Shown: positions 1 through 64,000 of the stretch, piece by piece
Numbering within the stretch: position 1 is the stretch's first letter
How the letters are laid out: each line of letters begins with the position of its first letter
Translations under genes and position numbers: made by a program
Notes under the pieces: model-generated
What the model was told of the DNA's origin: nothing
The model's database searches: none
The model's input: the letters and a program-made list of their open reading frames with translations, nothing else
NCBI GenBank assembly: GCA_022496785.1
Contig: SNAP01000004.1
Span: 1 to 64,000 of the forward strand
Source: Marinilabiliaceae bacterium JC040
GTDB lineage: Bacteria > Bacteroidota > Bacteroidia > Bacteroidales > Marinifilaceae
Length of the DNA: 64,000 bases
Reading direction: 5' to 3'

Positions 1-446
1 TTATTTATTTCTTTGGATCTCTTTTATATGATATATTGTTTAGTTTCTTATATCTACTAATATTGATTTCTTTCTATGTGATATATGAAATCTAATTATA
101 TATTTCGATCTTTTCTTTCTTATATGTTATATATCTATCTTTATTTTCAATTTGTACCGTCTCAATTAAATATATAAGATCTATCTGAATATTCTTATTA
201 ATAATCTGAATATTATTACACCAGATTAATTTATATTGATTGTATCTATTTTTTAGTTTTAAGTAATTAAATTGAAAGTTTCGTGATTTTTACTAATTTC
301 TATTATTTATGAGACTATTTTTCTAATAGCATTTCTCCTTTTGAAAATACATATTATTAATTTAACAGTTTTACTTATTCATAATACTGTTTTTGTGTTT
401 CTGTATTTCTTAACTTTAAATGTAATTCTAACAAAATTACATTTAT
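1..446. other. AT-rich stretch without a recognised gene
   Basis: No open reading frame with protein-like composition, no tRNA and no convincing terminator could be seen in this stretch. It is even richer in A and T than the coding DNA beside it. A near-consensus -7 element (TAACTTTA, 411-418) lies just before the first lipoprotein gene, but no -33 element is correctly spaced from it, so I do not call a promoter. Confidence 0.5.
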
Positions 447-1622
447 ATGAATATTAAAAAAAACTTATTATTATTAATCCTTGGATTAATTATTATGGGA
501 TGTTCTGAGAAAGATGGTCCTAAAGTATTAAAAGTAGAGAAAATAGAAATTTCTAAATCGACGTTAGAGTTAGTAGAAGGTTCTAGTTATCAATTAGAAG
601 CGAAAGTCTTTCCAGAGATTCCTGATATCAATATGATTTGGAAATCTTCTGATGAATCAATTGTTTCTGTCATGAATAATGGTATTATTACTGCTTTGGG
701 TATAGGAGAAGCAGAAATTCTTGCAAGTGTAGGTGATATTGTTTCTAAATGTACTATTAAAGTTGTTAAGAAACATATCCCTGTTAAATCTGTTAGTATT
801 GAAAAATCTCTTACTTTAAAGGTAGATGAAGAATATGATTTAAATATCAAGATATTGCCTGAGAATGCTTCTAATAAATCTTATAAACTTTCTTTTTCAG
901 ATGAAGATGTGATTTTTACCGATGGAGAGTTCTCAATTATGGCTGTTAAAGCTGGAAAATGTGTTATAACAGTTACTACAGCTGATGGAAATAAATCGGC
1001 TAATTGTGATGTTACTGTTGTTAGTAAAGATGATGAATTTTCTTGTATTGATAAAGCTGGCCGAAAATACCAAACTATACAAATAGGTAATCAAGTATGG
1101 ATGGCTGAAAATCTTGCTTATATCGATTCAGAATTATTGAATAACGGAGCATATGTTTATAATTATAGTGGTGATGATATTAAAGAAGCAATGAGTACTG
1201 AAAATTATAAAAAATTTGGTGTTTTATATTCTTATTCTTCTATAGAATCGTGTATTCCTAAAGGATGGCATATTCCATCAGATGAAGAATGGCAGGAATT
1301 AGAAACTTATATTGGATTATCTGATAAAGAAATTTCTTCTTATGGTTCGAGGGGGAGTAAATCGTATGCTCTAATGAGTAAGGAAGATTGGCAAGATTTA
1401 AGTTTTGAAGCAACTAATGAAACAAAATTTTCTGCTAAACCTGCAGGTTTAAGATCTTCTTCTGGTTATTTCAACCAAATCTTTTTAAGAACAGTTTTCT
1501 GGGGAGGAATATCCGAAGATGGATCGATAATAGGTAGGGCTTTATTTAATTCTAGTACAAAAATTAATAGATCGAAAGCAAACCGAAAAAGTGCTTATAG
1601 TGTTAGACTTATAAAAGATTAA
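447..1622 (+). CDS. Surface lipoprotein with two Ig-like domains and a FISUMP domain
   Basis: The 391-residue product starts with a short hydrophobic signal ending in a lipobox (MGC), so it should be an envelope lipoprotein. Residues about 30-107 and 111-192 look like two bacterial Ig-like (BIG2) domains. Residues about 195-391 carry the Fibrobacter succinogenes major paralogous (FISUMP) domain: GNQVWMAENLAY, YSY, and a PKGWHIPSDEEWQELE block, closing with a SVRLIKD strand. The family's molecular function is not known; surface adhesion or binding is the usual assumption. The next gene, 5 bp downstream, encodes a shorter FISUMP protein, so the two probably form one transcript. I am confident of the family and not of the role. 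Confidence 0.85.
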   Translation: MNIKKNLLLLILGLIIMGCSEKDGPKVLKVEKIEISKSTLELVEGSSYQLEAKVFPEIPDINMIWKSSDESIVSVMNNGIITALGIGEAEILASVGDIVSKCTIKVVKKHIPVKSVSIEKSLTLKVDEEYDLNIKILPENASNKSYKLSFSDEDVIFTDGEFSIMAVKAGKCVITVTTADGNKSANCDVTVVSKDDEFSCIDKAGRKYQTIQIGNQVWMAENLAYIDSELLNNGAYVYNYSGDDIKEAMSTENYKKFGVLYSYSSIESCIPKGWHIPSDEEWQELETYIGLSDKEISSYGSRGSKSYALMSKEDWQDLSFEATNETKFSAKPAGLRSSSGYFNQIFLRTVFWGGISEDGSIIGRALFNSSTKINRSKANRKSAYSVRLIKD

Positions 1623-1627
1623 TTGTT

Positions 1628-2311
1628 ATGAATAGATATTTTTTTATTATTATTTTGTTTATCTGTATATCATGTTCAAAAGATGAAGATAATACTACAA
1701 AGATTGTTGAAGTTGAGGAAGAAAATACGTTTGATAGACTGTATTCAACTGTTAAGATTGGTAATCAAATATGGATGTCAGAAAACTTTGCTTATATAGA
1801 TGACAAAATATTAAATTCTGGTGCTCATGTTTATGGATATGAAGGAACAAATATTGAGGAAGCAAAATCACTTGATGAATATAAGTTGTATGGAGTATTA
1901 TATAATTATGAGACGGCTATAAAGATCTGTCCTAAAGGTTGGAGATTACCTTCAGATGAAGATTGGAAGGAATTAGAGAAATTTATTGGAATGACAGAGG
2001 AGCAGGTAGATATATTTGGTGTTCAGGATGAACATGGTTTAAAAAGAGGGAATAAAGAAATCCTTGATAAGATTGTTAAAATCTATTATGGAGGAAATAA
2101 TGAATTAGGATTAAGTATTGTACTTGGTGGAGCAAAAGATAAGAAAGGTTTTTGTTTTAGAGGAACTATGGGTAATTTTTGGACTTCAAGTCCATATAAG
2201 GATAATAAAGCTATGATAAGAGGTTTTGCACCTTTATATATTCCTGCTATACAAAGGGGTGCTTTAGATAAAGATGAGACCTTCCTTTCTGTTAGATATA
2301 TTAAAAAATAG
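1628..2311 (+). CDS. FISUMP-domain lipoprotein
   Basis: This 227-residue protein has a lipoprotein signal (CISC lipobox, residues about 13-16) followed directly by an acidic linker and a FISUMP domain. It shares GNQIWMSENFAY, a PKGWRLPSDEDWKELE block and a C-terminal SVRYIKK strand with the protein encoded just upstream. It lacks the two Ig-like domains of that neighbour, so the pair looks like a duplication in which one copy carries an extra stalk. The 5-bp gap suggests co-transcription and translation coupling. The biochemical role is unknown. Confidence 0.83.
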   Translation: MNRYFFIIILFICISCSKDEDNTTKIVEVEEENTFDRLYSTVKIGNQIWMSENFAYIDDKILNSGAHVYGYEGTNIEEAKSLDEYKLYGVLYNYETAIKICPKGWRLPSDEDWKELEKFIGMTEEQVDIFGVQDEHGLKRGNKEILDKIVKIYYGGNNELGLSIVLGGAKDKKGFCFRGTMGNFWTSSPYKDNKAMIRGFAPLYIPAIQRGALDKDETFLSVRYIKK

Positions 2312-2337
2312 GACTATCTTTATATTTTACTTTTAAT

Positions 2338-2784
2338 ATGATGAAGTATATTTATATAGTTATAGTTCTTATAATAGGTTGTATAGTTTCAATACAAGGA
2401 AGTATTAATACGCAATTAACAACATATTTAAAAAATCCCTTACAAGGAGCTTTGGTTAATTTTTTTGTAGGTTTTATTAGTCTGATATGTTTAAATGTTA
2501 TTTTCAGAGTAAAGGTTCCTACTTATGAAATTATTAAAGTAATTCCTTTCTATTTATTTTTAGGAGGTTTTTTGGGAGTTGTTTTTGTGACTTCTGTGAT
2601 TTTCTTTATTCCAAAATTAGGAGTATCAACTGTTTTAGCAGCCTCAATTGCCGGTCAAATGATAACAGCATCTGTAATTGATCATTTTGGTCTATTCGGT
2701 TTTCAACCTATTTCTTTTAATATAACAAGATTTATTGGTTGTGTTTTTTTGTTAATTGGAGTGATGCTTATCCAGAATAAATAA
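2338..2784 (+). CDS. DMT-family inner-membrane transporter, YdcZ/DUF606 type
   Basis: This 148-residue protein is almost entirely hydrophobic, with about five predicted membrane helices. The first holds IGCIVSIQGSINTQL and the second NPLQGALVNFFVGF, both typical of the DUF606 (YdcZ) branch of the drug/metabolite transporter superfamily, whose members are about 140-150 residues. YdcZ-type proteins are half-length transporters thought to act as dimers; the substrate is not known. The second codon is also ATG, so the start could be one residue later. A strong terminator follows at 2854-2889, so this is probably the last gene of its transcript. Confidence 0.82.
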   Translation: MMKYIYIVIVLIIGCIVSIQGSINTQLTTYLKNPLQGALVNFFVGFISLICLNVIFRVKVPTYEIIKVIPFYLFLGGFLGVVFVTSVIFFIPKLGVSTVLAASIAGQMITASVIDHFGLFGFQPISFNITRFIGCVFLLIGVMLIQNK

Positions 2785-2853
2785 TATTCCAATAGCTAAT
2801 AGTTACTAGCTATTAATAGGGATTTTTACTATTATACCTAATAAAATTGTTTT

Positions 2854-2889
2854 AGTACTCTTTTTCATACTGTAAAAGAGTACTTTTTA
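2854..2889 (+). terminator. Rho-independent terminator after the DMT transporter
   Basis: AGTACTCTTTT (2854-2864) pairs perfectly with AAAAGAGTACT (2874-2884) around a 9-nt loop and is followed by a short T tract. A second hairpin without a T tract (AATAGCTA, 2791-2798, with TAGCTATT, 2807-2814) lies just upstream. Confidence 0.8.
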
Positions 2890-2924
2890 TATTATATTTA
2901 CCGAGGTATAGAAACAATAAATAT

Positions 2925-3326
2925 ATGACTATAAATATTTCCTTAATAGTAATTTGTTTTTTCAAATTAATTTTGTTCTCAAGTTGTTCAAGTATTTCAA
3001 ATTTGGATGCAAATAATATGAATTCTCAAATAGAGTATTCTATTTCTTCAAAAGGAAATATTATTAATAAGATAATATATACGACAGATGATGGTTATAA
3101 GATAATTAATCGTCAACATATTAATAATTGGTCTAAAAAGATATCAGTAAAGAAAAATAAAATTATAAAGCTTGAGATATTTGGGATGTATACTAATAAT
3201 ACTAATAGTGATATAAAATTATCAATTAGGGAATATACATCATCTGATTCTTATACAGTAAGGGAGAAGACATATCGTAAAAAGAAAAATAAATATTTTC
3301 ATTATTTTTTGATTTCTGAAACTTAA
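2925..3326 (+). CDS. Small lipoprotein of unknown function (paralogue A)
   Basis: This is a 133-residue predicted lipoprotein: an N-terminal hydrophobic stretch ends in FSSC (Cys about residue 21). I do not recognise the mature domain. It aligns over its whole length with the next gene product, which is also 133 residues: both have IEY, KI(I/V)YT, W-K, KLEIFG and a C-terminal FHYF(L/M)I. The KLEIFG and FHYF segments are the best conserved and probably are core beta strands. A terminator separates the two genes, so each is probably transcribed alone. Function unknown. Confidence 0.7.
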   Translation: MTINISLIVICFFKLILFSSCSSISNLDANNMNSQIEYSISSKGNIINKIIYTTDDGYKIINRQHINNWSKKISVKKNKIIKLEIFGMYTNNTNSDIKLSIREYTSSDSYTVREKTYRKKKNKYFHYFLISET

Positions 3327-3357
3327 ATGTTTAGAAGTAATTTAGTAAATCTATTAG

Positions 3358-3406
3358 AATTCCTATTAAAATAGCAAATGTTGCTATTTATAGGAATTTC
3401 TTTTTT
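3358..3406 (+). terminator. Long nested-hairpin terminator after paralogue A
   Basis: AATTCCTAT (3358-3366) pairs with ATAGGAATT (3390-3398), and inside it AAATAGCAA (3369-3377) pairs with TTGCTATTT (3381-3389) around a 3-nt loop. A T tract follows. The hairpin covers the most upstream possible start of the following gene, which argues for the downstream start at 3480. Confidence 0.85.
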
Positions 3407-3442
3407 ATCTATCTTAAATTCTTTAATAAGAATTATTTATGT

Positions 3443-3450
3443 TATATTTG
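3443..3450 (+). promoter_or_regulatory. Probable -7 promoter element of paralogue B
   Basis: TATATTTG matches TAnnTTTG and lies 29 bp before the chosen ATG. No clear -33 TTTG is present at the right spacing, so the call is tentative. Confidence 0.4.
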
Positions 3451-3479
3451 AGATAAGGCAAATACAAACAATATTTATA

Positions 3480-3881
3480 ATGAGAAACTTAAAGAATCTT
3501 AATCGCTTTATTTTTTATTTTATACTATTTCCAATTTTATTGTGTTCTTGTTCAGAAAATAAAGATTATATGGTATATGAAATAGAATATAAAATTGATG
3601 CACATATTAATACTATATCTAAAATTGTGTATACTTCAAATACAGGTAATCATACTTTTGAAGGAGAAGTAAAAAATAAATGGAATGTTAGAGTTCGAGG
3701 AAGAAAAGGACAAACAGTTAAGCTTGAAATATTTGGTAAACACGAAGCTTCTCAACATGATCCTATAAATCTTCAGATAAATGCACATATTGATAGTCAA
3801 AAATATGTATTAAAAAGAAAAGAATTTAATTCACCAATAAATAATAATTTTCACTATTTTATGATATGCGTTTTAAATTAA
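3480..3881 (+). CDS. Small lipoprotein of unknown function (paralogue B)
   Basis: I start this gene at the ATG at 3480, giving 133 residues. An upstream in-frame TTG at 3378 lies inside a terminator hairpin and would put 34 odd residues in front of the signal peptide. The signal ends in LLCSC (lipobox). The mature part is related to the preceding 133-residue lipoprotein (IEY, KIVYT, W, KLEIFG, FHYFMI), so the two arose by duplication. The domain is not one I know. It ends 16 bp before the HHH/outer-membrane gene, so co-transcription with that gene is likely. Confidence 0.7.
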   Translation: MRNLKNLNRFIFYFILFPILLCSCSENKDYMVYEIEYKIDAHINTISKIVYTSNTGNHTFEGEVKNKWNVRVRGRKGQTVKLEIFGKHEASQHDPINLQINAHIDSQKYVLKRKEFNSPINNNFHYFMICVLN

Positions 3882-3897
3882 TTTTGATCTAATAATT

Positions 3898-5847
3898 GTG
3901 CATAAGTTATTTTTAATATTAGTTTTTATATTAATTGGGCTAGAAGATATCTTTGCACAAGAAAATATTGATGAAATTATACTTAAATATCTTGAAACAT
4001 CAAATATTGACAATTCAGAAGTATTAGTAGATAAGATATATGACTTAAAAGAGAATCCTGTAGATATAAACTCAAATGATGTATATCTTTTAGAAATTCT
4101 ACCATTTATTAAACCTAATGATATAAAACGTATTTTAGAATATCGAAACAGATATGGTAACTATATTAGTATAGAAAATTTAATTTTGGTAGAAGGATTC
4201 ACAAATAAAAAATTGAAAAAGCTAAAGTATTTTATTTGTGTGTCTAATAGTATTAAGAATGAAATTTCTAATGAATCTTTATTAAAAAATACTCATCACC
4301 AGTTGTTTATAAGGACAAGTACGAATTCTAAATCTAAAAATGATAGGTATGAAGGAAATAACTGGAGATATCTTGTAAAATATAAGGTATATAAAAACTC
4401 TAGATATACTTTAGGTTTTGTAATGGAAAAAGATCCAGGAGAAGCTTTTTTTGCTAAGCATCAGAAGAAAGGCTTTGATTATTATTCTGGTTTTCTAAAA
4501 CTATCATTAAATAAATTCATTGAAAAAATATATATCGGTGATTATAATGTGTCGTGGGGACAAGGCCTTGTTCTAGGTAATAGTTTTAGCTCTTTTAAAT
4601 CTAAGCAAACAACAGATATTGGAATTGGCTATAATAAAGAACATGGGAATACATCTTCTAATGAGAATAGATTCTTCAGAGGAATATATACTAAATTAAA
4701 TTTATTTAAAAATATTAGTTTACGAGCACTATACTCTAAACGTCCTATAGATGCCAAAGTAGATATTAAAAATAAAGGAATAAAATCTTTGCCCAATACA
4801 GGTTATCATAGAACTGATAATGAAATTTATTCTAAAGATGTATCTACAGAAAATAATTATGGTACCAATATTCAGTATAATGGTATGTATTTACAAATTG
4901 GATGTAATTATTTGTATTCTAATTACGATATAAAGATTCTTCCTTCATCTTATTATTGGAAGAAAGCTGAATTTGTTGGAAAAACTAATATGAATTTTGG
5001 TATTGATTACAGATTGAATATTTCAAATTTCTTTATATATGGGGAGCATGCTATGTCTAAAAATAAATGCTATGCACACTTTATGGGAATAAATTATTAT
5101 AGTTCTAATAATTTATCTTTATCTCTGTCAGGGAGAAAATATGATAATAATTATCATTCAAAGTATGCAAATGGGTTTGGAGAGATAAGACGTACTGCTA
5201 ATGAAGAAGGAGTGTATTTAGGTATTGAATATGATATCTTTGAAGGATTAAAAATTAATTCATATTTTGATATATTCCGTTTTAAATATCCTAATTATAG
5301 GATGAGAAATGGAGGAAATGGTAATGAAGAGCTACTAAACATTGCTTATCCTTATTCAAAAACAGTGAATTTTGATTTGAAATTTAAAAGAGAGGTAAAG
5401 CCACTTGATAAAGCTGGTGTAAAAAATACACAGATTTATAAAATGGAAAAATTTTCATATCAGTTTAGTGGCGATTTTAATATTTATGAAAATCTAAAGT
5501 TATGTTCTAGGTTTGAATATCTAACTTTTAAGCATGTGAATATAGATAATAAAGGAATGCTTATGTATCTTGATATAAAATCAAATTTTTTTAATTCACG
5601 GTTTAAATCTTATTTAAGATTTTGTTACTATAAGACTGATAATTATTCTTCTAGAATTTATGAATACGAACATGATGTATTGTATGCTTTTAGTTTTAAG
5701 TCATTTTACGGGGAAGGAAATAGAATGTATTTAAATATGTCTTATAAATTAGGTAAGCAAATTACTTTATATAGTAAAATTGCATATTCTCATAAGCAAG
5801 TAGGTGATAATATTGAATTTACTTTCCAATTTCGGTATAAATTATAA
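3898..5847 (+). CDS. Outer-membrane protein with ComEA-like helix-hairpin-helix N-terminus
   Basis: The 649-residue protein begins at a GTG codon and has a Sec signal (cleavage probably after FAQ, about residue 21). Residues about 45-120 form a helix-hairpin-helix region like ComEA: NPVDINSND, LLEILPFIKPNDIKRILEYRNRYGNY, LILVEGFT. The rest, from about residue 130, has alternating aromatic beta strands ending in FQFRYKL, which looks like an outer-membrane barrel. ComEA HHH domains bind double-stranded DNA during uptake. In Bacteroidota such HHH-barrel fusions are common and uncharacterised, and the HHH may act as a protein-protein module instead. The preceding small lipoprotein gene ends 16 bp upstream. 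Confidence 0.72.
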   Translation: MHKLFLILVFILIGLEDIFAQENIDEIILKYLETSNIDNSEVLVDKIYDLKENPVDINSNDVYLLEILPFIKPNDIKRILEYRNRYGNYISIENLILVEGFTNKKLKKLKYFICVSNSIKNEISNESLLKNTHHQLFIRTSTNSKSKNDRYEGNNWRYLVKYKVYKNSRYTLGFVMEKDPGEAFFAKHQKKGFDYYSGFLKLSLNKFIEKIYIGDYNVSWGQGLVLGNSFSSFKSKQTTDIGIGYNKEHGNTSSNENRFFRGIYTKLNLFKNISLRALYSKRPIDAKVDIKNKGIKSLPNTGYHRTDNEIYSKDVSTENNYGTNIQYNGMYLQIGCNYLYSNYDIKILPSSYYWKKAEFVGKTNMNFGIDYRLNISNFFIYGEHAMSKNKCYAHFMGINYYSSNNLSLSLSGRKYDNNYHSKYANGFGEIRRTANEEGVYLGIEYDIFEGLKINSYFDIFRFKYPNYRMRNGGNGNEELLNIAYPYSKTVNFDLKFKREVKPLDKAGVKNTQIYKMEKFSYQFSGDFNIYENLKLCSRFEYLTFKHVNIDNKGMLMYLDIKSNFFNSRFKSYLRFCYYKTDNYSSRIYEYEHDVLYAFSFKSFYGEGNRMYLNMSYKLGKQITLYSKIAYSHKQVGDNIEFTFQFRYKL

Positions 5848-5931
5848 AGAATATAGTTCTTTGATAATTAGGATATTGTGAAGATACTCTATTTTATACA
5901 TATAAATTAAACCAAAAAAAATGGAATTTGA

Positions 5932-5962
5932 TTTGTAAGTTAAATAAAAAGAGTTACTTTTG
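5932..5962 (+). promoter_or_regulatory. Promoter of tRNA-Ser
   Basis: TTTG (5932-5935), 19-bp spacer, TACTTTTG (5955-5962): a perfect fit to the Bacteroidota consensus. The -7 element ends 10 bp before the mature 5' end of the tRNA. Confidence 0.8.
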
Positions 5963-5972
5963 CTGTGCAATC

Positions 5973-6057
5973 GGAGAGATGGCAGAGTGGTCGAATGCGG
6001 TGGTCTTGAAAACCATTGTACTGCAAGGTACCGGGGGTTCGAATCCCTCTCTCTCCG
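5973..6057 (+). tRNA. tRNA-Ser (anticodon TGA)
   Basis: The 85-nt gene folds as a long-variable-arm tRNA. The acceptor GGAGAGA (5973-5979) pairs with TCTCTCC (6050-6056), with discriminator G at 6057. The anticodon loop CTTGAAA gives TGA. The T loop is GGTTCGAATCC. CCA is not encoded. It has its own promoter and terminator, so it is a single-gene transcript. Confidence 0.96.
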
Positions 6058-6059
6058 CT

Positions 6060-6092
6060 AAGCACCTAAGTTCTACTTAGGTGCTTTTTTTT
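6060..6092 (+). terminator. Terminator of tRNA-Ser
   Basis: AGCACCTAAGT (6061-6071) pairs perfectly with ACTTAGGTGCT (6075-6085) around a 3-nt loop, followed by seven T residues. Confidence 0.93.
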
Positions 6093-6210
6093 GTTTATAT
6101 TTCACATAATGTCTATAGTTTTTTTATTAATCTAGTTTATTAGGATACATTAGTATTTTATTTTTATATTTATAATAAAATTTATCTAGAATATATTTAA
6201 TAAGAATAGT

Positions 6211-6468
6211 ATGAATAAATCATTAATAGAATTACCTAATATTGGTGAAGTATTAGCAAATAAATTAAACTTAATTGGAATATCTTCAGAAAAAGAACTT
6301 ATACATACCGAAATAGAAGATATTTATATAAAATTAAAACAAATTGATGACAGGGTTTGTTATAATATGCTTTGTGCAATACAAGGTGCAAAAGAGGGAA
6401 TAAGATGGCATAATCTTTCAATTGAGAAAAAAACAGAAATAAAAGAAATAATTAAGTGTTTAAAATGA
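6211..6468 (+). CDS. Stand-alone TfoX C-terminal domain protein
   Basis: The 85-residue product matches the TfoX C-terminal domain over its whole length: LPNIGEVLANKLNLIGI at the N-terminus (a helix-hairpin-helix-like turn), then YNMLCAIQGAKEGIRWHNLS. In proteobacteria TfoX is a competence regulator. In Bacteroidota this domain usually occurs alone, as here, so it need not be a truncation, and its function is not established. The gene sits alone between tRNA-Ser and a 338-bp non-coding stretch. The HHH-barrel gene is the only other neighbour with a possible DNA-uptake link. Confidence 0.85.
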   Translation: MNKSLIELPNIGEVLANKLNLIGISSEKELIHTEIEDIYIKLKQIDDRVCYNMLCAIQGAKEGIRWHNLSIEKKTEIKEIIKCLK

Positions 6469-6806
6469 TGGTATTTATATAGTTATAATTGTGTAATAAT
6501 AAAAAATACCTGTTTATTTTTATAAATTTTAACTATATGATTATGCTTATCAAAAGGTAAAAGTATTTCTAATCTTGGGTAATTATTAAGCAAATTTAAT
6601 AGAAAATAATTCTGATATAAAAAGCTACATAAATTACTAATATTTTTTTGATTTCAATAAGAACAGATTGTTAAAATTTATAATATAAAGAGTTAATCTT
6701 AAAATTTAGGATTCATTTTTAAATATATTCTAAAACATATTTAAGAAAATACTAACATTGATATTTTAAGCTTTTTCATATTTTAGTGATACTAAACTAA
6801 ACAAGC
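6469..6806. other. Non-coding stretch before the tandem receptors
   Basis: No gene, tRNA or clear terminator could be seen. The right end holds the leader of the first receptor gene, including ACTAAACTAAA (6791-6801), which recurs before the second receptor. No exact TAnnTTTG box is visible close to the start codon. Confidence 0.5.
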
Positions 6807-9143
6807 ATGAAAAAGTTAATAAAATTAAAGTTGATCTTTATTATACTTATTCTATTTATTACGTATAATAAATCATTGTCTCAAATTTCAGGTGTAGTCT
6901 TGAATGTAAAAAATTCTCCTATAGAATTTGCAAACGTCGTATTATATAAGTCTAATGGTACATTCTTAGTTGGCACAACAACAAATCGCGAAGGTAAATT
7001 TGTTTTGAAAATAGATAAAAAGTACCCCCAAATGTATTTGGAAACTTCTTTTATAGGTTATAAAGATAAAAAGCTCATTATTAGTAATAATAAACATAAT
7101 TTTAAAATACACCTAGAAGAAGATTTAACGTTATTAGAGGAAGTTGTTGTTAAAGGCAAAGCTAAACCTATTAGAATAAGGGGAGGTGCTGTTGTTGCTA
7201 ATGTTGCAGGTTCGATTCTAAGTAAAGAGGATAATACTATAGAGATGCTTAGAAAAATTCCTGGAATGATGCTTAAAGATGATAAACTTTCATCTTTCTT
7301 TGGAGGAAAAACATTAATATATATTAATGGAAGAAAAGTTAATTCTATAGATGAAGTTAAAGCCTTAGAAGTAAAAAATATTAAGAAAGTAAAGTTTAAT
7401 ACTAATCCTGGTGCAGAATTTGATGCTTCTGTAGGTTCTGTTCTAATGATTAGTACAAAAAAGCGTTTAGAAGGCTTATCTCTACAAATTGAATCTAAGG
7501 CATCGATAAAAAGATCAAAGAAGTTATCAAATATTGATGCTATAAAAATTAATTATAATACTAAAGGATTGAATTTATTTGGTTCTTATAGGTATAAGAA
7601 TTCAAATATGAAGACGTATCAAGATATAGAGACCAAGATAAAAACCAAAGATACCCTGTGGCAGCAAAATACAGATTTGTATGGAGATAATTTGAATGTT
7701 AAATATCACTCTTATTCACTTGGAGCTGATTATAGGATATCAGATAGTCAGAATATCGGTGTTAAATATGATGGAACTAATAATGATGTTGATATTTCTA
7801 CTATTCAAAATATGGAAATTATTGCTAATTCTAAAAAACAAGATTTTATAGAAGGAAAATCTGATTCAGGAGATAGAGCATATTCAAACCATATAAATTC
7901 ATACTATAATAATCAAATTAGTGAAGATTTGAAATTTGAATTCTATGCTGATTATATGAAATCACATAAAGAAAGAAATCAGTTTACTAAGGAAAAGTAC
8001 GGAATTAATAAGTTAAAAGAGACACAATCAAATAATATTTCAAATTTTGATTTATTTGCTATTAGTCCAAAGTTCAGATATAGAATAAGTGAACAACAGA
8101 ATTTATCAGCAGGTATAGAATATAGCTATGTTTCTGGGAATACTGATTTAGATTATAGTACTTCAATCTTAGGTGATAAAAAAAGTAAAACAAAAGAGCG
8201 TAAGTTAGCTGCATTTATTAATTATAATCTTAGTATAGGTAAGTTTAATTTATCTTCTGGTTTGAGGTATGAAAATGTAGATTCTGATTTTAAGGATATA
8301 GTAGATAGAAAAAAAGATATAAATAAAACGTATGGTAATTTTTTCCCTAGTTTAAGTTTATCTTATAGTAATGGAAGTCTAAGTAATAGTTTTACATATA
8401 GAAGTGGAATACGTAGACCTGATTTTGGGAAAATTAGCAGCTACTCTTATTATCTTAATCGTTTCCTTTATCAAGAAGGGAATCCAAAATTAATATCTCA
8501 AATATCTCACAACCTTCAATATTCATTTTTATATAAGTTTATATTATTCCAATTAAATTATGTGTATTATAAAGATTATATTGGTAATGATTTCTATACT
8601 AAAGAACCTAATTCTCCAGTATTAATAACAAGTTGGAAGAATTTTGATAAGGCAGAGACTATTTCAGCTCTAGTTAATATTCATTATAAGTTTGGTTTTT
8701 ATGAACCAAATATATCATGTACGTTCATGAGAAACTATATGGATTTCAATGCTGTAGATGAATTTAAGATGACTAATAATCCAATGTTTTATGTGAATTT
8801 TAATAACAATTTTAAGTTACCTAAACACTTCCTTTTGAATATTGAGTATTTCTTTAATAGCGGTGGAACATATGAATTTGCTCAAGCTAGGTCTCAGAAT
8901 ATTTTTAATGCAAAGATTCAAAAGTCATTTTATAATGAAAAACTAATGTTAAGTCTTAATTTCAAAGATATTTTTAATAAAAATAAAAACATATTTGAAG
9001 GCTCAATAAATAATATATCTATGTATCAAATTAATGACCAAGATAGAAGTTCTATTTCTTTAAGTTTGGTATGGAGATTTAATAATTACAAATCAGTTTA
9101 TAAGGGAAGATCAGCAGCTAAAGATGAGATAAATAGATTGTAA
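6807..9143 (+). CDS. TonB-receptor-like outer-membrane protein (tandem copy 1)
   Basis: The 778-residue protein has a signal peptide (about residues 1-26). A carboxypeptidase-D regulatory-like domain follows (about 27-112: SGVVLNVKNSPIEFANVVLYKSNG). Next is a plug-like region (LRKIPGMMLKDDKL, IYINGRKV, IKKVKFNTNPGAEFDAS, about 145-215) and then a long outer-membrane barrel ending in LSLVWRFNNYK. This matches the outer-membrane beta-barrel protein 3 family, relatives of TonB-dependent receptors. No TonB box is obvious. The substrate is unknown. The next gene is a close paralogue 37 bp downstream, so a tandem duplication within one operon is likely. Confidence 0.85.
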   Translation: MKKLIKLKLIFIILILFITYNKSLSQISGVVLNVKNSPIEFANVVLYKSNGTFLVGTTTNREGKFVLKIDKKYPQMYLETSFIGYKDKKLIISNNKHNFKIHLEEDLTLLEEVVVKGKAKPIRIRGGAVVANVAGSILSKEDNTIEMLRKIPGMMLKDDKLSSFFGGKTLIYINGRKVNSIDEVKALEVKNIKKVKFNTNPGAEFDASVGSVLMISTKKRLEGLSLQIESKASIKRSKKLSNIDAIKINYNTKGLNLFGSYRYKNSNMKTYQDIETKIKTKDTLWQQNTDLYGDNLNVKYHSYSLGADYRISDSQNIGVKYDGTNNDVDISTIQNMEIIANSKKQDFIEGKSDSGDRAYSNHINSYYNNQISEDLKFEFYADYMKSHKERNQFTKEKYGINKLKETQSNNISNFDLFAISPKFRYRISEQQNLSAGIEYSYVSGNTDLDYSTSILGDKKSKTKERKLAAFINYNLSIGKFNLSSGLRYENVDSDFKDIVDRKKDINKTYGNFFPSLSLSYSNGSLSNSFTYRSGIRRPDFGKISSYSYYLNRFLYQEGNPKLISQISHNLQYSFLYKFILFQLNYVYYKDYIGNDFYTKEPNSPVLITSWKNFDKAETISALVNIHYKFGFYEPNISCTFMRNYMDFNAVDEFKMTNNPMFYVNFNNNFKLPKHFLLNIEYFFNSGGTYEFAQARSQNIFNAKIQKSFYNEKLMLSLNFKDIFNKNKNIFEGSINNISMYQINDQDRSSISLSLVWRFNNYKSVYKGRSAAKDEINRL

Positions 9144-9180
9144 AAGTTTCAGTAAGGCAAAATAAACTAAACTAAATATT

Positions 9181-11511
9181 ATGAGAAACTATTTTAAAAT
9201 GAGAGTGATGTTCGTCATTCTCATACAGCTACTGCTATGCAATTTTTTACAGGCACAAGTGTCGGGTGTAGTACTTGATAATCAGGAAAAACCGATTGAA
9301 TTTGCCAATGTTATGCTCTGTAATTCTCAAGGAACTTGTATTTTAGGAACAACTACAGATGAGAAAGGAAGTTTTAAAATATTGACTAAGAATTTAGATT
9401 CTGATATGTATATAGAAATATCTTTTATTGGTTATAAAGAAAAGAAAATGAAAAATATCAGAATTGGAAAACCAATACGTATAACTCTTGAAGAAGATTG
9501 TGAATTACTTGGTGAGGTTGTGATTAAAGGATCTGCAGCACCTATAAAAATGCGATCAGGTTCAATAGTTGCAAATGTAGCAGGTACAGTTTTAAGTAGA
9601 GAAATTAATGCTACTGAATTGCTTAGAAAAATTCCAGGTATGATGCTAAAGAATGATAAGCTCACATCATTCTTTGGAGGTTCAACATTAATATATATAA
9701 ATGGAAGAAAGATTAATTCCATGGATGAAATTAATCAATTGGAAGTGAAAAATATTAAGAACGTAGAATTGAATACAAATCCTGGTGCTGAATATGATGC
9801 TTCAGTTGGAGCTGTAATGCATATTATAACTAAGAAGCGCCTAGAGGGTTTATCAATGCAGATTGAATCAATGCTTAAGAAAGGTCATAAGATTTCAAAT
9901 AGTCAAGCTCTTAAAGTTAATTACAATACTAATGGATTAAATATCTTTGGTACTATAAATTATCTAGATTGGAAACGTGAATTATCAGGAGAGAGTGAGG
10001 CAAAAGTTCATACACCAGATATAGAATGGAGACAAATTTCAGATTCTTACTCTAAGAATAATATTTATAAAAGAACAACTTATTCACTTGGTGCAAATTA
10101 TGCAATTTCAAAGAAGCAAAATATAGGATTAAAATATGACGGTATGTATTACTCTTTCTTGGATGATGCACATTTAAATATGAAAATCTATTCTAACGAG
10201 AAACTCTATAATAATATTCTTAGTATTACAGATATGGACGATACAAACTATTCGAATCATATAAATGGATATTATAACAATCAGCTTTCTGACAAGTTTA
10301 AACTAGAGATGTATGCAGATTATATGTATAGCTATAAAAAAAGAGATCAAGATACTGATGAGTATGGTAATAATAATAGCCATAAAGTAACCGATTCTGA
10401 TAATGAATCAAATTATAAATTAATGGCCATTAACCCTAAAGTAAGGTATAAGTTAAACGATAATAATAAATTCTCATTTGGATTAGAATATAGCGATGTT
10501 AAAGGTGATAGTGAATTAGATTATAAAGGTATTGTAAAAGGTAAAAAGAATAAGACTGACGAAAGAAAATTTGCAGGTTTTATTGATTACTCTTATTCAA
10601 AAAACAGCTTTAGTATGTCTGCAGGTATAAGATATGAAAATGTCAAGTCAGATTTTACAGATTTGTTAGATAATAAGAATTCAATAAGTAAGAATTATGG
10701 CAATGTTTTTCCTAGTTTAAGCTTATCATATAAAATTGGGAAAGTTTCGAATACTGTAACATATAGGAGTGGAATTAAACGTCCTAATTTTGGGAAACTG
10801 AATAACTATTCATATTACATGAACCAATTTCTTCGTCAAGAGGGGAATCCTCAGTTAACATCACAAATCTTTCATCAATATCAATATTCAATATTCTATA
10901 AGTGGCTATTGTTTAAAGTAAATTACATCTTTAATAAAGATTTTATAGGGACATATTATTATAATTTATCTCAAGCATCACCTGTAATAATAAGTACTTG
11001 GACTAACTATAAGAAAGAACAAACTTTTGATGCTATGGTAAATATTCATCCTCATTTTGGGATTTATGAACCAAGTTTAACTCTAGCTTATACAAGACGT
11101 TTTATGGATTTTGATGCTCTTGATGGTATTAAAATGAAGAATGAACCTTTATATTATGTAAAATTCAATAATGATATTAAATTACCAAAAGGATTCTTAC
11201 TAAATGCGGAGTATATTTATAATGGTGGAGGTTCAGCACAAATATATCAATTGGAAGATAGACATAGGATAAATGTAAATATTCAAAAGGCATTTTTAAA
11301 TGATAATTTATTAATAAGTTTTGTTGGTAAAGATATTTTCAGAACTGGTTTAAGATATATGGATTCGGTTGTTAACAACATATATCTTCGTCAGAAAGAT
11401 GATGATGACAGACTTTCATATTTCTCTCTAAATGTAGTATGGAGGTTCAATAATTATAAAAAAACATATAGAGGAAGATCTGCAGCAAAGGATCAAATGA
11501 ATAGAATGTAG
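9181..11511 (+). CDS. TonB-receptor-like outer-membrane protein (tandem copy 2)
   Basis: This 776-residue protein is a full-length paralogue of the gene just upstream: signal peptide ending LQAQ, carboxypeptidase-D-like domain (SGVVLDNQEKPIEFANVML), plug motifs (LRKIPGMMLKNDKL, IYINGRKI, NTNPGAEYDASVGAV) and a barrel ending in LNVVWRFNNYKKTYRGRSAAKDQMNRM. Both copies end in GRSAAKD followed by a short tail. Divergence is spread over the barrel, so the copies may bind related but different ligands. The first copy shares the sequence ACTAAACTAAA 4-5 nt before its start. A terminator follows at 11657. Confidence 0.85.
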   Translation: MRNYFKMRVMFVILIQLLLCNFLQAQVSGVVLDNQEKPIEFANVMLCNSQGTCILGTTTDEKGSFKILTKNLDSDMYIEISFIGYKEKKMKNIRIGKPIRITLEEDCELLGEVVIKGSAAPIKMRSGSIVANVAGTVLSREINATELLRKIPGMMLKNDKLTSFFGGSTLIYINGRKINSMDEINQLEVKNIKNVELNTNPGAEYDASVGAVMHIITKKRLEGLSMQIESMLKKGHKISNSQALKVNYNTNGLNIFGTINYLDWKRELSGESEAKVHTPDIEWRQISDSYSKNNIYKRTTYSLGANYAISKKQNIGLKYDGMYYSFLDDAHLNMKIYSNEKLYNNILSITDMDDTNYSNHINGYYNNQLSDKFKLEMYADYMYSYKKRDQDTDEYGNNNSHKVTDSDNESNYKLMAINPKVRYKLNDNNKFSFGLEYSDVKGDSELDYKGIVKGKKNKTDERKFAGFIDYSYSKNSFSMSAGIRYENVKSDFTDLLDNKNSISKNYGNVFPSLSLSYKIGKVSNTVTYRSGIKRPNFGKLNNYSYYMNQFLRQEGNPQLTSQIFHQYQYSIFYKWLLFKVNYIFNKDFIGTYYYNLSQASPVIISTWTNYKKEQTFDAMVNIHPHFGIYEPSLTLAYTRRFMDFDALDGIKMKNEPLYYVKFNNDIKLPKGFLLNAEYIYNGGGSAQIYQLEDRHRINVNIQKAFLNDNLLISFVGKDIFRTGLRYMDSVVNNIYLRQKDDDDRLSYFSLNVVWRFNNYKKTYRGRSAAKDQMNRM

Positions 11512-11656
11512 AAGAATAAAAAAATACAGCATGGAATTGTACGCAATCACACTATTTATTGAATATTTAAAATTAATGATCATTACATATCTAGGTGTTT
11601 AGGAAATGATTAATTAGTATATATTTCATGCTGTTATAACTAATAAGAATAATATG

Positions 11657-11680
11657 GGGGACTATTTATAGTCTCCTTTT
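11657..11680 (+). terminator. Terminator after the tandem receptor genes
   Basis: GGGGACTA pairs with TAGTCTCC (one G-T pair) around a short AT loop and is followed by TTTT. It lies between the second receptor gene and the carA promoter. Confidence 0.65.
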
Positions 11681-11702
11681 GTTGTATAAAAATACAAAAC
11701 GC

Positions 11703-11732
11703 TTGCATATTTATACAGATATTATACCTTTG
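11703..11732 (+). promoter_or_regulatory. Promoter of carAB
   Basis: TTG (11703-11705), 19-bp spacer, TACCTTTG (11725-11732). The start codon is 32 bp downstream of the -7 box, so the leader is short and no long attenuator is possible. Confidence 0.75.
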
Positions 11733-11764
11733 TGAAGTTTGAATAATTACTAACGACAATAAAA

Positions 11765-12856
11765 ATGAAACTTCAAAAATCTCACTTAGAATTTCAAGAC
11801 GGAACAAAGCTTGAAGCGAAATCCTTTGGCTTTGAGGGTAATACATCAGGAGAATTGGTGTTCTATACTGCAATGACAGGTTATCCTGAAAGTCTTACCG
11901 ATCCATCTTATTATGGACAAATACTTGTAGCGACTTATCCCTTAATAGGTAATTATGGAGTCCCGAAAGATTCTTTTAATGATAACCTATTAGAATATTA
12001 CGAGTCGAACAAGATTCATTGTAAAGGTATAATAATATCTGATTATTCCCCGAAAGAAAGTCATTGGAATTCAAAACAAAGTCTTGGTAATTGGTTGAAA
12101 GATCAAAAAATACCAGGACTTTGTTGTATAGATACCCGTGAATTAACAAAGAAGCTTAGAGATCAAGGGTCTGCTTTAGCAAAGATTGTTATAGATGATC
12201 AAGAAACAGAATTCTATAATCCTAATTCTGAAAACATTGTTGACAAGGTAAGTACACCTGAGAAGATAGTCTATGGAAATGGTAAATATAGAGTTCTATT
12301 AGTAGACTGTGGAGTTAAAACTAATATAATAAGATGTCTTCTATCAAGAGATTGTACTGTTGTTAGAGTACCTTGGGATTTTGATTTCTCAGAAGAAGAT
12401 TACGATGCAATCCTTTTATCTAACGGTCCAGGTGATCCAAAATATTGTGAGATAACAATAAATAATCTTCGTCTTGCAATGAAAGAAGACAAACCTATTT
12501 TTGGAATATGCTTAGGAAATCAATTACTAGCATTAGCAGCTGGAGCTAAAACCTATAAATTGAAATATGGACATAGAAGTCACAATCAAGGAATAATAAG
12601 CGAATCAACAGATAAATGTTATATAAGTTCTCAGAATCATGGATATGCTATTGATAGATCAAGTCTACCTGAGGACTGGGATATTCTTTTTTCTAATATT
12701 AACGATAATACAATAGAAGGAATAAAACACAAAACAAAACCATTCTTTTCAGTCCAATTTCATCCTGAAGCCTGTAGTGGTCCAACCGATACAGAATATT
12801 TATTTGATGATTTTATTAAACTAATTAAAAAATGTAAGGCAGATGAAAAAGAATAA
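11765..12856 (+). CDS. carA: Carbamoyl-phosphate synthase small subunit
   Basis: The glutaminase subunit hydrolyses glutamine and passes ammonia to CarB for carbamoyl phosphate, the precursor of pyrimidines and arginine. The 363-residue protein has the N-terminal CarA domain (about 1-150, GYPESLTDPSYYGQ) and a class I glutamine amidotransferase domain. Its catalytic residues are visible: the nucleophile Cys249 in GICLGNQ, and His333 and Glu335 in QFHPEA. The length is normal. It overlaps carB by 14 bp, a standard coupling for subunits made in equal amounts. No other pyrimidine or arginine gene is adjacent. Confidence 0.97.
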   Translation: MKLQKSHLEFQDGTKLEAKSFGFEGNTSGELVFYTAMTGYPESLTDPSYYGQILVATYPLIGNYGVPKDSFNDNLLEYYESNKIHCKGIIISDYSPKESHWNSKQSLGNWLKDQKIPGLCCIDTRELTKKLRDQGSALAKIVIDDQETEFYNPNSENIVDKVSTPEKIVYGNGKYRVLLVDCGVKTNIIRCLLSRDCTVVRVPWDFDFSEEDYDAILLSNGPGDPKYCEITINNLRLAMKEDKPIFGICLGNQLLALAAGAKTYKLKYGHRSHNQGIISESTDKCYISSQNHGYAIDRSSLPEDWDILFSNINDNTIEGIKHKTKPFFSVQFHPEACSGPTDTEYLFDDFIKLIKKCKADEKE

Positions 12857-15800
12857 TATAGATAAAGTTTTAGTTTTAGGTTCGGGAGCATTAAAGATTG
12901 GTGAAGCAGGTGAGTTTGATTATTCAGGTTCTCAAGCATTAAAGGCTTTGAAAGAAGAAGGAATTGAAACCATCTTAATAAATCCAAATATAGCAACTGT
13001 ACAAACTTCTGATAAAGTAGCAGATAAGATATATTTTCTACCAATTACTCTTGAGTATGTAGAAAAAGTGATAATAAAGGAAAAACCATCTGCTATACTT
13101 TTATCTTTTGGAGGTCAAACAGCATTAAATTGTGGAGTTGAATTATATGAGAAAGGTATACTAGAGAAGTACAATGTAGAGGTTTTAGGAACTCCTGTAC
13201 AGTCAATTATAGATACAGAAGATAGACAAATTTTTGCAAATATACTTGAAGAAATTGATGTAAAGACACCTATTAGTATTTCTGCAGAGAATCTTGAAGA
13301 AGCAAAAGAAGCAGCTAAGAAAGTAGGATATCCATTAATGGTTAGAGCAGCATACACTCTTGGAGGGCTTGGAAGTGGATTTTGTAATACAGAAGAAGAA
13401 CTAATTAAATTAGCATCAATAGCATTTTCTCATTCTCCTCAAATACTAGTAGAAGAATCTTTAAGAAAATGGAAAGAGGTTGAATATGAAGTTGTAAGAG
13501 ACTGTAACGATAACTGTATAACAGTATGTAATATGGAGAATTTCGATCCATTGGGAATACATACAGGAGAGAGTATTGTAGTTGCACCGTCTCAAACTCT
13601 AAATAATACTGAGTACCATAAATTAAGAGAAATAGCAATTAAAATAATACGTAGAATAGGAATAGTAGGAGAGTGTAATGTACAATATGCTTTAGATCCT
13701 TATTCTGAAGATTATAGAGTTATTGAAGTAAATGCTCGTCTATCTCGTTCTTCTGCACTTGCATCAAAAGCCACAGGTTATCCTTTAGCTTTTGTAGCAG
13801 CAAAATTGGCTCTAGGATATAAGCTGAATGAAATTAAAAACTCAATAACTAAAGTAAGTTCTGCATGTTTTGAACCGTCTTTAGACTATGTTGTATGTAA
13901 ATTTCCTAAGTGGGATTTAGATAAATTTGAAGGAGTATCAAAAGTCATAGGATCTTCAATGAAGAGTGTTGGGGAGGTTATGGCAATAGGAAGAACATTT
14001 GAAGAGGCTGTTCAAAAAGGAATTAGAATGGTTAGTCAATCTATGAATGGTTTTGTTGGTAATGATATAGAGATAAAGAATGTAGAAGAAGAATTAAATA
14101 ATCCGACTGATAAAAGAATTTTTGCAATTGCTGAAGCTTTCAAATTAGGGTGGTCAGTAGAGAAGGTTTATAAAATAACTAAAATAGATAAATGGTTTTT
14201 ATACAAACTACACACTATTCACAATATTCAATATCTAATTAAAAGGCATGACCATATAGAAGATATTTCTTCAGAATTGCTTTTAGATGCTAAGATGAGA
14301 GGGTTCTCAGATCTTCAAATTTCTAATCTAGTATATTGTAAAACAAAATACAATGAGGAAAGAATACTTAAAGTAAGGCAAGAAAGAAAGAAAAGAGGAA
14401 TTCTTCCTATTGTAAAACAAATAGATACACTAGCTGGAGAATATCCTGCTCAAACAAACTATTTGTATATAACATATAGTGGAACATCTTCAGATATAGA
14501 ATTTGAAAATGATAATAAATCTGTTATTGTTCTAGGATCGGGAGCATATAGAATAGGTAGTTCTGTAGAGTTTGATTGGTGTGGAGTAAATGCTTTAAAT
14601 ACAATTAATAAGCAAGGGTATCGATCTATAATGATAAATTATAACCCTGAAACGGTAAGTACAGATTATGATTCTTGTGATAAATTATATTTCGAGGAAT
14701 TATCTTTAGAAAGAGTTCTTGATATAATAGAATTGGAAAATCCTAAAGGTGTAATAGTTTCAACAGGTGGGCAAATTCCAAATAATTTAGCTTTAAATCT
14801 TCATAAAAAGAATGTAAATATTCTAGGAACATCACCTGTTAATATTGATAGGGCAGAAGATAGGGGTAAATTCTCAACTATGTTAGATGAATTAGGTATC
14901 GATCAACCTTTATGGAGTGAATTCACTTGTAGGGAAGAGATAGATAAGTTTATTGAAAAGGTTGGTTATCCTATACTTATTCGTCCATCATATGTACTTT
15001 CAGGAGCTGCTATGAATATTGTTGCAAATGAAAGCGAATTAAGTCATTTCTTAAATCTTGCAAAAGAAATAAGTAAAGATCATCCAGTTGTTGTTTCTGA
15101 ATTCATACAGAAAGCAAAAGAAATAGAGATTGATGGAGTTGCTCAAAATGGTAATCTTATAATTCATGCTATAAGTGAACATGTTGAATTTGCTGGAGTT
15201 CATTCTGGAGATGCAACAATAGTTTTTCCTCCTCAGAAATTATATATAGAAACAATAAGAAGGATTAAGAATATTGCTAAACAAATAGTAAAATCTCTTG
15301 ATATCTCTGGACCTTTTAATATGCAATTTCTAGCAAAAGACAACGATATTAAGGTTATAGAATGTAATTTACGTTCTTCAAGAAGTTTTCCTTTTGTTTC
15401 AAAAATGATGAATATCAACATGATTGATATAGCAACAAAAGTAATGCTTGATATTAAAATGGATGAAATTAAGAAATCTTATTATGATATTGATTATGTT
15501 GGAGTTAAAGCACCTCAATTTTCATTTGCAAGATTACTTAAGGCCGATCCTGTTCTTGGTGTTGATATGTCTTCTACAGGAGAAGTTGCATGTTTGGGTG
15601 AGAACTACCACGAAGCACTTCTTAAAAGTATGCAAGCAGTAGGTTATAGAAATCCTAATAAAAATATCTTAATCTCATCAGGACCTATGTGGTCTAAAAT
15701 AGATTTATTAGAAAGTGCAAAACTTTTAGTTGAGCATGGTTACAATCTTTATGCTACTAATGGAACTGCAAACTTCTTTAAAGAGAATGATATAGAAGTT

Positions 15801-16061
15801 GTTAAACTATACTGGCCTCAAGAAAATAAAAGTCCAAATACAATAGATTTTATTAAAGAAGGAAAGATAGACTTAGTTATTAACATTCCTAAAAATCATA
15901 CTAATCTAGAGATAAAAAATGGATACCATATAAGAAGAAATGCTATCGATTTTAATGTCCCTCTAATTACCAATACTTCTTTAGCAAAAGATTATATTAA
16001 GAGTATTTGTTCTCTAAATGAAGAAGATATAAAAATAAAAGCATGGCAAGATTATAAATAA
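12843..16061 (+). CDS. carB: Carbamoyl-phosphate synthase large subunit
   Basis: The 1072-residue synthetase subunit makes carbamoyl phosphate from bicarbonate, ammonia and two ATP. The expected repeat structure is clear. Two homologous halves each carry a PreATP-grasp region (VLGSGALKIGEAGEFDYSGSQA near the start, VLGSGAYRIGSSVEFDWCGVNA near residue 560) and an ATP-grasp domain (ARLSRSSALASKATGYPLA in the first; ECNLRSSRSFPFVSK in the second). The C-terminal MGS-like allosteric domain starts near residue 940 (ISSGPMWSKIDLLESAK). No catalytic segment seems to be missing. It ends convergently with the photolyase gene, with no strong terminator seen between them. Confidence 0.97.
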   Translation: MKKNNIDKVLVLGSGALKIGEAGEFDYSGSQALKALKEEGIETILINPNIATVQTSDKVADKIYFLPITLEYVEKVIIKEKPSAILLSFGGQTALNCGVELYEKGILEKYNVEVLGTPVQSIIDTEDRQIFANILEEIDVKTPISISAENLEEAKEAAKKVGYPLMVRAAYTLGGLGSGFCNTEEELIKLASIAFSHSPQILVEESLRKWKEVEYEVVRDCNDNCITVCNMENFDPLGIHTGESIVVAPSQTLNNTEYHKLREIAIKIIRRIGIVGECNVQYALDPYSEDYRVIEVNARLSRSSALASKATGYPLAFVAAKLALGYKLNEIKNSITKVSSACFEPSLDYVVCKFPKWDLDKFEGVSKVIGSSMKSVGEVMAIGRTFEEAVQKGIRMVSQSMNGFVGNDIEIKNVEEELNNPTDKRIFAIAEAFKLGWSVEKVYKITKIDKWFLYKLHTIHNIQYLIKRHDHIEDISSELLLDAKMRGFSDLQISNLVYCKTKYNEERILKVRQERKKRGILPIVKQIDTLAGEYPAQTNYLYITYSGTSSDIEFENDNKSVIVLGSGAYRIGSSVEFDWCGVNALNTINKQGYRSIMINYNPETVSTDYDSCDKLYFEELSLERVLDIIELENPKGVIVSTGGQIPNNLALNLHKKNVNILGTSPVNIDRAEDRGKFSTMLDELGIDQPLWSEFTCREEIDKFIEKVGYPILIRPSYVLSGAAMNIVANESELSHFLNLAKEISKDHPVVVSEFIQKAKEIEIDGVAQNGNLIIHAISEHVEFAGVHSGDATIVFPPQKLYIETIRRIKNIAKQIVKSLDISGPFNMQFLAKDNDIKVIECNLRSSRSFPFVSKMMNINMIDIATKVMLDIKMDEIKKSYYDIDYVGVKAPQFSFARLLKADPVLGVDMSSTGEVACLGENYHEALLKSMQAVGYRNPNKNILISSGPMWSKIDLLESAKLLVEHGYNLYATNGTANFFKENDIEVVKLYWPQENKSPNTIDFIKEGKIDLVINIPKNHTNLEIKNGYHIRRNAIDFNVPLITNTSLAKDYIKSICSLNEEDIKIKAWQDYK

Positions 16062-16099
16062 AATATGATTGTTTTTATATAATTATATTACTTTGATTA

Positions 16100-17359
16100 C
16101 TAGGGCTGAAGAGATGTTTTATATGTCTCTAAGGCCCTTTCTCTTGCAAACTTATGCTCAATAATTGGTTCTATTTGTTCATAATCTTTTAACCATTTTC
16201 TACAGTAATTCATTTCTGAATCAAATTTCTCTACTTGAGAGATAGGATTAAATATTCTAAAATACGGCATAGTATCGCAACCACTTCCAGCTACCCATTG
16301 CCAATTTCCAACATTTGAAGCTATATCATAATCTATAAGTTTAGAAGCAAAATAAGCTTCTCCCCATCTCCAATCAATTAGTAAATGTTTACATAAAAAG
16401 CTAGCTACCACCATACGTACTCTATTATGCATATATCCACTTAAATTTAATTCACGAATACCTGCATCTACAAGAGGATAACCTGTTTCTCCTAATGTCC
16501 ATTTCTCAAATTCTTTTTCATTATTTCTCCATATTATATTATCATACTTTTTCTTGAAGTTATTATCAATGCTTTGAGGAAAATGGTAGGCAATTTGAGA
16601 AAAGAAATCTCTCCATATCAATTCGCTAACAAAGCTTTCATTACTTATTGTTTTACTTAACACATCACTTATATGTATTGTTCCAAAGCGTAGATGTGGA
16701 CTTAAGTAACTAGTGCTATCAGCAAAAGGATAATCTCTTAATTTACTATAATCAGATAGATTATCAATTCTATATTCCTTAACATCTATTGAATTTTCAC
16801 TAATATTTAATGATTTTATAGTAGGAAATTTAAAGATCTCTTTATTAAAATTCTCATTACTATTAGAATACGACTCAAGCAATTCAATTTTAAATTTATT
16901 TAACCACTCTTTTTTATAGTGAGAAAATTTCTTGTATGGATTTCCAGTTTTACTTAAAATCTCATTCTCCGTAAAAATATAATTACCCTTAAAACTTTTG
17001 CAAATAATACCATTATTGTCACAGAAAATATGAATCTTATTTTCAATTTTTATAGAAAAAGGATCATACGATTTATTAAAGAATATATTCTTGATTTTAT
17101 ATTTATTCAAAAGATTGTTTAAAACAACAATACTATCTCCCTTAAAACAAGCAATACTACTTCCAAAGCTGTTTAGTTCATTATTTATGATATTCAATCT
17201 ATCATAAATGAAAGACTTTTGCCTTTCATTTAAACTTTTCATTTCATCAAATACATATATCCCAAGACTAGGGATATTAGACTTTGTAGAAGCAGCTAAA
17301 GCATGATTGTTTTTTAATCTAAGATCGTTATTAAATATATGAATATTGATATCTTTCAT
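16100..17359 (-). CDS. phr: Deoxyribodipyrimidine photolyase / cryptochrome family protein
   Basis: This flavoprotein family repairs UV-induced pyrimidine dimers with blue light, or acts as a light sensor. I start it at the ATG at 17359, giving 419 residues that begin MKDINIHIFNNDLRL as family members do. An upstream in-frame ATG at 17407 would add 16 unusual residues. The N-terminal half is the antenna-binding domain. The C-terminal FAD-binding domain has WRDFFSQIAYHFP, GYPLVDAGIREL, MHNRVRMVVASFL, DWRWGEAYF and NWQWVAGSGCD followed by PYFRIFNP. The last motif places it among photolyase-like members, but the exact substrate cannot be told. The divergent neighbour encodes a Crp/Fnr regulator. 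Confidence 0.9.
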   Translation of the reverse strand: MKDINIHIFNNDLRLKNNHALAASTKSNIPSLGIYVFDEMKSLNERQKSFIYDRLNIINNELNSFGSSIACFKGDSIVVLNNLLNKYKIKNIFFNKSYDPFSIKIENKIHIFCDNNGIICKSFKGNYIFTENEILSKTGNPYKKFSHYKKEWLNKFKIELLESYSNSNENFNKEIFKFPTIKSLNISENSIDVKEYRIDNLSDYSKLRDYPFADSTSYLSPHLRFGTIHISDVLSKTISNESFVSELIWRDFFSQIAYHFPQSIDNNFKKKYDNIIWRNNEKEFEKWTLGETGYPLVDAGIRELNLSGYMHNRVRMVVASFLCKHLLIDWRWGEAYFASKLIDYDIASNVGNWQWVAGSGCDTMPYFRIFNPISQVEKFDSEMNYCRKWLKDYEQIEPIIEHKFARERALETYKTSLQP

Positions 17360-17488
17360 TTTCTTATTTTGAAGGTTATAAATATAAATGTATGAAGCTT
17401 TATCCATATAATTCTAATTTTAATTCAATAATCTATATGAAATTAGAAATATGTACCTTTACTCTATTGTTATAGTAAAACGATTTAT

Positions 17489-18064
17489 ATGGATACTTTC
17501 TACAATTTTATGAATTCTATTTATCCTCTTTCTGATAATGTTCTAAATTTATTATTAGAAAATATGAAGGAGGAAGAATTTAAAAAAGGTGAATTTCTTA
17601 TAAGAGAGAATGAATATAATAAAAATACATATTTTATGCTTTCTGGTTTTGCTCGTGTGTTTTCTTTAATAGAGAATAAAGAGCAAGTTGCGTGGTTTGT
17701 TAAACCTCAACAATTTGTCACCTATAATCTTGGAATTCCTTATAATAGAAGATCTCTTGTAAGTATTCAATTTATAGAAAATAGTAAGTTGCTATCTATA
17801 TCAAGAGAAAAATTTGAGAAACTACTCTTAGAAGATATCGAATTATCAACTTGGTCTAGAAAATATCTTGAAATAGTAATTTATGAGTTAGAGTTATTTT
17901 TCACCTCTTCTTTTTTCATGGATGCAACAAAACAATATGAAGATATTCTGAGAAAAGAATCTGAATTAGTTCAGAAAGTTCCTCTAAAATATCTTGCATC
18001 ATATTTAAATATTGCACCAGAATCCTTAAGTAGAATTCGTGCAAAACTAACTAAGAAGAAATAA
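17489..18064 (+). CDS. Crp/Fnr-family transcriptional regulator
   Basis: The 191-residue protein has a cyclic-nucleotide-binding-like beta roll at about residues 10-120 (FKKGEFLIRENEYNKNTYFMLSG). A long dimerisation helix follows, then a C-terminal helix-turn-helix (VPLKYLASYLNIAPESLSRIRAKL). It has no Cys cluster, so it is not an Fe-S oxygen sensor of the Fnr type. The phosphate-binding RSA-type motif of true cAMP receptors is also missing, so the ligand is unknown. It is divergent from the photolyase gene, and its last 14 bp overlap the convergent MATE gene. Confidence 0.88.
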   Translation: MDTFYNFMNSIYPLSDNVLNLLLENMKEEEFKKGEFLIRENEYNKNTYFMLSGFARVFSLIENKEQVAWFVKPQQFVTYNLGIPYNRRSLVSIQFIENSKLLSISREKFEKLLLEDIELSTWSRKYLEIVIYELELFFTSSFFMDATKQYEDILRKESELVQKVPLKYLASYLNIAPESLSRIRAKLTKKK

Positions 18065-19400
18065 TTCTTTTTCTAAATACATAGGCTAAGAAAATACATA
18101 AACTTATAAATTCAGAGGCTGGGATAGATAACCATATTCCCTCAACACCAAATATTAAAGGAAGAGTAGAGAAGCATATTGCAAGTATAATATAACCTCT
18201 TAGAATGCTTATAGTATTTGCTGTTCTTATTTTTTCAATACTTTGATAATATCCTACAATAATAATATTAACAGCAAAGAATATAAAACCACTTGCAAAA
18301 TATGGAATTCCTTTTTTAGCTATTAAATATGCTGATGTCCCTTTTTTTAGAAATAAAACAACCATTTCAGAATTATAAATACACATAAATAGAGTAATTA
18401 GTAATCCAATTATTATTCCTACATAAATAGAAACTCTTAAAGTCCTATTTACTCTATGATTCTTTTTAATTCCGTGATTATAGCTTATTATTGGTTGAGC
18501 AGATTGTGCTATAGCATTATTTAGCATGAAAATTATTGGAAAATAATAACAAGCAACACTAAATGCTGCAATACCATCTTCTCCGAGATATTTTAAAAAT
18601 AAATAATTTCCTATTAAAGCCATAAATGCAATTGCTAATTCACTTAAAAGACCAGAGAATCCAAGTTTACAAACATGTAAACTATTGGTTATACTGTTTT
18701 TTATAGATTTATAACTTCTAGAAAGTTTGTTAATGACTATTCCATTAGTGTTTCTATTAAAATATATTATAACCATAAATCCACCAATAAAATAGCTTAA
18801 GCTTGTGGCAATAGCAGCACCGCTTATTCCTAAATTTAATTCTTTAACTAAAATATAATCTCCAAGAATATTTATAAAAGCTGGTAATAAACTGCATTTC
18901 ATAGCGAATCTTGGATTGCCATCAAGTCTAATAATAAATAAGCCTATATTTTGAAGCATATAGAATAGTAAACTAGGACTTAAGATTCTTATATAATTTA
19001 CAACCATTGGAAGTAAATTATCTGTACTTCCTAAGAAATATGATATTTTACTAGTGAATAGAAATAAAATACTAGATATTATAAAGAATAAACTTAGTGA
19101 AGTGTATATAGAATCTGAAATAATAATATTTGCCAATTTCTTTTTTCCTATTGAAATCTTAGAAGCAGCTTGAACGGAACTACCCATGCCAAACATTAGG
19201 GCAATACCTGTACTTATCATGAATATTGGTCCAGATATATTTATTGCTGCTAAAGCTTGGCTTCCTACAAAACGACCTACAAAAATACCATCCGTTATTA
19301 TAACAATTATTGATGAAACCATTCCCAATATAGTAGGAATAAGTATTTTCATGTATAATACAGAAATATTATCTATTCCAAAATCTAAATCTCTTTTCAT
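18051..19400 (-). CDS. MATE-family efflux transporter
   Basis: The 449-residue inner-membrane protein has about twelve hydrophobic helices in two related halves, the layout of multidrug and toxin extrusion (MATE) exporters driven by sodium or proton gradients. Typical segments are IPTILGMVSSIIVIITDGIFVGRFVGSQALAAINISGP near the start and AQPIISYNHGI in the second half. The substrate cannot be deduced. Its 3' end overlaps the convergent Crp/Fnr gene by 14 bp. The regulator next door could control it, but nothing in the sequence proves this. Confidence 0.92.
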   Translation of the reverse strand: MKRDLDFGIDNISVLYMKILIPTILGMVSSIIVIITDGIFVGRFVGSQALAAINISGPIFMISTGIALMFGMGSSVQAASKISIGKKKLANIIISDSIYTSLSLFFIISSILFLFTSKISYFLGSTDNLLPMVVNYIRILSPSLLFYMLQNIGLFIIRLDGNPRFAMKCSLLPAFINILGDYILVKELNLGISGAAIATSLSYFIGGFMVIIYFNRNTNGIVINKLSRSYKSIKNSITNSLHVCKLGFSGLLSELAIAFMALIGNYLFLKYLGEDGIAAFSVACYYFPIIFMLNNAIAQSAQPIISYNHGIKKNHRVNRTLRVSIYVGIIIGLLITLFMCIYNSEMVVLFLKKGTSAYLIAKKGIPYFASGFIFFAVNIIIVGYYQSIEKIRTANTISILRGYIILAICFSTLPLIFGVEGIWLSIPASEFISLCIFLAYVFRKRIISS

Positions 19401-19482
19401 TTTATGTTCCCATTATTTATTAAAGAGAACAAAATTCTTAATAATATTAGAATAAAAGATTGACCTATGTTAAGAACTCTAA

Positions 19483-20907
19483 TTATTCTGATTTTTTTAC
19501 AATTTGTTTAAGCATTCCTCTAAATATTAAAGTGTGGAAAGGTAGTAATAAATACCAGTACAATCTTCCAGACAAACCTCTTGGTCTAAAACAGGCTTTC
19601 TGATAAATTTTATCATTTCTAACAATAAATTCAAGCCATGCCTCACCAGGAAGTTTCATTTCTGCATACAAGATTAATATACCTTTTTCCTTATTTGCAA
19701 GAATAACTCTCCAAAAATCTATAACATCCCCATTTTCTATAATTTTTGCATTTCTTCTGTATCTATTTAAACCAACACCTCCGACCAATTTATCAATGAA
19801 TCCTCTAAATTTCCATAAGATATTTGCATATAGCCATCCATTTTGTCCACCTATACACCATAATGTATTTAGTACATCTTCTCTATTCTTAATAAATTCA
19901 CTTCTTTTATCTACTAAACAACCTTTAACAGGTATTTTTATATATTTTTCAATATTAGAATCTAATTTTCCATTTGAGATAGCATTAGTCCATCTAGAAA
20001 TTACAGTGTTCTGTTTTATCTTGTCAAATGCAGAAGCAATAGATTCATGATAGTTAAGAGGTTTAATACCTAAAAGATCTACTAGATAGTTGTTTCTAGC
20101 TATAAAATCAATTGACATACTATCAACAAGAGATCGTGCTAGAGCAAAGGGAACAGATGTTACAAAGTATAACCAATAGGAAGATAATTTAGGTGTCAGT
20201 ACAGGAACACTTATAATAAGTCTTTTAAGTTTCCGATATCTTGCATATTCAAGTAGCATTTGTTTATATGTTAAAATCTCTTCACCTGAAATATCGTAAG
20301 CTTGATTGTATGTCCCTTCTTTTAGAATAATTGAAGTAAGAATCTTAATAACATCAATTACAGATATAGGTTGACATTTTGTTTTAATCCACTTTGGTGC
20401 TACCATAATAGGAAGTTTCTCAACCAAATCTCTTATTATTTCAAAAGATGCACTTCCTGCTCCAATAATAATCCCTGCTCTAAGAGTTGTTAAATTAAAT
20501 TTCCCCTTAGAAAGAATTTGTTCAACTTTCTGTCGAGATTCTAAATGAGTTGATAATTTTTCTTCATTTAGCATACCTGTTAAATATATTACTTGTTTTA
20601 CTTTAGTTGTTTCAATATATTCAACAAAATTGTTTGCTACTTCAGACTCTAGATTAATAAAATTCTTGTGAGAACTCGACATAGAATGCATAAGATAATA
20701 AGCTATATCAATATCATTAGGTATACGATATAATGTACTCTTATCTAGAAAATCTAATTCTATAATTTTAATATTTTCTTTTTCTATAAATGAAAAACGA
20801 TTTTTATCTCTTACAGTACAATAAATTTCATAATTCCCATGAGATAAATTCTCTAATAAATTTCTACCTATATATCCGTTTGCTCCTGTTAGAAGAATCT
20901 TTGTCAT
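19483..20907 (-). CDS. SDR-family NAD(P)-binding protein with DUF2867 C-terminus
   Basis: The 474-residue protein starts with a Rossmann fold (LLTGANGYIGRNLLENL, dinucleotide-binding glycines at residues about 8-14) of the atypical short-chain dehydrogenase/YbjT type. After about residue 300 it carries a DUF2867 domain (GWLYANILWKFRGFIDKLVGGVGLNRYRR; FRPRGLSGRLYWYLLLPFH). This two-domain architecture is common in Bacteroidota and other phyla; its substrate is unknown. No classical catalytic Tyr-x3-Lys could be assigned with confidence. It is on the same strand as the upstream DUF2023 gene but separated from it by a terminator. Confidence 0.85.
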   Translation of the reverse strand: MTKILLTGANGYIGRNLLENLSHGNYEIYCTVRDKNRFSFIEKENIKIIELDFLDKSTLYRIPNDIDIAYYLMHSMSSSHKNFINLESEVANNFVEYIETTKVKQVIYLTGMLNEEKLSTHLESRQKVEQILSKGKFNLTTLRAGIIIGAGSASFEIIRDLVEKLPIMVAPKWIKTKCQPISVIDVIKILTSIILKEGTYNQAYDISGEEILTYKQMLLEYARYRKLKRLIISVPVLTPKLSSYWLYFVTSVPFALARSLVDSMSIDFIARNNYLVDLLGIKPLNYHESIASAFDKIKQNTVISRWTNAISNGKLDSNIEKYIKIPVKGCLVDKRSEFIKNREDVLNTLWCIGGQNGWLYANILWKFRGFIDKLVGGVGLNRYRRNAKIIENGDVIDFWRVILANKEKGILILYAEMKLPGEAWLEFIVRNDKIYQKACFRPRGLSGRLYWYLLLPFHTLIFRGMLKQIVKKSE

Positions 20908-20991
20908 AATCTTGAATTAAGTTTAAATTAACTGTTAATCAAGTTATTATAATTATAAGTATTTGTCAAGCGATATTATTTATAATAACAT

Positions 20992-21025
20992 AAAAAAAGG
21001 TGCTATATCTATACGATATAACACC
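20992..21025 (-). terminator. Terminator after the fldA-DUF2023 pair
   Basis: On the minus strand, GGTGTTATATC and GATATAGCACC pair (one mismatch) around a 5-nt loop and are followed by seven T residues (plus-strand A run at 20992-20998). Confidence 0.85.
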
Positions 21026-21070
21026 CTTCTACATATTTTAAGAATCTGTTGATTATAGTCCTACGCAGTT

Positions 21071-21409
21071 TTAACTTGCAATTTTTAAATCTTTTCTTGC
21101 TTTTCTTTTCAGGTATCTTTTGCACTGTAACAATCTATCATAGCCGAGCATTATACCTAGTATAAAATCTTCCTCGTCTGTTAAATCTGTTAAAGATCTA
21201 TTGATAAAACTATTAACTACTTCTACGCACTCTTTAGAGCCGAAGAATACATTTATTTTATCATGACCAACATGTTGAATAAGAAAAGAGATATTATTTT
21301 TATTCAGGCGGGAAATAATCTCGTCTTTATATTCAGCTTTTGTGGTGTGAAGAATAAGGTTTCTTAAACCTTTTTTGTGTTCATATAAATGATGTGCAAA
21401 TACCTGCAT
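21071..21409 (-). CDS. DUF2023 family protein
   Basis: The 112-residue protein matches DUF2023, a small family that in Bacteroidota and some other anaerobes is encoded next to flavodoxin, as here (7 bp after fldA). Recognisable parts are the N-terminal FAHHLYEHKKGLRNLILHT and the C-terminal DFILGIMLGYDRLLQCKRYL. The C-terminal tail is basic (KRKARKDLK). The function is not known; conserved linkage suggests a role with flavodoxin, either as a partner or in its regulation. The pair probably forms one transcript ending in the terminator at 20992. Confidence 0.85.
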   Translation of the reverse strand: MQVFAHHLYEHKKGLRNLILHTTKAEYKDEIISRLNKNNISFLIQHVGHDKINVFFGSKECVEVVNSFINRSLTDLTDEEDFILGIMLGYDRLLQCKRYLKRKARKDLKIAS

Positions 21410-21416
21410 GTTGAAA

Positions 21417-21923
21417 TTATTTAAAAGATTCTTTTATTGTATCTAACCATTGTGATATTCTTTCGTCGTGTTTATCACTCTCATTGTCTTCATCAAGTGC
21501 AAGACCTACGAATTCATCACCATCTAATGCTTGTGAGTCATCAAAATCGTAATCGTCTTTAGAGACTTTACCTACGATATTGCAACCACTTGAACTTATA
21601 GTTTCGTATAGTTCTCCTAAACCACCACAGAAAGAATCTGGGTAAGAAGAAGAATCTCCTAAACCATATAATGCTACAACTTTACCATCTAAATTAGCAT
21701 TTGCTAGAGTATCTAAAAATCCTTGAAAATCATCTTGAATGTCACCAATACCCCATGTTGAAGCACCAAATATTAAATTATCATATTTTTCAACATCTTC
21801 TTGAGAAGCTGAATCTACGCTATAAACGTCTGCTAGGTCACTACCAATTTTTTCTTGTATTACATTTGCAATACTTTCAGTGTTACCTGTTGTTGAACCG
21901 TAAAAAATACCTATCTTATTCAT
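21417..21923 (-). CDS. fldA: Flavodoxin, long-chain type
   Basis: This 168-residue electron carrier binds FMN non-covalently and replaces ferredoxin when iron is scarce. The FMN phosphate loop is GSTTGNTE (residues 9-16). Further FMN-contacting segments are GASTWGIGDIQDDF and GLGDSSSYPDSFCGGLGELYE. The extra loop after about residue 115 makes it long-chain (FldA-like). It lies downstream of the haem operon on the same strand, separated by 253 bp with a hairpin, so it may share iron-dependent control without being strictly co-transcribed. Confidence 0.94.
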   Translation of the reverse strand: MNKIGIFYGSTTGNTESIANVIQEKIGSDLADVYSVDSASQEDVEKYDNLIFGASTWGIGDIQDDFQGFLDTLANANLDGKVVALYGLGDSSSYPDSFCGGLGELYETISSSGCNIVGKVSKDDYDFDDSQALDGDEFVGLALDEDNESDKHDERISQWLDTIKESFK

Positions 21924-22084
21924 AAGTGTAAAAATTGAATTATTTATAAATAATAACTAAGCGCAAAGAGATAAATACTTATCCTTTATTGCTATACAAA
22001 TATGGAATTGTTCTAAATAAGATACAATCACTTAATTATATGAAAGAAAGGGTTTTGTCTACTAATTAATAATGAGTATAAATA

Positions 22085-22114
22085 GATAAGGTAAACAATT
22101 AAGTTTACCTTATC
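22085..22114 (-). terminator. Hairpin downstream of the haem operon
   Basis: GATAAGGTAAAC (22085-22096) and GTTTACCTTATC (22103-22114) form a perfect 12-bp stem with a 6-nt loop. Only a poor T tract follows on the minus strand (TATTTATAC), so read-through into fldA is possible; it could also be a 3'-end stabiliser of the hmu mRNA. Confidence 0.6.
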
Positions 22115-22176
22115 GTGCTTTTCTCTACATAAAAAACTATTACACATGTAGTTAAAGCCATTTAAACACTTGTATC

Positions 22177-22506
22177 TTATTCTGGGACATAAATAATCTC
22201 ACCATTCTCTAATTGATATGCAATTCCAACTTTCTTACCTCTTGAATTGCTATTCGATTTTTCTTTACTCGATTTATATTTCTCTATTTTATTACCTTTT
22301 TTAGTTATAATCACCATATTCTTAGAACCAGGATTCTTTACCATGGTGAAATCTTCTTTGGAAAAGACTTCTGTCATATTAAATTTAGTAACAAGAGCTA
22401 CCATAAGAGCTACAGCAAAAACCATTGCTACATCGAATAAGTTTGTAAGAACTGATAGAGGATCATTATCTTCATCTCTCTTTATTAATCTTCTTTTTCT
22501 TGACAT
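22177..22506 (-). CDS. hmuV: HmuV, DUF2149 (ExbD-like) membrane protein
   Basis: The 109-residue protein is a DUF2149 member: a basic N-terminus, DNDPLSVLTNLFDVAMVFAVALMVALV (one membrane helix, about residues 16-42), then a small periplasmic domain. An Asp in the first turn of the helix (LFDVAMVF) is placed like the proton-coupling Asp of ExbD and TolR. By order and family it corresponds to HmuV of the Porphyromonas gingivalis hmu operon. It overlaps hmuU by 1 bp and is the last gene of the operon before a hairpin. A motor role with HmuU is inferred. Confidence 0.85.
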   Translation of the reverse strand: MSRKRRLIKRDEDNDPLSVLTNLFDVAMVFAVALMVALVTKFNMTEVFSKEDFTMVKNPGSKNMVIITKKGNKIEKYKSSKEKSNSNSRGKKVGIAYQLENGEIIYVPE

Positions 22507-23099
22507 TATTTGCTCTCCTTTATTGATTCAACTACATATTCTAGAATATTCATGTCGTCAGCTGTCCATCTTTGGCGTACTTGAAGACTTATAAATCCTA
22601 TTGCTCCAATAATAATACCAACAACAGTTGTAGCAAAAGCCACTTGCATATTACTTGCCATAGAAGCAACATCTCCTGTTGCTAAACCAACTAATGCTGG
22701 CCCCATAGGAATAAGAGTTCCCATTAAACCTAACATAGGTCCTATCTTTGTTAATAACTTCGATTTACCTAAATCTTTATCAACAATAATTTCGTAATCA
22801 CCTAAAATCTTATCTAGGGTAGGAGTGTTATTAGGTGAATTCTCTATCCTTTTAAGAAAAGAAACTAATTTATTATTTTTCTCATTTAGATTACTAGCAA
22901 ATTTTAAAAGTTCACTAACACTTACATTTTTCTCTATTTCCCTATTAATCTTTGTATTTACTTTATTCCTATTAATATACAAACCATAAAATCCTCCTAT
23001 CATTATCAATGATTTAATAAAAAAGAAAAGAAGAAATATTGTTACAGGTACTAATAAACCTGTTGAAAGCCAGTATAGAATATTTGTTATTTGATCCAT
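22506..23099 (-). CDS. hmuU: HmuU, MotA/TolQ/ExbB-type proton channel
   Basis: The 197-residue inner-membrane protein belongs to the MotA/TolQ/ExbB family: a first helix near the N-terminus, a cytoplasmic helical stretch (about 45-110), then two helices with KIGPMLGLMGTLIPMGPALVGLATGD and MASNMQVAFATTVVGIIIGAIGF. Such proteins form the pentameric channel of a proton-driven motor with an ExbD-like partner, here the DUF2149 protein encoded immediately downstream (1-bp overlap). In the hmu operon this pair is assumed to energise haem import or processing. It overlaps hmuT by 13 bp. Confidence 0.9.
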   Translation of the reverse strand: MDQITNILYWLSTGLLVPVTIFLLFFFIKSLIMIGGFYGLYINRNKVNTKINREIEKNVSVSELLKFASNLNEKNNKLVSFLKRIENSPNNTPTLDKILGDYEIIVDKDLGKSKLLTKIGPMLGLMGTLIPMGPALVGLATGDVASMASNMQVAFATTVVGIIIGAIGFISLQVRQRWTADDMNILEYVVESIKESK

Positions 23100-23797
23100 T
23101 TTGATTTTTGTATTAGATGTTTATAATTGATTTTACTTAAAAAGAAGCCAATCGCTACGCAGGCTATTATTATTAGAGACAGACATCCCAATGCTTTCCA
23201 CTCTATTACTGTTTGAGCGTTTGAAAGATTATAATCTGCTATTGAAGAGTATACAAGTAATCCAAATACTAAGATTAGTATATTTAAGATAATTTTGAAT
23301 TCTAATTTATCACTTTCCCCAAGTAGTAAATATTTTAGAATATAACTTATAGAAATTACTCCTATAAATACTAAAAGTCCATAGAATAAACTAATAAGTT
23401 CAAAACTAAAACCAACTAATAGTTTAAAGAAGTGTAATTCAAAATACCCTATACCTATAAAACATATAAATCCAGGTATTATTTTTATTATTCTAATAAA
23501 ATTACTCCTCTTATTCTTAGGTTTAAAATAATTATCTAAAAGACTAAGTGATATAAAAATACCAGCAATAGCTTCAAAACTTGTAATTACAGCTGCATCA
23601 GAAACCAATTTCTTATTAGTAAGAAATGTTTGTATAACATTCATCGATTGACTAATAACAAAAGGATATATAGATATTGCAAAAACAGTAGCAATAAATC
23701 CATATAGGCAAATATGCTTAAAACTGCCACCTAAGGCAGCTTTAAGACAATATTTGCAGATTGCTATTATAAATATTACTTGAATTAACTGTTCCAT
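23087..23797 (-). CDS. hmuT: HmuT, multi-pass inner-membrane protein of the haem operon
   Basis: The 236-residue protein is hydrophobic with about seven predicted membrane helices and no enzyme motif that I can recognise. Its place between the CobN-like protein and the ExbB-like protein is that of HmuT in the Porphyromonas hmu operon, and I assign the name on this synteny rather than on a motif. It overlaps the stop of hmuS by 1 bp and the start of hmuU by 13 bp, so all are translationally coupled. Its function, permease or complex scaffold, is not settled. Confidence 0.72.
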   Translation of the reverse strand: MEQLIQVIFIIAICKYCLKAALGGSFKHICLYGFIATVFAISIYPFVISQSMNVIQTFLTNKKLVSDAAVITSFEAIAGIFISLSLLDNYFKPKNKRSNFIRIIKIIPGFICFIGIGYFELHFFKLLVGFSFELISLFYGLLVFIGVISISYILKYLLLGESDKLEFKIILNILILVFGLLVYSSIADYNLSNAQTVIEWKALGCLSLIIIACVAIGFFLSKINYKHLIQKSKWIK

Positions 23798-26700
23798 TAT
23801 TTTCTTTTACGTCTAACAATAAGTACTACAAGTATTAATAATCCCAAAAGTCCATACAAATACATACTATTATTTGAATCTTCTTTTTTAGAATTCATTT
23901 TCTGTTTTTGTTTAGTTTGCTTTTGTTCTTCTTTCTTTAGTACAACATTTTTTCCCTTATTCTTAGATTCAATTTTCACCTCCAAAGCTTGCTTAATATT
24001 CTTTTGATACTCTTTAGCTTCTACTTTAGGTAATTGTTTTGAAATAAATTTTCTTAGCTTTTTATTATTACAGATAAAACCACTACAGCCTGCTTGGTGT
24101 TTTTTTACTAATTTAGAATGAAGTTTTGCTACATCTTTTAATTGACGTTCGCTTGCTTTCCACATCCCTTTACGAGCTGATTCCAACATTACTGCTGTCA
24201 TCTCTTGTAAAGCATACGGATTTTTAGCTTTAAAAGTCTTTTTAAGATTCAATTTGTACTCATCTTTTACGTACACTTTATAATACTTATTCCATATATG
24301 TTGGTCTATTGCTTCTGGTCGCATAGAGTTCCAACCATAAGTATTTCTAAAAGTCTCTGCAAAAGATTCCATAGCACTTGCACTACCTTTCATCATCTCC
24401 TTAATATACTTAGGATTGAAAACAGTAGAACTAGTTTCTACTCCAATAGCTTCTTTAAGATTCTGAACTCTTGCATTAGAATGATTTCTAAAATCGTTGA
24501 AATATGCTCTAGGTGTTTTATTAGTTACTTTTTTAACAGCTAAAGATAAACCACCCATAAATTCATAAACATGATCTAAACTAAGAGGTCCCCAAGTATT
24601 ACTAGAACGAGGTTGAACAACAACAGAAGTATTTAATAGTGCAGCTTCAAATACTCCCTTTTTCATATCTCCCCAATTCTTACCACCATTCTCAGAATAC
24701 ATTGCACCCATATTATTTATGTATTGATTAGCAATCTCATCTCTAGATTCCCATGAATCACCACTTTCAACTCTTCCCATAATTCCAGTACCATAAGCAC
24801 CATTCACACCTCCAAAGATTCTTTCTTTTGCAAATTTCTTAGCATCTAAAGGAGAATAACCTTTCTCTAAAAGATATCTTTCTGCATCTTCAACACCTTT
24901 TCTAACAAAATTATTCTCTCCATCACTTGAGGCTGCAATAGCTATAGCTTTGTTTATTAATGCTAGTCGAGAAGCAGCAATATCTCTTAATTGTCCAGAT
25001 GTCTGTATTACAACATCAATTCTAGGACGTTTTAAACGCTCTTGAGGAATTAATCTCAACGATCTGATATAACCAAATCCATCTCTCAAAGGTTCTACTC
25101 CCAGTAAGTAAAAGATTTCTGCAATAGTACTTCCTTCATTAGCTATAAAATCTGTAGACCAAAGAGTAAAACTAACTTTCTCAGGATACTTTTTATTTAT
25201 TCTTAATTCGTTTTCTAATAACTTGTTAGCTAATTTCTTACCCACTTGCCATGCTTCAGCTGTAGGTGTAGTTTCAGGATTTATAGAGTAGAAATTTCTT
25301 CCTGTTGGAATAGCAGAAGGATTTAATATAGGATCTCCAGCAGAACCTGTTCTTGTATACCCTCCAGAGAAAGCATTTAGTAAAGCTGTCTTTTCTAAAT
25401 CAGTACTTATTTTTAAATTATTTCTAGACTTATTAACATTGTTAATAACCTTGTTTAAATCATTTATTGCAGAAAGTAATATTTTAATAGAATCATCTTT
25501 CTTAGAAGAATTCATACTAACAGGTTTAGCGCTAGCCATTCTCTGCATTGCAGACATCCCCTTATGCTTTTTCTTCTTATTATTATCTTTGATAATTAAT
25601 AAATTACCTTTCTTATCTAAGAACTTAATTGATGAGGTAGATTTCTTTCTTGACATCATTTTCATCATTCTACCCATCATTGCTTTTCTTTTTTCTCTCT
25701 TTATTCTTTCTTTTCGAAGATAATCTTTATAAATCCTCATTTCTTTTTTAGAAATATATGAAGAAAGAATCTTCTCGCTATCTTCATTTCTTAGAGCTCT
25801 TTTAATAATTAAATCTGTCTTTTTATTATAATAGCGAGCTATAAATAATGAATTATCAATATCCTTCTCAGAGATTTTTTTTCTTGCAAGATCAAGATTA
25901 GCTAAGCCATATCTCACAGGATCGTAAGAAATAAGTCGTGCTGTATTATTTATATTTTCTTTAGAATAAGATTCTCCAAGAGTATATAAACCATCTTTTA
26001 CTTTAGCATTATTAATCTCCTCAATATACATATGAACTTTCTCAATCTCTTCATCATTCAATATTCTAGTGCTATCAAGATTTAGAGTTCTTTGTATATT
26101 TTCTTTTTTTGCCAGTTTACTAATTGTTCTACGATAATTATCTTTCAAATTACCATCTTCCATATCCTCCATTTTATGAATTCTATCTTGAAGAATTTTG
26201 AAATTATCGTATAATTCACCTTGCATAAAGGCAGCTGTAAGATGTGATATTAAACAAGCATACGATCTTCTTTTAGCAATAATACCTTCTCCAATATTGC
26301 TAGTTGTGTATATGTAGAAATGTGGCATATCTCCAATTAGAGCATCTGTCCAATCGTAGCCTGAAAGAGCAATTTGTTTACCAGGAATAAATTCTAAACT
26401 ACCGTGAGTACCAAAATGCATTATTGCATCAGCTCCAAATTCAAGTCTAGTCCACATATACGATGCTACATAAGGATATGCTGGAGCTTTATCCACACCG
26501 TGAACAAGTTTCTGAATATCATTACCAACAGCAGGAAGAGGTTGAGGTAAAATACAAACATTACCAAATTGAAGTCTAGCTACAGCAATATATTTCTTAC
26601 CATCTTTCTCTACAGCCATATATTTACCAGGAGCTTCTCCATAAGTATTCACTAAATCTTCACCCAATTTCTTAGGAAGATTATTATTAATCCATTTATT

Positions 26701-28038
26701 GAAAGTATTTACATTTACTAATTCAGGATTTCCATGTTTAAGATAATTGTCAAAAGCTCCAAGAGCATAAGGTCCTAATACAGGAGCCTTTTCATTTATA
26801 AGTCTTTTAAAATCATTAATATTGGAAGGAAGACCATCTAAATTGTATCCGCTCTTTTTTAAAGAGCAAAGAGTGTTATATAGAGACTCAACCCCCTCGA
26901 TATCAGCAGCAGAGATGGCTCCCTTACCAACACCTTTAAAATAGTATATGGCTATCTTTTTATCTTTATTTTTCTTTATTCTTAGTTTTAAATAATTACT
27001 AACTAGTTTGCAGAATTTCTCGGTATGTTTAGGTATAGCATCAAAAATTCTTCTACCATTTTTTTCAAACTGAGCAGCAATAGCAAAAGGAGCAATAGCA
27101 CCATCCAATTCAGGAAGAACAACACTCATAGAAGTCATTCCACCCGATTTCATACCTTGTTTACTTGTTAACCAATTAGAATATAAATCGCTAACAGTAA
27201 GAGGAGCTAAAATAGGAACATTCAATTTTTCTAAAAGACGATTACCAGATTCTCCACCTCCCATAACTAAACGTCCATGAGGTCTATTAATAATTAAATC
27301 GGGATTAACTTCTTTAATCATTTTAAGTTTCTTCATTCCGAAAGAACTTATAGGATATACATTAATACCTTTATCTTCTAGCGATTTAATAATCGCTACC
27401 ATATGTTCTTTATTTGAATTCTGAATATTTATATTTCCAGAAAGTAGAACAACTCTCGGACCTCTTTTTTTATACTTATTAGATTTCTTATAGAATTTTT
27501 GATACTCTTTATAAGAGGCAAAGAACTCGTCTTCTCCAGTATGGAAAAAATAATCATTTGGAATAATAACAGGTTCTTCATAATCTTTATTAAAAAGAAG
27601 TTTCTTATCAATCTTCTTTCTAATAAAATTAAACATCGATTTATAATTTCTTATAGAACCATTATTCATAAGAGTAGAGATATATCTTAATTCTTCTTTA
27701 GAAAGAGAATTAATTTCTTTATTATCACTCTCTGTGGAATAAACAGGTATCCCTTTTTTAATAGCTTTTTTTATTGCGGATAAATGCTTTTTTGTAAGGC
27801 TACTTCCGTGAATTCTCACAAGAAGCATATCATAATCATCTATGGCATCAATATCATCAATTTTAATATTGTCGATTTTAATCCATGGATTATTATTTGA
27901 ACGAGCAAATTTTTCTACAGTGAAATCTGGAAAGTTTAAACTCCCAATACGCGTTGTAGATATAAATTTGTTATAGGTAAAAAATCCAGCAACAAGAATA
28001 ATAGATATTGTTGCAAGAATTATAATTTTCTTTTTCAT
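23797..28038 (-). CDS. hmuS: HmuS, CobN-like membrane-anchored haem-processing chelatase
   Basis: The 1413-residue protein is a CobN/magnesium-chelatase H-subunit homologue: HFGTHGSLEFIPGKQ near residue 540, IDVVIQTSGQLRDI near 1010, GIMGRVESGDSWESRDE near 1085, and the C-terminal AGCSGFICNNK near 1310. Its place between HmuY and the HmuTUV proteins identifies HmuS, a CobN relative linked to removal of iron from haem in Bacteroidota. It has one membrane helix at each end (residues about 4-24 and 1388-1409, the latter followed by RRKRK). This predicts that nearly all of the protein faces the periplasm. A Lys/Met-rich insertion lies at about 765-845 (MMGRMMKMM). The chlD/chlI partners of true chelatases are absent here. 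Confidence 0.9.
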   Translation of the reverse strand: MKKKIIILATISIILVAGFFTYNKFISTTRIGSLNFPDFTVEKFARSNNNPWIKIDNIKIDDIDAIDDYDMLLVRIHGSSLTKKHLSAIKKAIKKGIPVYSTESDNKEINSLSKEELRYISTLMNNGSIRNYKSMFNFIRKKIDKKLLFNKDYEEPVIIPNDYFFHTGEDEFFASYKEYQKFYKKSNKYKKRGPRVVLLSGNINIQNSNKEHMVAIIKSLEDKGINVYPISSFGMKKLKMIKEVNPDLIINRPHGRLVMGGGESGNRLLEKLNVPILAPLTVSDLYSNWLTSKQGMKSGGMTSMSVVLPELDGAIAPFAIAAQFEKNGRRIFDAIPKHTEKFCKLVSNYLKLRIKKNKDKKIAIYYFKGVGKGAISAADIEGVESLYNTLCSLKKSGYNLDGLPSNINDFKRLINEKAPVLGPYALGAFDNYLKHGNPELVNVNTFNKWINNNLPKKLGEDLVNTYGEAPGKYMAVEKDGKKYIAVARLQFGNVCILPQPLPAVGNDIQKLVHGVDKAPAYPYVASYMWTRLEFGADAIMHFGTHGSLEFIPGKQIALSGYDWTDALIGDMPHFYIYTTSNIGEGIIAKRRSYACLISHLTAAFMQGELYDNFKILQDRIHKMEDMEDGNLKDNYRRTISKLAKKENIQRTLNLDSTRILNDEEIEKVHMYIEEINNAKVKDGLYTLGESYSKENINNTARLISYDPVRYGLANLDLARKKISEKDIDNSLFIARYYNKKTDLIIKRALRNEDSEKILSSYISKKEMRIYKDYLRKERIKREKRKAMMGRMMKMMSRKKSTSSIKFLDKKGNLLIIKDNNKKKKHKGMSAMQRMASAKPVSMNSSKKDDSIKILLSAINDLNKVINNVNKSRNNLKISTDLEKTALLNAFSGGYTRTGSAGDPILNPSAIPTGRNFYSINPETTPTAEAWQVGKKLANKLLENELRINKKYPEKVSFTLWSTDFIANEGSTIAEIFYLLGVEPLRDGFGYIRSLRLIPQERLKRPRIDVVIQTSGQLRDIAASRLALINKAIAIAASSDGENNFVRKGVEDAERYLLEKGYSPLDAKKFAKERIFGGVNGAYGTGIMGRVESGDSWESRDEIANQYINNMGAMYSENGGKNWGDMKKGVFEAALLNTSVVVQPRSSNTWGPLSLDHVYEFMGGLSLAVKKVTNKTPRAYFNDFRNHSNARVQNLKEAIGVETSSTVFNPKYIKEMMKGSASAMESFAETFRNTYGWNSMRPEAIDQHIWNKYYKVYVKDEYKLNLKKTFKAKNPYALQEMTAVMLESARKGMWKASERQLKDVAKLHSKLVKKHQAGCSGFICNNKKLRKFISKQLPKVEAKEYQKNIKQALEVKIESKNKGKNVVLKKEEQKQTKQKQKMNSKKEDSNNSMYLYGLLGLLILVVLIVRRKRK

Positions 28039-28065
28039 GATACAAGTGTAGAAATGTGGAAAGAA

Positions 28066-28082
28066 GCTATCATTTAGATAGC
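28066..28082 (-). other. Small hairpin between hmuY and hmuS
   Basis: GCTATC and GATAGC pair around ATTTA. No T tract follows on the minus strand, so this is not a full terminator. It could stop exonuclease trimming and help keep hmuY mRNA more abundant than the large hmuS part. Confidence 0.4.
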
Positions 28083-28117
28083 CTCTTTAATAAAATATTA
28101 CTGATTGTATATTCTGT

Positions 28118-28720
28118 CTATAATTCTTCATATTTGAAAGAAACATAACCAGAAGTACCTTCAGCGTTTTTGTATGATAGGAACTCTAATTTATACTGTT
28201 TATTTCCTTCAGCATTTTTAAAAATGTATATAGGAGCTTTCATATAAACAGGAGGCATAACCATATTACCCTTGTCGTCTCTTTTGAAAGTAATAACAGT
28301 AGCTTTCGATTTGATTATTTTTATAATAGAATAATCTTTTGCATAGCTATCATACGTTTTATCTGTTTCAAAAGAGCCATCATCAACTTTAGCATCAGCA
28401 AAAGAGATACCACTCTTGCAAGTATAAACACCACCTTTAGCGTCAACACTACTAGCTTCTCCACTATTAGTTCTAACCGAATATCTACAAATGGCAATAT
28501 CCCAATCTTTACGAGCAAACCATGTTTTATTATCTGCATCACTACCAGTGCCAACCAATTTGTTATCAGATAAAGAATAATAATTCCATACAGTTTTACT
28601 TGTTGCATCGATATTAGCTGTTATAGCTTTATTTGTTTTATTAGATGAGTCATCATCTTTACTACAAGAGAAAAGACCTAAAGCAATGATGGCCGAAAAT
28701 AATAATAGTAACTTCTTCAT
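28118..28720 (-). CDS. hmuY: HmuY-family haem-binding lipoprotein
   Basis: The 200-residue lipoprotein (lipobox LFSC, Cys about residue 19) has the HmuY pattern: an N-terminal KTVWNYYSLSDNKLVG strand pair, then WDIAICRYSVRTNSGEAS, and a C-terminal YKLEFLSYKNAEGTSGYVSFKYEEL. HmuY proteins take haem from host haemoproteins at the cell surface and pass it to HmuR. P. gingivalis HmuY binds haem with two His; relatives use Met. The mature domain here has no obvious His pair but has a Met-rich loop (NMVMPPVYMK), so Met ligation is plausible. It lies 19 bp after hmuR. Confidence 0.9.
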   Translation of the reverse strand: MKKLLLLFSAIIALGLFSCSKDDDSSNKTNKAITANIDATSKTVWNYYSLSDNKLVGTGSDADNKTWFARKDWDIAICRYSVRTNSGEASSVDAKGGVYTCKSGISFADAKVDDGSFETDKTYDSYAKDYSIIKIIKSKATVITFKRDDKGNMVMPPVYMKAPIYIFKNAEGNKQYKLEFLSYKNAEGTSGYVSFKYEEL

Positions 28721-28739
28721 TTTTGTTAAATTTATTTGA

Positions 28740-30872
28740 TTATTTAAAATTGTATCTTATTCCTACTAAGAATTGTCTTCCTGGATTCACAAACGATTCT
28801 TCTTTGAAATTGAAGATATTATCGCATTTAAGAGACAATTCAATAGTATGTTTCTGTATTCTAATTGGTTTACTAAAAGCCAGTTTCCAAATAGAATATG
28901 GTTTCGATTCATCCTTTGTAATAATTTCTTTACCACTTGAATCTATTTCAGACGATTGATAAAGTTTGGCAGAATGAATTCTTCCTGACATTTGTAAAGA
29001 GAAAGGACTGTTAGCAATTGTAGAATTCCATGTAGTTGAAATTGTACCACTATGTTTTACATTACTACTAAGTTGTAGACCTGTTGAATTATCTATAGCA
29101 TCGCAATAACTATAATTACCCTTAATAATAAATTGGTGAAGTAGTATATACGATAGATTAATATTAAAACCTTTCAATGTAGCACTACTTACATTCTTAT
29201 ATCTATATTCATCAAGAGCATTTTTCTTAACTACATAATATTGAGTAATTTTGTCTGATATTTTATTATAATATGCAGAAATAGAAGCATTGAAAGGACC
29301 TTTTGTAAATTCACTTGATAAAGAATAATACATACCCTTTTCAGCTTTTAAATCGGCATTACCTAAAACTTGAAATGCACCGTTGTGACTGAAGTTATAG
29401 AATAACTCTTTTATACTAGGAGCTCTAAAAGCAGAACCTACTCCACCTCTAAAAGTCCATTCCTTAATTTTATACATTAAAGATAATTTGGGAGAAAAAG
29501 CCGATTTATATTTGTTATTATAAGTATATCTTAGGCCTCCAACAATGTCGAATCCTTTAAAAACTTTATAGGTCCCCTGAGTAAAAATATTATAATCATC
29601 AAGAATTTCTGTCTTTGGTTTGCTACCCAAAATCTTTTTAGAGAAATACTCTTCATGATTATATTCTAAACCAGAAACAAGTTCAAAATCATCAGATATT
29701 TTGTAGTTATCAAGTAGTCTTGTAGAAGTATAGCTAGCATGACTCTTTTCTTCCTTCTCATCATTCTTCATTTCAAGAACAGAGAAATCGTAGAAAAGGT
29801 CGTAGTTAACACTAGCTTTAATAGAATGTTTACCAAAAGAAGAATTCAAAGCTCCACCTATAGTATATTTTTCATTTAAAGAGTGCATAACGTCAATACT
29901 ATTCTCAGGATTGAAAGTCTCATGAGTAAAATATCTACCAGTAATATTAAAATCTGTTTTCTTATTTAGTTTATATTTCAACTTAAGATTAGATCCCCAG
30001 TTATTATATTTTGCTGCATAAGCGCCATCTTTAATATCATAACCATCAGAACTATTATTAAAAACAGAAGCATAGGCCTGTAATTTATTTAATTTAGTAC
30101 CTACATTAATCTTTCTTGTCCAAGTATTATATTTCTGAAAAGTAAGGTGAGCACCTGCTTGAAATTTATGAACAGGTTCTTTAGTTATAATATTTATAAC
30201 AGCACCAACAGCATTCGAGCCGTAAAGTGCAGAAGAAGCACCATCAACAATTTCTATTTTTTTAATATTATCAACATCAATCTGATTTAGATTTATATTA
30301 CCTCCAGCCCCTTCAGACACCATACGTTCTCCATCAACAAGAAAAAGAATGTATCTACTATTAAGTCCTTTAATTCTCATATTATTCCCCATAGCATTAG
30401 GAGAAACAACAATTCCAGGTATATTGTCTTGAAGAGTCTCAAGAGTAGAAACAGAACCTGCTTTCTTAATTTCGTTAGCGTGAACTAAATTGGTAAGGAT
30501 AGGAGTTTCTGAAAGACGTTTTTTAGTTCTTGTTCCTGTTATAACCACTTCATCTAAACGTTGAGAAATTTCCTTAATCTTGAAATTTACTACAGTATCT
30601 TTTTCTAAATTCAGTTCTATAGAATCGCTAGAGAAAGTAGAATAGTACATAGTATATAGAGTAATTTTCCCCTTTGGTAGGTTCTTGAATACAAATACTC
30701 CTTTTCTATCTGTTTGGCAACCTCTACTTCCATTTGTAATATATACACCAGCTAGAGGCTTATTAGTAATCTCATTATAAACGGTACCACTAATGGTCAG
30801 TTTCTCGTTTTGTGCCTTGAGCACATTGAAGCTCAATATCGTGAGCGTCAGAATAATCATTAATTTTTGCAT
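28740..30872 (-). CDS. hmuR: HmuR-like TonB-dependent haem receptor
   Basis: The 710-residue outer-membrane receptor has a signal peptide (about 1-20, LKAQ), a carboxypeptidase-D-like domain (about 25-105), a plug (TGTRTKKRLSETPILTNLV; VDNIKKIEIVDGASSALYGSNAVGAVINI) and a 22-strand-type barrel ending in VGIRYNFK. Both haem-receptor boxes are visible: FRAP in SAFRAPSIKELFY and an NPDL-like NADL in GNADLKAE, with the expected His between them (NFSHNG). It leads the hmuRYSTUV operon. Its promoter at 30898-30928 overlaps an inverted repeat. Confidence 0.92.
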   Translation of the reverse strand: MQKLMIILTLTILSFNVLKAQNEKLTISGTVYNEITNKPLAGVYITNGSRGCQTDRKGVFVFKNLPKGKITLYTMYYSTFSSDSIELNLEKDTVVNFKIKEISQRLDEVVITGTRTKKRLSETPILTNLVHANEIKKAGSVSTLETLQDNIPGIVVSPNAMGNNMRIKGLNSRYILFLVDGERMVSEGAGGNINLNQIDVDNIKKIEIVDGASSALYGSNAVGAVINIITKEPVHKFQAGAHLTFQKYNTWTRKINVGTKLNKLQAYASVFNNSSDGYDIKDGAYAAKYNNWGSNLKLKYKLNKKTDFNITGRYFTHETFNPENSIDVMHSLNEKYTIGGALNSSFGKHSIKASVNYDLFYDFSVLEMKNDEKEEKSHASYTSTRLLDNYKISDDFELVSGLEYNHEEYFSKKILGSKPKTEILDDYNIFTQGTYKVFKGFDIVGGLRYTYNNKYKSAFSPKLSLMYKIKEWTFRGGVGSAFRAPSIKELFYNFSHNGAFQVLGNADLKAEKGMYYSLSSEFTKGPFNASISAYYNKISDKITQYYVVKKNALDEYRYKNVSSATLKGFNINLSYILLHQFIIKGNYSYCDAIDNSTGLQLSSNVKHSGTISTTWNSTIANSPFSLQMSGRIHSAKLYQSSEIDSSGKEIITKDESKPYSIWKLAFSKPIRIQKHTIELSLKCDNIFNFKEESFVNPGRQFLVGIRYNFK

Positions 30873-30889
30873 ATCGTTTCCATTTAAAA

Positions 30890-30928
30890 ATACTTTCCAA
30901 AAGTATCTTGGGAGCCAATACGTATCAA
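30890..30928 (-). promoter_or_regulatory. Promoter of the hmu operon with overlapping inverted repeat
   Basis: On the minus strand: TTG (30926-30928), 20-bp spacer, TACTTTTG (30898-30905). A perfect inverted repeat, ATACTTT-N3-AAAGTAT (30890-30906), covers the -7 box, where a repressor could block the polymerase. It does not look like a classical Fur box. The start codon lies 17 bp beyond it. Confidence 0.65.
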
Positions 30929-31082
30929 TCGTATAATTTAATGAATTTTATTCCTTTTGCTCACTAATATGTGTTATTGGAAACTATATACTAATCAGAA
31001 AATAAATTCAAGTGCAAATGTCTGACTAGTAATCTATTGGTTAATGGAAGTAAAAAAACTTGTAATCTTTTTATTAAAATAG

Positions 31083-31113
31083 TTGCGAAACTACCGTATA
31101 GATTGTACTTTTG
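31083..31113 (+). promoter_or_regulatory. Promoter of tRNA-Trp
   Basis: TTG (31083-31085), 20-bp spacer, TACTTTTG (31106-31113), with the mature tRNA starting 11 bp further on. The -7 sequence is identical to that of tRNA-Ser, thrS and hmuR. Confidence 0.75.
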
Positions 31114-31123
31114 CTTTCGCAAT

Positions 31124-31196
31124 ACGGGAATAGCTCAGTTGGTAGAGCACTGGTCTCCAAAACCAGGTGTCGGGAGTTCGAGCCTCTCTTCCCGTG
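31124..31196 (+). tRNA. tRNA-Trp (anticodon CCA)
   Basis: This 73-nt cloverleaf has acceptor ACGGGAA (31124-31130) pairing with TTCCCGT (31189-31195) and discriminator G. The D arm is GCTC...GAGC. The anticodon stem CTGGT/ACCAG holds loop CTCCAAA (anticodon CCA). The T arm contains the usual GTTCGAG. CCA is not encoded. Here it stands alone, not beside secE-nusG. Confidence 0.96.
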
Positions 31197-31209
31197 CTAG
31201 AGTAATTAA

Positions 31210-31243
31210 AAAAGATGTTCTTATTTGGGACATCTTTTTTTTT
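31210..31243 (+). terminator. Terminator of tRNA-Trp
   Basis: AAGATGTTC and GGACATCTT pair (one G-T pair) around a 7-nt loop, followed by at least seven T residues. Confidence 0.9.
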
Positions 31244-31419
31244 GCTTTATCTTTAAGTTAGTTGATAGGAGTTTTTTTAATACCTTTGTTATTAACAAGT
31301 AAGGCTTTTGTGTTTTACTTTTCTTGAATTTTGGCTCTATATGCAAATATTACAATTCAGTCAGTATTTACAATCTTTTTATTCGTAATTGAGATGTAAT
31401 TTAGACATACCATCTCCGT

Positions 31420-31497
31420 ACTTTGTCCATGGTCTGTCCATGGTTTGTCCATCCTTTGTCCAAGGTGGCTTGTAAAAAGCATGGACAATGGATGGGC
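31420..31497. repeat. Four tandem 11-bp GTCCAT repeats with inverted copies
   Basis: Four tandem 11-bp units run from 31420 to 31463: ACTTTGTCCAT, GGTCTGTCCAT, GGTTTGTCCAT and CCTTTGTCCAA. About 17 bp later the reverse complement appears (ATGGACAATGGATGGG, 31481-31496). The cluster is clearly richer in G and C than its surroundings and contains CCATGG palindromes. The transcript could fold into a stem between the direct and inverted copies. Confidence 0.8.
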
Positions 31498-31637
31498 TGA
31501 TGATGATGGATTGTGGGAGAGGGGTTGAGATGTATACTAATAATATATTATAGTCTTTGAGAATAATTTGCGATTTAAAAGTTATAATTATTAGAATTGC
31601 ATAGAAGTGTGAGAATTTCGTTTTCGTTTATTTTTGT

Positions 31638-31645
31638 TAGCTTTG
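31638..31645 (+). promoter_or_regulatory. Probable -7 box of the methyltransferase gene
   Basis: TAGCTTTG fits TAnnTTTG. At the expected upstream distance only TTTCG is found. The leader to the TTG start would be about 70 nt. Confidence 0.4.
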
Positions 31646-31723
31646 TTGCAAATATATTTAAGCATTATATAAAAACAGCTTATTATATAAAGAGTCTCTG
31701 ATTAAAACTAATAATATATTACA

Positions 31724-32701
31724 TTGAAAATAAAAGGGTTAAAATTTATTGATTTATTTGCTGGAATTGGGGGGTTTCATCAAGCTTTATCAAGTTTTGG
31801 AGCAGAATGTATTTTTGCCTCAGAATGGGATAAGTATGCAGCTGAAACTTATTATGAAAATTATCATATAAAGCCTAAAGGAGATATAACATTAATAGAC
31901 GCAAAAGAAATTCCAAATCATGATATATTATGTGCTGGTTTTCCGTGTCAAGCTTTCTCTATCTCTGGAAAACAGAATGGTTTCGAGGATTCAAGAGGTA
32001 CTTTATTTTTTGAAATTGAAAGGGTTGTGAAGTATCATAAACCTAAGATATTATTGTTAGAGAATGTAAGAAATTTTGAAAAACATGATGGTGGAAAAAC
32101 ACTTTCTACTGTTGAGAAAAGTCTTAAGAATTTAGGTTATAATGTTAATTATGAGGTGTTAAATGCAAGTCATTATGGATTACCTCAGAATAGAGAAAGA
32201 ATTTATTTTGTTTGTTTTAGAAAAGATATATATGATAGTAAGTTTATCTTTCCTAAACCAAGTGATAAACAAGTTGCTTTAATTGATTTTCTAGAATTTG
32301 ATCCTATTAATGTAAAAAAAATAGATAGGTCAGATATTGAAATTTACAAGGAGGTAAATTTTGATAAGAATTTGTTTGGAACTAAAGATCTTCCAAATAA
32401 ACCAATTCAAATAGGGAAAGTTGGAAAAGGAAGACAGGGTGAGAGGATTTATGATCCCAATGGTCATGCGATAACTTTATCAGCATATGGAGGAGGAGTT
32501 GGTTCTAAAACAGGTTTATATAAAGTAGAAAATGTAATTAGAAAATTATCACCTAGAGAATGTGCAAGAATTCAGGGATTTCCTGAAAGTTTTATAATTA
32601 ATAATCGTCAATCTCAGGCATATAAGCAATTTGGTAATAGTGTTGCAATAAATGTTTTAAAAACTATACTAAAAGAAATAGTAGAGAATATTGATGTATA
32701 A
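31724..32701 (+). CDS. DNA (cytosine-5) methyltransferase
   Basis: This 325-residue type II methyltransferase makes 5-methylcytosine in its recognition site. The conserved motifs are all present and in order: motif I FIDLFAGIGGFHQAL (AdoMet binding), motif IV with the catalytic Cys in GFPCQAFSISG, motif VI ENVRNF, motif VIII QNRERIYFV, motif IX RECARIQGFPESF and motif X YKQFGNSVAINV. The start is a TTG at 31724, since no in-frame ATG precedes motif I. The target-recognition region lies at about residues 185-270; its specificity cannot be read. The gene for the probable cognate restriction enzyme starts 14 bp downstream. Confidence 0.94.
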   Translation: MKIKGLKFIDLFAGIGGFHQALSSFGAECIFASEWDKYAAETYYENYHIKPKGDITLIDAKEIPNHDILCAGFPCQAFSISGKQNGFEDSRGTLFFEIERVVKYHKPKILLLENVRNFEKHDGGKTLSTVEKSLKNLGYNVNYEVLNASHYGLPQNRERIYFVCFRKDIYDSKFIFPKPSDKQVALIDFLEFDPINVKKIDRSDIEIYKEVNFDKNLFGTKDLPNKPIQIGKVGKGRQGERIYDPNGHAITLSAYGGGVGSKTGLYKVENVIRKLSPRECARIQGFPESFIINNRQSQAYKQFGNSVAINVLKTILKEIVENIDV

Positions 32702-32715
32702 AAAAATATACTTTT

Positions 32716-33537
32716 ATGAATCAAAGACAGTTAATAGGATCTCAAACAGCAAGAGGAGGATTTGAGAATGAAGAAGATATAACTTTAAAATTTAATAATT
32801 ATAAAACAGATAGAGAAGCACAAGAATGGCTTTCTATTATGGGATATGACTATAAAAGGATTAAATCGCTAAATGCTATTGCAATTCCTGTTCGTATAAG
32901 TAGAATAAAAGCGATTGAATTGGGTGCTACAGAAGAATTAATAGATAATACAATTAAGTTTAAAAAAGCAGATATTCAAGTATTATTAGATATTTTTGTT
33001 GATAATGTATTATATAGAGAAAATTTATCTTTAAAGAAATCAAATACAAATGCAAATTTTAATCAAATTGATAAGAGGCGAGTAGATACCTATCAAGAAA
33101 TGTGGGGGTTTAATGATAAAATAGCAGAAACATTAAAAAAATTTACAGGTGAAATTATCCCTAATGATGAAGAAAAAATTGATCTTAGAGATAAAAGAAG
33201 ATGGTATTTAGATGAATTAAATACTGATGATGTGCAAGAATTAATAGCATTTTTTAGGTATAATAAAGTGCAAATTTTTAACGATATTCTTAAAGGACGT
33301 GGAGCTCTTGCTGCAGAATGGTTTTTGGTAACAAGGAAAAATAATGAAACAGGTCATATAGATTGGATTTTAAGAGATATTAATTCTGTAACGAATTTTT
33401 TTTCACAAGGAGAAGTGGAGATTTCTTCTAGGGGTGGATTAAAAATTGGAAGGATAAAAGTTCAAAGGAAAGGAGGAACTCCTGATCCTCAATCTTTACA
33501 ATTCAAAATGTCTCCATTGGATCTTTTTAATGATTAA
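32716..33537 (+). CDS. Probable type II restriction endonuclease
   Basis: The 273-residue protein is encoded directly after the methyltransferase, the standard layout of a type II system. The C-terminal part has ISSRGGLKIGRIKVQRKGG followed by LQFKMSPLDLF, a motif pattern I associate with small type II enzymes. VQRK may be a QxK variant of the PD-(D/E)xK active site, as known for HinP1I. The N-terminal half shows an EAQEWLSIMGYDYKRIKSLNAIAIP block, perhaps for DNA binding. The identification rests more on context than on sequence. The recognition sequence is unknown. Confidence 0.72.
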   Translation: MNQRQLIGSQTARGGFENEEDITLKFNNYKTDREAQEWLSIMGYDYKRIKSLNAIAIPVRISRIKAIELGATEELIDNTIKFKKADIQVLLDIFVDNVLYRENLSLKKSNTNANFNQIDKRRVDTYQEMWGFNDKIAETLKKFTGEIIPNDEEKIDLRDKRRWYLDELNTDDVQELIAFFRYNKVQIFNDILKGRGALAAEWFLVTRKNNETGHIDWILRDINSVTNFFSQGEVEISSRGGLKIGRIKVQRKGGTPDPQSLQFKMSPLDLFND

Positions 33538-33589
33538 AAAAATACTACAGAATATAATAAGATATGGTTTTATAAATAACTATATCTTA

Positions 33590-34072
33590 TTATATATAAC
33601 TGTCTGTGATCGTATCAATATCTATATACGTTGAAAAATCAAATAAACTTGAAAAATCATTTATATTAAGAATTCCGATAGCCCATATTATTTTTTCTTC
33701 TTTTGCAATCGTTAATATAATTGGAAGTTTATTATTTTTTGGAATAGTTGGCAAATCTCCAAATATTGTTGTAATTACTAAATATTTAGTTCCTGAAATT
33801 TCGATTATAGGTTTATATTCCTTAGGTTTTATATTTTCCCAATCAATAATTCTTCTTTTTAAAATTTTTTCTAATGCAATAACTCCAGCAATCTTTTTGT
33901 AAATTGCTTCGTAATATGCAATTCCTTCAAACCTATCCCTAAGTTCGTTGAGATTTTTTAGATTTTGTTCTTTAAGAATAGAAGTTTTGATATGATTAAT
34001 ATCTTGCCATGTGATATTAATAACTTTAATTCTATTTTTAATTTTAGAAATTTCAGATAAAAACTGATTCAT
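33590..34072 (-). CDS. Unrecognised protein in the defence island
   Basis: I do not recognise this 160-residue protein. It has no signal peptide and no membrane helix. The N-terminal half (about 1-75) is helical and charged; the C-terminal half reads like a beta sheet (YKPIIEISGTKYLVITTIFGDLPTI, LPIILTIAKEEKIIWAIGIL). It lies on the opposite strand between the restriction enzyme and the DUF234 ATPase. Codon and base composition resemble the neighbours. The position suggests a defence-related or accessory role but does not show it. Confidence 0.6.
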   Translation of the reverse strand: MNQFLSEISKIKNRIKVINITWQDINHIKTSILKEQNLKNLNELRDRFEGIAYYEAIYKKIAGVIALEKILKRRIIDWENIKPKEYKPIIEISGTKYLVITTIFGDLPTIPKNNKLPIILTIAKEEKIIWAIGILNINDFSSLFDFSTYIDIDTITDSYI

Positions 34073-34291
34073 TTTAAATAATATTTGTAACGACCAAAGA
34101 TATATAAATTAAAAGGATATTATTACTAAATTAGGGAAGTCATTTGATAATGCTAAAGCATTATATTATACGTTCTAAGGAAATTCTACACATTCTATAT
34201 AATGAAATAGTAATTTTATCCTTAATTCAGATAAAATATTTTTCATATCTTTACAACAGCCGTAAATTTTACCACCGTAAAAAAGTGAATT

Positions 34292-35611
34292 ATGAAATTC
34301 TATGATAGAACAGAAGAAATACGAAACCTTCAAAAAATAAAAGAAAGTGCATATACAGAACATTCTAAACTAACAGTCCTAACAGGAAGGAGAAGAATAG
34401 GAAAAACATCTTTAATATTTAAAGCATTAGAAGATGAGACTATTATATATCTTTTTGTAAGTAGAAAGAATGAATCTGATTTGTGTACTAATTTTTGTAC
34501 AGAGATAGAAAACAAGTTATCTGTTTTTGTTCCTAAAATGACATCTTTTATTGAAGTCTTTAGATTCTTACTAGAACAAGGTAAAACAAAGAAATTTTCT
34601 CTAGTGATTGATGAATTTCAAGAGTTTATAAATATTAATAACTCTATTTATAGTGAGATTCAGAACTATTGGGATCAATATCGTTTGCAAACAAAAATTA
34701 ATTTTGTAGTAAGTGGTTCTATATATCCTCTTATGAGTAAGATTTTTAAAGATAGGAAAGAACCTTTATTTGGTAGAGCTGATTCAAGTATGAAATTAAA
34801 TCCATTTACTACTTCTGTTTTAAAAGAAATCTTGTCAGATTATAAGCCAAATTATTCAAATGATAATTTATTAGCTCTTTATACATATACAGGAGGTATT
34901 CCTAAATATGTTGAACTTTTGGTTGATAATAATGCTTTAGATGTATCCTCAATGATTAATTATATTTGTCAATCGGATTCTCCTTTTATAGATGAAGGTA
35001 GAAATTTATTAATTCAAGAATTTGGTAAAAATTATGGGAATTATTTTTCAATTTTGAATGCAATATCTTCAGGTTTAAATACTCAATCTCAAATTGCTGC
35101 TTTTATGGGAGAGAAAAGCATAGGAGGACAATTAAGTAAATTAGAAACTGTTTATGATTTAATAAAAAGATCTAGACCTATTTTTGCAAAAAAAGGTTCA
35201 CAAACAGTTAGATATGAAATATCTGATAATTTTCTACGTTTTTGGTTTAGATACGTTGAAAGAAATAGAACTTTAATTGAGATACAAAATTTTAAAGGAT
35301 TATCTAATTTGATAGAGAAAGATTATCCAACATACTCGGGTATGGCTTTAGAGTTATATTTTAAGCAACAACTTCAAGAGAGTTTTGAATATAGAAATAT
35401 TGGTTCTTGGTGGGAACCTAAAGGAGATCAAAATGAAATAGATATAGTTGCTATAAATATGGATAATAAAAGAGCTTTTGTAGCAGAAATTAAAAGACAA
35501 AAAAAGAATTTTAAACCACAATTATTTGAAAATAAATTGAAAGTAATAAAGAAGAAAATCTTAAATAAGTATATTATAGATTCAAAATGCTTAGACATTT
35601 CTGATATGTAA
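34292..35611 (+). CDS. AAA ATPase with DUF234/nuclease-like C-terminus
   Basis: The 439-residue protein belongs to the archaeal-type ATPase family with a C-terminal DUF234. Walker A is TGRRRIGKTSL (about residues 32-42) and Walker B is SLVIDEFQEF (about 105-114). A winged-helix region follows the ATPase core (about 260-300). The C-terminal domain ends with EIDIVAINMDNKRAFVAEIKRQK, the D...ExK pattern of a PD-(D/E)xK nuclease fold. These proteins are frequent in archaea and Bacteroidota; their role is not established, although position and architecture would suit nucleic-acid defence. It ends about 5 bp before the promoter of the structured RNA. Confidence 0.85.
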   Translation: MKFYDRTEEIRNLQKIKESAYTEHSKLTVLTGRRRIGKTSLIFKALEDETIIYLFVSRKNESDLCTNFCTEIENKLSVFVPKMTSFIEVFRFLLEQGKTKKFSLVIDEFQEFININNSIYSEIQNYWDQYRLQTKINFVVSGSIYPLMSKIFKDRKEPLFGRADSSMKLNPFTTSVLKEILSDYKPNYSNDNLLALYTYTGGIPKYVELLVDNNALDVSSMINYICQSDSPFIDEGRNLLIQEFGKNYGNYFSILNAISSGLNTQSQIAAFMGEKSIGGQLSKLETVYDLIKRSRPIFAKKGSQTVRYEISDNFLRFWFRYVERNRTLIEIQNFKGLSNLIEKDYPTYSGMALELYFKQQLQESFEYRNIGSWWEPKGDQNEIDIVAINMDNKRAFVAEIKRQKKNFKPQLFENKLKVIKKKILNKYIIDSKCLDISDM

Positions 35612-35615
35612 TGAT

Positions 35616-35645
35616 TTTGCCCTAAAGAAAATTTATCTATCTTTG
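35616..35645 (+). promoter_or_regulatory. Promoter of the putative abiF-type RNA
   Basis: TTTG (35616-35619), 18-bp spacer, TATCTTTG (35638-35645). Transcription would start near 35650, at the 5' edge of the structured element and 66 bp before the Abi start codon. Confidence 0.7.
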
Positions 35646-35649
35646 TGGC

Positions 35650-35706
35650 AACAAGCTTACCCCGCTTCTCATGTGAACAGCGCAACTGGGTAAGCCTTTT
35701 ATTTTT
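35650..35706 (+). ncRNA. Structured RNA upstream of the Abi gene, abiF RNA-like
   Basis: This stretch is distinctly GC-richer than the DNA around it. GCTTACCC (35655-35662) pairs perfectly with GGGTAAGC (35688-35695). Directly inside, CGCT (35663-35666) pairs with AGCG (35679-35682), leaving CAACT (35683-35687) as a one-sided bulge and a 12-nt apical part. A T-rich tract (CTTTTATTTTTT) follows, so it could end as a free short RNA or act in cis. A conserved abiF RNA motif is known upstream of AbiF-type genes. Position, size and promoter fit; the exact match to that motif needs a covariance search. Confidence 0.68.
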
Positions 35707-35715
35707 TATACACCT

Positions 35716-36618
35716 ATGTCAAAAGCGCCATATTCTAAGCCGGCCCTTTCTTCCTATGCCGATATCATTAATAAACTAAAATCAAGAGGTCTATCTTTTA
35801 CAAATGAAGATAAGGCAATACATCTTTTCGAGGTTATTAGTTATTATAGATTAAGTGGATATTGGTTTCCATTTCTAAAAGATAAAAAAGAGCATATATT
35901 TAAGGATGGTGTAGATTTTGAAGCTGTTTTTAATCTGTATAAATTCGATAGGGAGTTAAGAAAGATAATAATAGGTGAATTAGAGAAGATAGAAATAGCT
36001 TTTAGAACAAAAATAGATTTTGTAATGTCTAATGCTATTGGTCCTTTCTGGTATAAAGACATTAGTCTTTTTTCAAATCAAGAACATGCAGTAACAGCTT
36101 TAGAAATTGTAAAGAGTGAATTTAAAAGAAGTAAAGAAGATTTTGTACAAGCTTTTAAAGCTAAATATACTGACGAATATCCTCCAAGTTGGATTATGTT
36201 AGAGTTCTCTTCTTTTGGTCTTATATCTAGAATGTTTGGTAACTTAAGGAATAGTGAACAAAAAAAAGAAATTTCCTCTCTTGCAGGTTTGCACCCAAAA
36301 GTTCTGGAATCTTGGCTACGGTCTATTGTTCATATTAGAAATATTTGTGCACATCATTCAAGAATGTGGAATAGAGTTTTTGGACTTAGTCCAAAGATTC
36401 CTAAATCAACTCAGTATACTTGGTTAAAATCTAGCTATGTGGATAATAGAAAGATGTTCTTTACTCTTTCTATGATTCTATACCTTTCTATGCAAATTAA
36501 TCCAAAATGTACATTTTCTTCTAAGGTTAAAACTCTCCTTAATAAGTATAAATCTGTAGATTTAAGAGCTATGGGTTTTCCTGAAAATTGGTATTTGGAA
36601 GATTTGTGGAGAGATTAG
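35716..36618 (+). CDS. Abi_2 (AbiD/AbiF-like) abortive-infection protein with HEPN motif
   Basis: The 300-residue protein belongs to the Abi_2 family. The N-terminal part has ILINKL-type spacing and HLFEVISYYRLSGYWFPF (family hallmark, about residues 36-53). NLYKFDRELRKIIIGELEKIEIAFRT follows at about 75-100. Near the C-terminus, RNICAH (Arg208 to His213) is a HEPN RNase motif R-N-x3-H. Related AbiF proteins are HEPN toxins connected with an upstream RNA and are proposed relatives of the Cas13 nuclease. Here a promoter and structured RNA lie directly upstream, so I read this as an RNA-controlled toxin or abortive-infection unit. Confidence 0.87.
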   Translation: MSKAPYSKPALSSYADIINKLKSRGLSFTNEDKAIHLFEVISYYRLSGYWFPFLKDKKEHIFKDGVDFEAVFNLYKFDRELRKIIIGELEKIEIAFRTKIDFVMSNAIGPFWYKDISLFSNQEHAVTALEIVKSEFKRSKEDFVQAFKAKYTDEYPPSWIMLEFSSFGLISRMFGNLRNSEQKKEISSLAGLHPKVLESWLRSIVHIRNICAHHSRMWNRVFGLSPKIPKSTQYTWLKSSYVDNRKMFFTLSMILYLSMQINPKCTFSSKVKTLLNKYKSVDLRAMGFPENWYLEDLWRD

Positions 36619-36729
36619 TTTAACTTATTTATTATTCAAATTTTTTATTTTCCTCTTTGAATTAAACATATTTATATCTATATTGTGATAGTAAATAATG
36701 ATTATGACAATTCGGTTGTGATTATTGCT

Positions 36730-36811
36730 TAAACTACAATATATGAAAAACAAGTATTACTTATTCTTGACAATATTTATAATTGTCATTTTTTCTTGTA
36801 AGACTCAACAA
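36730..36811 (+). repeat. 82-bp direct repeat, copy 1
   Basis: This segment covers 13 bp of leader plus the start codon and signal-peptide region of the first GLPGLI gene. It recurs at 37649-37730 with a single mismatch (T versus C), while the mature coding parts are much more diverged. Confidence 0.9.
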
Positions 36812-37627
36812 AATCAAGGAAAACAACTTGCTCTAGATTTGTATTGGGAGAATTTAGAGGTAGGAGCTATTGATATATGTAAGTATAAGATTTTGTACAC
36901 CTATACACAAGTTAGGGATACGTTTACAAATAAAAGAGAGAGTTTTGATCTCTTATTAAAGATCGGTAGTAAATATTCACTAACATATTGTCCATTAATA
37001 GCAAAAATAGATTCACTTGAAATGACCCCAGGAGGTATAGATAAAGCTTATAAATTAATAATAGAGACACAAAAAAAAAGGGATCAAGAACTGCATAGAT
37101 CTTTTACTAAATTTACTTATAAAGATAAAGTTAAGAATATAATATTTGAAATTGATAATGCTTACGATTTCCACTGTATGTATAAAGAACCTCAAATATT
37201 TTTTAATTGGGAAATTCTTTCTGATACTGATTTACTTTTAGGATATAAAGTTAAAAAAGCAAAATGTACATTTAGAGGAAGAACTTATATTGCTTGGTTT
37301 ACAGAAGAAATTCCTATAAGTGAAGGTCCATGGAAATTCTCAGGTTTGCCAGGACTTATTTTAAAAGTTTATGACACCCAGAATCATTATACTTATAATG
37401 CAAGAGGTTTTGAATTAGATGGAAAGTCTAAAATATCAATTATGAAATCTTGTTTAACTAAAAATCAAAAATATCATAAAATAGGAAGAAAAGATTTTCT
37501 TAAAGAAAAAATGGGATATGGATATGATTGGTTTTATATGAGTATGAGAAATTGTGAATTTTGTGATGTTTCAATTTCGAGAAGAGAAAAACTTAAATAT
37601 GACGAAATGGAAAGAGATTACAGATAG
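36743..37627 (+). CDS. GLPGLI family lipoprotein (copy 1)
   Basis: I start at the ATG at 36743 (294 residues), which gives the same signal as the next gene. A TTG at 36725 would add six residues. The signal ends in IFSC, so it is a lipoprotein. The family hallmark is TYIAWFTEEIPISEGPWKFSGLPGLILKVYD (about residues 190-220), preceded by KKAKCTFRGR. GLPGLI proteins are found almost only in Bacteroidota, often beside TonB-receptor-like proteins; their function is unknown. Three are tandem here, ahead of such a receptor. Confidence 0.9.
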   Translation: MKNKYYLFLTIFIIVIFSCKTQQNQGKQLALDLYWENLEVGAIDICKYKILYTYTQVRDTFTNKRESFDLLLKIGSKYSLTYCPLIAKIDSLEMTPGGIDKAYKLIIETQKKRDQELHRSFTKFTYKDKVKNIIFEIDNAYDFHCMYKEPQIFFNWEILSDTDLLLGYKVKKAKCTFRGRTYIAWFTEEIPISEGPWKFSGLPGLILKVYDTQNHYTYNARGFELDGKSKISIMKSCLTKNQKYHKIGRKDFLKEKMGYGYDWFYMSMRNCEFCDVSISRREKLKYDEMERDYR

Positions 37628-37648
37628 GTATAAATGAAGATTCTAATC

Positions 37649-37730
37649 TAAACTACAATATATGAAAAACAAGTATTACTTATTCTTGACAATATTTATA
37701 ATTGTCATCTTTTCTTGTAAGACTCAACAA
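37649..37730 (+). repeat. 82-bp direct repeat, copy 2
   Basis: Second copy of the leader/signal-peptide repeat; it covers the start of the second GLPGLI gene. One mismatch from copy 1. Confidence 0.9.
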
Positions 37731-38546
37731 GTAGCTCACAAGAAATACAAATTGGGAGTCTATTGGGAAAATTTTAAAACAGGAATTATAGATACTTCTC
37801 AGTATAAAGTTTCTTATAATTATTCTTATTTGAGAGATACCATTAGTAAAAGGAAATACTCTCATGATCTATTCTTAAAAGTAGGAAAGAGATATTCTAT
37901 TACATATTCTTCCTTTATTGCAAAATTTGATTCTTTATTTTTATTACCTGGAGGATTAGGAAGAGCTGTGGATTTTCTAAGTGAAACTCAAAAAAAACAG
38001 AAAAAAGAAATTCATAGAGATTTTGCTAAATATACTTATAAAGATAAAAGGGATAATAGCATTTTTGAAATTGATAATATAGGTCAGTTTCAGTTTATGT
38101 ATAAAGAATCTAATCCTATATTTCAATGGCAAATACTGTCAGAATCTAAAACAATAATTGGCTATAAATGTACTAAGGCTAAATGCAAATTTAGAGGAAG
38201 AACGTATATTGCTTGGTTTACAGAAGAAATTCCTATTAGTGAAGGTCCTTGGAAGTTTTCTGGTCTGCCAGGTTTAATATTAAGTGTATATGATACTAAA
38301 ATGCACTATAAGTATATAGCAACTGGTTTTGAGAAAGATAATTCTTCGAATATTAAGATAATGAAATCGTTCTTAAATAAAAATCACAAGTATTATAAGA
38401 TTGATAGAATAACTTTTCTTAATGAGAAGATGGGGTATGGTTATGATTGGTTTTATATGGGGATGAAAGGTTCTAAACTATTCGATGTTTCACCTTCAAG
38501 AAGAAAAAAAATGAAATATGATGAAATGGAAAGGGATTATAGATGA
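37662..38546 (+). CDS. GLPGLI family lipoprotein (copy 2)
   Basis: The 294-residue protein starts with a signal peptide identical in sequence to that of copy 1 (lipobox IFSC). It also has the hallmark segment RTYIAWFTEEIPISEGPWKFSGLPGLILSVYD and a C-terminal KYDEMERDYR shared with copy 1. The middle of the protein (about 40-160) is more diverged, including the region before FRGR. It ends in ATGA, overlapping the next GLPGLI gene by 4 bp, so it is translated in the same operon. Function unknown. Confidence 0.9.
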   Translation: MKNKYYLFLTIFIIVIFSCKTQQVAHKKYKLGVYWENFKTGIIDTSQYKVSYNYSYLRDTISKRKYSHDLFLKVGKRYSITYSSFIAKFDSLFLLPGGLGRAVDFLSETQKKQKKEIHRDFAKYTYKDKRDNSIFEIDNIGQFQFMYKESNPIFQWQILSESKTIIGYKCTKAKCKFRGRTYIAWFTEEIPISEGPWKFSGLPGLILSVYDTKMHYKYIATGFEKDNSSNIKIMKSFLNKNHKYYKIDRITFLNEKMGYGYDWFYMGMKGSKLFDVSPSRRKKMKYDEMERDYR

Positions 38547-39406
38547 GAAATTTTAAAATAACATTATTAGGCGCTATTGTTTTAGTATTATTAATAGCAT
38601 GTAAATCAAATGTATTAAACAGAGCAGGTAACAAAAACATACCATATGGATTAATAGATTCAAGTAGGTATACTATTACTTATAATATTAGTAAAACCTT
38701 AGATTCTAAATTATTGTATAAGATTCCTTTATTATTAAAAATAGGAGATAAATATTCTGTAACCTATTCTAAAGATAAATTTAGGAATGATTCTTTATTG
38801 CAAACCTCTAGTGGAGAAGATGTGTTTAGGATGCAACTGTATCAGGCTCTTTCAAAGGATAACTTTTCTCTTGATAATCAGACTTTATTCAATAGATATA
38901 AAAAGTACACTTATAAAGATTATTCTAATAATAGAATTATGGAAATTGACGAAATAAGTTCTACTCAATTCTGTTATTACGATTATCCCAAAAAGATAAA
39001 TTGGAAACTAAAGAATGGTGAAAAGAAAATTTTAGGTTTTGTTTGTAGGAGAGCAGATTGTAAATTCAGAGGTAGAAATTATATTGCTTGGTTTACAGAG
39101 GAAATACCTTTGAGTGAAGGTCCATGGAAATTTAGAGGTTTACCAGGTTTGATTCTTGAGATTACTGATACAGATCGTGTTTACAATTTTAAAGCAATTG
39201 GTTTTAAAGAGATAAAATCTCCTATTGTATTCTTAAAATCAATCAATAAAAGTAAGAAATATATAAAAATAAGTAGAAAAGATTTTGTTCGAGATAAACG
39301 TAATGGAAATTCAAAATGGAATATCTTATCTGAGGATTCGAACTCTATTAGAAAGAAAAGGATTAAAAAAGGAATAAATACTTTTATAGAAAAAGATGAG
39401 TTATGA
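38543..39406 (+). CDS. GLPGLI family lipoprotein (copy 3)
   Basis: This 287-residue, more distant member has a lipobox (LIAC) and the hallmark NYIAWFTEEIPLSEGPWKFRGLPGLILEITD. It lacks the MERDYR tail of copies 1 and 2. Overlaps of 4 bp at both ends (with copy 2 and with the receptor gene) show tight coupling in one transcript. Because its spacing to the receptor is closest, it is probably the ancestral partner and the two upstream copies are later duplicates; this is inference. Confidence 0.9.
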   Translation: MRNFKITLLGAIVLVLLIACKSNVLNRAGNKNIPYGLIDSSRYTITYNISKTLDSKLLYKIPLLLKIGDKYSVTYSKDKFRNDSLLQTSSGEDVFRMQLYQALSKDNFSLDNQTLFNRYKKYTYKDYSNNRIMEIDEISSTQFCYYDYPKKINWKLKNGEKKILGFVCRRADCKFRGRNYIAWFTEEIPLSEGPWKFRGLPGLILEITDTDRVYNFKAIGFKEIKSPIVFLKSINKSKKYIKISRKDFVRDKRNGNSKWNILSEDSNSIRKKRIKKGINTFIEKDEL

Positions 39407-41985
39407 GAATTAGAATAATTTTAATAATGATATTTTCTTTATTTCTTAATTCTAATATTAATGCTCAAACTAAAGAGATAAAAGGCACTATCATTTCAAA
39501 TAAGACTAAGAAACCAGTTTTTAATGCAATAGTAAAACTAGTTGATGTGAATAAAAAGTATATAGCTTTTTATTTAAGTGAGAAGGATGGATCTTTTGTA
39601 TTTAAGAATATAAAGACTAATAAAAAACTTCGTTTGATAATTAATTGTTTAGGGTATGAAGTAACAAATGTTGATATTGAAAATACAAACCTTCGTATTG
39701 AATTAAAAGAGAAAATTACAAAATTGAAGGAGGTGAAGATTAAAAGTAAATCTGTTCTTGGTCAGGGTGATACAACAGTTTATAGAGTCTCTTCTTTTTC
39801 TGATATTAAAGATACAAAGCTAGAAGATGTGCTTGTTAAGCTGCCTGGAATTGAGGTAGGTAAAAATGGAACAATTTCTTTTCAGGGGAAACCAATATCT
39901 AATTTCTATATCGAGGGTTCTGATATGCTAGGTGGTAGATATACACTTGCTACAAAGAATATTAATTGCGATGATGTTGCAACTGTTGAAGTTATGAAGC
40001 GTCATCAACCTATTAAAATGTTATCTGATATTGTAATATCAGACAATACAGCTCTTAATATTAAACTCAAAGAAAAGGCTAAGAATAAATGGATTTATAA
40101 TGGATATATTGGTTTAGGTTATAAAAAGTTTCTTTGGGATTTATCTGCAACAGCTATGAATTTTAGTAAGAAATTTCAAAATCTCATAGTTTATGCAACT
40201 GGAAATTTGGGAGAAGATTTAAAAATTCAATTACATAATTTTTTCTCTTCTAACAGTTTATATTCAATTGGATATTTCTATTCTTCTGTTCCTATGTGTT
40301 ATCAACTGTCTCGAGAAAGAAGGCTTTTTAATACTACCCATATTGCAAGTATTAATAATCTTGTGAAATTTTCTGATGATTATGTGCTTAAGACTAATAT
40401 TCAATTAGGACTTGATAAGCAAGAAGGAGAAAGTATGGTTTCAAATACTTATTATACTTCTAAAAGTGAAAAGACGTTCATATCTCGTAAGAAAGGAGAT
40501 TTAAGAACTAAAGATTTTAATGTAGATATATGCTTGAATGCTAATGAAAAGACTTATTATTTTGATAATCACTTGTCTGTTGCAGGTGGTTTTCTAAATT
40601 CAGATTTTATCTCTACAGGAACTGATAATTATAATCATTCTATTGAAATACCAGATTTTAAGATTGGTAATAATTTAAATATAATGAAACGATTTGGCAA
40701 TAAGATATTTAATATAAAGTCTTTTGTGTATTATAGACAATCGAATCAAGATTTTAATATTCTTTTTAAGGATAGATATACTAAGCCAACAAATCAAAAT
40801 GTTGATATTTCTATTCTGAATATTAGAAATTACATTTCTCATTCTTTTACAATGGGTGATTTTTATACTTCTTTAGAAGGTTTTTATAAATTAAAGAAAA
40901 GGTGGATGTCTCAGAATTTAGATTGGAATGATAAACCAATAAATTCTATTAAGACTGGATATTCATATAGCCAATTAGTAGATCAAGAATTAGGTATAAA
41001 TCCAAATATACAGTATCGTAAGGGTGTTTTTTCTTCTTCTTTAAGTCAAAAATTATCATGGAGATATATTAATCTTTTGGATACTAAAATAGAGAAGAGT
41101 GTATTTGTATATTCTCCTACAATTAATTTAAATCTTACTCCTGTAGAAAATATTGATTTAGAATTGGGATCTTCTTATTCGAATTTAGTAGAAAGTTTAG
41201 ATTGTTTATATCTTAAAACAATGTATTCTTCTCCAAGAGATTTGTTAGAGGGAATAAATAATATTTCAGAAGGTAAAAAGTTCACAGTACACGGAGATTT
41301 TGAATGGAAGAATATAGATTGGCTATTGTTTTTTAATTCTTCTATTAGCTATTCTTGGGCAGAATCGAGTAGAACGTCAGACTTTAGTATTGAGGATTCT
41401 TATTTTATAAATAGATACTTGAATATTGATAAAAATTATGACCGATTTACTTGTAGTTTTAATTTGTCTAAAACTTTACCTTTATATTCTTTGTTAAAAC
41501 TATCACCATCTTATTCTATTATTAATGCAGATAATTATAGAGATGGACTTCTAATAAAATCCAAGAAACGATTATATTCTTTAAAATTATTATATAATTT
41601 TTCTCCTATTGAAGATTTAGAAATTAGTTTATCAGGTAGAGCTACTCGTAGTGAAAGTTCTAATTCTATAAATGATAATAAATTTAATCAGAATAATTAT
41701 AAATGTTCTATGGGGGTGTCGTATTCTATTATGGATAATTGGACTATTGGTCTTGATTCTCAGTATTTTGCTAATGAATTGCTTAACGACAAATATGCTG
41801 AAATAACTTTCTACGATTTGTTTAGTAGATTGAAACTTAATTGGGGAAGCTTAGAGCTTAAAGCTAGAAATTTATCTAATGAGACTGTTTATAAATATTC
41901 TATTTCTAATGCTTTGTCTAGAAGTAGCTCTATATATTATATACGTCCTATTAATGTTGTTTTAAAAGTAAATATTAATATATGA
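39403..41985 (+). CDS. TonB-receptor-like outer-membrane protein of the GLPGLI operon
   Basis: The 860-residue protein has a signal peptide (about 1-22, INAQ) and a carboxypeptidase-D-like domain (about 24-110, KGTIISNKTKKPVFNAIVKLVD). A short plug-like segment follows (LEDVLVKLPGIEVGKNGTISFQGKPISNFYIEG, about 140-180), then a long barrel ending in LKVNINI. It resembles the carboxypeptidase-like regulatory/outer-membrane proteins regularly encoded with GLPGLI proteins. No canonical TonB box is visible. The substrate is unknown; the operon may handle a single surface substrate with the lipoproteins as accessory factors. Confidence 0.85.
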   Translation: MRIRIILIMIFSLFLNSNINAQTKEIKGTIISNKTKKPVFNAIVKLVDVNKKYIAFYLSEKDGSFVFKNIKTNKKLRLIINCLGYEVTNVDIENTNLRIELKEKITKLKEVKIKSKSVLGQGDTTVYRVSSFSDIKDTKLEDVLVKLPGIEVGKNGTISFQGKPISNFYIEGSDMLGGRYTLATKNINCDDVATVEVMKRHQPIKMLSDIVISDNTALNIKLKEKAKNKWIYNGYIGLGYKKFLWDLSATAMNFSKKFQNLIVYATGNLGEDLKIQLHNFFSSNSLYSIGYFYSSVPMCYQLSRERRLFNTTHIASINNLVKFSDDYVLKTNIQLGLDKQEGESMVSNTYYTSKSEKTFISRKKGDLRTKDFNVDICLNANEKTYYFDNHLSVAGGFLNSDFISTGTDNYNHSIEIPDFKIGNNLNIMKRFGNKIFNIKSFVYYRQSNQDFNILFKDRYTKPTNQNVDISILNIRNYISHSFTMGDFYTSLEGFYKLKKRWMSQNLDWNDKPINSIKTGYSYSQLVDQELGINPNIQYRKGVFSSSLSQKLSWRYINLLDTKIEKSVFVYSPTINLNLTPVENIDLELGSSYSNLVESLDCLYLKTMYSSPRDLLEGINNISEGKKFTVHGDFEWKNIDWLLFFNSSISYSWAESSRTSDFSIEDSYFINRYLNIDKNYDRFTCSFNLSKTLPLYSLLKLSPSYSIINADNYRDGLLIKSKKRLYSLKLLYNFSPIEDLEISLSGRATRSESSNSINDNKFNQNNYKCSMGVSYSIMDNWTIGLDSQYFANELLNDKYAEITFYDLFSRLKLNWGSLELKARNLSNETVYKYSISNALSRSSSIYYIRPINVVLKVNINI

Positions 41986-42015
41986 TTATTTCTCTCTTTT
42001 AGCTCGTATAAAAAT

Positions 42016-42047
42016 TAAGCCCTCAATTTACATGCATTGAGGGCTTA
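42016..42047. terminator. Convergent terminator between the GLPGLI operon and mutS2
   Basis: TAAGCCCTCAAT (42016-42027) pairs perfectly with ATTGAGGGCTTA (42036-42047) around an 8-nt loop. The T tract is better on the minus strand, so it mainly serves mutS2 and probably both. Confidence 0.82.
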
Positions 42048-42070
42048 CTATTTACTTATCTTTTCAGATT

Positions 42071-44548
42071 TTATCTTTCAAATTCTACAACTGTGATACC
42101 AGCACCACCCATCTGAATTTTTTCATCTTTAAAATTACGGATTGAAGGTACAGAATTAAGAAATTCTCTAATTAACTGACGAAGTATTCCAGTACCTGTA
42201 CCATGAAGAATACGAACTTCATTAGCATCTACCATTATTGCTTCATCTATAAAGTCCATTACAGTTTGTAATGCTTCATTAGCTCTCATTCCTCTAACAT
42301 CAATTCTATCTTTAAATTGTAGTTTCTTTTTATATACTCTTTCTTGAAGATCAAGATTAAGTTTTGCAACTACAGGTGTCTCTTTTTTTGCTTGGTTCTT
42401 ACTAATCCACTCTATTTGTTTAATAGGTAAAGTAGTTCTTAAATTACCTAAAGCAATTACTGCCGTGTTGTTTGTAAGTTCAATAACTTCTCCTACATTT
42501 CCAGATTTTTTAATTCTTATATTACAACCAACTGCAATCTCTTTTTTCTCTTCAGGTATTGAGATATTTTCTTTTTCTTCTTTTGGTCTTTTGAATTTCC
42601 TTTTCTCTTCTCTCTCTTTAAGTTTTCTTATCTTTCTTTGTATTCTTTCGTCTTCTTTGTTCTCTATTTTAAGAATCTGTTCTTTAGTCTCTGCAAATTT
42701 CTTTCTCTCTAATCTTGTCTTCTCTTTGTCTGCATTATTCTCTTTTATTACTCTAATAGTGTTCTCTATAGATTTATTTGCAGATTTAAGAATATCCTCA
42801 GCTTCTTGTTTTGCTTTTTGTATTATCTCTTTTCTTAAAGCATTAGTCTCTTTTAGTTCTTGATCGTATTTTTCAAGTACTCTATCTAATTTCTTTTCGT
42901 TATCGTGTATCTTTCTTCTTTTATTTTCCCAATAGCGTTTGTCTCTTGCTATGTCTTTAAGATTCTTATCGAAGTTAATATGATCTTTACCTATCTTATC
43001 TGTTGCATCTTCTATTATGTCGGTTGGAAGACCAATTTTCTTTGCTATCTCAAATGCAAATGAACTACCTGGTTTTCCTAAACGTAATTCGAAAAGTGGT
43101 TTCATGTTTTGAGAATCGTAAAGCATAGCTCCATTTATTATCCCTTCTGTTGATTCTGCATAGTGTTTAAGGTTTGTGTAGTGAGTTGTGATTACTCCTC
43201 TTACTTTCTTTTTGTTTAGTTTGTGTAAGATGGCTTCAGCTATAGCTCCTCCTAACATCGGTTCTGTTCCTGTTCCAAATTCATCTATAAGTACTATGCT
43301 ATCTTTACCAGAACTCTTTACAAAATTCTTCATGTTTAATAGATGTGAACTGTAAGTACTTAAGTCGTTTTCAAGTGATTGTTCATCTCCTATATCAATA
43401 AAGATATCGCTAAAAATACCAAGTTTAGATTGTTCTGAAACAGGTACTGGCATACCAGATTGAAACATATATTGTATCAGTCCTATTGTTTTAAGACATA
43501 CAGATTTACCACCTGCATTTGGACCAGATATTAGAACTATTCTATTATCGTCGTTTATTTCTACATCGAGAGGTATTATAATTTTATTCTCTTGTCTGTG
43601 TTTTAAAAATAATAATGGATGAAATCCTCTTATTATATTACAAGTTGGTTCTTTTGTAAATTCTGGGGCTATTGCTTCTAGTTTTAAAGATAGTAGAGCT
43701 TTTGAACGTACAAAGTCGATAAATGCTAGAAAATTGTATGAAGGAATAATATCGTCGATATATGGACGTAGATCGCTACAAAATGCTAGAATTATCTTTA
43801 TTATTTCTCGCTTTTCATTATGCTCTAGTTCTTTTATATCATTATTAGTTTCTACTATTTCACTTGGTTCTATATATGATGTCTTCCCTGTTGCTGATTC
43901 ATCGTGTACAATACCTTGTATCTTTCTTTTGTGAGATGATGGCACTGGTATTACCATTCTTCCATCTCGTATAGATATTGAACTGTCTTGGTCTGCCCAT
44001 CCGTCTTTTTGTGCTCTTTGAAGTAAATCTTGCATTCTTCTAGATATGGAAGATTTCTTGTTTATTATTGCTCTACGTATATTGCCAAGTTCTACACTTG
44101 CTGTGTCCTTTATTGTTCCGTGTTTAGAGACTATTCCCTCTAATCGGTTTATGATGAATGGGTATACTTTTACTTTACCAGCTTTGTTTATTAAATTTGG
44201 ATATTTGTCTTCTTTATCGTTAAAGAAACGTGTTATTGCTCCTATAGATTCTAAAGATCTTTTCAATTCTATTAGTTCATGAACTTCAAGTATGGTTCCA
44301 TCTACTCTAATTCTATTTAAACTTTCTCTAACATCGTAAAAATAAGAAGTAGGGAATTCACTATCTTCTGTAAGTATTGTCATGAATTCTTCTGTCTCTT
44401 GAAGACTTCTTTCTATATATCTATGAGATGAACTGAAGCTCATCTTGTCTACTAATTCTTCTCCTAGTTTACTTAAACAATTGCTTTTTAAGTATTCTCT
44501 TATTTGTTTAAATCCTATCTTCTCTTCAAAATTCTTTGGATATATCAC
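42071..44548 (-). CDS. mutS2: MutS2 DNA-repair ATPase/endonuclease
   Basis: MutS2 is a MutS-like ATPase with a C-terminal Smr nuclease domain, linked to recombination suppression and to collided-ribosome rescue. I choose the GTG at 44548 (825 residues, starting MIYPKNFEEKIGF as in relatives). A TTG at 44575 overlaps a -7 promoter box. Walker A is SGPNAGGKSVCLKTIG and Walker B VLIDEFGTGTEP. A long coiled coil follows (about 510-650) with many Glu/Lys. The Smr domain has DVRGMRANEAL, HGTGTGILR and GGAGITVVEF. Length and domains are complete. Confidence 0.94.
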   Translation of the reverse strand: MIYPKNFEEKIGFKQIREYLKSNCLSKLGEELVDKMSFSSSHRYIERSLQETEEFMTILTEDSEFPTSYFYDVRESLNRIRVDGTILEVHELIELKRSLESIGAITRFFNDKEDKYPNLINKAGKVKVYPFIINRLEGIVSKHGTIKDTASVELGNIRRAIINKKSSISRRMQDLLQRAQKDGWADQDSSISIRDGRMVIPVPSSHKRKIQGIVHDESATGKTSYIEPSEIVETNNDIKELEHNEKREIIKIILAFCSDLRPYIDDIIPSYNFLAFIDFVRSKALLSLKLEAIAPEFTKEPTCNIIRGFHPLLFLKHRQENKIIIPLDVEINDDNRIVLISGPNAGGKSVCLKTIGLIQYMFQSGMPVPVSEQSKLGIFSDIFIDIGDEQSLENDLSTYSSHLLNMKNFVKSSGKDSIVLIDEFGTGTEPMLGGAIAEAILHKLNKKKVRGVITTHYTNLKHYAESTEGIINGAMLYDSQNMKPLFELRLGKPGSSFAFEIAKKIGLPTDIIEDATDKIGKDHINFDKNLKDIARDKRYWENKRRKIHDNEKKLDRVLEKYDQELKETNALRKEIIQKAKQEAEDILKSANKSIENTIRVIKENNADKEKTRLERKKFAETKEQILKIENKEDERIQRKIRKLKEREEKRKFKRPKEEKENISIPEEKKEIAVGCNIRIKKSGNVGEVIELTNNTAVIALGNLRTTLPIKQIEWISKNQAKKETPVVAKLNLDLQERVYKKKLQFKDRIDVRGMRANEALQTVMDFIDEAIMVDANEVRILHGTGTGILRQLIREFLNSVPSIRNFKDEKIQMGGAGITVVEFER

Positions 44549-44572
44549 TTGCTCAATGTTTATAATTTGCCA

Positions 44573-44580
44573 CAAAAATA
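44573..44580 (-). promoter_or_regulatory. -7 box of mutS2
   Basis: TATTTTTG on the minus strand, 24 bp before the GTG start. It overlaps the upstream TTG, which supports the shorter gene. No clear -33 element was seen. Confidence 0.4.
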
Positions 44581-44634
44581 ATAAGGAATTTCTTCTTTTT
44601 GATAATATAATGTTATCTTTTACAAAGATTTACG

Positions 44635-44642
44635 TATTTTTG
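44635..44642 (+). promoter_or_regulatory. -7 box of the KP-repeat protein gene
   Basis: TATTTTTG, 19 bp before the ATG. No -33 TTTG at the usual spacing. Confidence 0.4.
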
Positions 44643-44661
44643 TTTATATAACCCCAAAATT

Positions 44662-45936
44662 ATGATGAAAAGATTAAATTATTTATTCTTCTTCATATTG
44701 CTATTCTTAACCCCAAATATTGCTAGTGCTCAACTGAAGGTGGAGTTTAATGTTAGTGTCTTTAAAGGGGATCTAAAGAATACATATGTAGAAATTATTC
44801 AGGCCTCTAATGGTAAAGAGGGAGCTAGATATAGAGTTAAGAAATCGGGTGAGTGTCAAATTAAACTCAAATTCGATAATCTTTTTCTTCTTCGAGTTGA
44901 AAAGAAGGGATATGTGAGTAAGGTGGTTGAAGTGAATACTGATGTACCTAAAGATATTCAAGATGATTCTGGATCGTTTCCTGTAAAGAAAGTTTTCCTA
45001 AAGTTATACCCAATAAGAAAAGATGTTGATGTTTCTTTTTTCGATCAGGCAGTAGAAAAAATAGCTTATGACGAAGATATGGATCTGTTTGTTAATGATG
45101 CTGAATATATTAAAGCCATTAGAAATACGGTAGATGATATTGAAGCTAAATTGAAACAGGCTCCTCTTATTAATAATAATGATTTGGCTGTAAATGATAG
45201 TAAACCTTTAACAGAAGATAGACAGCTTACTGAAGATAAGGAACTTACTAAGGATAAGAATTTAACTAAGGATAAACCTATTAGTGAACCAAAGCCACGA
45301 CCAATTGCAAAGCCAAAACCTTTAGTTAAATCTAAACCTATTGCTAAACCAAAACCTCGACCTATTGTTAAATCTAAACCTGTGGTTAAATCTAAACCAC
45401 TTGTTAAACCAAAGCCTATAGTAAAATCAAAACCTAGTCCTAAGCCTAAAAAAGAATTTCCTACAGGAATTCGTAAAGAGACTAGAAATTATAATTCTAG
45501 AATGAATAAAGAAAGAGATTTTACTGTTAGAACTCATCCTCTTCCAATGGAAATAAAAGAGAATCCTAGAGAAGTGATGGTGTATGAATTGCAATATAGA
45601 TTGGATGAATATAATCGTTTAATTAGTTTGTCTGATGAAGCTTTTGCTAAAGGAAAATATGCTATAGCTAAAAATTACCTTAAGAAAGCTAGTCTTATTA
45701 AGGAACTTTCTCTTGATTATAAAGCTAAACTTAAAAAGATTGTTCAGTTTATTCAAAAAGATGATGATTCTAGAAAGAAAAAGAATTTTGATGATTTTGT
45801 TACGAAAGGGAATAATAGTTATAACGAAAAACAATATGCTTTAGCTAAATATTATTATAAATTTGCACAAGCTCTTTATCCAAATGACTCGTTTGTGAAT
45901 AAAAGAATTAATGATATTATAAGAGGTAAAAAATAG
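44662..45936 (+). CDS. Exported KP-repeat protein with TPR-like tail
   Basis: The 424-residue protein has a signal peptide (cleavage after SAQ, about residue 24) and a beta-rich domain at about 25-115 that resembles a small prealbumin-like fold. An acidic linker (EDRQLTEDKELTKDK) is followed by a low-complexity segment at about 214-275 built from KPKP/KSKP units. The C-terminal region (about 320-420) has helical repeats like TPR units: AFAKGKYAIAKNYLKKA and SYNEKQYALAKYYYKFAQALYPND. The KP stretch may span the periplasm or bind peptidoglycan, as KP-rich segments do elsewhere. It is 3 bp from the next gene. Function unknown. Confidence 0.7.
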   Translation: MMKRLNYLFFFILLFLTPNIASAQLKVEFNVSVFKGDLKNTYVEIIQASNGKEGARYRVKKSGECQIKLKFDNLFLLRVEKKGYVSKVVEVNTDVPKDIQDDSGSFPVKKVFLKLYPIRKDVDVSFFDQAVEKIAYDEDMDLFVNDAEYIKAIRNTVDDIEAKLKQAPLINNNDLAVNDSKPLTEDRQLTEDKELTKDKNLTKDKPISEPKPRPIAKPKPLVKSKPIAKPKPRPIVKSKPVVKSKPLVKPKPIVKSKPSPKPKKEFPTGIRKETRNYNSRMNKERDFTVRTHPLPMEIKENPREVMVYELQYRLDEYNRLISLSDEAFAKGKYAIAKNYLKKASLIKELSLDYKAKLKKIVQFIQKDDDSRKKKNFDDFVTKGNNSYNEKQYALAKYYYKFAQALYPNDSFVNKRINDIIRGKK

Positions 45937-45939
45937 CTA

Positions 45940-47172
45940 ATGGTTTTAAATTATATTTGGATAGCTTTTTTCGTTGTTGCTTTTGTAGTGGCATTGATTA
46001 AGTTGGTCTTTTTCGGTGATATAAATGTCTTTTCTGAGATTATTAAATCTACTTTTGATATGTCAAAAGTGGGTTTTGAGATTTCTTTGGGCTTAACAGG
46101 AGTTCTTACGCTTTGGATGGGAATTATGAAAATAGGAGAGAAGGGGGGAATGATTAATATTCTTTCTAGAGCTATTAAACCTCTTCTTAGAAAACTTTTT
46201 CCTGAATTGCCTGCTAATAGCCCAGCTTATGGTTCTATTGTAATGAATATTGCTGCAAATATGTTAGGTTTAGACAATGCAGCAACTCCAATGGGACTTA
46301 AGGCTATGGATGAAATGCAAAAGGATAATAAGATTAAGGATACTGCTTCTAATGCTCAAATTATGTTTCTTGTGCTTAACACTTCTGGTTTGACTCTTAT
46401 TCCTGTTTCTATTATGGTTTATAGAGCTCAGCTTGGAGCTGTTGATCCAACAGATATCTTTATTCCTATTCTATTAGCGACTTTTTGTTCTACTATGGCT
46501 GGTCTTTTAGTTGTCTCTTTTGTCCAACGTATTAAATTGTGGGATAAAACAATTATATCGTATTTGGGAGGTCTTACGGCTATTGTTATTGCAATTACTT
46601 ATTCTTTCTCTCAACTAGATAAAGAAAGCATGAAGCTTGTTTCTAATGTGGCTTCAAATGTGATTCTTTTTTCTATTATCATTTCTTTTATTTCTTTGGC
46701 TGCTTATAGAAGAATTAATGTTTATGAATCTTTTATTGAAGGGGCGAAAGATGGTTTTTCTATTGCTGTTAAGATAATTCCTTACCTTATAGCTATTCTT
46801 GTTGGTATTGGTGTATTTAGAGCTTCAGGTGCTTTTGATTATTTTGTGGAATTTATAAGGTGGGGGTTTGAATCTCTTGGTTTTGATACTAAATTTATTG
46901 AAGCATTACCAACCGCTTTAATGAAACCATTAAGTGGTAGTGGTGCTAGAGGTATGATGGTTGATACTTTAAAAGAGCACGGTGCCGATTCTTTTGTTGG
47001 AAGATTAGCTTCTATAGTTCAAGGTTCTACTGATACAACCTTTTATGTCCTAGCCGTATATTTTGGTTCTGTTGGTATTAAAAAGACAAGACACGCTCTA
47101 ACTTGTGGTTTAATAGCTGATTTTGTTGGTATTATAGCTGCTATTCTATTAGGATATTTATTTTTTGCATAA
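45940..47172 (+). CDS. Nucleoside-recognition (SpmA-SpmB fusion) membrane protein
   Basis: The 410-residue inner-membrane protein joins two Gate/nucleoside-recognition domains. The first (about 40-200) is SpmA-like with LWMGIMKIGEKGG, NIAANMLGLDNAATPMGLKAMDEMQ. The second (about 260-400) is SpmB-like with ALMKPLSGSGARGMM and QGSTDTTFYVLAVYFGSVGIKKTRHAL. In Bacillus the separate proteins are called spore-maturation proteins, but the fusion is common in non-sporulating Bacteroidota, where its substrate is unknown. It follows the KP-repeat protein with a 3-bp gap, so the two are co-transcribed. Confidence 0.9.
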   Translation: MVLNYIWIAFFVVAFVVALIKLVFFGDINVFSEIIKSTFDMSKVGFEISLGLTGVLTLWMGIMKIGEKGGMINILSRAIKPLLRKLFPELPANSPAYGSIVMNIAANMLGLDNAATPMGLKAMDEMQKDNKIKDTASNAQIMFLVLNTSGLTLIPVSIMVYRAQLGAVDPTDIFIPILLATFCSTMAGLLVVSFVQRIKLWDKTIISYLGGLTAIVIAITYSFSQLDKESMKLVSNVASNVILFSIIISFISLAAYRRINVYESFIEGAKDGFSIAVKIIPYLIAILVGIGVFRASGAFDYFVEFIRWGFESLGFDTKFIEALPTALMKPLSGSGARGMMVDTLKEHGADSFVGRLASIVQGSTDTTFYVLAVYFGSVGIKKTRHALTCGLIADFVGIIAAILLGYLFFA

Positions 47173-47176
47173 AAAA

Positions 47177-47204
47177 AAACGAGTAATGGAATCTTTACTC
47201 GTTT
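47177..47204. terminator. Bidirectional terminator
   Basis: AACGAGTAA and TTACTCGTT pair around an 8-nt loop. A long A run to the left gives a strong T tract on the minus strand, ending the lipoprotein transcript; on the plus strand the tail is weak. Confidence 0.85.
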
Positions 47205-47229
47205 ATGTTAATATGGGATCATCATTTTT

Positions 47230-47772
47230 TTAAGGGAATCTTGATATTTTTTTGACTGATATTATTTCTTCTGAATGATCATCTTCAATTCTTATTCTTG
47301 TGACAAATAATTTTTTGTTTTTGAAGTGATATTCTATTGTTTGTCGACTATGGTACATTTCTTTTAACCTTGTTAAGTCGTCATCTATCTTATCTATTTC
47401 TGTTTGTGTTTGTGCTGTTTCTTTTTGTTTTACTAATTTGGTTAATTTGTTGTTGTAACAATTATCTGTTAGTTGTAATTTAAATTTGTCATTCATCAAA
47501 TTAAGAACTTTCATCTCTAAAGAGAATGCAACAACATATTTATCTCCTTTTTTTATGTATTTGTAACATTTTAATATGTTACCAGTAAAATAATAATAAT
47601 GCTGAAAAGATTCTGGAGTGAATTCTTCTAGCCATATTCCTTGAAATTGGTCTATTCTATTTATTCTTGGCGTATGTTGATTATCATCATCATTCTTAGT
47701 ACATGATGTTAATATAACATTTGCTAATATAAATATTGTTATCCAAGTTTTGCATAAAATACTTTTACTCAT
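47230..47772 (-). CDS. Lipocalin-like lipoprotein with helical insert (member 1)
   Basis: The 180-residue lipoprotein (lipobox LTSC) starts its mature part with DQFQGIWLEEF. A predicted helix at about 108-140 (KLTKLVKQKETAQTQTEIDKIDDDLTRLKEM) interrupts the strands, and the protein ends in ISVKKISRFP. The same plan, an F/LQGIW start, a charged helical insert and a final TLKK/ILTKI strand, recurs in two lipoproteins at 49.3-50.5 kb. The family resembles lipocalin-like domains but no known binding residues could be identified. Transcribed alone, from the opposite strand to the upstream permease. Confidence 0.7.
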   Translation of the reverse strand: MSKSILCKTWITIFILANVILTSCTKNDDDNQHTPRINRIDQFQGIWLEEFTPESFQHYYYFTGNILKCYKYIKKGDKYVVAFSLEMKVLNLMNDKFKLQLTDNCYNNKLTKLVKQKETAQTQTEIDKIDDDLTRLKEMYHSRQTIEYHFKNKKLFVTRIRIEDDHSEEIISVKKISRFP

Positions 47773-47814
47773 ATGAATTAGTTTAGTTATAGTGTTATAC
47801 TTGTTGGTTAGGGG

Positions 47815-48021
47815 TTATATTACTTTAATCTGTTGATCCCACAATTCTATTACTTCTCCTTTTCTTATTTTTGCTCTTTTACGTGTTTCTATTTCTCCAT
47901 TACGTATCACTAATTCATCTTCTATGACAGCTTTTGCCATAGCTCCACTTTCAACTACTCTTGTTACTTTTAAGAGTTTGTTTAATTCTATATATTCGTC
48001 TGTAATTTCAAATTCTATCAT
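47815..48021 (-). CDS. S4-domain RNA-binding protein (YbcJ-like)
   Basis: I start at the ATG at 48021, giving 68 residues. The longer frame from 48075 would run into the preceding gene. The protein is one S4 domain: IELNKLLKVTRVVESGAMAKAVIEDELVIRNGEIETRKRAKIRKGEVIEL, the L-xx-GA-K / V-NGE-E-R-KI pattern of small YbcJ/YaaA-type RNA-binding proteins. It probably binds ribosomal or structured RNA. Its start lies 2 bp after the stop of the SRPBCC gene, so the two are translated from one mRNA. Confidence 0.85.
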   Translation of the reverse strand: MIEFEITDEYIELNKLLKVTRVVESGAMAKAVIEDELVIRNGEIETRKRAKIRKGEVIELWDQQIKVI

Positions 48022-48023
48022 AA

Positions 48024-48407
48024 TTAGTACATTTCTAAAAAGTTTTGCATCGATCCTAAATAGTATTCTCTCCATCCTTCACATATCTCGTCATAGACTT
48101 CATCAGGGATATTTTTGTGACTAAGTATTAGTCTTGTTTTATTCTGATTTATCTTCAATTTAATGCATGCTATAGATTTTGCTTCACTTTCTCCAAAATA
48201 CCACTCTTGAACGATTTCTTTATTCGGTGTTATAGAAAGATTCTTTCCACAAATATCTCCTTCCCATAGTGAAAACTCAGTTCCTTCTTTGTCGTCCATT
48301 ATTGCTGGATATCCACTCCATAATTCTATCTGAAATGGTACAGTTAGGGCTGCAAAAACTTCTTCTCTGTCGGCAGCTATTATTAGTTCGTAATTAAAAT
48401 CTTTCAT
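48024..48407 (-). CDS. SRPBCC/START-like domain protein
   Basis: The 127-residue protein fits the START-like/AHSA1 fold family. The N-terminal strand and helix are YELIIAADREEVFAALTVPFQIELWSGY, then EFSLWEGDICGKNLSI and IVQEWYFGE, with a C-terminal helix CEGWREYYLGSMQNFLEMY. Such proteins have a hydrophobic cavity for small ligands or act as co-chaperones; the ligand is unknown. It is the first gene of a two-gene transcript with the S4 protein. Confidence 0.82.
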   Translation of the reverse strand: MKDFNYELIIAADREEVFAALTVPFQIELWSGYPAIMDDKEGTEFSLWEGDICGKNLSITPNKEIVQEWYFGESEAKSIACIKLKINQNKTRLILSHKNIPDEVYDEICEGWREYYLGSMQNFLEMY

Positions 48408-48450
48408 CTTGTTTTTTTATTTCTCACAAATGTAGCATAAATAAATAAAA

Positions 48451-48480
48451 TAGGGTAAGAAGAATGAACTTCCTACCCTA
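48451..48480. other. Terminator-like hairpin between divergent genes
   Basis: TAGGGTA (48451-48457) pairs with TACCCTA (48474-48480), and GAAG with CTTC inside, around a 6-nt loop. No gene reads towards it, so it may belong to an unseen short RNA or be a leader element. Confidence 0.5.
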
Positions 48481-48638
48481 ACTTTAGTCCGATTTGCTAT
48501 TTTCTAAATATTATATTCAAGTTGTAAATATCTGTGATAGCATTACAAATATATCAATTATTGAAATATAATGCAACAATATATTAAAAAATTGCAATTA
48601 TATATTTAAATTTGTTTATTGTAATAAGTAAGTTAATT

Positions 48639-49304
48639 ATGAAATTAAGAGACTATCTGTATATTTATTTCTCCTTTAATAAACAAGAGAAAATGGGATT
48701 ATCAGTATTAGTATTTATCCTGATAGTCACTTCTGTTATACCAAAATTTATCTACTTATTAAACGCTCCTCCTTCAATTTCCTATGAAGAATATGTTAAC
48801 AAGTATAAGACTATGTATATCAATGATACTATTAATAAAAAGACTTCCTCTTTTATGCCTAAAGGATTAGTAAGAAAAGATTATTGTAAAGCAAAAAGAA
48901 AATATTTATCTCATCCTATTGATATAAATAAAGCAGATACCTCCCTTTTACTTAAGATTAAGGGTATAGGATCGTATTATGCCAAGAAGATTATTAATTT
49001 CCGGACTAAATTAGGTGGTTTTTATTCTATTGATCAATTAAAAGATTTAAGATTTTATTCTAAATCTTTTAAGTCTATGAAAAAATTTCTTTATGTAAGT
49101 CCTGGAATGGTTAAGATATTCGATTTAGATACTATATCTTTTAAGATGTTATTAAAGCATCCATATTTTGATTATAATACTGTGAAACGTATTTTTTCCC
49201 TTAGAAAGGAGTTCCGTGGTCTAACGCCAGAGTTTCTTTTGGAAAAGAGAGCTATTGATACCTTGACTTATTTTAAAATTAGACCTTATTGTATAAAAAA
49301 ATAG
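48639..49304 (+). CDS. Membrane-anchored ComEA-like helix-hairpin-helix protein
   Basis: I start at the ATG at 48639 (221 residues); the TTG at 48612 lies inside a -7-like box (TAAATTTG, 48607-48614). A membrane helix at about 22-42 (LSVLVFILIVTSVIPKFIYLL) is followed by a linker. An HHH domain comes next at about 90-145: PIDINKADTSLLLKIKGIGSYYAKKIINFRTKLGGFYSIDQLKD. A second, weaker HHH-like unit follows (about 165-215). It resembles ComEA, the periplasmic DNA receptor of natural transformation, but the second domain is unusual. The stop codon lies inside a terminator stem. Confidence 0.82.
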   Translation: MKLRDYLYIYFSFNKQEKMGLSVLVFILIVTSVIPKFIYLLNAPPSISYEEYVNKYKTMYINDTINKKTSSFMPKGLVRKDYCKAKRKYLSHPIDINKADTSLLLKIKGIGSYYAKKIINFRTKLGGFYSIDQLKDLRFYSKSFKSMKKFLYVSPGMVKIFDLDTISFKMLLKHPYFDYNTVKRIFSLRKEFRGLTPEFLLEKRAIDTLTYFKIRPYCIKK

Positions 49305-49327
49305 CACAATTTTATGATTGTGCTATT
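49300..49327. terminator. Bidirectional terminator containing the HHH gene stop
   Basis: AATAGCACAAT (49300-49310) pairs perfectly with ATTGTGCTATT (49317-49327) around a 6-nt loop. A-run on the left and T-run on the right serve both strands. The TAG stop of the HHH gene (49302-49304) is part of the stem. Confidence 0.88.
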
Positions 49328-49345
49328 TTAATTGTTTTGAATATC

Positions 49346-49942
49346 TTATTGCTTGAATTCTGGTAGAGATTCTATTTTAGTAAGTATTATGTTCTCACTT
49401 CTTTCTTTTCCTTTAAAGTACATATGAACCTTCATTTTTGCTTGTTTACCATTAATAGAATAATCCATCTTAATAGTTTGTTTTGCATATAAAATATAGT
49501 TCTTAAGATCTTCTTCAGCTTCTTTTAAATCATCTTTTAGATTATTTATTACACTATTGTCAGTAGCTGTCTCTAATTTCTTTTTAAGTTTCTCTATATC
49601 TTCTTTTTGTGTATTAAGTCCTTTTTCATACTCTTTATCTGAAATTTTAAATTTAAATGTATAGCCATCTTCTTCTGTTATGATGTAGTCCATTGAATCA
49701 TCAAATTCTAGACTTCCGTTTACTCTTGCTAAATCTAGTACTTTAAGATTTTTATTTTCAAAGATATAATACGTTGGAACTTCTACATCGCTTGCATCTC
49801 CTTCAACAGTTTTCCATATACCTTGAAGTTCGTCTAAATGACTTGGTGCTTTAGATGATTTTTCTTTACTACAAGATTGTAATCCTATTCCTAGAATTAA
49901 TGTGCTTAGGATTATTAATCCTCTTAATACGTTCTTTTGCAT
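49346..49942 (-). CDS. Lipocalin-like lipoprotein with coiled-coil insert (member 2)
   Basis: The 198-residue lipoprotein has a signal ending in GLQSC, nearly the same as that of the adjacent gene. The mature part begins LDELQGIWKTVEGD. A long charged helix at about 110-155 (KEDIEKLKKKLETATDN, LKDDLKEAEEDLKN) is the insert, and it ends with NIILTKIESLPEFK. It follows the next lipoprotein by 3 bp, so both are on one transcript, and both belong to the family seen at 47.2 kb. Function unknown. Confidence 0.72.
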   Translation of the reverse strand: MQKNVLRGLIILSTLILGIGLQSCSKEKSSKAPSHLDELQGIWKTVEGDASDVEVPTYYIFENKNLKVLDLARVNGSLEFDDSMDYIITEEDGYTFKFKISDKEYEKGLNTQKEDIEKLKKKLETATDNSVINNLKDDLKEAEEDLKNYILYAKQTIKMDYSINGKQAKMKVHMYFKGKERSENIILTKIESLPEFKQ

Positions 49943-49945
49943 GTC

Positions 49946-50503
49946 TTATTTTGTTTCGGGTAATTTATCTACTTTTTTTAATGTTACGATATCTGTAATT
50001 TCTTTTCCACAGAAGAAACTGTTTATTTCTGCATTCATAATATCTCCTTTCAGTGTATAATTGAATTCAATCTTTGTTTTTCCTGTCTTTTTAAACATTT
50101 CAATTGATTTTAGAATATCTTTCTTTTCACCTGCATTGTTTGTTTCTGCAAGTCTTTTCTCAAATCTTTTGATTTGTGCTATATATTCTGCATCTGATAT
50201 TCTAAATTTTAAAGAACTATTTTCTACATCTGTTATTGTAAATTCAGTTTTTCCTTCTAGAGAGTATACACCGTTTGAAAATTTGTAGGTTTTATCTGTT
50301 ATTTTTGTTCCTTCAATCACATAAAATCTTGGTATAACTTCTTCATCATCGTCATCTTGATAGTTAATTTTCCAAATACCATCTAATTTGTTAAAATCTT
50401 TTGTACTATTTGATGAGTCATCATCTTTACTACATGATTGTAATCCCATTCCTAAAATTAATGTGCTTAGGATAATTAATAGTTTAAATACGTGCTTTTT
50501 CAT
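49946..50503 (-). CDS. Lipocalin-like lipoprotein with helical insert (member 3)
   Basis: The 185-residue lipoprotein (lipobox GLQSC, then SKDDDSS) is first in a two-gene transcript with the gene 3 bp downstream. Its mature start is FNKLDGIWKINY. The helical insert at about 115-145 is IKRFEKRLAETNNAGEKKDILKS, and the end is DIVTLKKVDKLPE. The signal peptides of members 2 and 3 are almost alike while the rest is diverged, which points to an old tandem duplication. No ligand-binding residues could be identified. Confidence 0.72.
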   Translation of the reverse strand: MKKHVFKLLIILSTLILGMGLQSCSKDDDSSNSTKDFNKLDGIWKINYQDDDDEEVIPRFYVIEGTKITDKTYKFSNGVYSLEGKTEFTITDVENSSLKFRISDAEYIAQIKRFEKRLAETNNAGEKKDILKSIEMFKKTGKTKIEFNYTLKGDIMNAEINSFFCGKEITDIVTLKKVDKLPETK

Positions 50504-50540
50504 TTTATATATTTTTTTATTTTAAAACGCACAAAAATAC

Positions 50541-50580
50541 AAAAAAGGATTGTCAATAAAATATAGACAATCCTTTTTTT
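50541..50580. terminator. Strong bidirectional terminator
   Basis: AAAAAAGGATTGTC pairs with GACAATCCTTTTTT around an 11-nt loop. It ends the AsmA-like gene transcript on the minus strand and lies upstream of the lipoprotein pair, insulating the two. Confidence 0.9.
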
Positions 50581-50600
50581 ACGTAAGAAATACTTTAATT

Positions 50601-53066
50601 CTAATCAAATAAACTTCTTAGTATATTTAAACCTTTTTTTACTACAGAATTTGAAATTTGTTTTGTTGTTCTTGTAAAATTTAATTTCACTTTTGGCTTT
50701 TTAATATCTCCTTTAAGTAAAATATCAATATCTATTGTTTTTAGATCGTTGTAACCTGGTATGTTTATTAGGAAATTACTAGCTTCTTTTCCTACTAATG
50801 CTTTTGGTAGAGACGTTTCTATTGTATAGTTTATTTTGCCATTTACAGTCTGATTTCCATATATCTTAGCTGGATACCCTGCAAGTTTTGTTTTAAATGG
50901 TTTGATGTTTATATTTCCATTTTTGATGTCTGCAAATATCTTTAATTTCGAAACTTTAATTCTTCTAAGTTCTTCATTATTTGTTAATCTTGCTGCTTCA
51001 TCTAAAAGATGATTGTTACTAATTATGATATTATTTGCAGATAAAATACTGTTTCCATTAATGCTCTCAGGGATGATTAGCATTTCTTTATTAAGTGATG
51101 CTTTCATATTTAAATTCATTGAGACATTTCCTTGACAGTTGATAGCCATTGGTAACATCTTTTGAATTATGCTGAAAGAATTATATGTACTTTTTAAATC
51201 TATTCTATTCGCATTAATTTTAACATCTAATTTTGGCTCTTTTGTGTTTATTGTATTATAATTTCCATTTAGACGAATAGTCCCTTTAAGTAGATTTAAT
51301 GATATGTTTTGAAGTTTAGCATTGCGATCATTTATTATTATACTTCCATTGGTGTTATTGATTAATAGATGATCGTATATTATCTTTTTAATATTACAAC
51401 GTATCTTAAGATTTAAATCTTTAGGTATTTGTATTATTTTATTTTTCACCTTTTTAGAAGATTCTTTTTTTCTGATTTGTGATTTATACATGCGAACTTT
51501 ATTGAAATCTATCAGTTCAGATTTTATATTTAAATCTCCATTTAGTTTTTCCTTTAAAATAAGATATTCTATATAGTTTCTTAAATTTCCTTGTACACTA
51601 ATATCAGAATTACTTATTCTGCCTGTGAATTTCTGTATTAATATTTTTGAAGATGTGATATAACATTTAGCGGTTTTGATATATAATGGATTTGAGATCT
51701 TTTGTGATTTATATTTAAAATCTTTTAAGTCGATATTTCCTTTTATATCTATCTTGTTGTATGTTTCATCTTTTATGTATGAATATTTTGTATTTAGTTC
51801 TATATTCGATTTTATAATTCCTGTAACTTCTTGTTCTGTAATTGGTAAAGCTCTTTTTAGACTTGTAAAATTGATCTTAGAATTGAATTTAGCATCAATA
51901 TTCATATCTGTTAATGGTTTGCTAATTGAAAGTCTACCATCTATAGGATTGTTTGCTATATCAAGATGAAATTTACTTATAGTGAAACTACTTAAGTTTG
52001 GATCGCCTCCAGGATTGTTTAATCTAGCAAAGATATTTACATTTTTCACTTTTTCTGGAAGAGAAGGATATTGTAATTCTCCTTTAGAAACTAATATATC
52101 AAGATTGAATCGTGGTAATTTATTTTTTCTTAATGTTCCTTCTATTTCTCCTGATATTTTGAAATTACCTGATGTCTTTAAGTTTTTGTAGTCTTTAATA
52201 TATTGACTTGGTATTATTGATAATAAATCTTTGAATTTGTTCGTTTTGCTTCCTATCTGAAAGTGTAGAATTTTTGATTCTTTAAGTATATTCATAGATC
52301 CTGATATTGCTAAATCGATATCGTTAATTGAAATACTATTTTCTTTTATTTCATAGTAATTATCAGTGAACTTAGCTAATATCTTTGTTTTAATATCAAG
52401 TTTTACATCTTGTAGATATTTAATTCTACCTTGTTCAATATTAGTAGAAGTACTTTTAAGATTAAGATCTATTTCTGTGCTTTCTTCAGAGAAATTACCT
52501 TTCAATATAATATCTATATCCTTTGCATGTAGGTTTGTATTTGTCTTCTCATTATAATATTCAAAGTTTAAATTCTGAAGAGAGACTTTATTAAAATCTA
52601 TTATATAATTATGATCTTTAATCTGCTGATCTTTTGCAATTTGATCTTGAATCTTTTTTACTTTTTCAATTTTCTTTTTGAAGATATCCCAATTCTTTTT
52701 ACCTTCTTTATCGCATAAACTAGTAAGATGAATATCTTGTATATTAACATCTTTTATTTCAATATTCTTACTAAATATTGAGAATGGCGATATCGTTATA
52801 TTTGCAGTGTGTATGTCTATAAGATGTTGACCTTTGAATTTCCCTTTGCCGTAGAGACTGATATCTTTAAATTCTATTGTAAGATTAGGAAACGATTTGA
52901 AGAAACTACTGCTAAGATCTTTAATATCTAGATTTGCATTTATAGATTTATTAATCTCACTTTTTGCTAAATCTAATATCTTACCTTTATATAAACTTGG
53001 GGCTAATAATAGTCCTATTATAAGGATTAAGATGATGGGAATGAGTATTTTAATAATTCGTTTCAT
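50601..53066 (-). CDS. AsmA-family envelope protein
   Basis: The 821-residue protein has an N-terminal membrane helix (about 4-24) followed by an AsmA-like start, SEINKSINANLDIKDLSSSFFKSFPNLTIEFKDISLYG. Long beta-rich repeats run to a C-terminal region (GNQTVNGKINYTIETSLPKALVGKEASNFLINIPGYNDLKTIDIDILLKGDIKKPKVKLNF). AsmA/TamB-type proteins form a groove thought to carry phospholipids between inner and outer membrane. The size is usual for Bacteroidota members. Transcribed alone between a strong terminator and the divergent ftsE. Confidence 0.9.
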   Translation of the reverse strand: MKRIIKILIPIILILIIGLLLAPSLYKGKILDLAKSEINKSINANLDIKDLSSSFFKSFPNLTIEFKDISLYGKGKFKGQHLIDIHTANITISPFSIFSKNIEIKDVNIQDIHLTSLCDKEGKKNWDIFKKKIEKVKKIQDQIAKDQQIKDHNYIIDFNKVSLQNLNFEYYNEKTNTNLHAKDIDIILKGNFSEESTEIDLNLKSTSTNIEQGRIKYLQDVKLDIKTKILAKFTDNYYEIKENSISINDIDLAISGSMNILKESKILHFQIGSKTNKFKDLLSIIPSQYIKDYKNLKTSGNFKISGEIEGTLRKNKLPRFNLDILVSKGELQYPSLPEKVKNVNIFARLNNPGGDPNLSSFTISKFHLDIANNPIDGRLSISKPLTDMNIDAKFNSKINFTSLKRALPITEQEVTGIIKSNIELNTKYSYIKDETYNKIDIKGNIDLKDFKYKSQKISNPLYIKTAKCYITSSKILIQKFTGRISNSDISVQGNLRNYIEYLILKEKLNGDLNIKSELIDFNKVRMYKSQIRKKESSKKVKNKIIQIPKDLNLKIRCNIKKIIYDHLLINNTNGSIIINDRNAKLQNISLNLLKGTIRLNGNYNTINTKEPKLDVKINANRIDLKSTYNSFSIIQKMLPMAINCQGNVSMNLNMKASLNKEMLIIPESINGNSILSANNIIISNNHLLDEAARLTNNEELRRIKVSKLKIFADIKNGNINIKPFKTKLAGYPAKIYGNQTVNGKINYTIETSLPKALVGKEASNFLINIPGYNDLKTIDIDILLKGDIKKPKVKLNFTRTTKQISNSVVKKGLNILRSLFD

Positions 53067-53147
53067 TATTTGTCTTTTAATTTAATTTATTATCAATATG
53101 CTTAATTGCAATATACTATATCTTTTCTGTACGTCAATAAGCTTCAC

Positions 53148-53176
53148 TTGATTTTTTAATTAATTTTCTATCTTTG
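53148..53176 (+). promoter_or_regulatory. Promoter of ftsE
   Basis: TTG (53148-53150), 18-bp spacer, TATCTTTG (53169-53176), 28 bp before the ATG of ftsE. Confidence 0.7.
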
Positions 53177-53204
53177 TTAGTATAATATTTTAAAGAATAC
53201 TTAA

Positions 53205-53921
53205 ATGTCAGAACTTACTGTAATCAAATATAAAGATGTTGCTATTAAACAACAAGATGTTCTTGTTTTAAAAGATGTAAATATTGAGATTGAACAAGGT
53301 GAATTTGTCTTCTTAATAGGAAAAGTGGGAAGTGGGAAATCTAGTTTTTTAAAAACTCTTTATGCTGAATTACCCCTTTTCTCAGGACAAGCTGTTGTTG
53401 ATGGTCATTCTTTAAGACATATTAAAAGAAAGGATTTACCTGCTTTACGTTTGAAATGTGGTATCATCTTTCAAGATTTTCGTCTTCTTTCTGATAGAAA
53501 TGTATATGATAATTTGGCTTTTGTGCTTAGAGCTACAGGATGGAAAGATAAGGAATCTATTAAGGAAAGAATTAATGATGTTTTAGCTAAAACCGATATG
53601 ATTAATAAGGGATATAAAATGCCTCATGAACTTTCAGGAGGAGAACAACAACGTATTGTTATTGCAAGAGCCTTATTAAATTCTCCTGATATTATTATAG
53701 CAGATGAACCTACAGGAAATTTGGACCCCGAGACTTCTTTTAATCTATTAGAATTGCTTAGAAAGATTAGTGATTTGGGAAAAACTGTTATTTTTGCAAC
53801 TCATCAGTACGATCTGATAAAGAAACGACCAGCAAGAGTTCTTAGATGTGAAAAAGAAACTATCACTGAAATAGAAAATGTTGATGATTCTTTAGAGAAA
53901 TATTATAAGAATTCTTATTAA
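53205..53921 (+). CDS. ftsE: FtsE-like cell-division ABC ATPase
   Basis: The 238-residue ATPase has all ABC motifs: Walker A GKVGSGKSS (about 39-47), Q loop GIIFQDFRLLSDRNVYDNLAF, signature LSGGEQQR, Walker B IIIADEPTGNLDPET, and the H loop ATHQ. The Q-loop sequence is typical of FtsE, which with FtsX controls peptidoglycan hydrolases at the septum. No ftsX is adjacent, which is frequent in Bacteroidota. The glutaminase gene follows 30 bp downstream and may be co-transcribed. Confidence 0.9.
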   Translation: MSELTVIKYKDVAIKQQDVLVLKDVNIEIEQGEFVFLIGKVGSGKSSFLKTLYAELPLFSGQAVVDGHSLRHIKRKDLPALRLKCGIIFQDFRLLSDRNVYDNLAFVLRATGWKDKESIKERINDVLAKTDMINKGYKMPHELSGGEQQRIVIARALLNSPDIIIADEPTGNLDPETSFNLLELLRKISDLGKTVIFATHQYDLIKKRPARVLRCEKETITEIENVDDSLEKYYKNSY

Positions 53922-53951
53922 TGATTGATACAAAATTGAATTGCTAAATAG

Positions 53952-54872
53952 ATGATTATGAATTGTCAAGAAATTTTGAATGAGATTATAGAGGATGTTA
54001 GACCTCTTATTGGGAAAGGTAATGTGGCGGATTATATACCTGCTTTGAAGAATGTGAAAACAGATAGCTTAGGTATTGCTGTTGTCACGATGGATGGTAA
54101 AGTTTTTGAAGTTGGTGATTCACAAGCTAATTTTTCTATACAAAGTATTTCGAAAGTTTTTACTCTTGCTATGGCTTTTAGTAAATTTGGTGACGATTTA
54201 TGGAAATCTGTTGGTAAAGAACCTTCTGGAAACCCTTTTAATTCTCTTGTTCAATTGGAATATGAAAATGGTATTCCTAGAAATCCTTTTATTAATGCTG
54301 GTGCTTTGGTGATTACTGATAAAGTTTTATCTTCTTATAGAAAACCAAAGTTCGATATTCTAGATTTTGTTAGAAGAATGGCTGACAATGATGATATCTA
54401 TTACGATAAAAATGTTGCTCAATCTGAAAAAGATGAAGCTTCAAGAAATCTTGCTTTAGCTCATTTTATGCAATCTTTCGAGAATATAGAGAATGATGTT
54501 GATAGATTAATTGATGTTTATTGTCACCATTGTGCTTTGAGTATGAACTGTGTTGATCTTGCTAAATCTTTTATGTTTTTAGCTAATCATGGTATAAATC
54601 CTTATAATAACGAGAAAGTATTAACAAGTTCTCAGGCAAAACGTTTAAATGCACTTATGCTTACTTGTGGTTGTTATGACGAATCTGGAGATTTTGCTTT
54701 TCGTGTAGGACTTCCAGGTAAAAGTGGTGTTGGAGGAGGTATAGTAGCTTTAATACCAGGAGAATTGGTTATTGCTGTTTGGGCTCCTGAATTAAATAAT
54801 TATGGAAATTCTCTTGTAGGATTTGAAGCTCTTGAACGTTTTACTACTAAACTCAACAGATCGATATTCTAA
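53952..54872 (+). CDS. glsA: Glutaminase A
   Basis: This 306-residue cytoplasmic enzyme of the serine-dependent beta-lactamase-like fold hydrolyses glutamine to glutamate and ammonia. The catalytic S-x-x-K is SISK in FSIQSISKVFTLA (about residue 65). Further family segments are GKEPSGNPFNSLVQLE, PRNPFINAGAL, HHCALSMNCVDLA, and KSGVGGGIVALIPGELVIAVWAP. Length is normal. A second ATG two codons later is an alternative start. Glutaminase helps in acid tolerance in some species; nothing here shows its regulation. Confidence 0.95.
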   Translation: MIMNCQEILNEIIEDVRPLIGKGNVADYIPALKNVKTDSLGIAVVTMDGKVFEVGDSQANFSIQSISKVFTLAMAFSKFGDDLWKSVGKEPSGNPFNSLVQLEYENGIPRNPFINAGALVITDKVLSSYRKPKFDILDFVRRMADNDDIYYDKNVAQSEKDEASRNLALAHFMQSFENIENDVDRLIDVYCHHCALSMNCVDLAKSFMFLANHGINPYNNEKVLTSSQAKRLNALMLTCGCYDESGDFAFRVGLPGKSGVGGGIVALIPGELVIAVWAPELNNYGNSLVGFEALERFTTKLNRSIF

Positions 54873-54893
54873 TTTGTTTTTAATTTTTTATTT

Positions 54894-55976
54894 ATGGCAG
54901 AGAAAATAATTCTAGGTTTTTCTGGTGGTACGGATAGTTTTGTCTCTGCTCTCCTTTTGAAGAAAAAGTATGAGGTTGTTGCTGTTACATTAGATTTGTG
55001 GAATTTCAATTCTAGTGGAATTATTGATGAAGCTAAAAACCTTGCTAAAGAGATAGGTATAGAACATCATGTTATAGAAGCAAAGGCTTTTTTCGAGACT
55101 AAAGTTGTTAAACCTTTTGTTAGAGATTATCTTTCAGCTAAAACTCCATCTCCTTGTTCTGTTTGTAATAATAATGTTAAGTTTCAACTTTTAGCAGGTA
55201 TTGCTAATAAGATGGGAATAGAAAAAATTGCAACAGGTCATTATGTTTCTATTTCCAAAAATACAGTAAACGACGATTTTTATATAAAGAAAGGTGTTGA
55301 TTCTGTTAAAGATCAATCTTATTTCCTTTGGGAATTATCTCATGATATTTTAAAACGATTAATTCTTCCTCTTGGTAGTTATACTAAATCTGAAGTTAGA
55401 CAAATAGCTATTGATAATGGTTTTAAAAAGATGTCTACTAAAAAAGAAAGTATGAGTGTTTGCTTTTTAAAGGGTAGAGGATATGTCGATTTTATAAATC
55501 AATATTTAGAGGAAAATCCTTCTTTTAAAAAAGAAGTAAATTATAAGAATTTATCACTAAAAGGTAGGGTGTTTAATTCTAAGGGAGATATAATAGGTGA
55601 ACATACAGGACTTCTTAATTATACTATAGGGCAAAAGAAAGGCATAAATTTCTTTAATGGAGAATTAGGTCTTTATGTGAAAAAGATGTCTAGCTCTTCA
55701 AATGATATTTTTGTTGCTATAAAGAAGGATCTTAATGTTCTTGATTTTGAAATAATAGATTACAATTTTATAAATATTAAGGATGCTAGTTCAAGAGAAA
55801 TTACTTGTATAGTTAGAGGTTTAGGGTTAAATCCTAGTGGATATGCAAATCTTCAAATAGTAGATGATAAGCATTTAATGGTACATCTAACAAATCCTGC
55901 TTGGGCTATGGCACCAGGTCAGCCAGTTGTTTTTTATATAGGAGATATTTTAATAGGAGGAGGTATTGCAAACTAA
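54894..55976 (+). CDS. mnmA: tRNA-specific 2-thiouridylase MnmA
   Basis: MnmA thiolates U34 of tRNA-Lys, -Glu and -Gln. The 360-residue protein has an N-terminal PP-loop (GFSGGTDS, where many have SGGVDS), catalytic Cys in SPCSVCNNNVKF (about residue 93) and a second Cys in ESMSVCFLKGRGYVDF (about 190). The central domain has YTIGQKKGI and the C-terminal beta barrel AMAPGQPVVFY. Several Bacteroidota have two MnmA copies, and the altered PP-loop and Cys context suggest that this is the more diverged one. A terminator lies 104 bp downstream. Confidence 0.9.
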   Translation: MAEKIILGFSGGTDSFVSALLLKKKYEVVAVTLDLWNFNSSGIIDEAKNLAKEIGIEHHVIEAKAFFETKVVKPFVRDYLSAKTPSPCSVCNNNVKFQLLAGIANKMGIEKIATGHYVSISKNTVNDDFYIKKGVDSVKDQSYFLWELSHDILKRLILPLGSYTKSEVRQIAIDNGFKKMSTKKESMSVCFLKGRGYVDFINQYLEENPSFKKEVNYKNLSLKGRVFNSKGDIIGEHTGLLNYTIGQKKGINFFNGELGLYVKKMSSSSNDIFVAIKKDLNVLDFEIIDYNFINIKDASSREITCIVRGLGLNPSGYANLQIVDDKHLMVHLTNPAWAMAPGQPVVFYIGDILIGGGIAN

Positions 55977-56079
55977 TAGTATTACCTAATTATGATATTT
56001 ATTAAATCTAAAAATATCTTAATGTATTTCGATATAATATAAATGATTTTACAAGCTACTATATTATATGTTTAAAGAA

Positions 56080-56119
56080 AACCGTCTAGTTTTGAGATTT
56101 CTCTCAAACATAGACGGTT
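56080..56119. terminator. Convergent terminator between mnmA and the peptidase gene
   Basis: AACCGTCTA pairs with TAGACGGTT, with an inner TTTGAGA/TCTCAAA stem. T-rich tails exist on both strands. Confidence 0.8.
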
Positions 56120-56147
56120 CTTATTTATTACCAATAAAATTTCTTTA

Positions 56148-58346
56148 CTATAAATTCTCTTTTAAGAATTTCATGAAACGATTGTATAAATGGAATCTTG
56201 TGTATCCACCATAAATACTGTGGTTTCTGTTTGTGTAGAATTGCATTTCAAACTGTTTGTTTGCTTGAACTAATCTTTCTGCTAATTCATATGATTGATG
56301 TATATGTACATTGTCATCAGCTGTTCCATGGCATAAAAGATATTTTCCTTTTAAGTGTTTTACCCAATTTAAAGGAGCGTTATTTTCATATCCTTCTGGA
56401 TTTTCTTGTGGAGTACGCATATATCTTTCTGTATATACTGAATCGTAATATTTGTAATGTGTTACTGGCGCAATTGCAATTGCAGCATTAAATACATCAT
56501 TACCTTTCATTAAACAAAGAGATGACATGAATCCACCGTAAGACCATCCCCAAATACATATTCTGTTATTTGCGATATATGGTTTTTCTCTTAACCATTT
56601 AGCAGCTGCTATTTGATCATCAGATTCAAGAGCTCCTAAGTTCATATAAGTACATTTACGGAATTCTTCTCCTCTAGCTCCTGTACCACGAGGGTCAACG
56701 CAAACTACAAAATATCCTTCTTGAGCAAGATAGTTGTACCAATCAATACCCCAAGTATTTTTTACTTGTTGTGAGTTTGGACCCGAGTATTGAGTCATTA
56801 TTAATGGATATTGTTTGTTAGGATCAAAATTAGCTGGTTTTATCATCCAAGCATTAAGCATTGTTTTTCCATCTGCTGCAGGAACTTGGAAGAATTCTTT
56901 TTTAGGAATATTATATCCTTTTAATTTTGCTAATAATTTACTGTTATCTTCTAAAACTCTTAGAACTTTACCTCTTGTTGTATTTAAAGTTACTTTATTA
57001 GGCATGTTTACGTTTGAAACATAGTTAATATAGTATTTGAAGTTCTTTGAGAATACCGATGTGTTCCAACCTTTAGTTTTTGTAAGTTGTTTCTTTTTCT
57101 TACCATTTAATCTAATAGAGTATGTGTATAACTCCATTGGAGATACTTCGTGTGAAGAATAGTAGAATGTTTTATTCTTAGGATTGTATCCATAAAAATC
57201 AATTACATCAAAATTTCCTTTTGTAATCGCTTTTACTTCGTGTCCACTCATGTCGTATAGATAGATATGCATATATCCACTCTTTTCACTTGAGAATATA
57301 AAGTGTTTGTTATCGTCTAAGAATATAAGATTATCTAAATTACTTTCTGCAATGTAGTATTTATTGTCTTCTCTATATAGAACATGAGATTCTCCTGTTC
57401 TTGCATTAGCAAGTAAAATCTCTAATTTGTTTTGATGACGATTCATTCTAATTATAGAAAGAGTGTTTGTCTTTTTTGTCCATTTAATTCTTGGAATGTA
57501 TTGGTCTGTTTCTGTACCGACATTCATTTCTACAGTATTCTTATCTTTTACATCGTATACATGAACACTTACTATTGAATTAGTTTCTCCAGCAACTGGG
57601 TATTTGTAGCTGTAATTTGATGGATAGTGTTCGTTTTGCTTATATGTAGGGTATCTTCCTTCAAACATATTCATGTGGAAGACTTTAACTTTCGATTCAT
57701 CTGTTTTTAGAAAAGCAATATATCTTTCGTCATACGACCATTCAAAAGCTTTTGAAAATGCAAATTCCTCTTCATAAACCCAGTCTGGTGCTCCATTAAT
57801 TATATGATTGAATTTTCCATCAAAAGTAATTTGTTGCTCTGTACCAAATCTTAAATCTGAAATGAAAATATTGTTGTTTCGTACAAATGCAATTTTATTT
57901 CCTGATGGTGAAAATGTTGCTAATTGTTGAAATCCTTTTTCAGATAATGCTTTTAATTCTTTTGTATTTCTATTATATACATAGTATTTTGCTAAAAAAG
58001 ATCTACGGTATATTCTTATTTTATTTGTTGTGATAAGTATTTTTGATTGATCTTTTGAGAATGTATAATCTTGTATACTTAGATTATCATATCCTTCAAT
58101 CTTGTTTAGATCTAATAAGTCTTCAACTTTCTTTCCTTTCTTATAAGTCCATTTTGTTATCTTCTTTCCTGCGTAATCTACTGTTGTGTAGAAATTACCG
58201 TCGCTTGTGGAACGTAATCCATATACGCTTGATTGTCTGAAAGTTCCTTTTAACCAAAGGTCTTCAAGTGAGATTTTTTTTGTTTGCGCATTGGTTATTG
58301 TTCCAATTAACATAAACAAAATAAATAGATTGATGATTTTTTTCAT
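56148..58346 (-). CDS. Dipeptidyl peptidase IV-like S9 serine peptidase
   Basis: I start at the ATG at 58346 (732 residues), which begins the signal peptide (cleavage after NAQ); the longer frame from 58403 adds 19 residues without sense. The N-terminal beta propeller spans about 50-480. The DPP IV hallmark DWVYEEEF (double Glu that anchors the substrate N-terminus) is present. The alpha/beta-hydrolase domain has the nucleophile in GWSYGG (about 610), Asp in TADDNVH and His in NRNHSIYGG. It cleaves X-Pro or X-Ala dipeptides from peptides in the periplasm, important for peptide-using anaerobes. Complete. Confidence 0.93.
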   Translation of the reverse strand: MKKIINLFILFMLIGTITNAQTKKISLEDLWLKGTFRQSSVYGLRSTSDGNFYTTVDYAGKKITKWTYKKGKKVEDLLDLNKIEGYDNLSIQDYTFSKDQSKILITTNKIRIYRRSFLAKYYVYNRNTKELKALSEKGFQQLATFSPSGNKIAFVRNNNIFISDLRFGTEQQITFDGKFNHIINGAPDWVYEEEFAFSKAFEWSYDERYIAFLKTDESKVKVFHMNMFEGRYPTYKQNEHYPSNYSYKYPVAGETNSIVSVHVYDVKDKNTVEMNVGTETDQYIPRIKWTKKTNTLSIIRMNRHQNKLEILLANARTGESHVLYREDNKYYIAESNLDNLIFLDDNKHFIFSSEKSGYMHIYLYDMSGHEVKAITKGNFDVIDFYGYNPKNKTFYYSSHEVSPMELYTYSIRLNGKKKKQLTKTKGWNTSVFSKNFKYYINYVSNVNMPNKVTLNTTRGKVLRVLEDNSKLLAKLKGYNIPKKEFFQVPAADGKTMLNAWMIKPANFDPNKQYPLIMTQYSGPNSQQVKNTWGIDWYNYLAQEGYFVVCVDPRGTGARGEEFRKCTYMNLGALESDDQIAAAKWLREKPYIANNRICIWGWSYGGFMSSLCLMKGNDVFNAAIAIAPVTHYKYYDSVYTERYMRTPQENPEGYENNAPLNWVKHLKGKYLLCHGTADDNVHIHQSYELAERLVQANKQFEMQFYTNRNHSIYGGYTRFHLYNRFMKFLKENL

Positions 58347-58398
58347 ATTATTAATGTTTGTATCAGTTATTTTACTCTTAATATTTAAACATTTTAAA

Positions 58399-58453
58399 AG
58401 CACGAGCCAAGCTATACTCTTTTTTATATAGTAGGTCGTGCTAGTTCTTTTTT
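58399..58453. other. Terminator-like hairpin between divergent genes
   Basis: AGCACGA (58399-58405) pairs with TCGTGCT (58436-58442), with CTATA/TATAG inside, followed on the plus strand by AGTTCTTTTTT. No annotated gene reads into it; it lies 125 bp before the thrS promoter. Confidence 0.5.
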
Positions 58454-58554
58454 GTAATTTGTTTCAAATATTGTTTTTTTTTATGAGAAATGAAAGAAAT
58501 TTATGCCTTATTTTGTCTCAGAAATATATGATTGATTGAGTTTTAACGTATATT

Positions 58555-58585
58555 TTTGTATATTGTTCAATTATTTTTACTTTTG
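58555..58585 (+). promoter_or_regulatory. Promoter of the thrS-infC-rpmI-rplT operon
   Basis: TTTG (58555-58558), 19-bp spacer, TACTTTTG (58578-58585): the same sequence and spacing as at tRNA-Ser. It lies 31 bp before the ATG of thrS and inside the longer possible reading frame, which supports the shorter start. Confidence 0.82.
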
Positions 58586-58616
58586 CGTGTTAAATACAGT
58601 TAGAAAACTATACGAT

Positions 58617-60569
58617 ATGATTAAGATTACATTCCCAGACATGAGTATCAAGGAATTCGAAGCAGGAGTTTCGGGACTTGATATCGCAAAGAGTATTAGC
58701 CATAAATTGGCTAAAGAGGTTTTGTCTGTAGAAGTCAATGGAGAATTGTGGGATCTAACTAGACCAATTAACGAAGATGCTTCTATTAAGCTTTTCAAAT
58801 GGGATGATGAAGAAGGTAAACATGCTTTCTGGCATTCATCTGCACATTTACTTGCTGAAGCTGTTCAGGAATTATATCCTGGTGTTAAATTTGGTATAGG
58901 CCCTGCTATAGAAAGTGGTTTCTATTACGATCTAGACCTAGGTGAAGAAAAAACTCTTACGGAAAAAGATCTTACGACCATCGAGAAAAAAATGAAAGAA
59001 TTGGCTTCTAAGAAATCTGAGCTAATTCGTGTTGATGTGTCTAAACAAGAAGCGTTAAACCATTTCTCTTCTATTGATGAAATTTATAAAGTTGAACTTA
59101 TAAATGCTCTAGAAGATGGTACTATTACATATTATAAGCAAGGTAACTTCACTGATTTGTGTCGTGGACCTCATATACCTCATACTGGTTACATTAAAGC
59201 AATTAAATTAAATTCTGTTGCTGGTGCTTACTGGAAAGGTGATGAAAAAAATAAAATGCTTACTCGTATTTATGGTATATCTTTCCCTAAAGCAAAAATG
59301 CTTACAGAATGGGAAGCTATGATGGAAGAGGCTAAAAAGCGCGATCACCGTAAGATTGGTAAGGAAATGGAATTGTTTACTTTTTCTCAAAGTGTTGGTC
59401 AAGGTTTACCTATGTGGTTACCTAAGGGTACTATGCTTAGAGATAATCTAGAGAAATTCCTTAAAAGAGTTCAAAAACGTTTTGGATATGAGCAAGTGAT
59501 GACTCCTCATATTGGAAATGTTAATTTGTATAAAACTTCTGGTCACTATCAGAAATATGGTGCAGATTCTTTCCAAGTGATTACTACTCCTCAAGAAGGA
59601 GAAGAGTTTATGCTTAAACCTATGAACTGTCCTCACCATTGTGAAATTTATAAATTTAAACCTCGTTCTTATAAAGATCTACCTCTTAGATATGCTGAGT
59701 TCGGTACTGTTTATAGATATGAACAATCAGGTGAATTACATGGATTAACAAGGGTAAGAGGTTTTACTCAAGATGATGCTCACATTTTCTGTACTCCTGA
59801 TCAATTATTAGAAGAGTTTAAAAAAGTGATGGATATTATCTTCATTATTTTTAATGCTCTAGATTTTAAAGATTATATCGCTCAAGTTTCTTTAAGAGAT
59901 CCTAATAATACTGAGAAATATATTGGTAGCGAAGAAAATTGGAATAAAGCTGAGAAAGCTATTATTCAAGCTGCTGAAGAAAAAGGTTTGAATTTCGTTG
60001 TTGAAACTGGTGAAGCTGCTTTCTATGGTCCTAAATTGGATTTCATGGTTAAGGATGCTATTGGTAGAAAATGGCAACTTGGTACTATTCAAGTTGACTA
60101 TAACTTGCCTGAACGTTTTAACCTTGAATATATTGGTTCTGATAATCAGAAGCACAAACCTATTATGATTCATCGTGCTCCATTTGGTTCTATTGAACGA
60201 TTTGTAGCTGTGCTTATTGAGCATACTGGAGGAAAATTCCCATTGTGGTTAACTCCTGAGCAAGTTGTAGTTATGCCAATAAGTGAAAAATACAATGAAT
60301 ATGGAAAAAAAGTTTTAGATTTGCTAAATAATTCCGATATTCGCGGCGTCTTAGACGATAGAAATGAGAAGATTGGACGTAAAATTCGTGATAACGAATT
60401 GAAGAAAATACCTTATCTTCTTGTTGTTGGAGAACAAGAGGCTGAAAGTGGAACCGTATCTGTACGCCGTCATGGTGAAGGAGATAAAGGGTCTATGACA
60501 ATAGAAGAATTTGCAGATGTGATAAATAAAGAAGTTGAAGATCAATTATCTTCAATACATAATTATTAA
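58617..60569 (+). CDS. thrS: Threonyl-tRNA synthetase
   Basis: I start at the ATG at 58617 (650 residues). The frame from 58536 would cross the promoter. The protein charges tRNA-Thr. Domains in order: TGS (about 1-60), editing domain with [10 protein letters not shown] and the HxxxH zinc site, class II catalytic core with [13 protein letters not shown] (zinc Cys/His), [34 protein letters not shown], and a C-terminal anticodon-binding domain ([21 protein letters not shown]). Length is normal. It heads the classical operon with infC, rpmI and rplT. Confidence 0.97.
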
Positions 60570-60578
60570 TTAAATTTT

Positions 60579-60583
60579 GGAGG
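60579..60583 (+). promoter_or_regulatory. Strong Shine-Dalgarno sequence of infC
   Basis: GGAGG lies 9 nt before the ATA start of infC. Other starts in the window mostly lack such a motif, so its presence here is striking and helps to fix the non-canonical start. Confidence 0.85.
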
Positions 60584-60592
60584 ACATATACC

Positions 60593-61147
60593 ATAGCAAC
60601 ACCATTTAGAAGAGGGAAAAGACCCGTTCGTGAAGAAAAGAAGGCTCTACATCGTACAAATACGCAAATTAGAGCTAATGCTGTTCGACTTGTTGGAGAC
60701 AATGTTGAACAGGGAGTAATTTCTATTCAAGAAGCTTTGAAATTAGCAAGAGAGCAAGAGTTAGATCTTGTTGAAATCTCGCCAAAAGCTGATCCACCTG
60801 TTTGTCGAATAGTCGATTATAGCAAATTTCTATATAGACTTAAGAAGAAACAAAAAGAATTAAAAGCTAAATCTGTTAAGGTTGTTGTGAAAGAAATACG
60901 TTTCGGACCAAATACGGATGAGCATGATTATAATTTTAAATTAAAACATGCTGTTAAGTTTTTGAACGACGGTGCTAAAGTTAAAGCATACGTATTTTTT
61001 AAAGGACGTTCTATACTTTTTAAAGAAAAAGGTGAGATTCTTCTTTTGAAATTTGCTCAAGATCTTGAAGAGATTGGTAAAGTTGAAAAATTACCTGTTC
61101 TTGAAGGTAAAAGAATGACTATGTTCATCTCTCCAAGAAAAAAATAG
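60593..61147 (+). CDS. infC: Translation initiation factor IF-3, ATA start
   Basis: IF-3 binds the 30S subunit, blocks early subunit joining and rejects wrong start codons. The reading frame continues upstream of the first internal ATG (60737), through [31 protein letters not shown] and up to ATA at 60593, giving 184 residues. The conserved N-terminal domain requires this start, and GGAGG precedes it at 9 nt. The C-domain has [30 protein letters not shown] and ends [16 protein letters not shown]. Use of a rare start (E. coli uses AUU) lets IF-3 control its own synthesis. 23 bp after thrS. Confidence 0.93.
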
Positions 61148-61196
61148 ACAGTTTTTATAATTCATATAATTTCTGAAACAATTAAATTTTTGAACA

Positions 61197-61394
61197 ATGC
61201 CTAAAATGAAAACTAAGAGTAGTGCAAAGAAAAGATTTACTTTGACTGCCTCTGGAAAAATTAAAAGAAAGCATGCTTTTAAAAGTCACATTTTGACTAA
61301 AAAAAGCAAAAAACAAAAAAGAAACTTGACTAAGTTTGGTGAAGTTAACAGTACTGATAAGAAAAATATCAGACTACAACTTCGTATGGCTTAA
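61197..61394 (+). CDS. rpmI: 50S ribosomal protein L35
   Basis: The 65-residue protein has the L35 pattern: [44 protein letters not shown]. It is very basic and of normal length. It lies 49 bp after infC and 102 bp before rplT, in the conserved thrS-infC-rpmI-rplT order. The stretch before rplT has no obvious promoter and could hold the L20-binding leader known in other bacteria. Confidence 0.97.
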
Positions 61395-61496
61395 TAAAGT
61401 TCCTAACGGAGTTTATTAATTTTAGTAACTAACTCGGATGAATAGCTTAAAAGAAACTATTTAAAAGTTCGCTATCATTCAAAAAAATTTAAGATT

Positions 61497-61853
61497 ATGC
61501 CAAAAGCAAAAAACGCTGTTGCTTCAAGAGCTAGAAGAAAAAAAGTATTGAAGCAAACCAAAGGTAACTTTGGAGCAAGAAAGAACGTATGGACAGTAGC
61601 TAAGAACACTCTTGAAAAAGGTCTTACTTATGCTTACCGTGATAGAAAGAAGAAAAAAGCTAATTTTAGAGCATTGTGGATTCAAAGAATCAATGCTGCT
61701 GCTAGAATCGAAGGTTTATCATATTCTAAACTAATGGGTCTTATCCATAAAGCAGATATCGATATCAACCGTAAAGTTCTTGCTGACTTAGCTATGAATC
61801 AACCAGAAGCTTTTAAAGCTATCGTTGTTAAAGCTAAACAAGCAGCAAAATAA
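61497..61853 (+). CDS. rplT: 50S ribosomal protein L20
   Basis: The 118-residue L20 protein binds 23S rRNA early in 50S assembly. Recognisable parts are [67 protein letters not shown] and the C-terminal [16 protein letters not shown]. In several phyla L20 represses its own operon by binding the mRNA between infC and rplT; whether this happens here cannot be told. It is the last gene before a strong terminator. Confidence 0.97.
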
Positions 61854-61874
61854 TTGTTAAAGATATTTAAACTT

Positions 61875-61908
61875 AAAAGGTCGAATGTAATGTTCGACCT
61901 TTTTTTTG
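61875..61908 (+). terminator. Terminator after rplT
   Basis: AAAAGGTCGAA pairs perfectly with TTCGACCTTTT around a 7-nt loop and continues into a run of T residues. Confidence 0.94.
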
Positions 61909-61909
61909 T

Positions 61910-61917
61910 TATCTTTG
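61910..61917 (+). promoter_or_regulatory. -7 box of dapB
   Basis: TATCTTTG directly after the rplT terminator and 22 bp before the dapB ATG. No -33 TTTG is found at the correct distance. Confidence 0.5.
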
Positions 61918-61939
61918 GTTTCATAAAAGATTTTTATAT

Positions 61940-62680
61940 ATGAATATTGCACTATTAGGCTACGGTAAGATGGGCCATGAAATAGAGAAAATAGCTCTTA
62001 AAAGAGGACATAATGTCGTTTTAAAGATAGATGTAGATAAGTCTAAAAAGATTTCTTCTAATGAACTAAAACAAGCTGATGTTGTTATTGAATTTTCAAC
62101 TCCAGATTCAGCTGTTGATAATTATTTGAAATGTTTTGAGGCTCAATTGCCAGTTGTATCTGGAACAACAGGTTGGTTAGAACATAGAAGTATGATTGAA
62201 AATAAATGCATAGAGTCAAATTCTGCATTTTTTTATGCTTCTAATTTTAGTCTAGGTGTAAATGTTTTTTTTGAATTAAATAAACGATTAGCTTCTCTTA
62301 TGAAGCAATTTAGTAATTATGATGTAGATTTAGAAGAAACTCATCATATTCATAAGTTAGATGCCCCAAGTGGAACAGCTATTAGTTTGGCTGAGGGTAT
62401 TATTGAAAATTCTGACTCTAAGCAAGAGTGGGCTCTAGAATCTTCTTTTGAAAAATTTGTAGAGAAAAAGTATGATGATTCTAAACTTGCTGTTCGTTCT
62501 TTTAGGAAAGGTGAAGTGCCAGGTACTCACTCTATAAGATATTTTTCTGAGGTAGATGAAATAAAAATTACTCACGAGGCATATGGACGTCAAGGTTTTG
62601 CTTTGGGAGCTGTTATAGCTGCTGAATTTTTACGTGATAAGAAAGGCGTATTTTCAATGAACGATCTCCTTAAATTTTAA
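61940..62680 (+). CDS. dapB: 4-hydroxy-tetrahydrodipicolinate reductase
   Basis: DapB reduces 4-hydroxy-tetrahydrodipicolinate with NAD(P)H in the diaminopimelate/lysine pathway. The 246-residue protein has the Rossmann motif LGYGKMGHEIE, FSTPDSAVDNYLKC, VSGTTGWL and FYASNFSLGVNVF. Its active-site block is ETHHIHKLDAPSGTA (two His and the catalytic Lys; DAPSGTA contacts the substrate). The C-terminal VRSFRKGEVPGTHSIRYFSEVDEIKITHEAYGRQGFALGAVIAAEFL is typical. The length is at the short end, as in other Bacteroidota. lepB follows by 21 bp, so it may share this transcript. Confidence 0.96.
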   Translation: MNIALLGYGKMGHEIEKIALKRGHNVVLKIDVDKSKKISSNELKQADVVIEFSTPDSAVDNYLKCFEAQLPVVSGTTGWLEHRSMIENKCIESNSAFFYASNFSLGVNVFFELNKRLASLMKQFSNYDVDLEETHHIHKLDAPSGTAISLAEGIIENSDSKQEWALESSFEKFVEKKYDDSKLAVRSFRKGEVPGTHSIRYFSEVDEIKITHEAYGRQGFALGAVIAAEFLRDKKGVFSMNDLLKF

Positions 62681-62701
62681 TATTAAAACTATTATACTAT
62701 T

Positions 62702-64000
62702 ATGAAATCATTATTAGGAAAGATTAAAGAAATATATAGAAGAAAATATGTAGGATTCGGTATTGCTGTTGCAGTGTATATCTTTTTCTTGGTTTGGGTG
62801 CATTCATGGGTTTTATTACTTATTGCTCCTGTAATTTTTGATGTTTATATTACAAAAAAAGTTCATTGGGCATTTTGGAAAAAAAGAGGAGTTAAAAAAC
62901 AATCTAAAGGAAGAGAGTGGATAGATGCTGCTATTTTTGCTATTGTTGTTGCAACTATTATAAGAATGTTCTTTATCGAAGCATATACAATCCCTACTTC
63001 ATCTATGGAAAAATCTATGTTAGTGGGAGATTATCTTTTTGTTAGTAAATTAGCTTATGGACCTAAAACTCCAAATACCCCTTTAGCTCTTCCTTTTACT
63101 CATCATACTTTACCAGGAACAAAAAGTACTAAACCTTATTCAGAACTTATCAAGTGTGATTATAATCGTTTGGCAGGTTTTGGTAAAGTAAAAAGAAACG
63201 ATATTGTGGTATTTAATTTTCCTGCTGGAGATACTGTTTTAATTGGTAGAGAAGATGTTGATATCTATACACCTATTAGATCTATTATTTCTGATTTGAA
63301 AACTAATGATTTAAGTAATAATATTCCTGTTCTTACAAATGATGAATATAGAAAGAAAGCTCTTGAAATATTAGGAAGAAACTATGAAATTAGACCTCGA
63401 CCTGTAGATAAAAGAGAGCATTATATTAAGAGATGTGTTGCTATACCTGGAGATGAAATAGAAATAGTAAATGCAGAGGTGTATATAAATGGGAAACCTC
63501 AAAAAGCTATAGAAACTAAGCAATTTAATTATACTGTAATAACAGATGGTACAGCTATAAATCCTAAAATTCTTGAAGAATTACATATTTCTAAAGAATC
63601 TCAATCTGCATATTCAGCTTCAGAGTATAGATACCCTTTAACTAAAGAGATGCTTGAAAAATTAAAGAAACTTCCTAACGTTAAAAATATAATTAGAGTA
63701 TCTAGTAAAAAAGGAGAGTGGGATCCTAATGTTTTCCCTTTCTGTGAAAGATATAAATGGAATAGAGATAATTTCGGTCCATTAAAGATACCTGCTAAAG
63801 GAGAAACAATTGAAATCAACGAATTAAATCTTCCTTTCTATTCTAGAATTATAAATGCATATGAAGGTAATAAATTAGAGGTAAAAGATGGTGATATCTA
63901 TATTAATGGTAAGATATCTAGAACTTATACTTTTAAGATGAATTATTATTGGATGATGGGAGATAATCGCCATAATTCTGCTGATTCTAGATATTGGGGT
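62702..64000 (+). CDS. lepB: Signal peptidase I, 3' end cut by the window
   Basis: LepB removes signal peptides from exported proteins at the outer face of the inner membrane. The reading frame is open for 433 codons to the edge of the window, so the gene is incomplete here. Two membrane helices lie at about 18-50 and 75-95. The catalytic Ser is Ser101 in IPTSSMEKSM, and the general base Lys is Lys243 in YIKRCVAIPGD. The C-terminal box is WMMGDNRHNSADSRYWG at the very end. A large insertion between boxes, usual for Bacteroidota LepB, is present. It starts 21 bp after dapB. Confidence 0.95.
   Translation, partial: MKSLLGKIKEIYRRKYVGFGIAVAVYIFFLVWVHSWVLLLIAPVIFDVYITKKVHWAFWKKRGVKKQSKGREWIDAAIFAIVVATIIRMFFIEAYTIPTSSMEKSMLVGDYLFVSKLAYGPKTPNTPLALPFTHHTLPGTKSTKPYSELIKCDYNRLAGFGKVKRNDIVVFNFPAGDTVLIGREDVDIYTPIRSIISDLKTNDLSNNIPVLTNDEYRKKALEILGRNYEIRPRPVDKREHYIKRCVAIPGDEIEIVNAEVYINGKPQKAIETKQFNYTVITDGTAINPKILEELHISKESQSAYSASEYRYPLTKEMLEKLKKLPNVKNIIRVSSKKGEWDPNVFPFCERYKWNRDNFGPLKIPAKGETIEINELNLPFYSRIINAYEGNKLEVKDGDIYINGKISRTYTFKMNYYWMMGDNRHNSADSRYWG

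Follow-up and report, generated by a model that had tools for sequence, protein, structure and literature searches.

How is a class I chelatase homologue that sits in a membrane energised, and what do the small proteins encoded behind it contribute? The question is raised by a haem (hmu) operon in the 64,000-nucleotide stretch of Marinilabiliaceae bacterium JC040 that we analysed (the window). Six minus-strand ORFs in the order HmuR-Y-S-T-U-V occupy positions 22177-30872; all were found in the ORF calls, with Pfam support for each except HmuT, which upholds the complete six-gene operon proposed in the initial annotation. Of the span given there, 22177-30928, the start holds, and the end lies 56 bases past the HmuR start codon. 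The Bacteroidota hmu set (Y, R, S, T, U and V together on one strand) is present with R and Y exchanged, and the spacings are R-Y 19 bases, Y-S 79, S-T -1, T-U -13 and U-V -1:

28740..30872, minus strand: HmuR, TonB-dependent outer-membrane haem receptor (710 aa) with a CarboxypepD_reg_2 N-terminal domain and a TonB plug and barrel
28118..28720, minus strand: HmuY-family haemophore-like lipoprotein (200 aa; PF14064, 2.9e-22)
23797..28038, minus strand: HmuS, class I chelatase homologue of the haem de-chelatase family (1413 aa; CobN-Mg_chel PF02514, 3.3e-292)
23087..23797, minus strand: HmuT, helical membrane protein (236 aa; profile of relatives)
22506..23099, minus strand: HmuU, MotA/TolQ/ExbB-family proton-channel protein (197 aa; MotA_ExbB PF01618, 1.1e-6)
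22177..22506, minus strand: HmuV, DUF2149 protein with one membrane helix and a short conserved C-terminal domain (109 aa; PF09919, 6.8e-33)
22085..22114, minus strand: terminator-like hairpin of 12 pairs behind HmuV

The best NCBIfam match of HmuR is TIGR01785 (haem/haemoglobin receptor family), with a score under that model's cut-off, and HmuY has relatives in the PDB (8b6a, 4gbs and 3h8t). All parts of a system that was described only recently, for haem import and iron removal outside the cytoplasm, are present in the operon: hmuYRSTUV of Bacteroides thetaiotaomicron and Porphyromonas gingivalis comprises the same six families, with the S-T-U-V order and an HmuS with two terminal helices, but there HmuY precedes the receptor. 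The receptor-first order that the initial annotation had set against P. gingivalis is real but no novelty, as it occurs in 10 of 30 complete operons. Nine of these ten belong to a single HmuS clade, which has 10 rows (the tenth, L144, lies outside it), and HmuR before HmuY is the usual order of that clade. In the HmuS tree, which does not contain B. thetaiotaomicron and P. gingivalis, the window's HmuS belongs to another clade than the fetched HmuY-first operons, including those of B. finegoldii and P. nigrescens.

The closest PDB chain to the window's HmuS is 9d26 (1168.9 bits), the B. thetaiotaomicron HmuS, a published haem de-chelatase with two terminal helices that is possibly exposed to the periplasm (PMC12583661); according to the authors of the 2025 paper, biological haem de-chelation had not been demonstrated directly before HmuS. 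The two proteins match over their full length and share His254-Gly-Arg and both family motifs, HFG(T/A)HG (here HFGTHG, with His545) and LSLDHxxEFMGG (His1156), the first of which carries the residue, His538, whose catalytic role is described in PMC12583661. Domain IV of the B. thetaiotaomicron protein holds a methionine-rich insertion (MRI; PMC12583661), and a shorter methionine-rich stretch, which we take as a short MRI, sits where that insertion aligns:

26404..26406, minus strand: His545 of HFGTHG, equivalent of catalytic His538 (alignment)
24571..24573, minus strand: His1156 of SLDHVYEFMGG, equivalent of His1209 (alignment)
25513..25692, minus strand: methionine-rich stretch, residues 783-842, 10 Met in 60
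27976..28026, minus strand: N-terminal hydrophobic segment, residues 5-21, after MKKK (mean hydropathy 2.67)
23815..23865, minus strand: C-terminal hydrophobic segment, residues 1392-1408, before RRKRK (mean hydropathy 2.75)

Hydropathy bears out the claim of one membrane helix at each end, the interior maximum being 1.54. Homologues without the terminal helices, named beforehand as the observation that would speak against the claim, were not met with: each helix is present, as judged by hydropathy, in 49 of 49 HmuS that reach the respective end. By homology with the B. thetaiotaomicron enzyme, the window's HmuS probably de-chelates haem. The proposal that haem enters through HmuY/HmuR and loses its iron to an anchored periplasmic HmuS also finds support in homology, and it is already a published model (PMC12583661, PMC10100974 and PMC13227078).

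CobN and ChlH share family PF02514 with HmuS but, according to the papers, are soluble, cytosolic, devoid of terminal helices and driven by the AAA+ proteins CobS/T or ChlI/D, whereas HmuS is anchored. The initial annotation had stated that chlI and chlD partners are absent; this stands for ChlI, the one partner covered by the genome search, whose model TIGR02030 reached at best 20 bits in the window's genome and at most 31 bits in nine other hmu genomes, against 294-391 bits for the AAA+ partners beside three cytosolic-type CobN. The TIGR02030 cut-off itself (467) is uninformative, being reached in 0 of 14 control genomes, so we took the scores of these known partners as the yardstick.

The proteins behind HmuS offer a candidate substitute. 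HmuU exceeds the PF01618 cut-off, placing it in the channel family, and a profile of 11 HmuU sequences matched TolQ (1.4e-4) and MotA (1.7e-4) in the PDB, weak matches that liken HmuUV to ExbB-ExbD, TolQ-TolR and MotA-MotB. HmuV resembles ExbD-type partners in having a single helix that bears a conserved acid (Asp25 in 42 of 43, with Glu instead in Runella). It differs from ExbD in having its own C-terminal domain: DUF2149 was its sole family, no ExbD match was detected by sequence profile, and a low-confidence model (pLDDT 64) gave no fold match in the PDB at E <= 0.001. Similarity of the predicted structures of HmuV and ExbD is reported in PMC10100974. Unlike the classical pairs, HmuUV keeps company with a chelatase.

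From these features we envisage the following sequence of events. HmuY and HmuR would carry haem into the periplasm, as in the published model; HmuS, held by an inner-membrane helix at each end, would expose its CobN-like body there, bind haem at a head/neck site and take the iron out inside the body cavity, so that protoporphyrin IX is left. In the same membrane HmuU and HmuV would make up a motor of the ExbB/ExbD kind, run by protons and acting on HmuS. It would stand in for the ATP-driven motors (ChlI/ChlD or CobS/CobT) that serve cytosolic class I chelatases and would power haem loading, deformation or the release of product. HmuT may be an accessory, perhaps for the exit of iron or tetrapyrrole.

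Comparative data favour the motor. Among 393 genomes of the same order, PF02514 occurs in 31 and DUF2149 in 35, including all 31 with PF02514. The four DUF2149 genomes without a PF02514 match comprise one with PF02514 below the cut-off (G102), one that is 65% complete (G292) and two that match PF02514 in part (G187, 99% complete, and G380, 93% complete). DUF2149 was found in 10 of the 12 genomes checked out of the 15 named HmuS loci, the two misses being MAGs in which the HmuS contig is cut. Of 25 other genomes of the phylum with a chelatase-family match, the two with a true HmuS have DUF2149, and 0 of 23 sampled genomes with only lower-scoring BchH/CobN-like matches do. Among non-HmuS chelatases, a C-terminal hydrophobic segment is present in 5 of 5 with HmuU/V neighbours versus 1 of 15 without. 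HmuU and HmuV track membrane-anchored chelatases rather than TonB receptors.

We count in favour of the motor this co-occurrence, the C-terminal anchors, the low ChlI scores and the separate ExbD described below, together with published biochemistry: de-chelation in lysates does not require ATP, and recombinant soluble HmuS halts after one or two turnovers, which would be because the motor is missing. Against it we count published clusters in which T, U and V occur in the absence of S (in Mesle 2023, 981 species carry R-T-U-V while lacking Y and S, and 337 carry T-U-V by itself), the four DUF2149 genomes without PF02514, an anchored CobN-like chelatase without DUF2149 on the one replicon searched of Cupriavidus sp. 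EM10, the lack of an ExbD match for HmuV by profile or fold, and two weak C-terminal segments (L127, 1.66, which is lower than the interior peak of that protein, 1.71; L201, 1.61). Purified HmuS without HmuUV performs some de-chelation (published), so the motor would be dispensable for the chemistry itself. Co-occurrence of DUF2149 with chelatases is no proof of contact. The comparative pattern yields a simple, testable answer to how HmuS is energised and why it stalls when purified.

Published accounts assign HmuUV otherwise, so that the phrase "powered by HmuUV" in the initial annotation, although favoured by the comparative data over a TonB-linked role, departs from these papers. PMC12583661 and PMC10100974 treat HmuU and HmuV as an ExbB/ExbD pair energising HmuR through TonB; on that view HmuS would need no motor. 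The MotA/TolQ/ExbB match of HmuU, the place of both genes in a receptor operon and the partial activity of purified HmuS agree with this. We nonetheless consider it unlikely: canonical ExbD is also present in all 31 HmuS genomes searched, and in Trichlorobacter the two sets adjoin, DUF2162-MotA/ExbB-DUF2149-CobN being followed by a separate ExbB-ExbD-TonB set. Lentisphaerota T-U-V-S clusters have no adjoining receptor match in the stretches examined, and in each of the 5 Capnocytophaga loci fetched (16.5-17 kb) HmuU and HmuV form a pair, with neither HmuT nor HmuR matched there. Methanosarcina acetivorans has no outer membrane, and DUF2149 matched in this archaeon too (one control genome, presence only).

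Just as improbable, in our estimation, is that HmuT, HmuU and HmuV form a proton-gradient inner-membrane permease for haem or freed metal to which HmuS passes its cargo. Haem transport across the inner membrane by HmuTUV is suggested in PMC13227078, and in two genera another protein holds the place of HmuT: a 'predicted transporter' of DUF2162 in Trichlorobacter and, in Runella, a protein weakly similar to NicO/DsbD_2 that lies beside hyp genes. Yet the Capnocytophaga pairs show no HmuT beside them, and HmuT has no detectable kinship to DUF2162 or NicO: the idea of a metal permease of that type gained no support from hmmscan or from hhalign against single sequences, and PF09930 occurs in 0 of 13 hmu genomes. 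HmuT matched no Pfam family and is assigned because of its operon place and because a HmuT-seeded profile finds the protein behind HmuS in relatives; an AlphaFold model from five sequences has seven helices at low confidence (pLDDT 47).

With the HmuUV motor as the preferred reading, there remains one respect in which the window's HmuS departs from the B. thetaiotaomicron and P. gingivalis proteins, the residues of haem site 1:

27808..27810, minus strand: His77, aligned to B. thetaiotaomicron haem ligand Met79 (alignment)
27277..27279, minus strand: His254 of His-Gly-Arg, identical to B. thetaiotaomicron haem ligand His254 (alignment)
27127..27129, minus strand: Met304, aligned to B. thetaiotaomicron Gln299 (alignment)

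The published Met79/His254/Gln299 is replaced by His77/His254/Met304, a His/His/Met site common to three genomes of one clade (98% SH-aLRT); Met/His/Gln is kept in 40 of 49 HmuS. The claim of strict conservation was drawn from 680 sequences, all with 50% or more identity to B. thetaiotaomicron HmuS (PMC12583661). In the window's clade the site-1 haem would putatively be held by His77 and His254, with Met304 near, instead of by Met79 and His254 with Gln299, and general haem chemistry suggests that this exchange should lower its redox potential. Such natural ligand variants are ready-made mutants for asking what the site-1 haem does. That the variant is no longer a haem de-chelatase and acts on another tetrapyrrole or metal is highly doubtful, since the protein still has the catalytic His/Asp/Glu motifs and the methionine-rich stretch and its operon still has HmuY and HmuR, even though a supposedly strictly conserved ligand is altered and the window's HmuY, with zero histidines by residue count, cannot use the two-histidine ligation described for P. 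gingivalis HmuY in PMC12106395.

On balance we lean towards the complete account, a hmu operon of the receptor-first clade with a periplasmic HmuS, a HmuUV motor and a His77/His254 site. More tentatively, and a little short of an even call, class I chelatases may have two energy regimes, AAA+-driven in the cytosol and HmuUV-driven when anchored in the periplasm, with the site-1 exchange in the window's clade; the anchored regime would extend over HmuS/CobN-like proteins of Bacteroidota, Lentisphaerota, Pseudomonadota and Thermodesulfobacteriota, and perhaps archaea.

Some smaller observations concern the surroundings of the operon. A second HmuY suspected at 49949-50503 (a 22-bit match) is, by its sequence, a short lipoprotein whose leader is similar, and a ferrochelatase of the window's genome that seemed broken is not, the single TAA flagged in the matched frame being its natural end on translation. 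In an Rfam search for riboswitches and other RNAs in the window, two tRNAs alone reached the thresholds. Terminator-like sites in the region number seven, against a mean of 2.7 in shuffles, and directly behind the hairpin that follows HmuV comes flavodoxin-DUF2023, a downstream arrangement that sets the window apart from the B. thetaiotaomicron and P. gingivalis operons.

Open reading frames and Pfam and PDB searches confirmed the six-gene minus-strand hmu operon claimed by the initial annotation; the adjoining genes run from 30872 down to 22177, the coding part stopping at 30872 and not at the operon end of 30928 given there. The genes, in order, are:

HmuR, minus strand, TonB receptor (Pfam and PDB searches)
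HmuY, minus strand, PF14064
HmuS, minus strand, PF02514; best match among solved structures, chain 9d26 (B. theta HmuS)
HmuT, minus strand, unnamed membrane protein, assigned by place
HmuU, minus strand, PF01618
HmuV, minus strand, PF09919 (DUF2149)

The last four genes overlap (-1, -13 and -1 bases). Because a 12-pair hairpin lies 3' of HmuV, the flavodoxin and DUF2023 genes, the first of which is 253 bases from HmuV, are probably a unit separate from the operon. Directly upstream of the operon, in this draft assembly (2.56 Mb, 117 contigs), lies a tRNA-Trp gene (31124-31197, plus strand). Gene families and named relatives point to a source within Bacteroidota. In gene content, the operon is an unremarkable example of a known system.

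The periplasmic, double-anchored HmuS is prior knowledge and not new, since haem de-chelation and a predicted helix at either end have been published for HmuS (PMC12583661, PMC13227078) and, when produced in E. coli, the P. gingivalis protein 'may be' inner-membrane and periplasm-exposed, native localisation having failed (PMC13227078). Homologues without terminal helices were sought among 50 HmuS rows including that of the window (one without its N end and one without its C end, at contig ends), and none was found: by 17-residue mean hydropathy, a hydrophobic segment is present at the N end in 49/49 and at the C end in 49/49 usable proteins, with lowest means of 1.74 and 2.29, respectively, a rough measure because inner stretches of some HmuS reach 1.90. 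Lysine or arginine flanks the terminal segments on the presumed cytoplasmic side.

The haem site of the window HmuS is a new variant. B. theta HmuS holds haem at the head/neck interface on Met79 and His254, with Gln299 near (PMC12583661); the equivalents in the window are His77, His254 and Met304. Among the 49 HmuS that have this region, 40 carry Met/His/Gln, four His/His/Met (the window and the loci of relatives L132, L133 and L134), one Arg/His/Met (L128, Aureibacter) and four Pro or Arg/Met/Ala (L035, L038, L040 and L050). The His/His/Met and Pro-or-Arg/Met/Ala sets each fall to one side of one branch (support 98 and 100), and the positions change together, as one binding site would, each set amounting to one event by descent. 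The strict conservation reported for these residues is based on 680 sequences that were no less than 50% identical to the B. theta protein (PMC12583661). The catalytic histidine of HFGTHG is kept in 50/50 rows and the second catalytic histidine in 49/50, the exception being Phe in L044 (genome G028). L035, L038 and L040 are HmuR-HmuY-HmuS clusters with both HmuS ligands lost (Pro/Met/Ala) and no T-U-V behind HmuS; L035 has a T-U-V set upstream of HmuR, and the genomes of L038 and L040 have a second, complete hmu operon (L039 and L041).

The receptor-first order singled out in the initial annotation is real but not rare: among the fetched loci, a non-random sample that includes near relatives, 10 of the 30 complete six-gene operons are receptor-first (the window, L128, L132, L133, L134, L136, L139, L140, L141 and L144, with the HmuT of L128 weak by profile and counted by position) and 20 are HmuY-first. 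L032 has two HmuY-HmuR pairs upstream of HmuS. In a tree of 56 chelatases (three cut rows dropped), nine receptor-first HmuS and that of L135, a locus in which the stretch upstream of HmuY showed no receptor, form a clade of 10 (99% SH-aLRT). The row nearest to the window HmuS is L132 (genome G266), 63% identical and from a different family within the order; those HmuS in the tree that come from the window's own family lie in other clades.

HmuU and HmuV have been assigned to TonB and HmuR (PMC12583661, PMC10100974) and HmuTUV to inner-membrane haem transport (PMC13227078), the latter source adding that HmuT, HmuU and HmuV may affect HmuS activity. Across 393 genomes that belong to the window's order, the chelatase family PF02514 occurs in 31 and DUF2149 in 35, with both in 31/31 PF02514 genomes (Fisher p 5e-42, kinship ignored); the four further DUF2149 genomes comprise one with PF02514 below the cut-off (G102), two with partial matches (G187 and G380) and one 65% complete (G292). 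Canonical ExbD is additionally present in 31/31 HmuS genomes of the order. Where a named HmuS locus was available (12 of 15 loci used), 10/12 genomes have DUF2149, the two misses being MAGs with a cut HmuS contig. Among 25 chelatase-match genomes (24 of 104 matched, plus G027), it occurs in both with true HmuS (G706 and G743) and in 0/23 with lower-scoring matches, which are BchH- or CobN-like as judged on score and length. A search of 14 control genomes for DUF2149 matched Methanosarcina acetivorans only.

The HmuU-HmuV pair also occurs in other arrangements. In 5/5 Capnocytophaga loci the two stand as a pair, and the 16.5-17 kb fetched contain neither an HmuR nor an HmuT match; Victivallis has T-U-V apart from S, and three Lentisphaerota loci (L058, L061 and L063; 8.8-10.5 kb of each) have T-U-V upstream of S without R or Y. 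Trichlorobacter pGLOV01 encodes DUF2162, MotA/ExbB, DUF2149 and CobN, and after these comes another ExbB-ExbD-TonB set of the canonical type; the HmuU profile scores 172.6 bits on the first channel protein versus 12.3 on the second. That this CobN lacks CobS/CobT partners was noted in 2012 (PMC3403914).

Within a comparison set of 20 non-HmuS chelatases from 19 loci, those adjoining HmuU and HmuV have a C-terminal hydrophobic segment in 5/5 cases (1.61-2.46; weak in two, L127 and L201) and a hydrophobic N end too, and those without such neighbours have a C-terminal segment in 1/15 (Cupriavidus L203, 1.83; the other 14 at most 1.01). In 12 plasmid records, a hand-picked spread of genera out of 159 with a match, chosen from the HmuS match list blind to HmuV and searched whole, three were anchored with DUF2149, one anchored without, none unanchored with and eight unanchored without (Fisher p 0.018). 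An AAA+ partner lies next door in 3/3 unanchored CobN tested; the hmu genomes searched with the ChlI model have no comparable match.

A membrane-anchored, presumably periplasmic chelatase is thus the simplest common factor of HmuU/HmuV, from which we infer that the pair would act as a proton-driven motor replacing the ATP-driven partners of the chelatase. Such a motor fits the reports that ATP is unnecessary for haem de-chelation in lysates and that purified soluble HmuS makes protoporphyrin for one or two turnovers only, a limit that the authors ascribe to possible instability, additional cofactors or product inhibition (PMC12583661). Against it, that same turnover shows that the chemistry is possible without HmuUV; published clusters have T-U-V but no S in 981 and 337 species (PMC10100974), some of which may have S elsewhere in the genome, like Victivallis; and the replicon of the anchored Cupriavidus chelatase, when searched, had no DUF2149. 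The distribution pattern and the published facts do not prove contact between HmuUV and HmuS. We found no proposal of HmuUV as the motor of HmuS in the literature covered, to which subscription papers and preprints mostly do not belong. The window operon offers a useful entry point to this hypothesis on the powering of periplasmic chelatases.

Related modules vary in their surroundings. L131 (Runella slithyformis pRUNSL01) combines a TonB receptor, a weakly NicO-like protein, MotA/ExbB, DUF2149 and an anchored CobN-like chelatase; its position inside a hypF...hypC-D-E hydrogenase maturation cluster suggests a sister module with a nickel role. In L210 (Azospirillum brasilense Sp 7 plasmid), anchored CobN, MotA/ExbB and DUF2149 come before genes for an iron ABC transporter and a TonB receptor of the siderophore type. 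L034 and L037 encode HmuS relatives of a third kind (1280 and 1272 aa), which have a signal-like N end and no C-terminal helix and sit between a TonB receptor and a 204-aa flavodoxin, with no HmuU/V in the fetched stretch.

Directly downstream of the window operon lie the genes for flavodoxin FldA (21417-21923) and DUF2023 (21071-21409). Members of this pair were found in 0/20 fetched HmuY-first loci and also lie near the receptor-first loci L134, L136 and L139. In B. theta, P. gingivalis and P. intermedia, expression of the pair rises strongly when iron is starved (PMC10434189), and HmuS has been suggested to receive electrons from a flavodoxin (PMC12583661).
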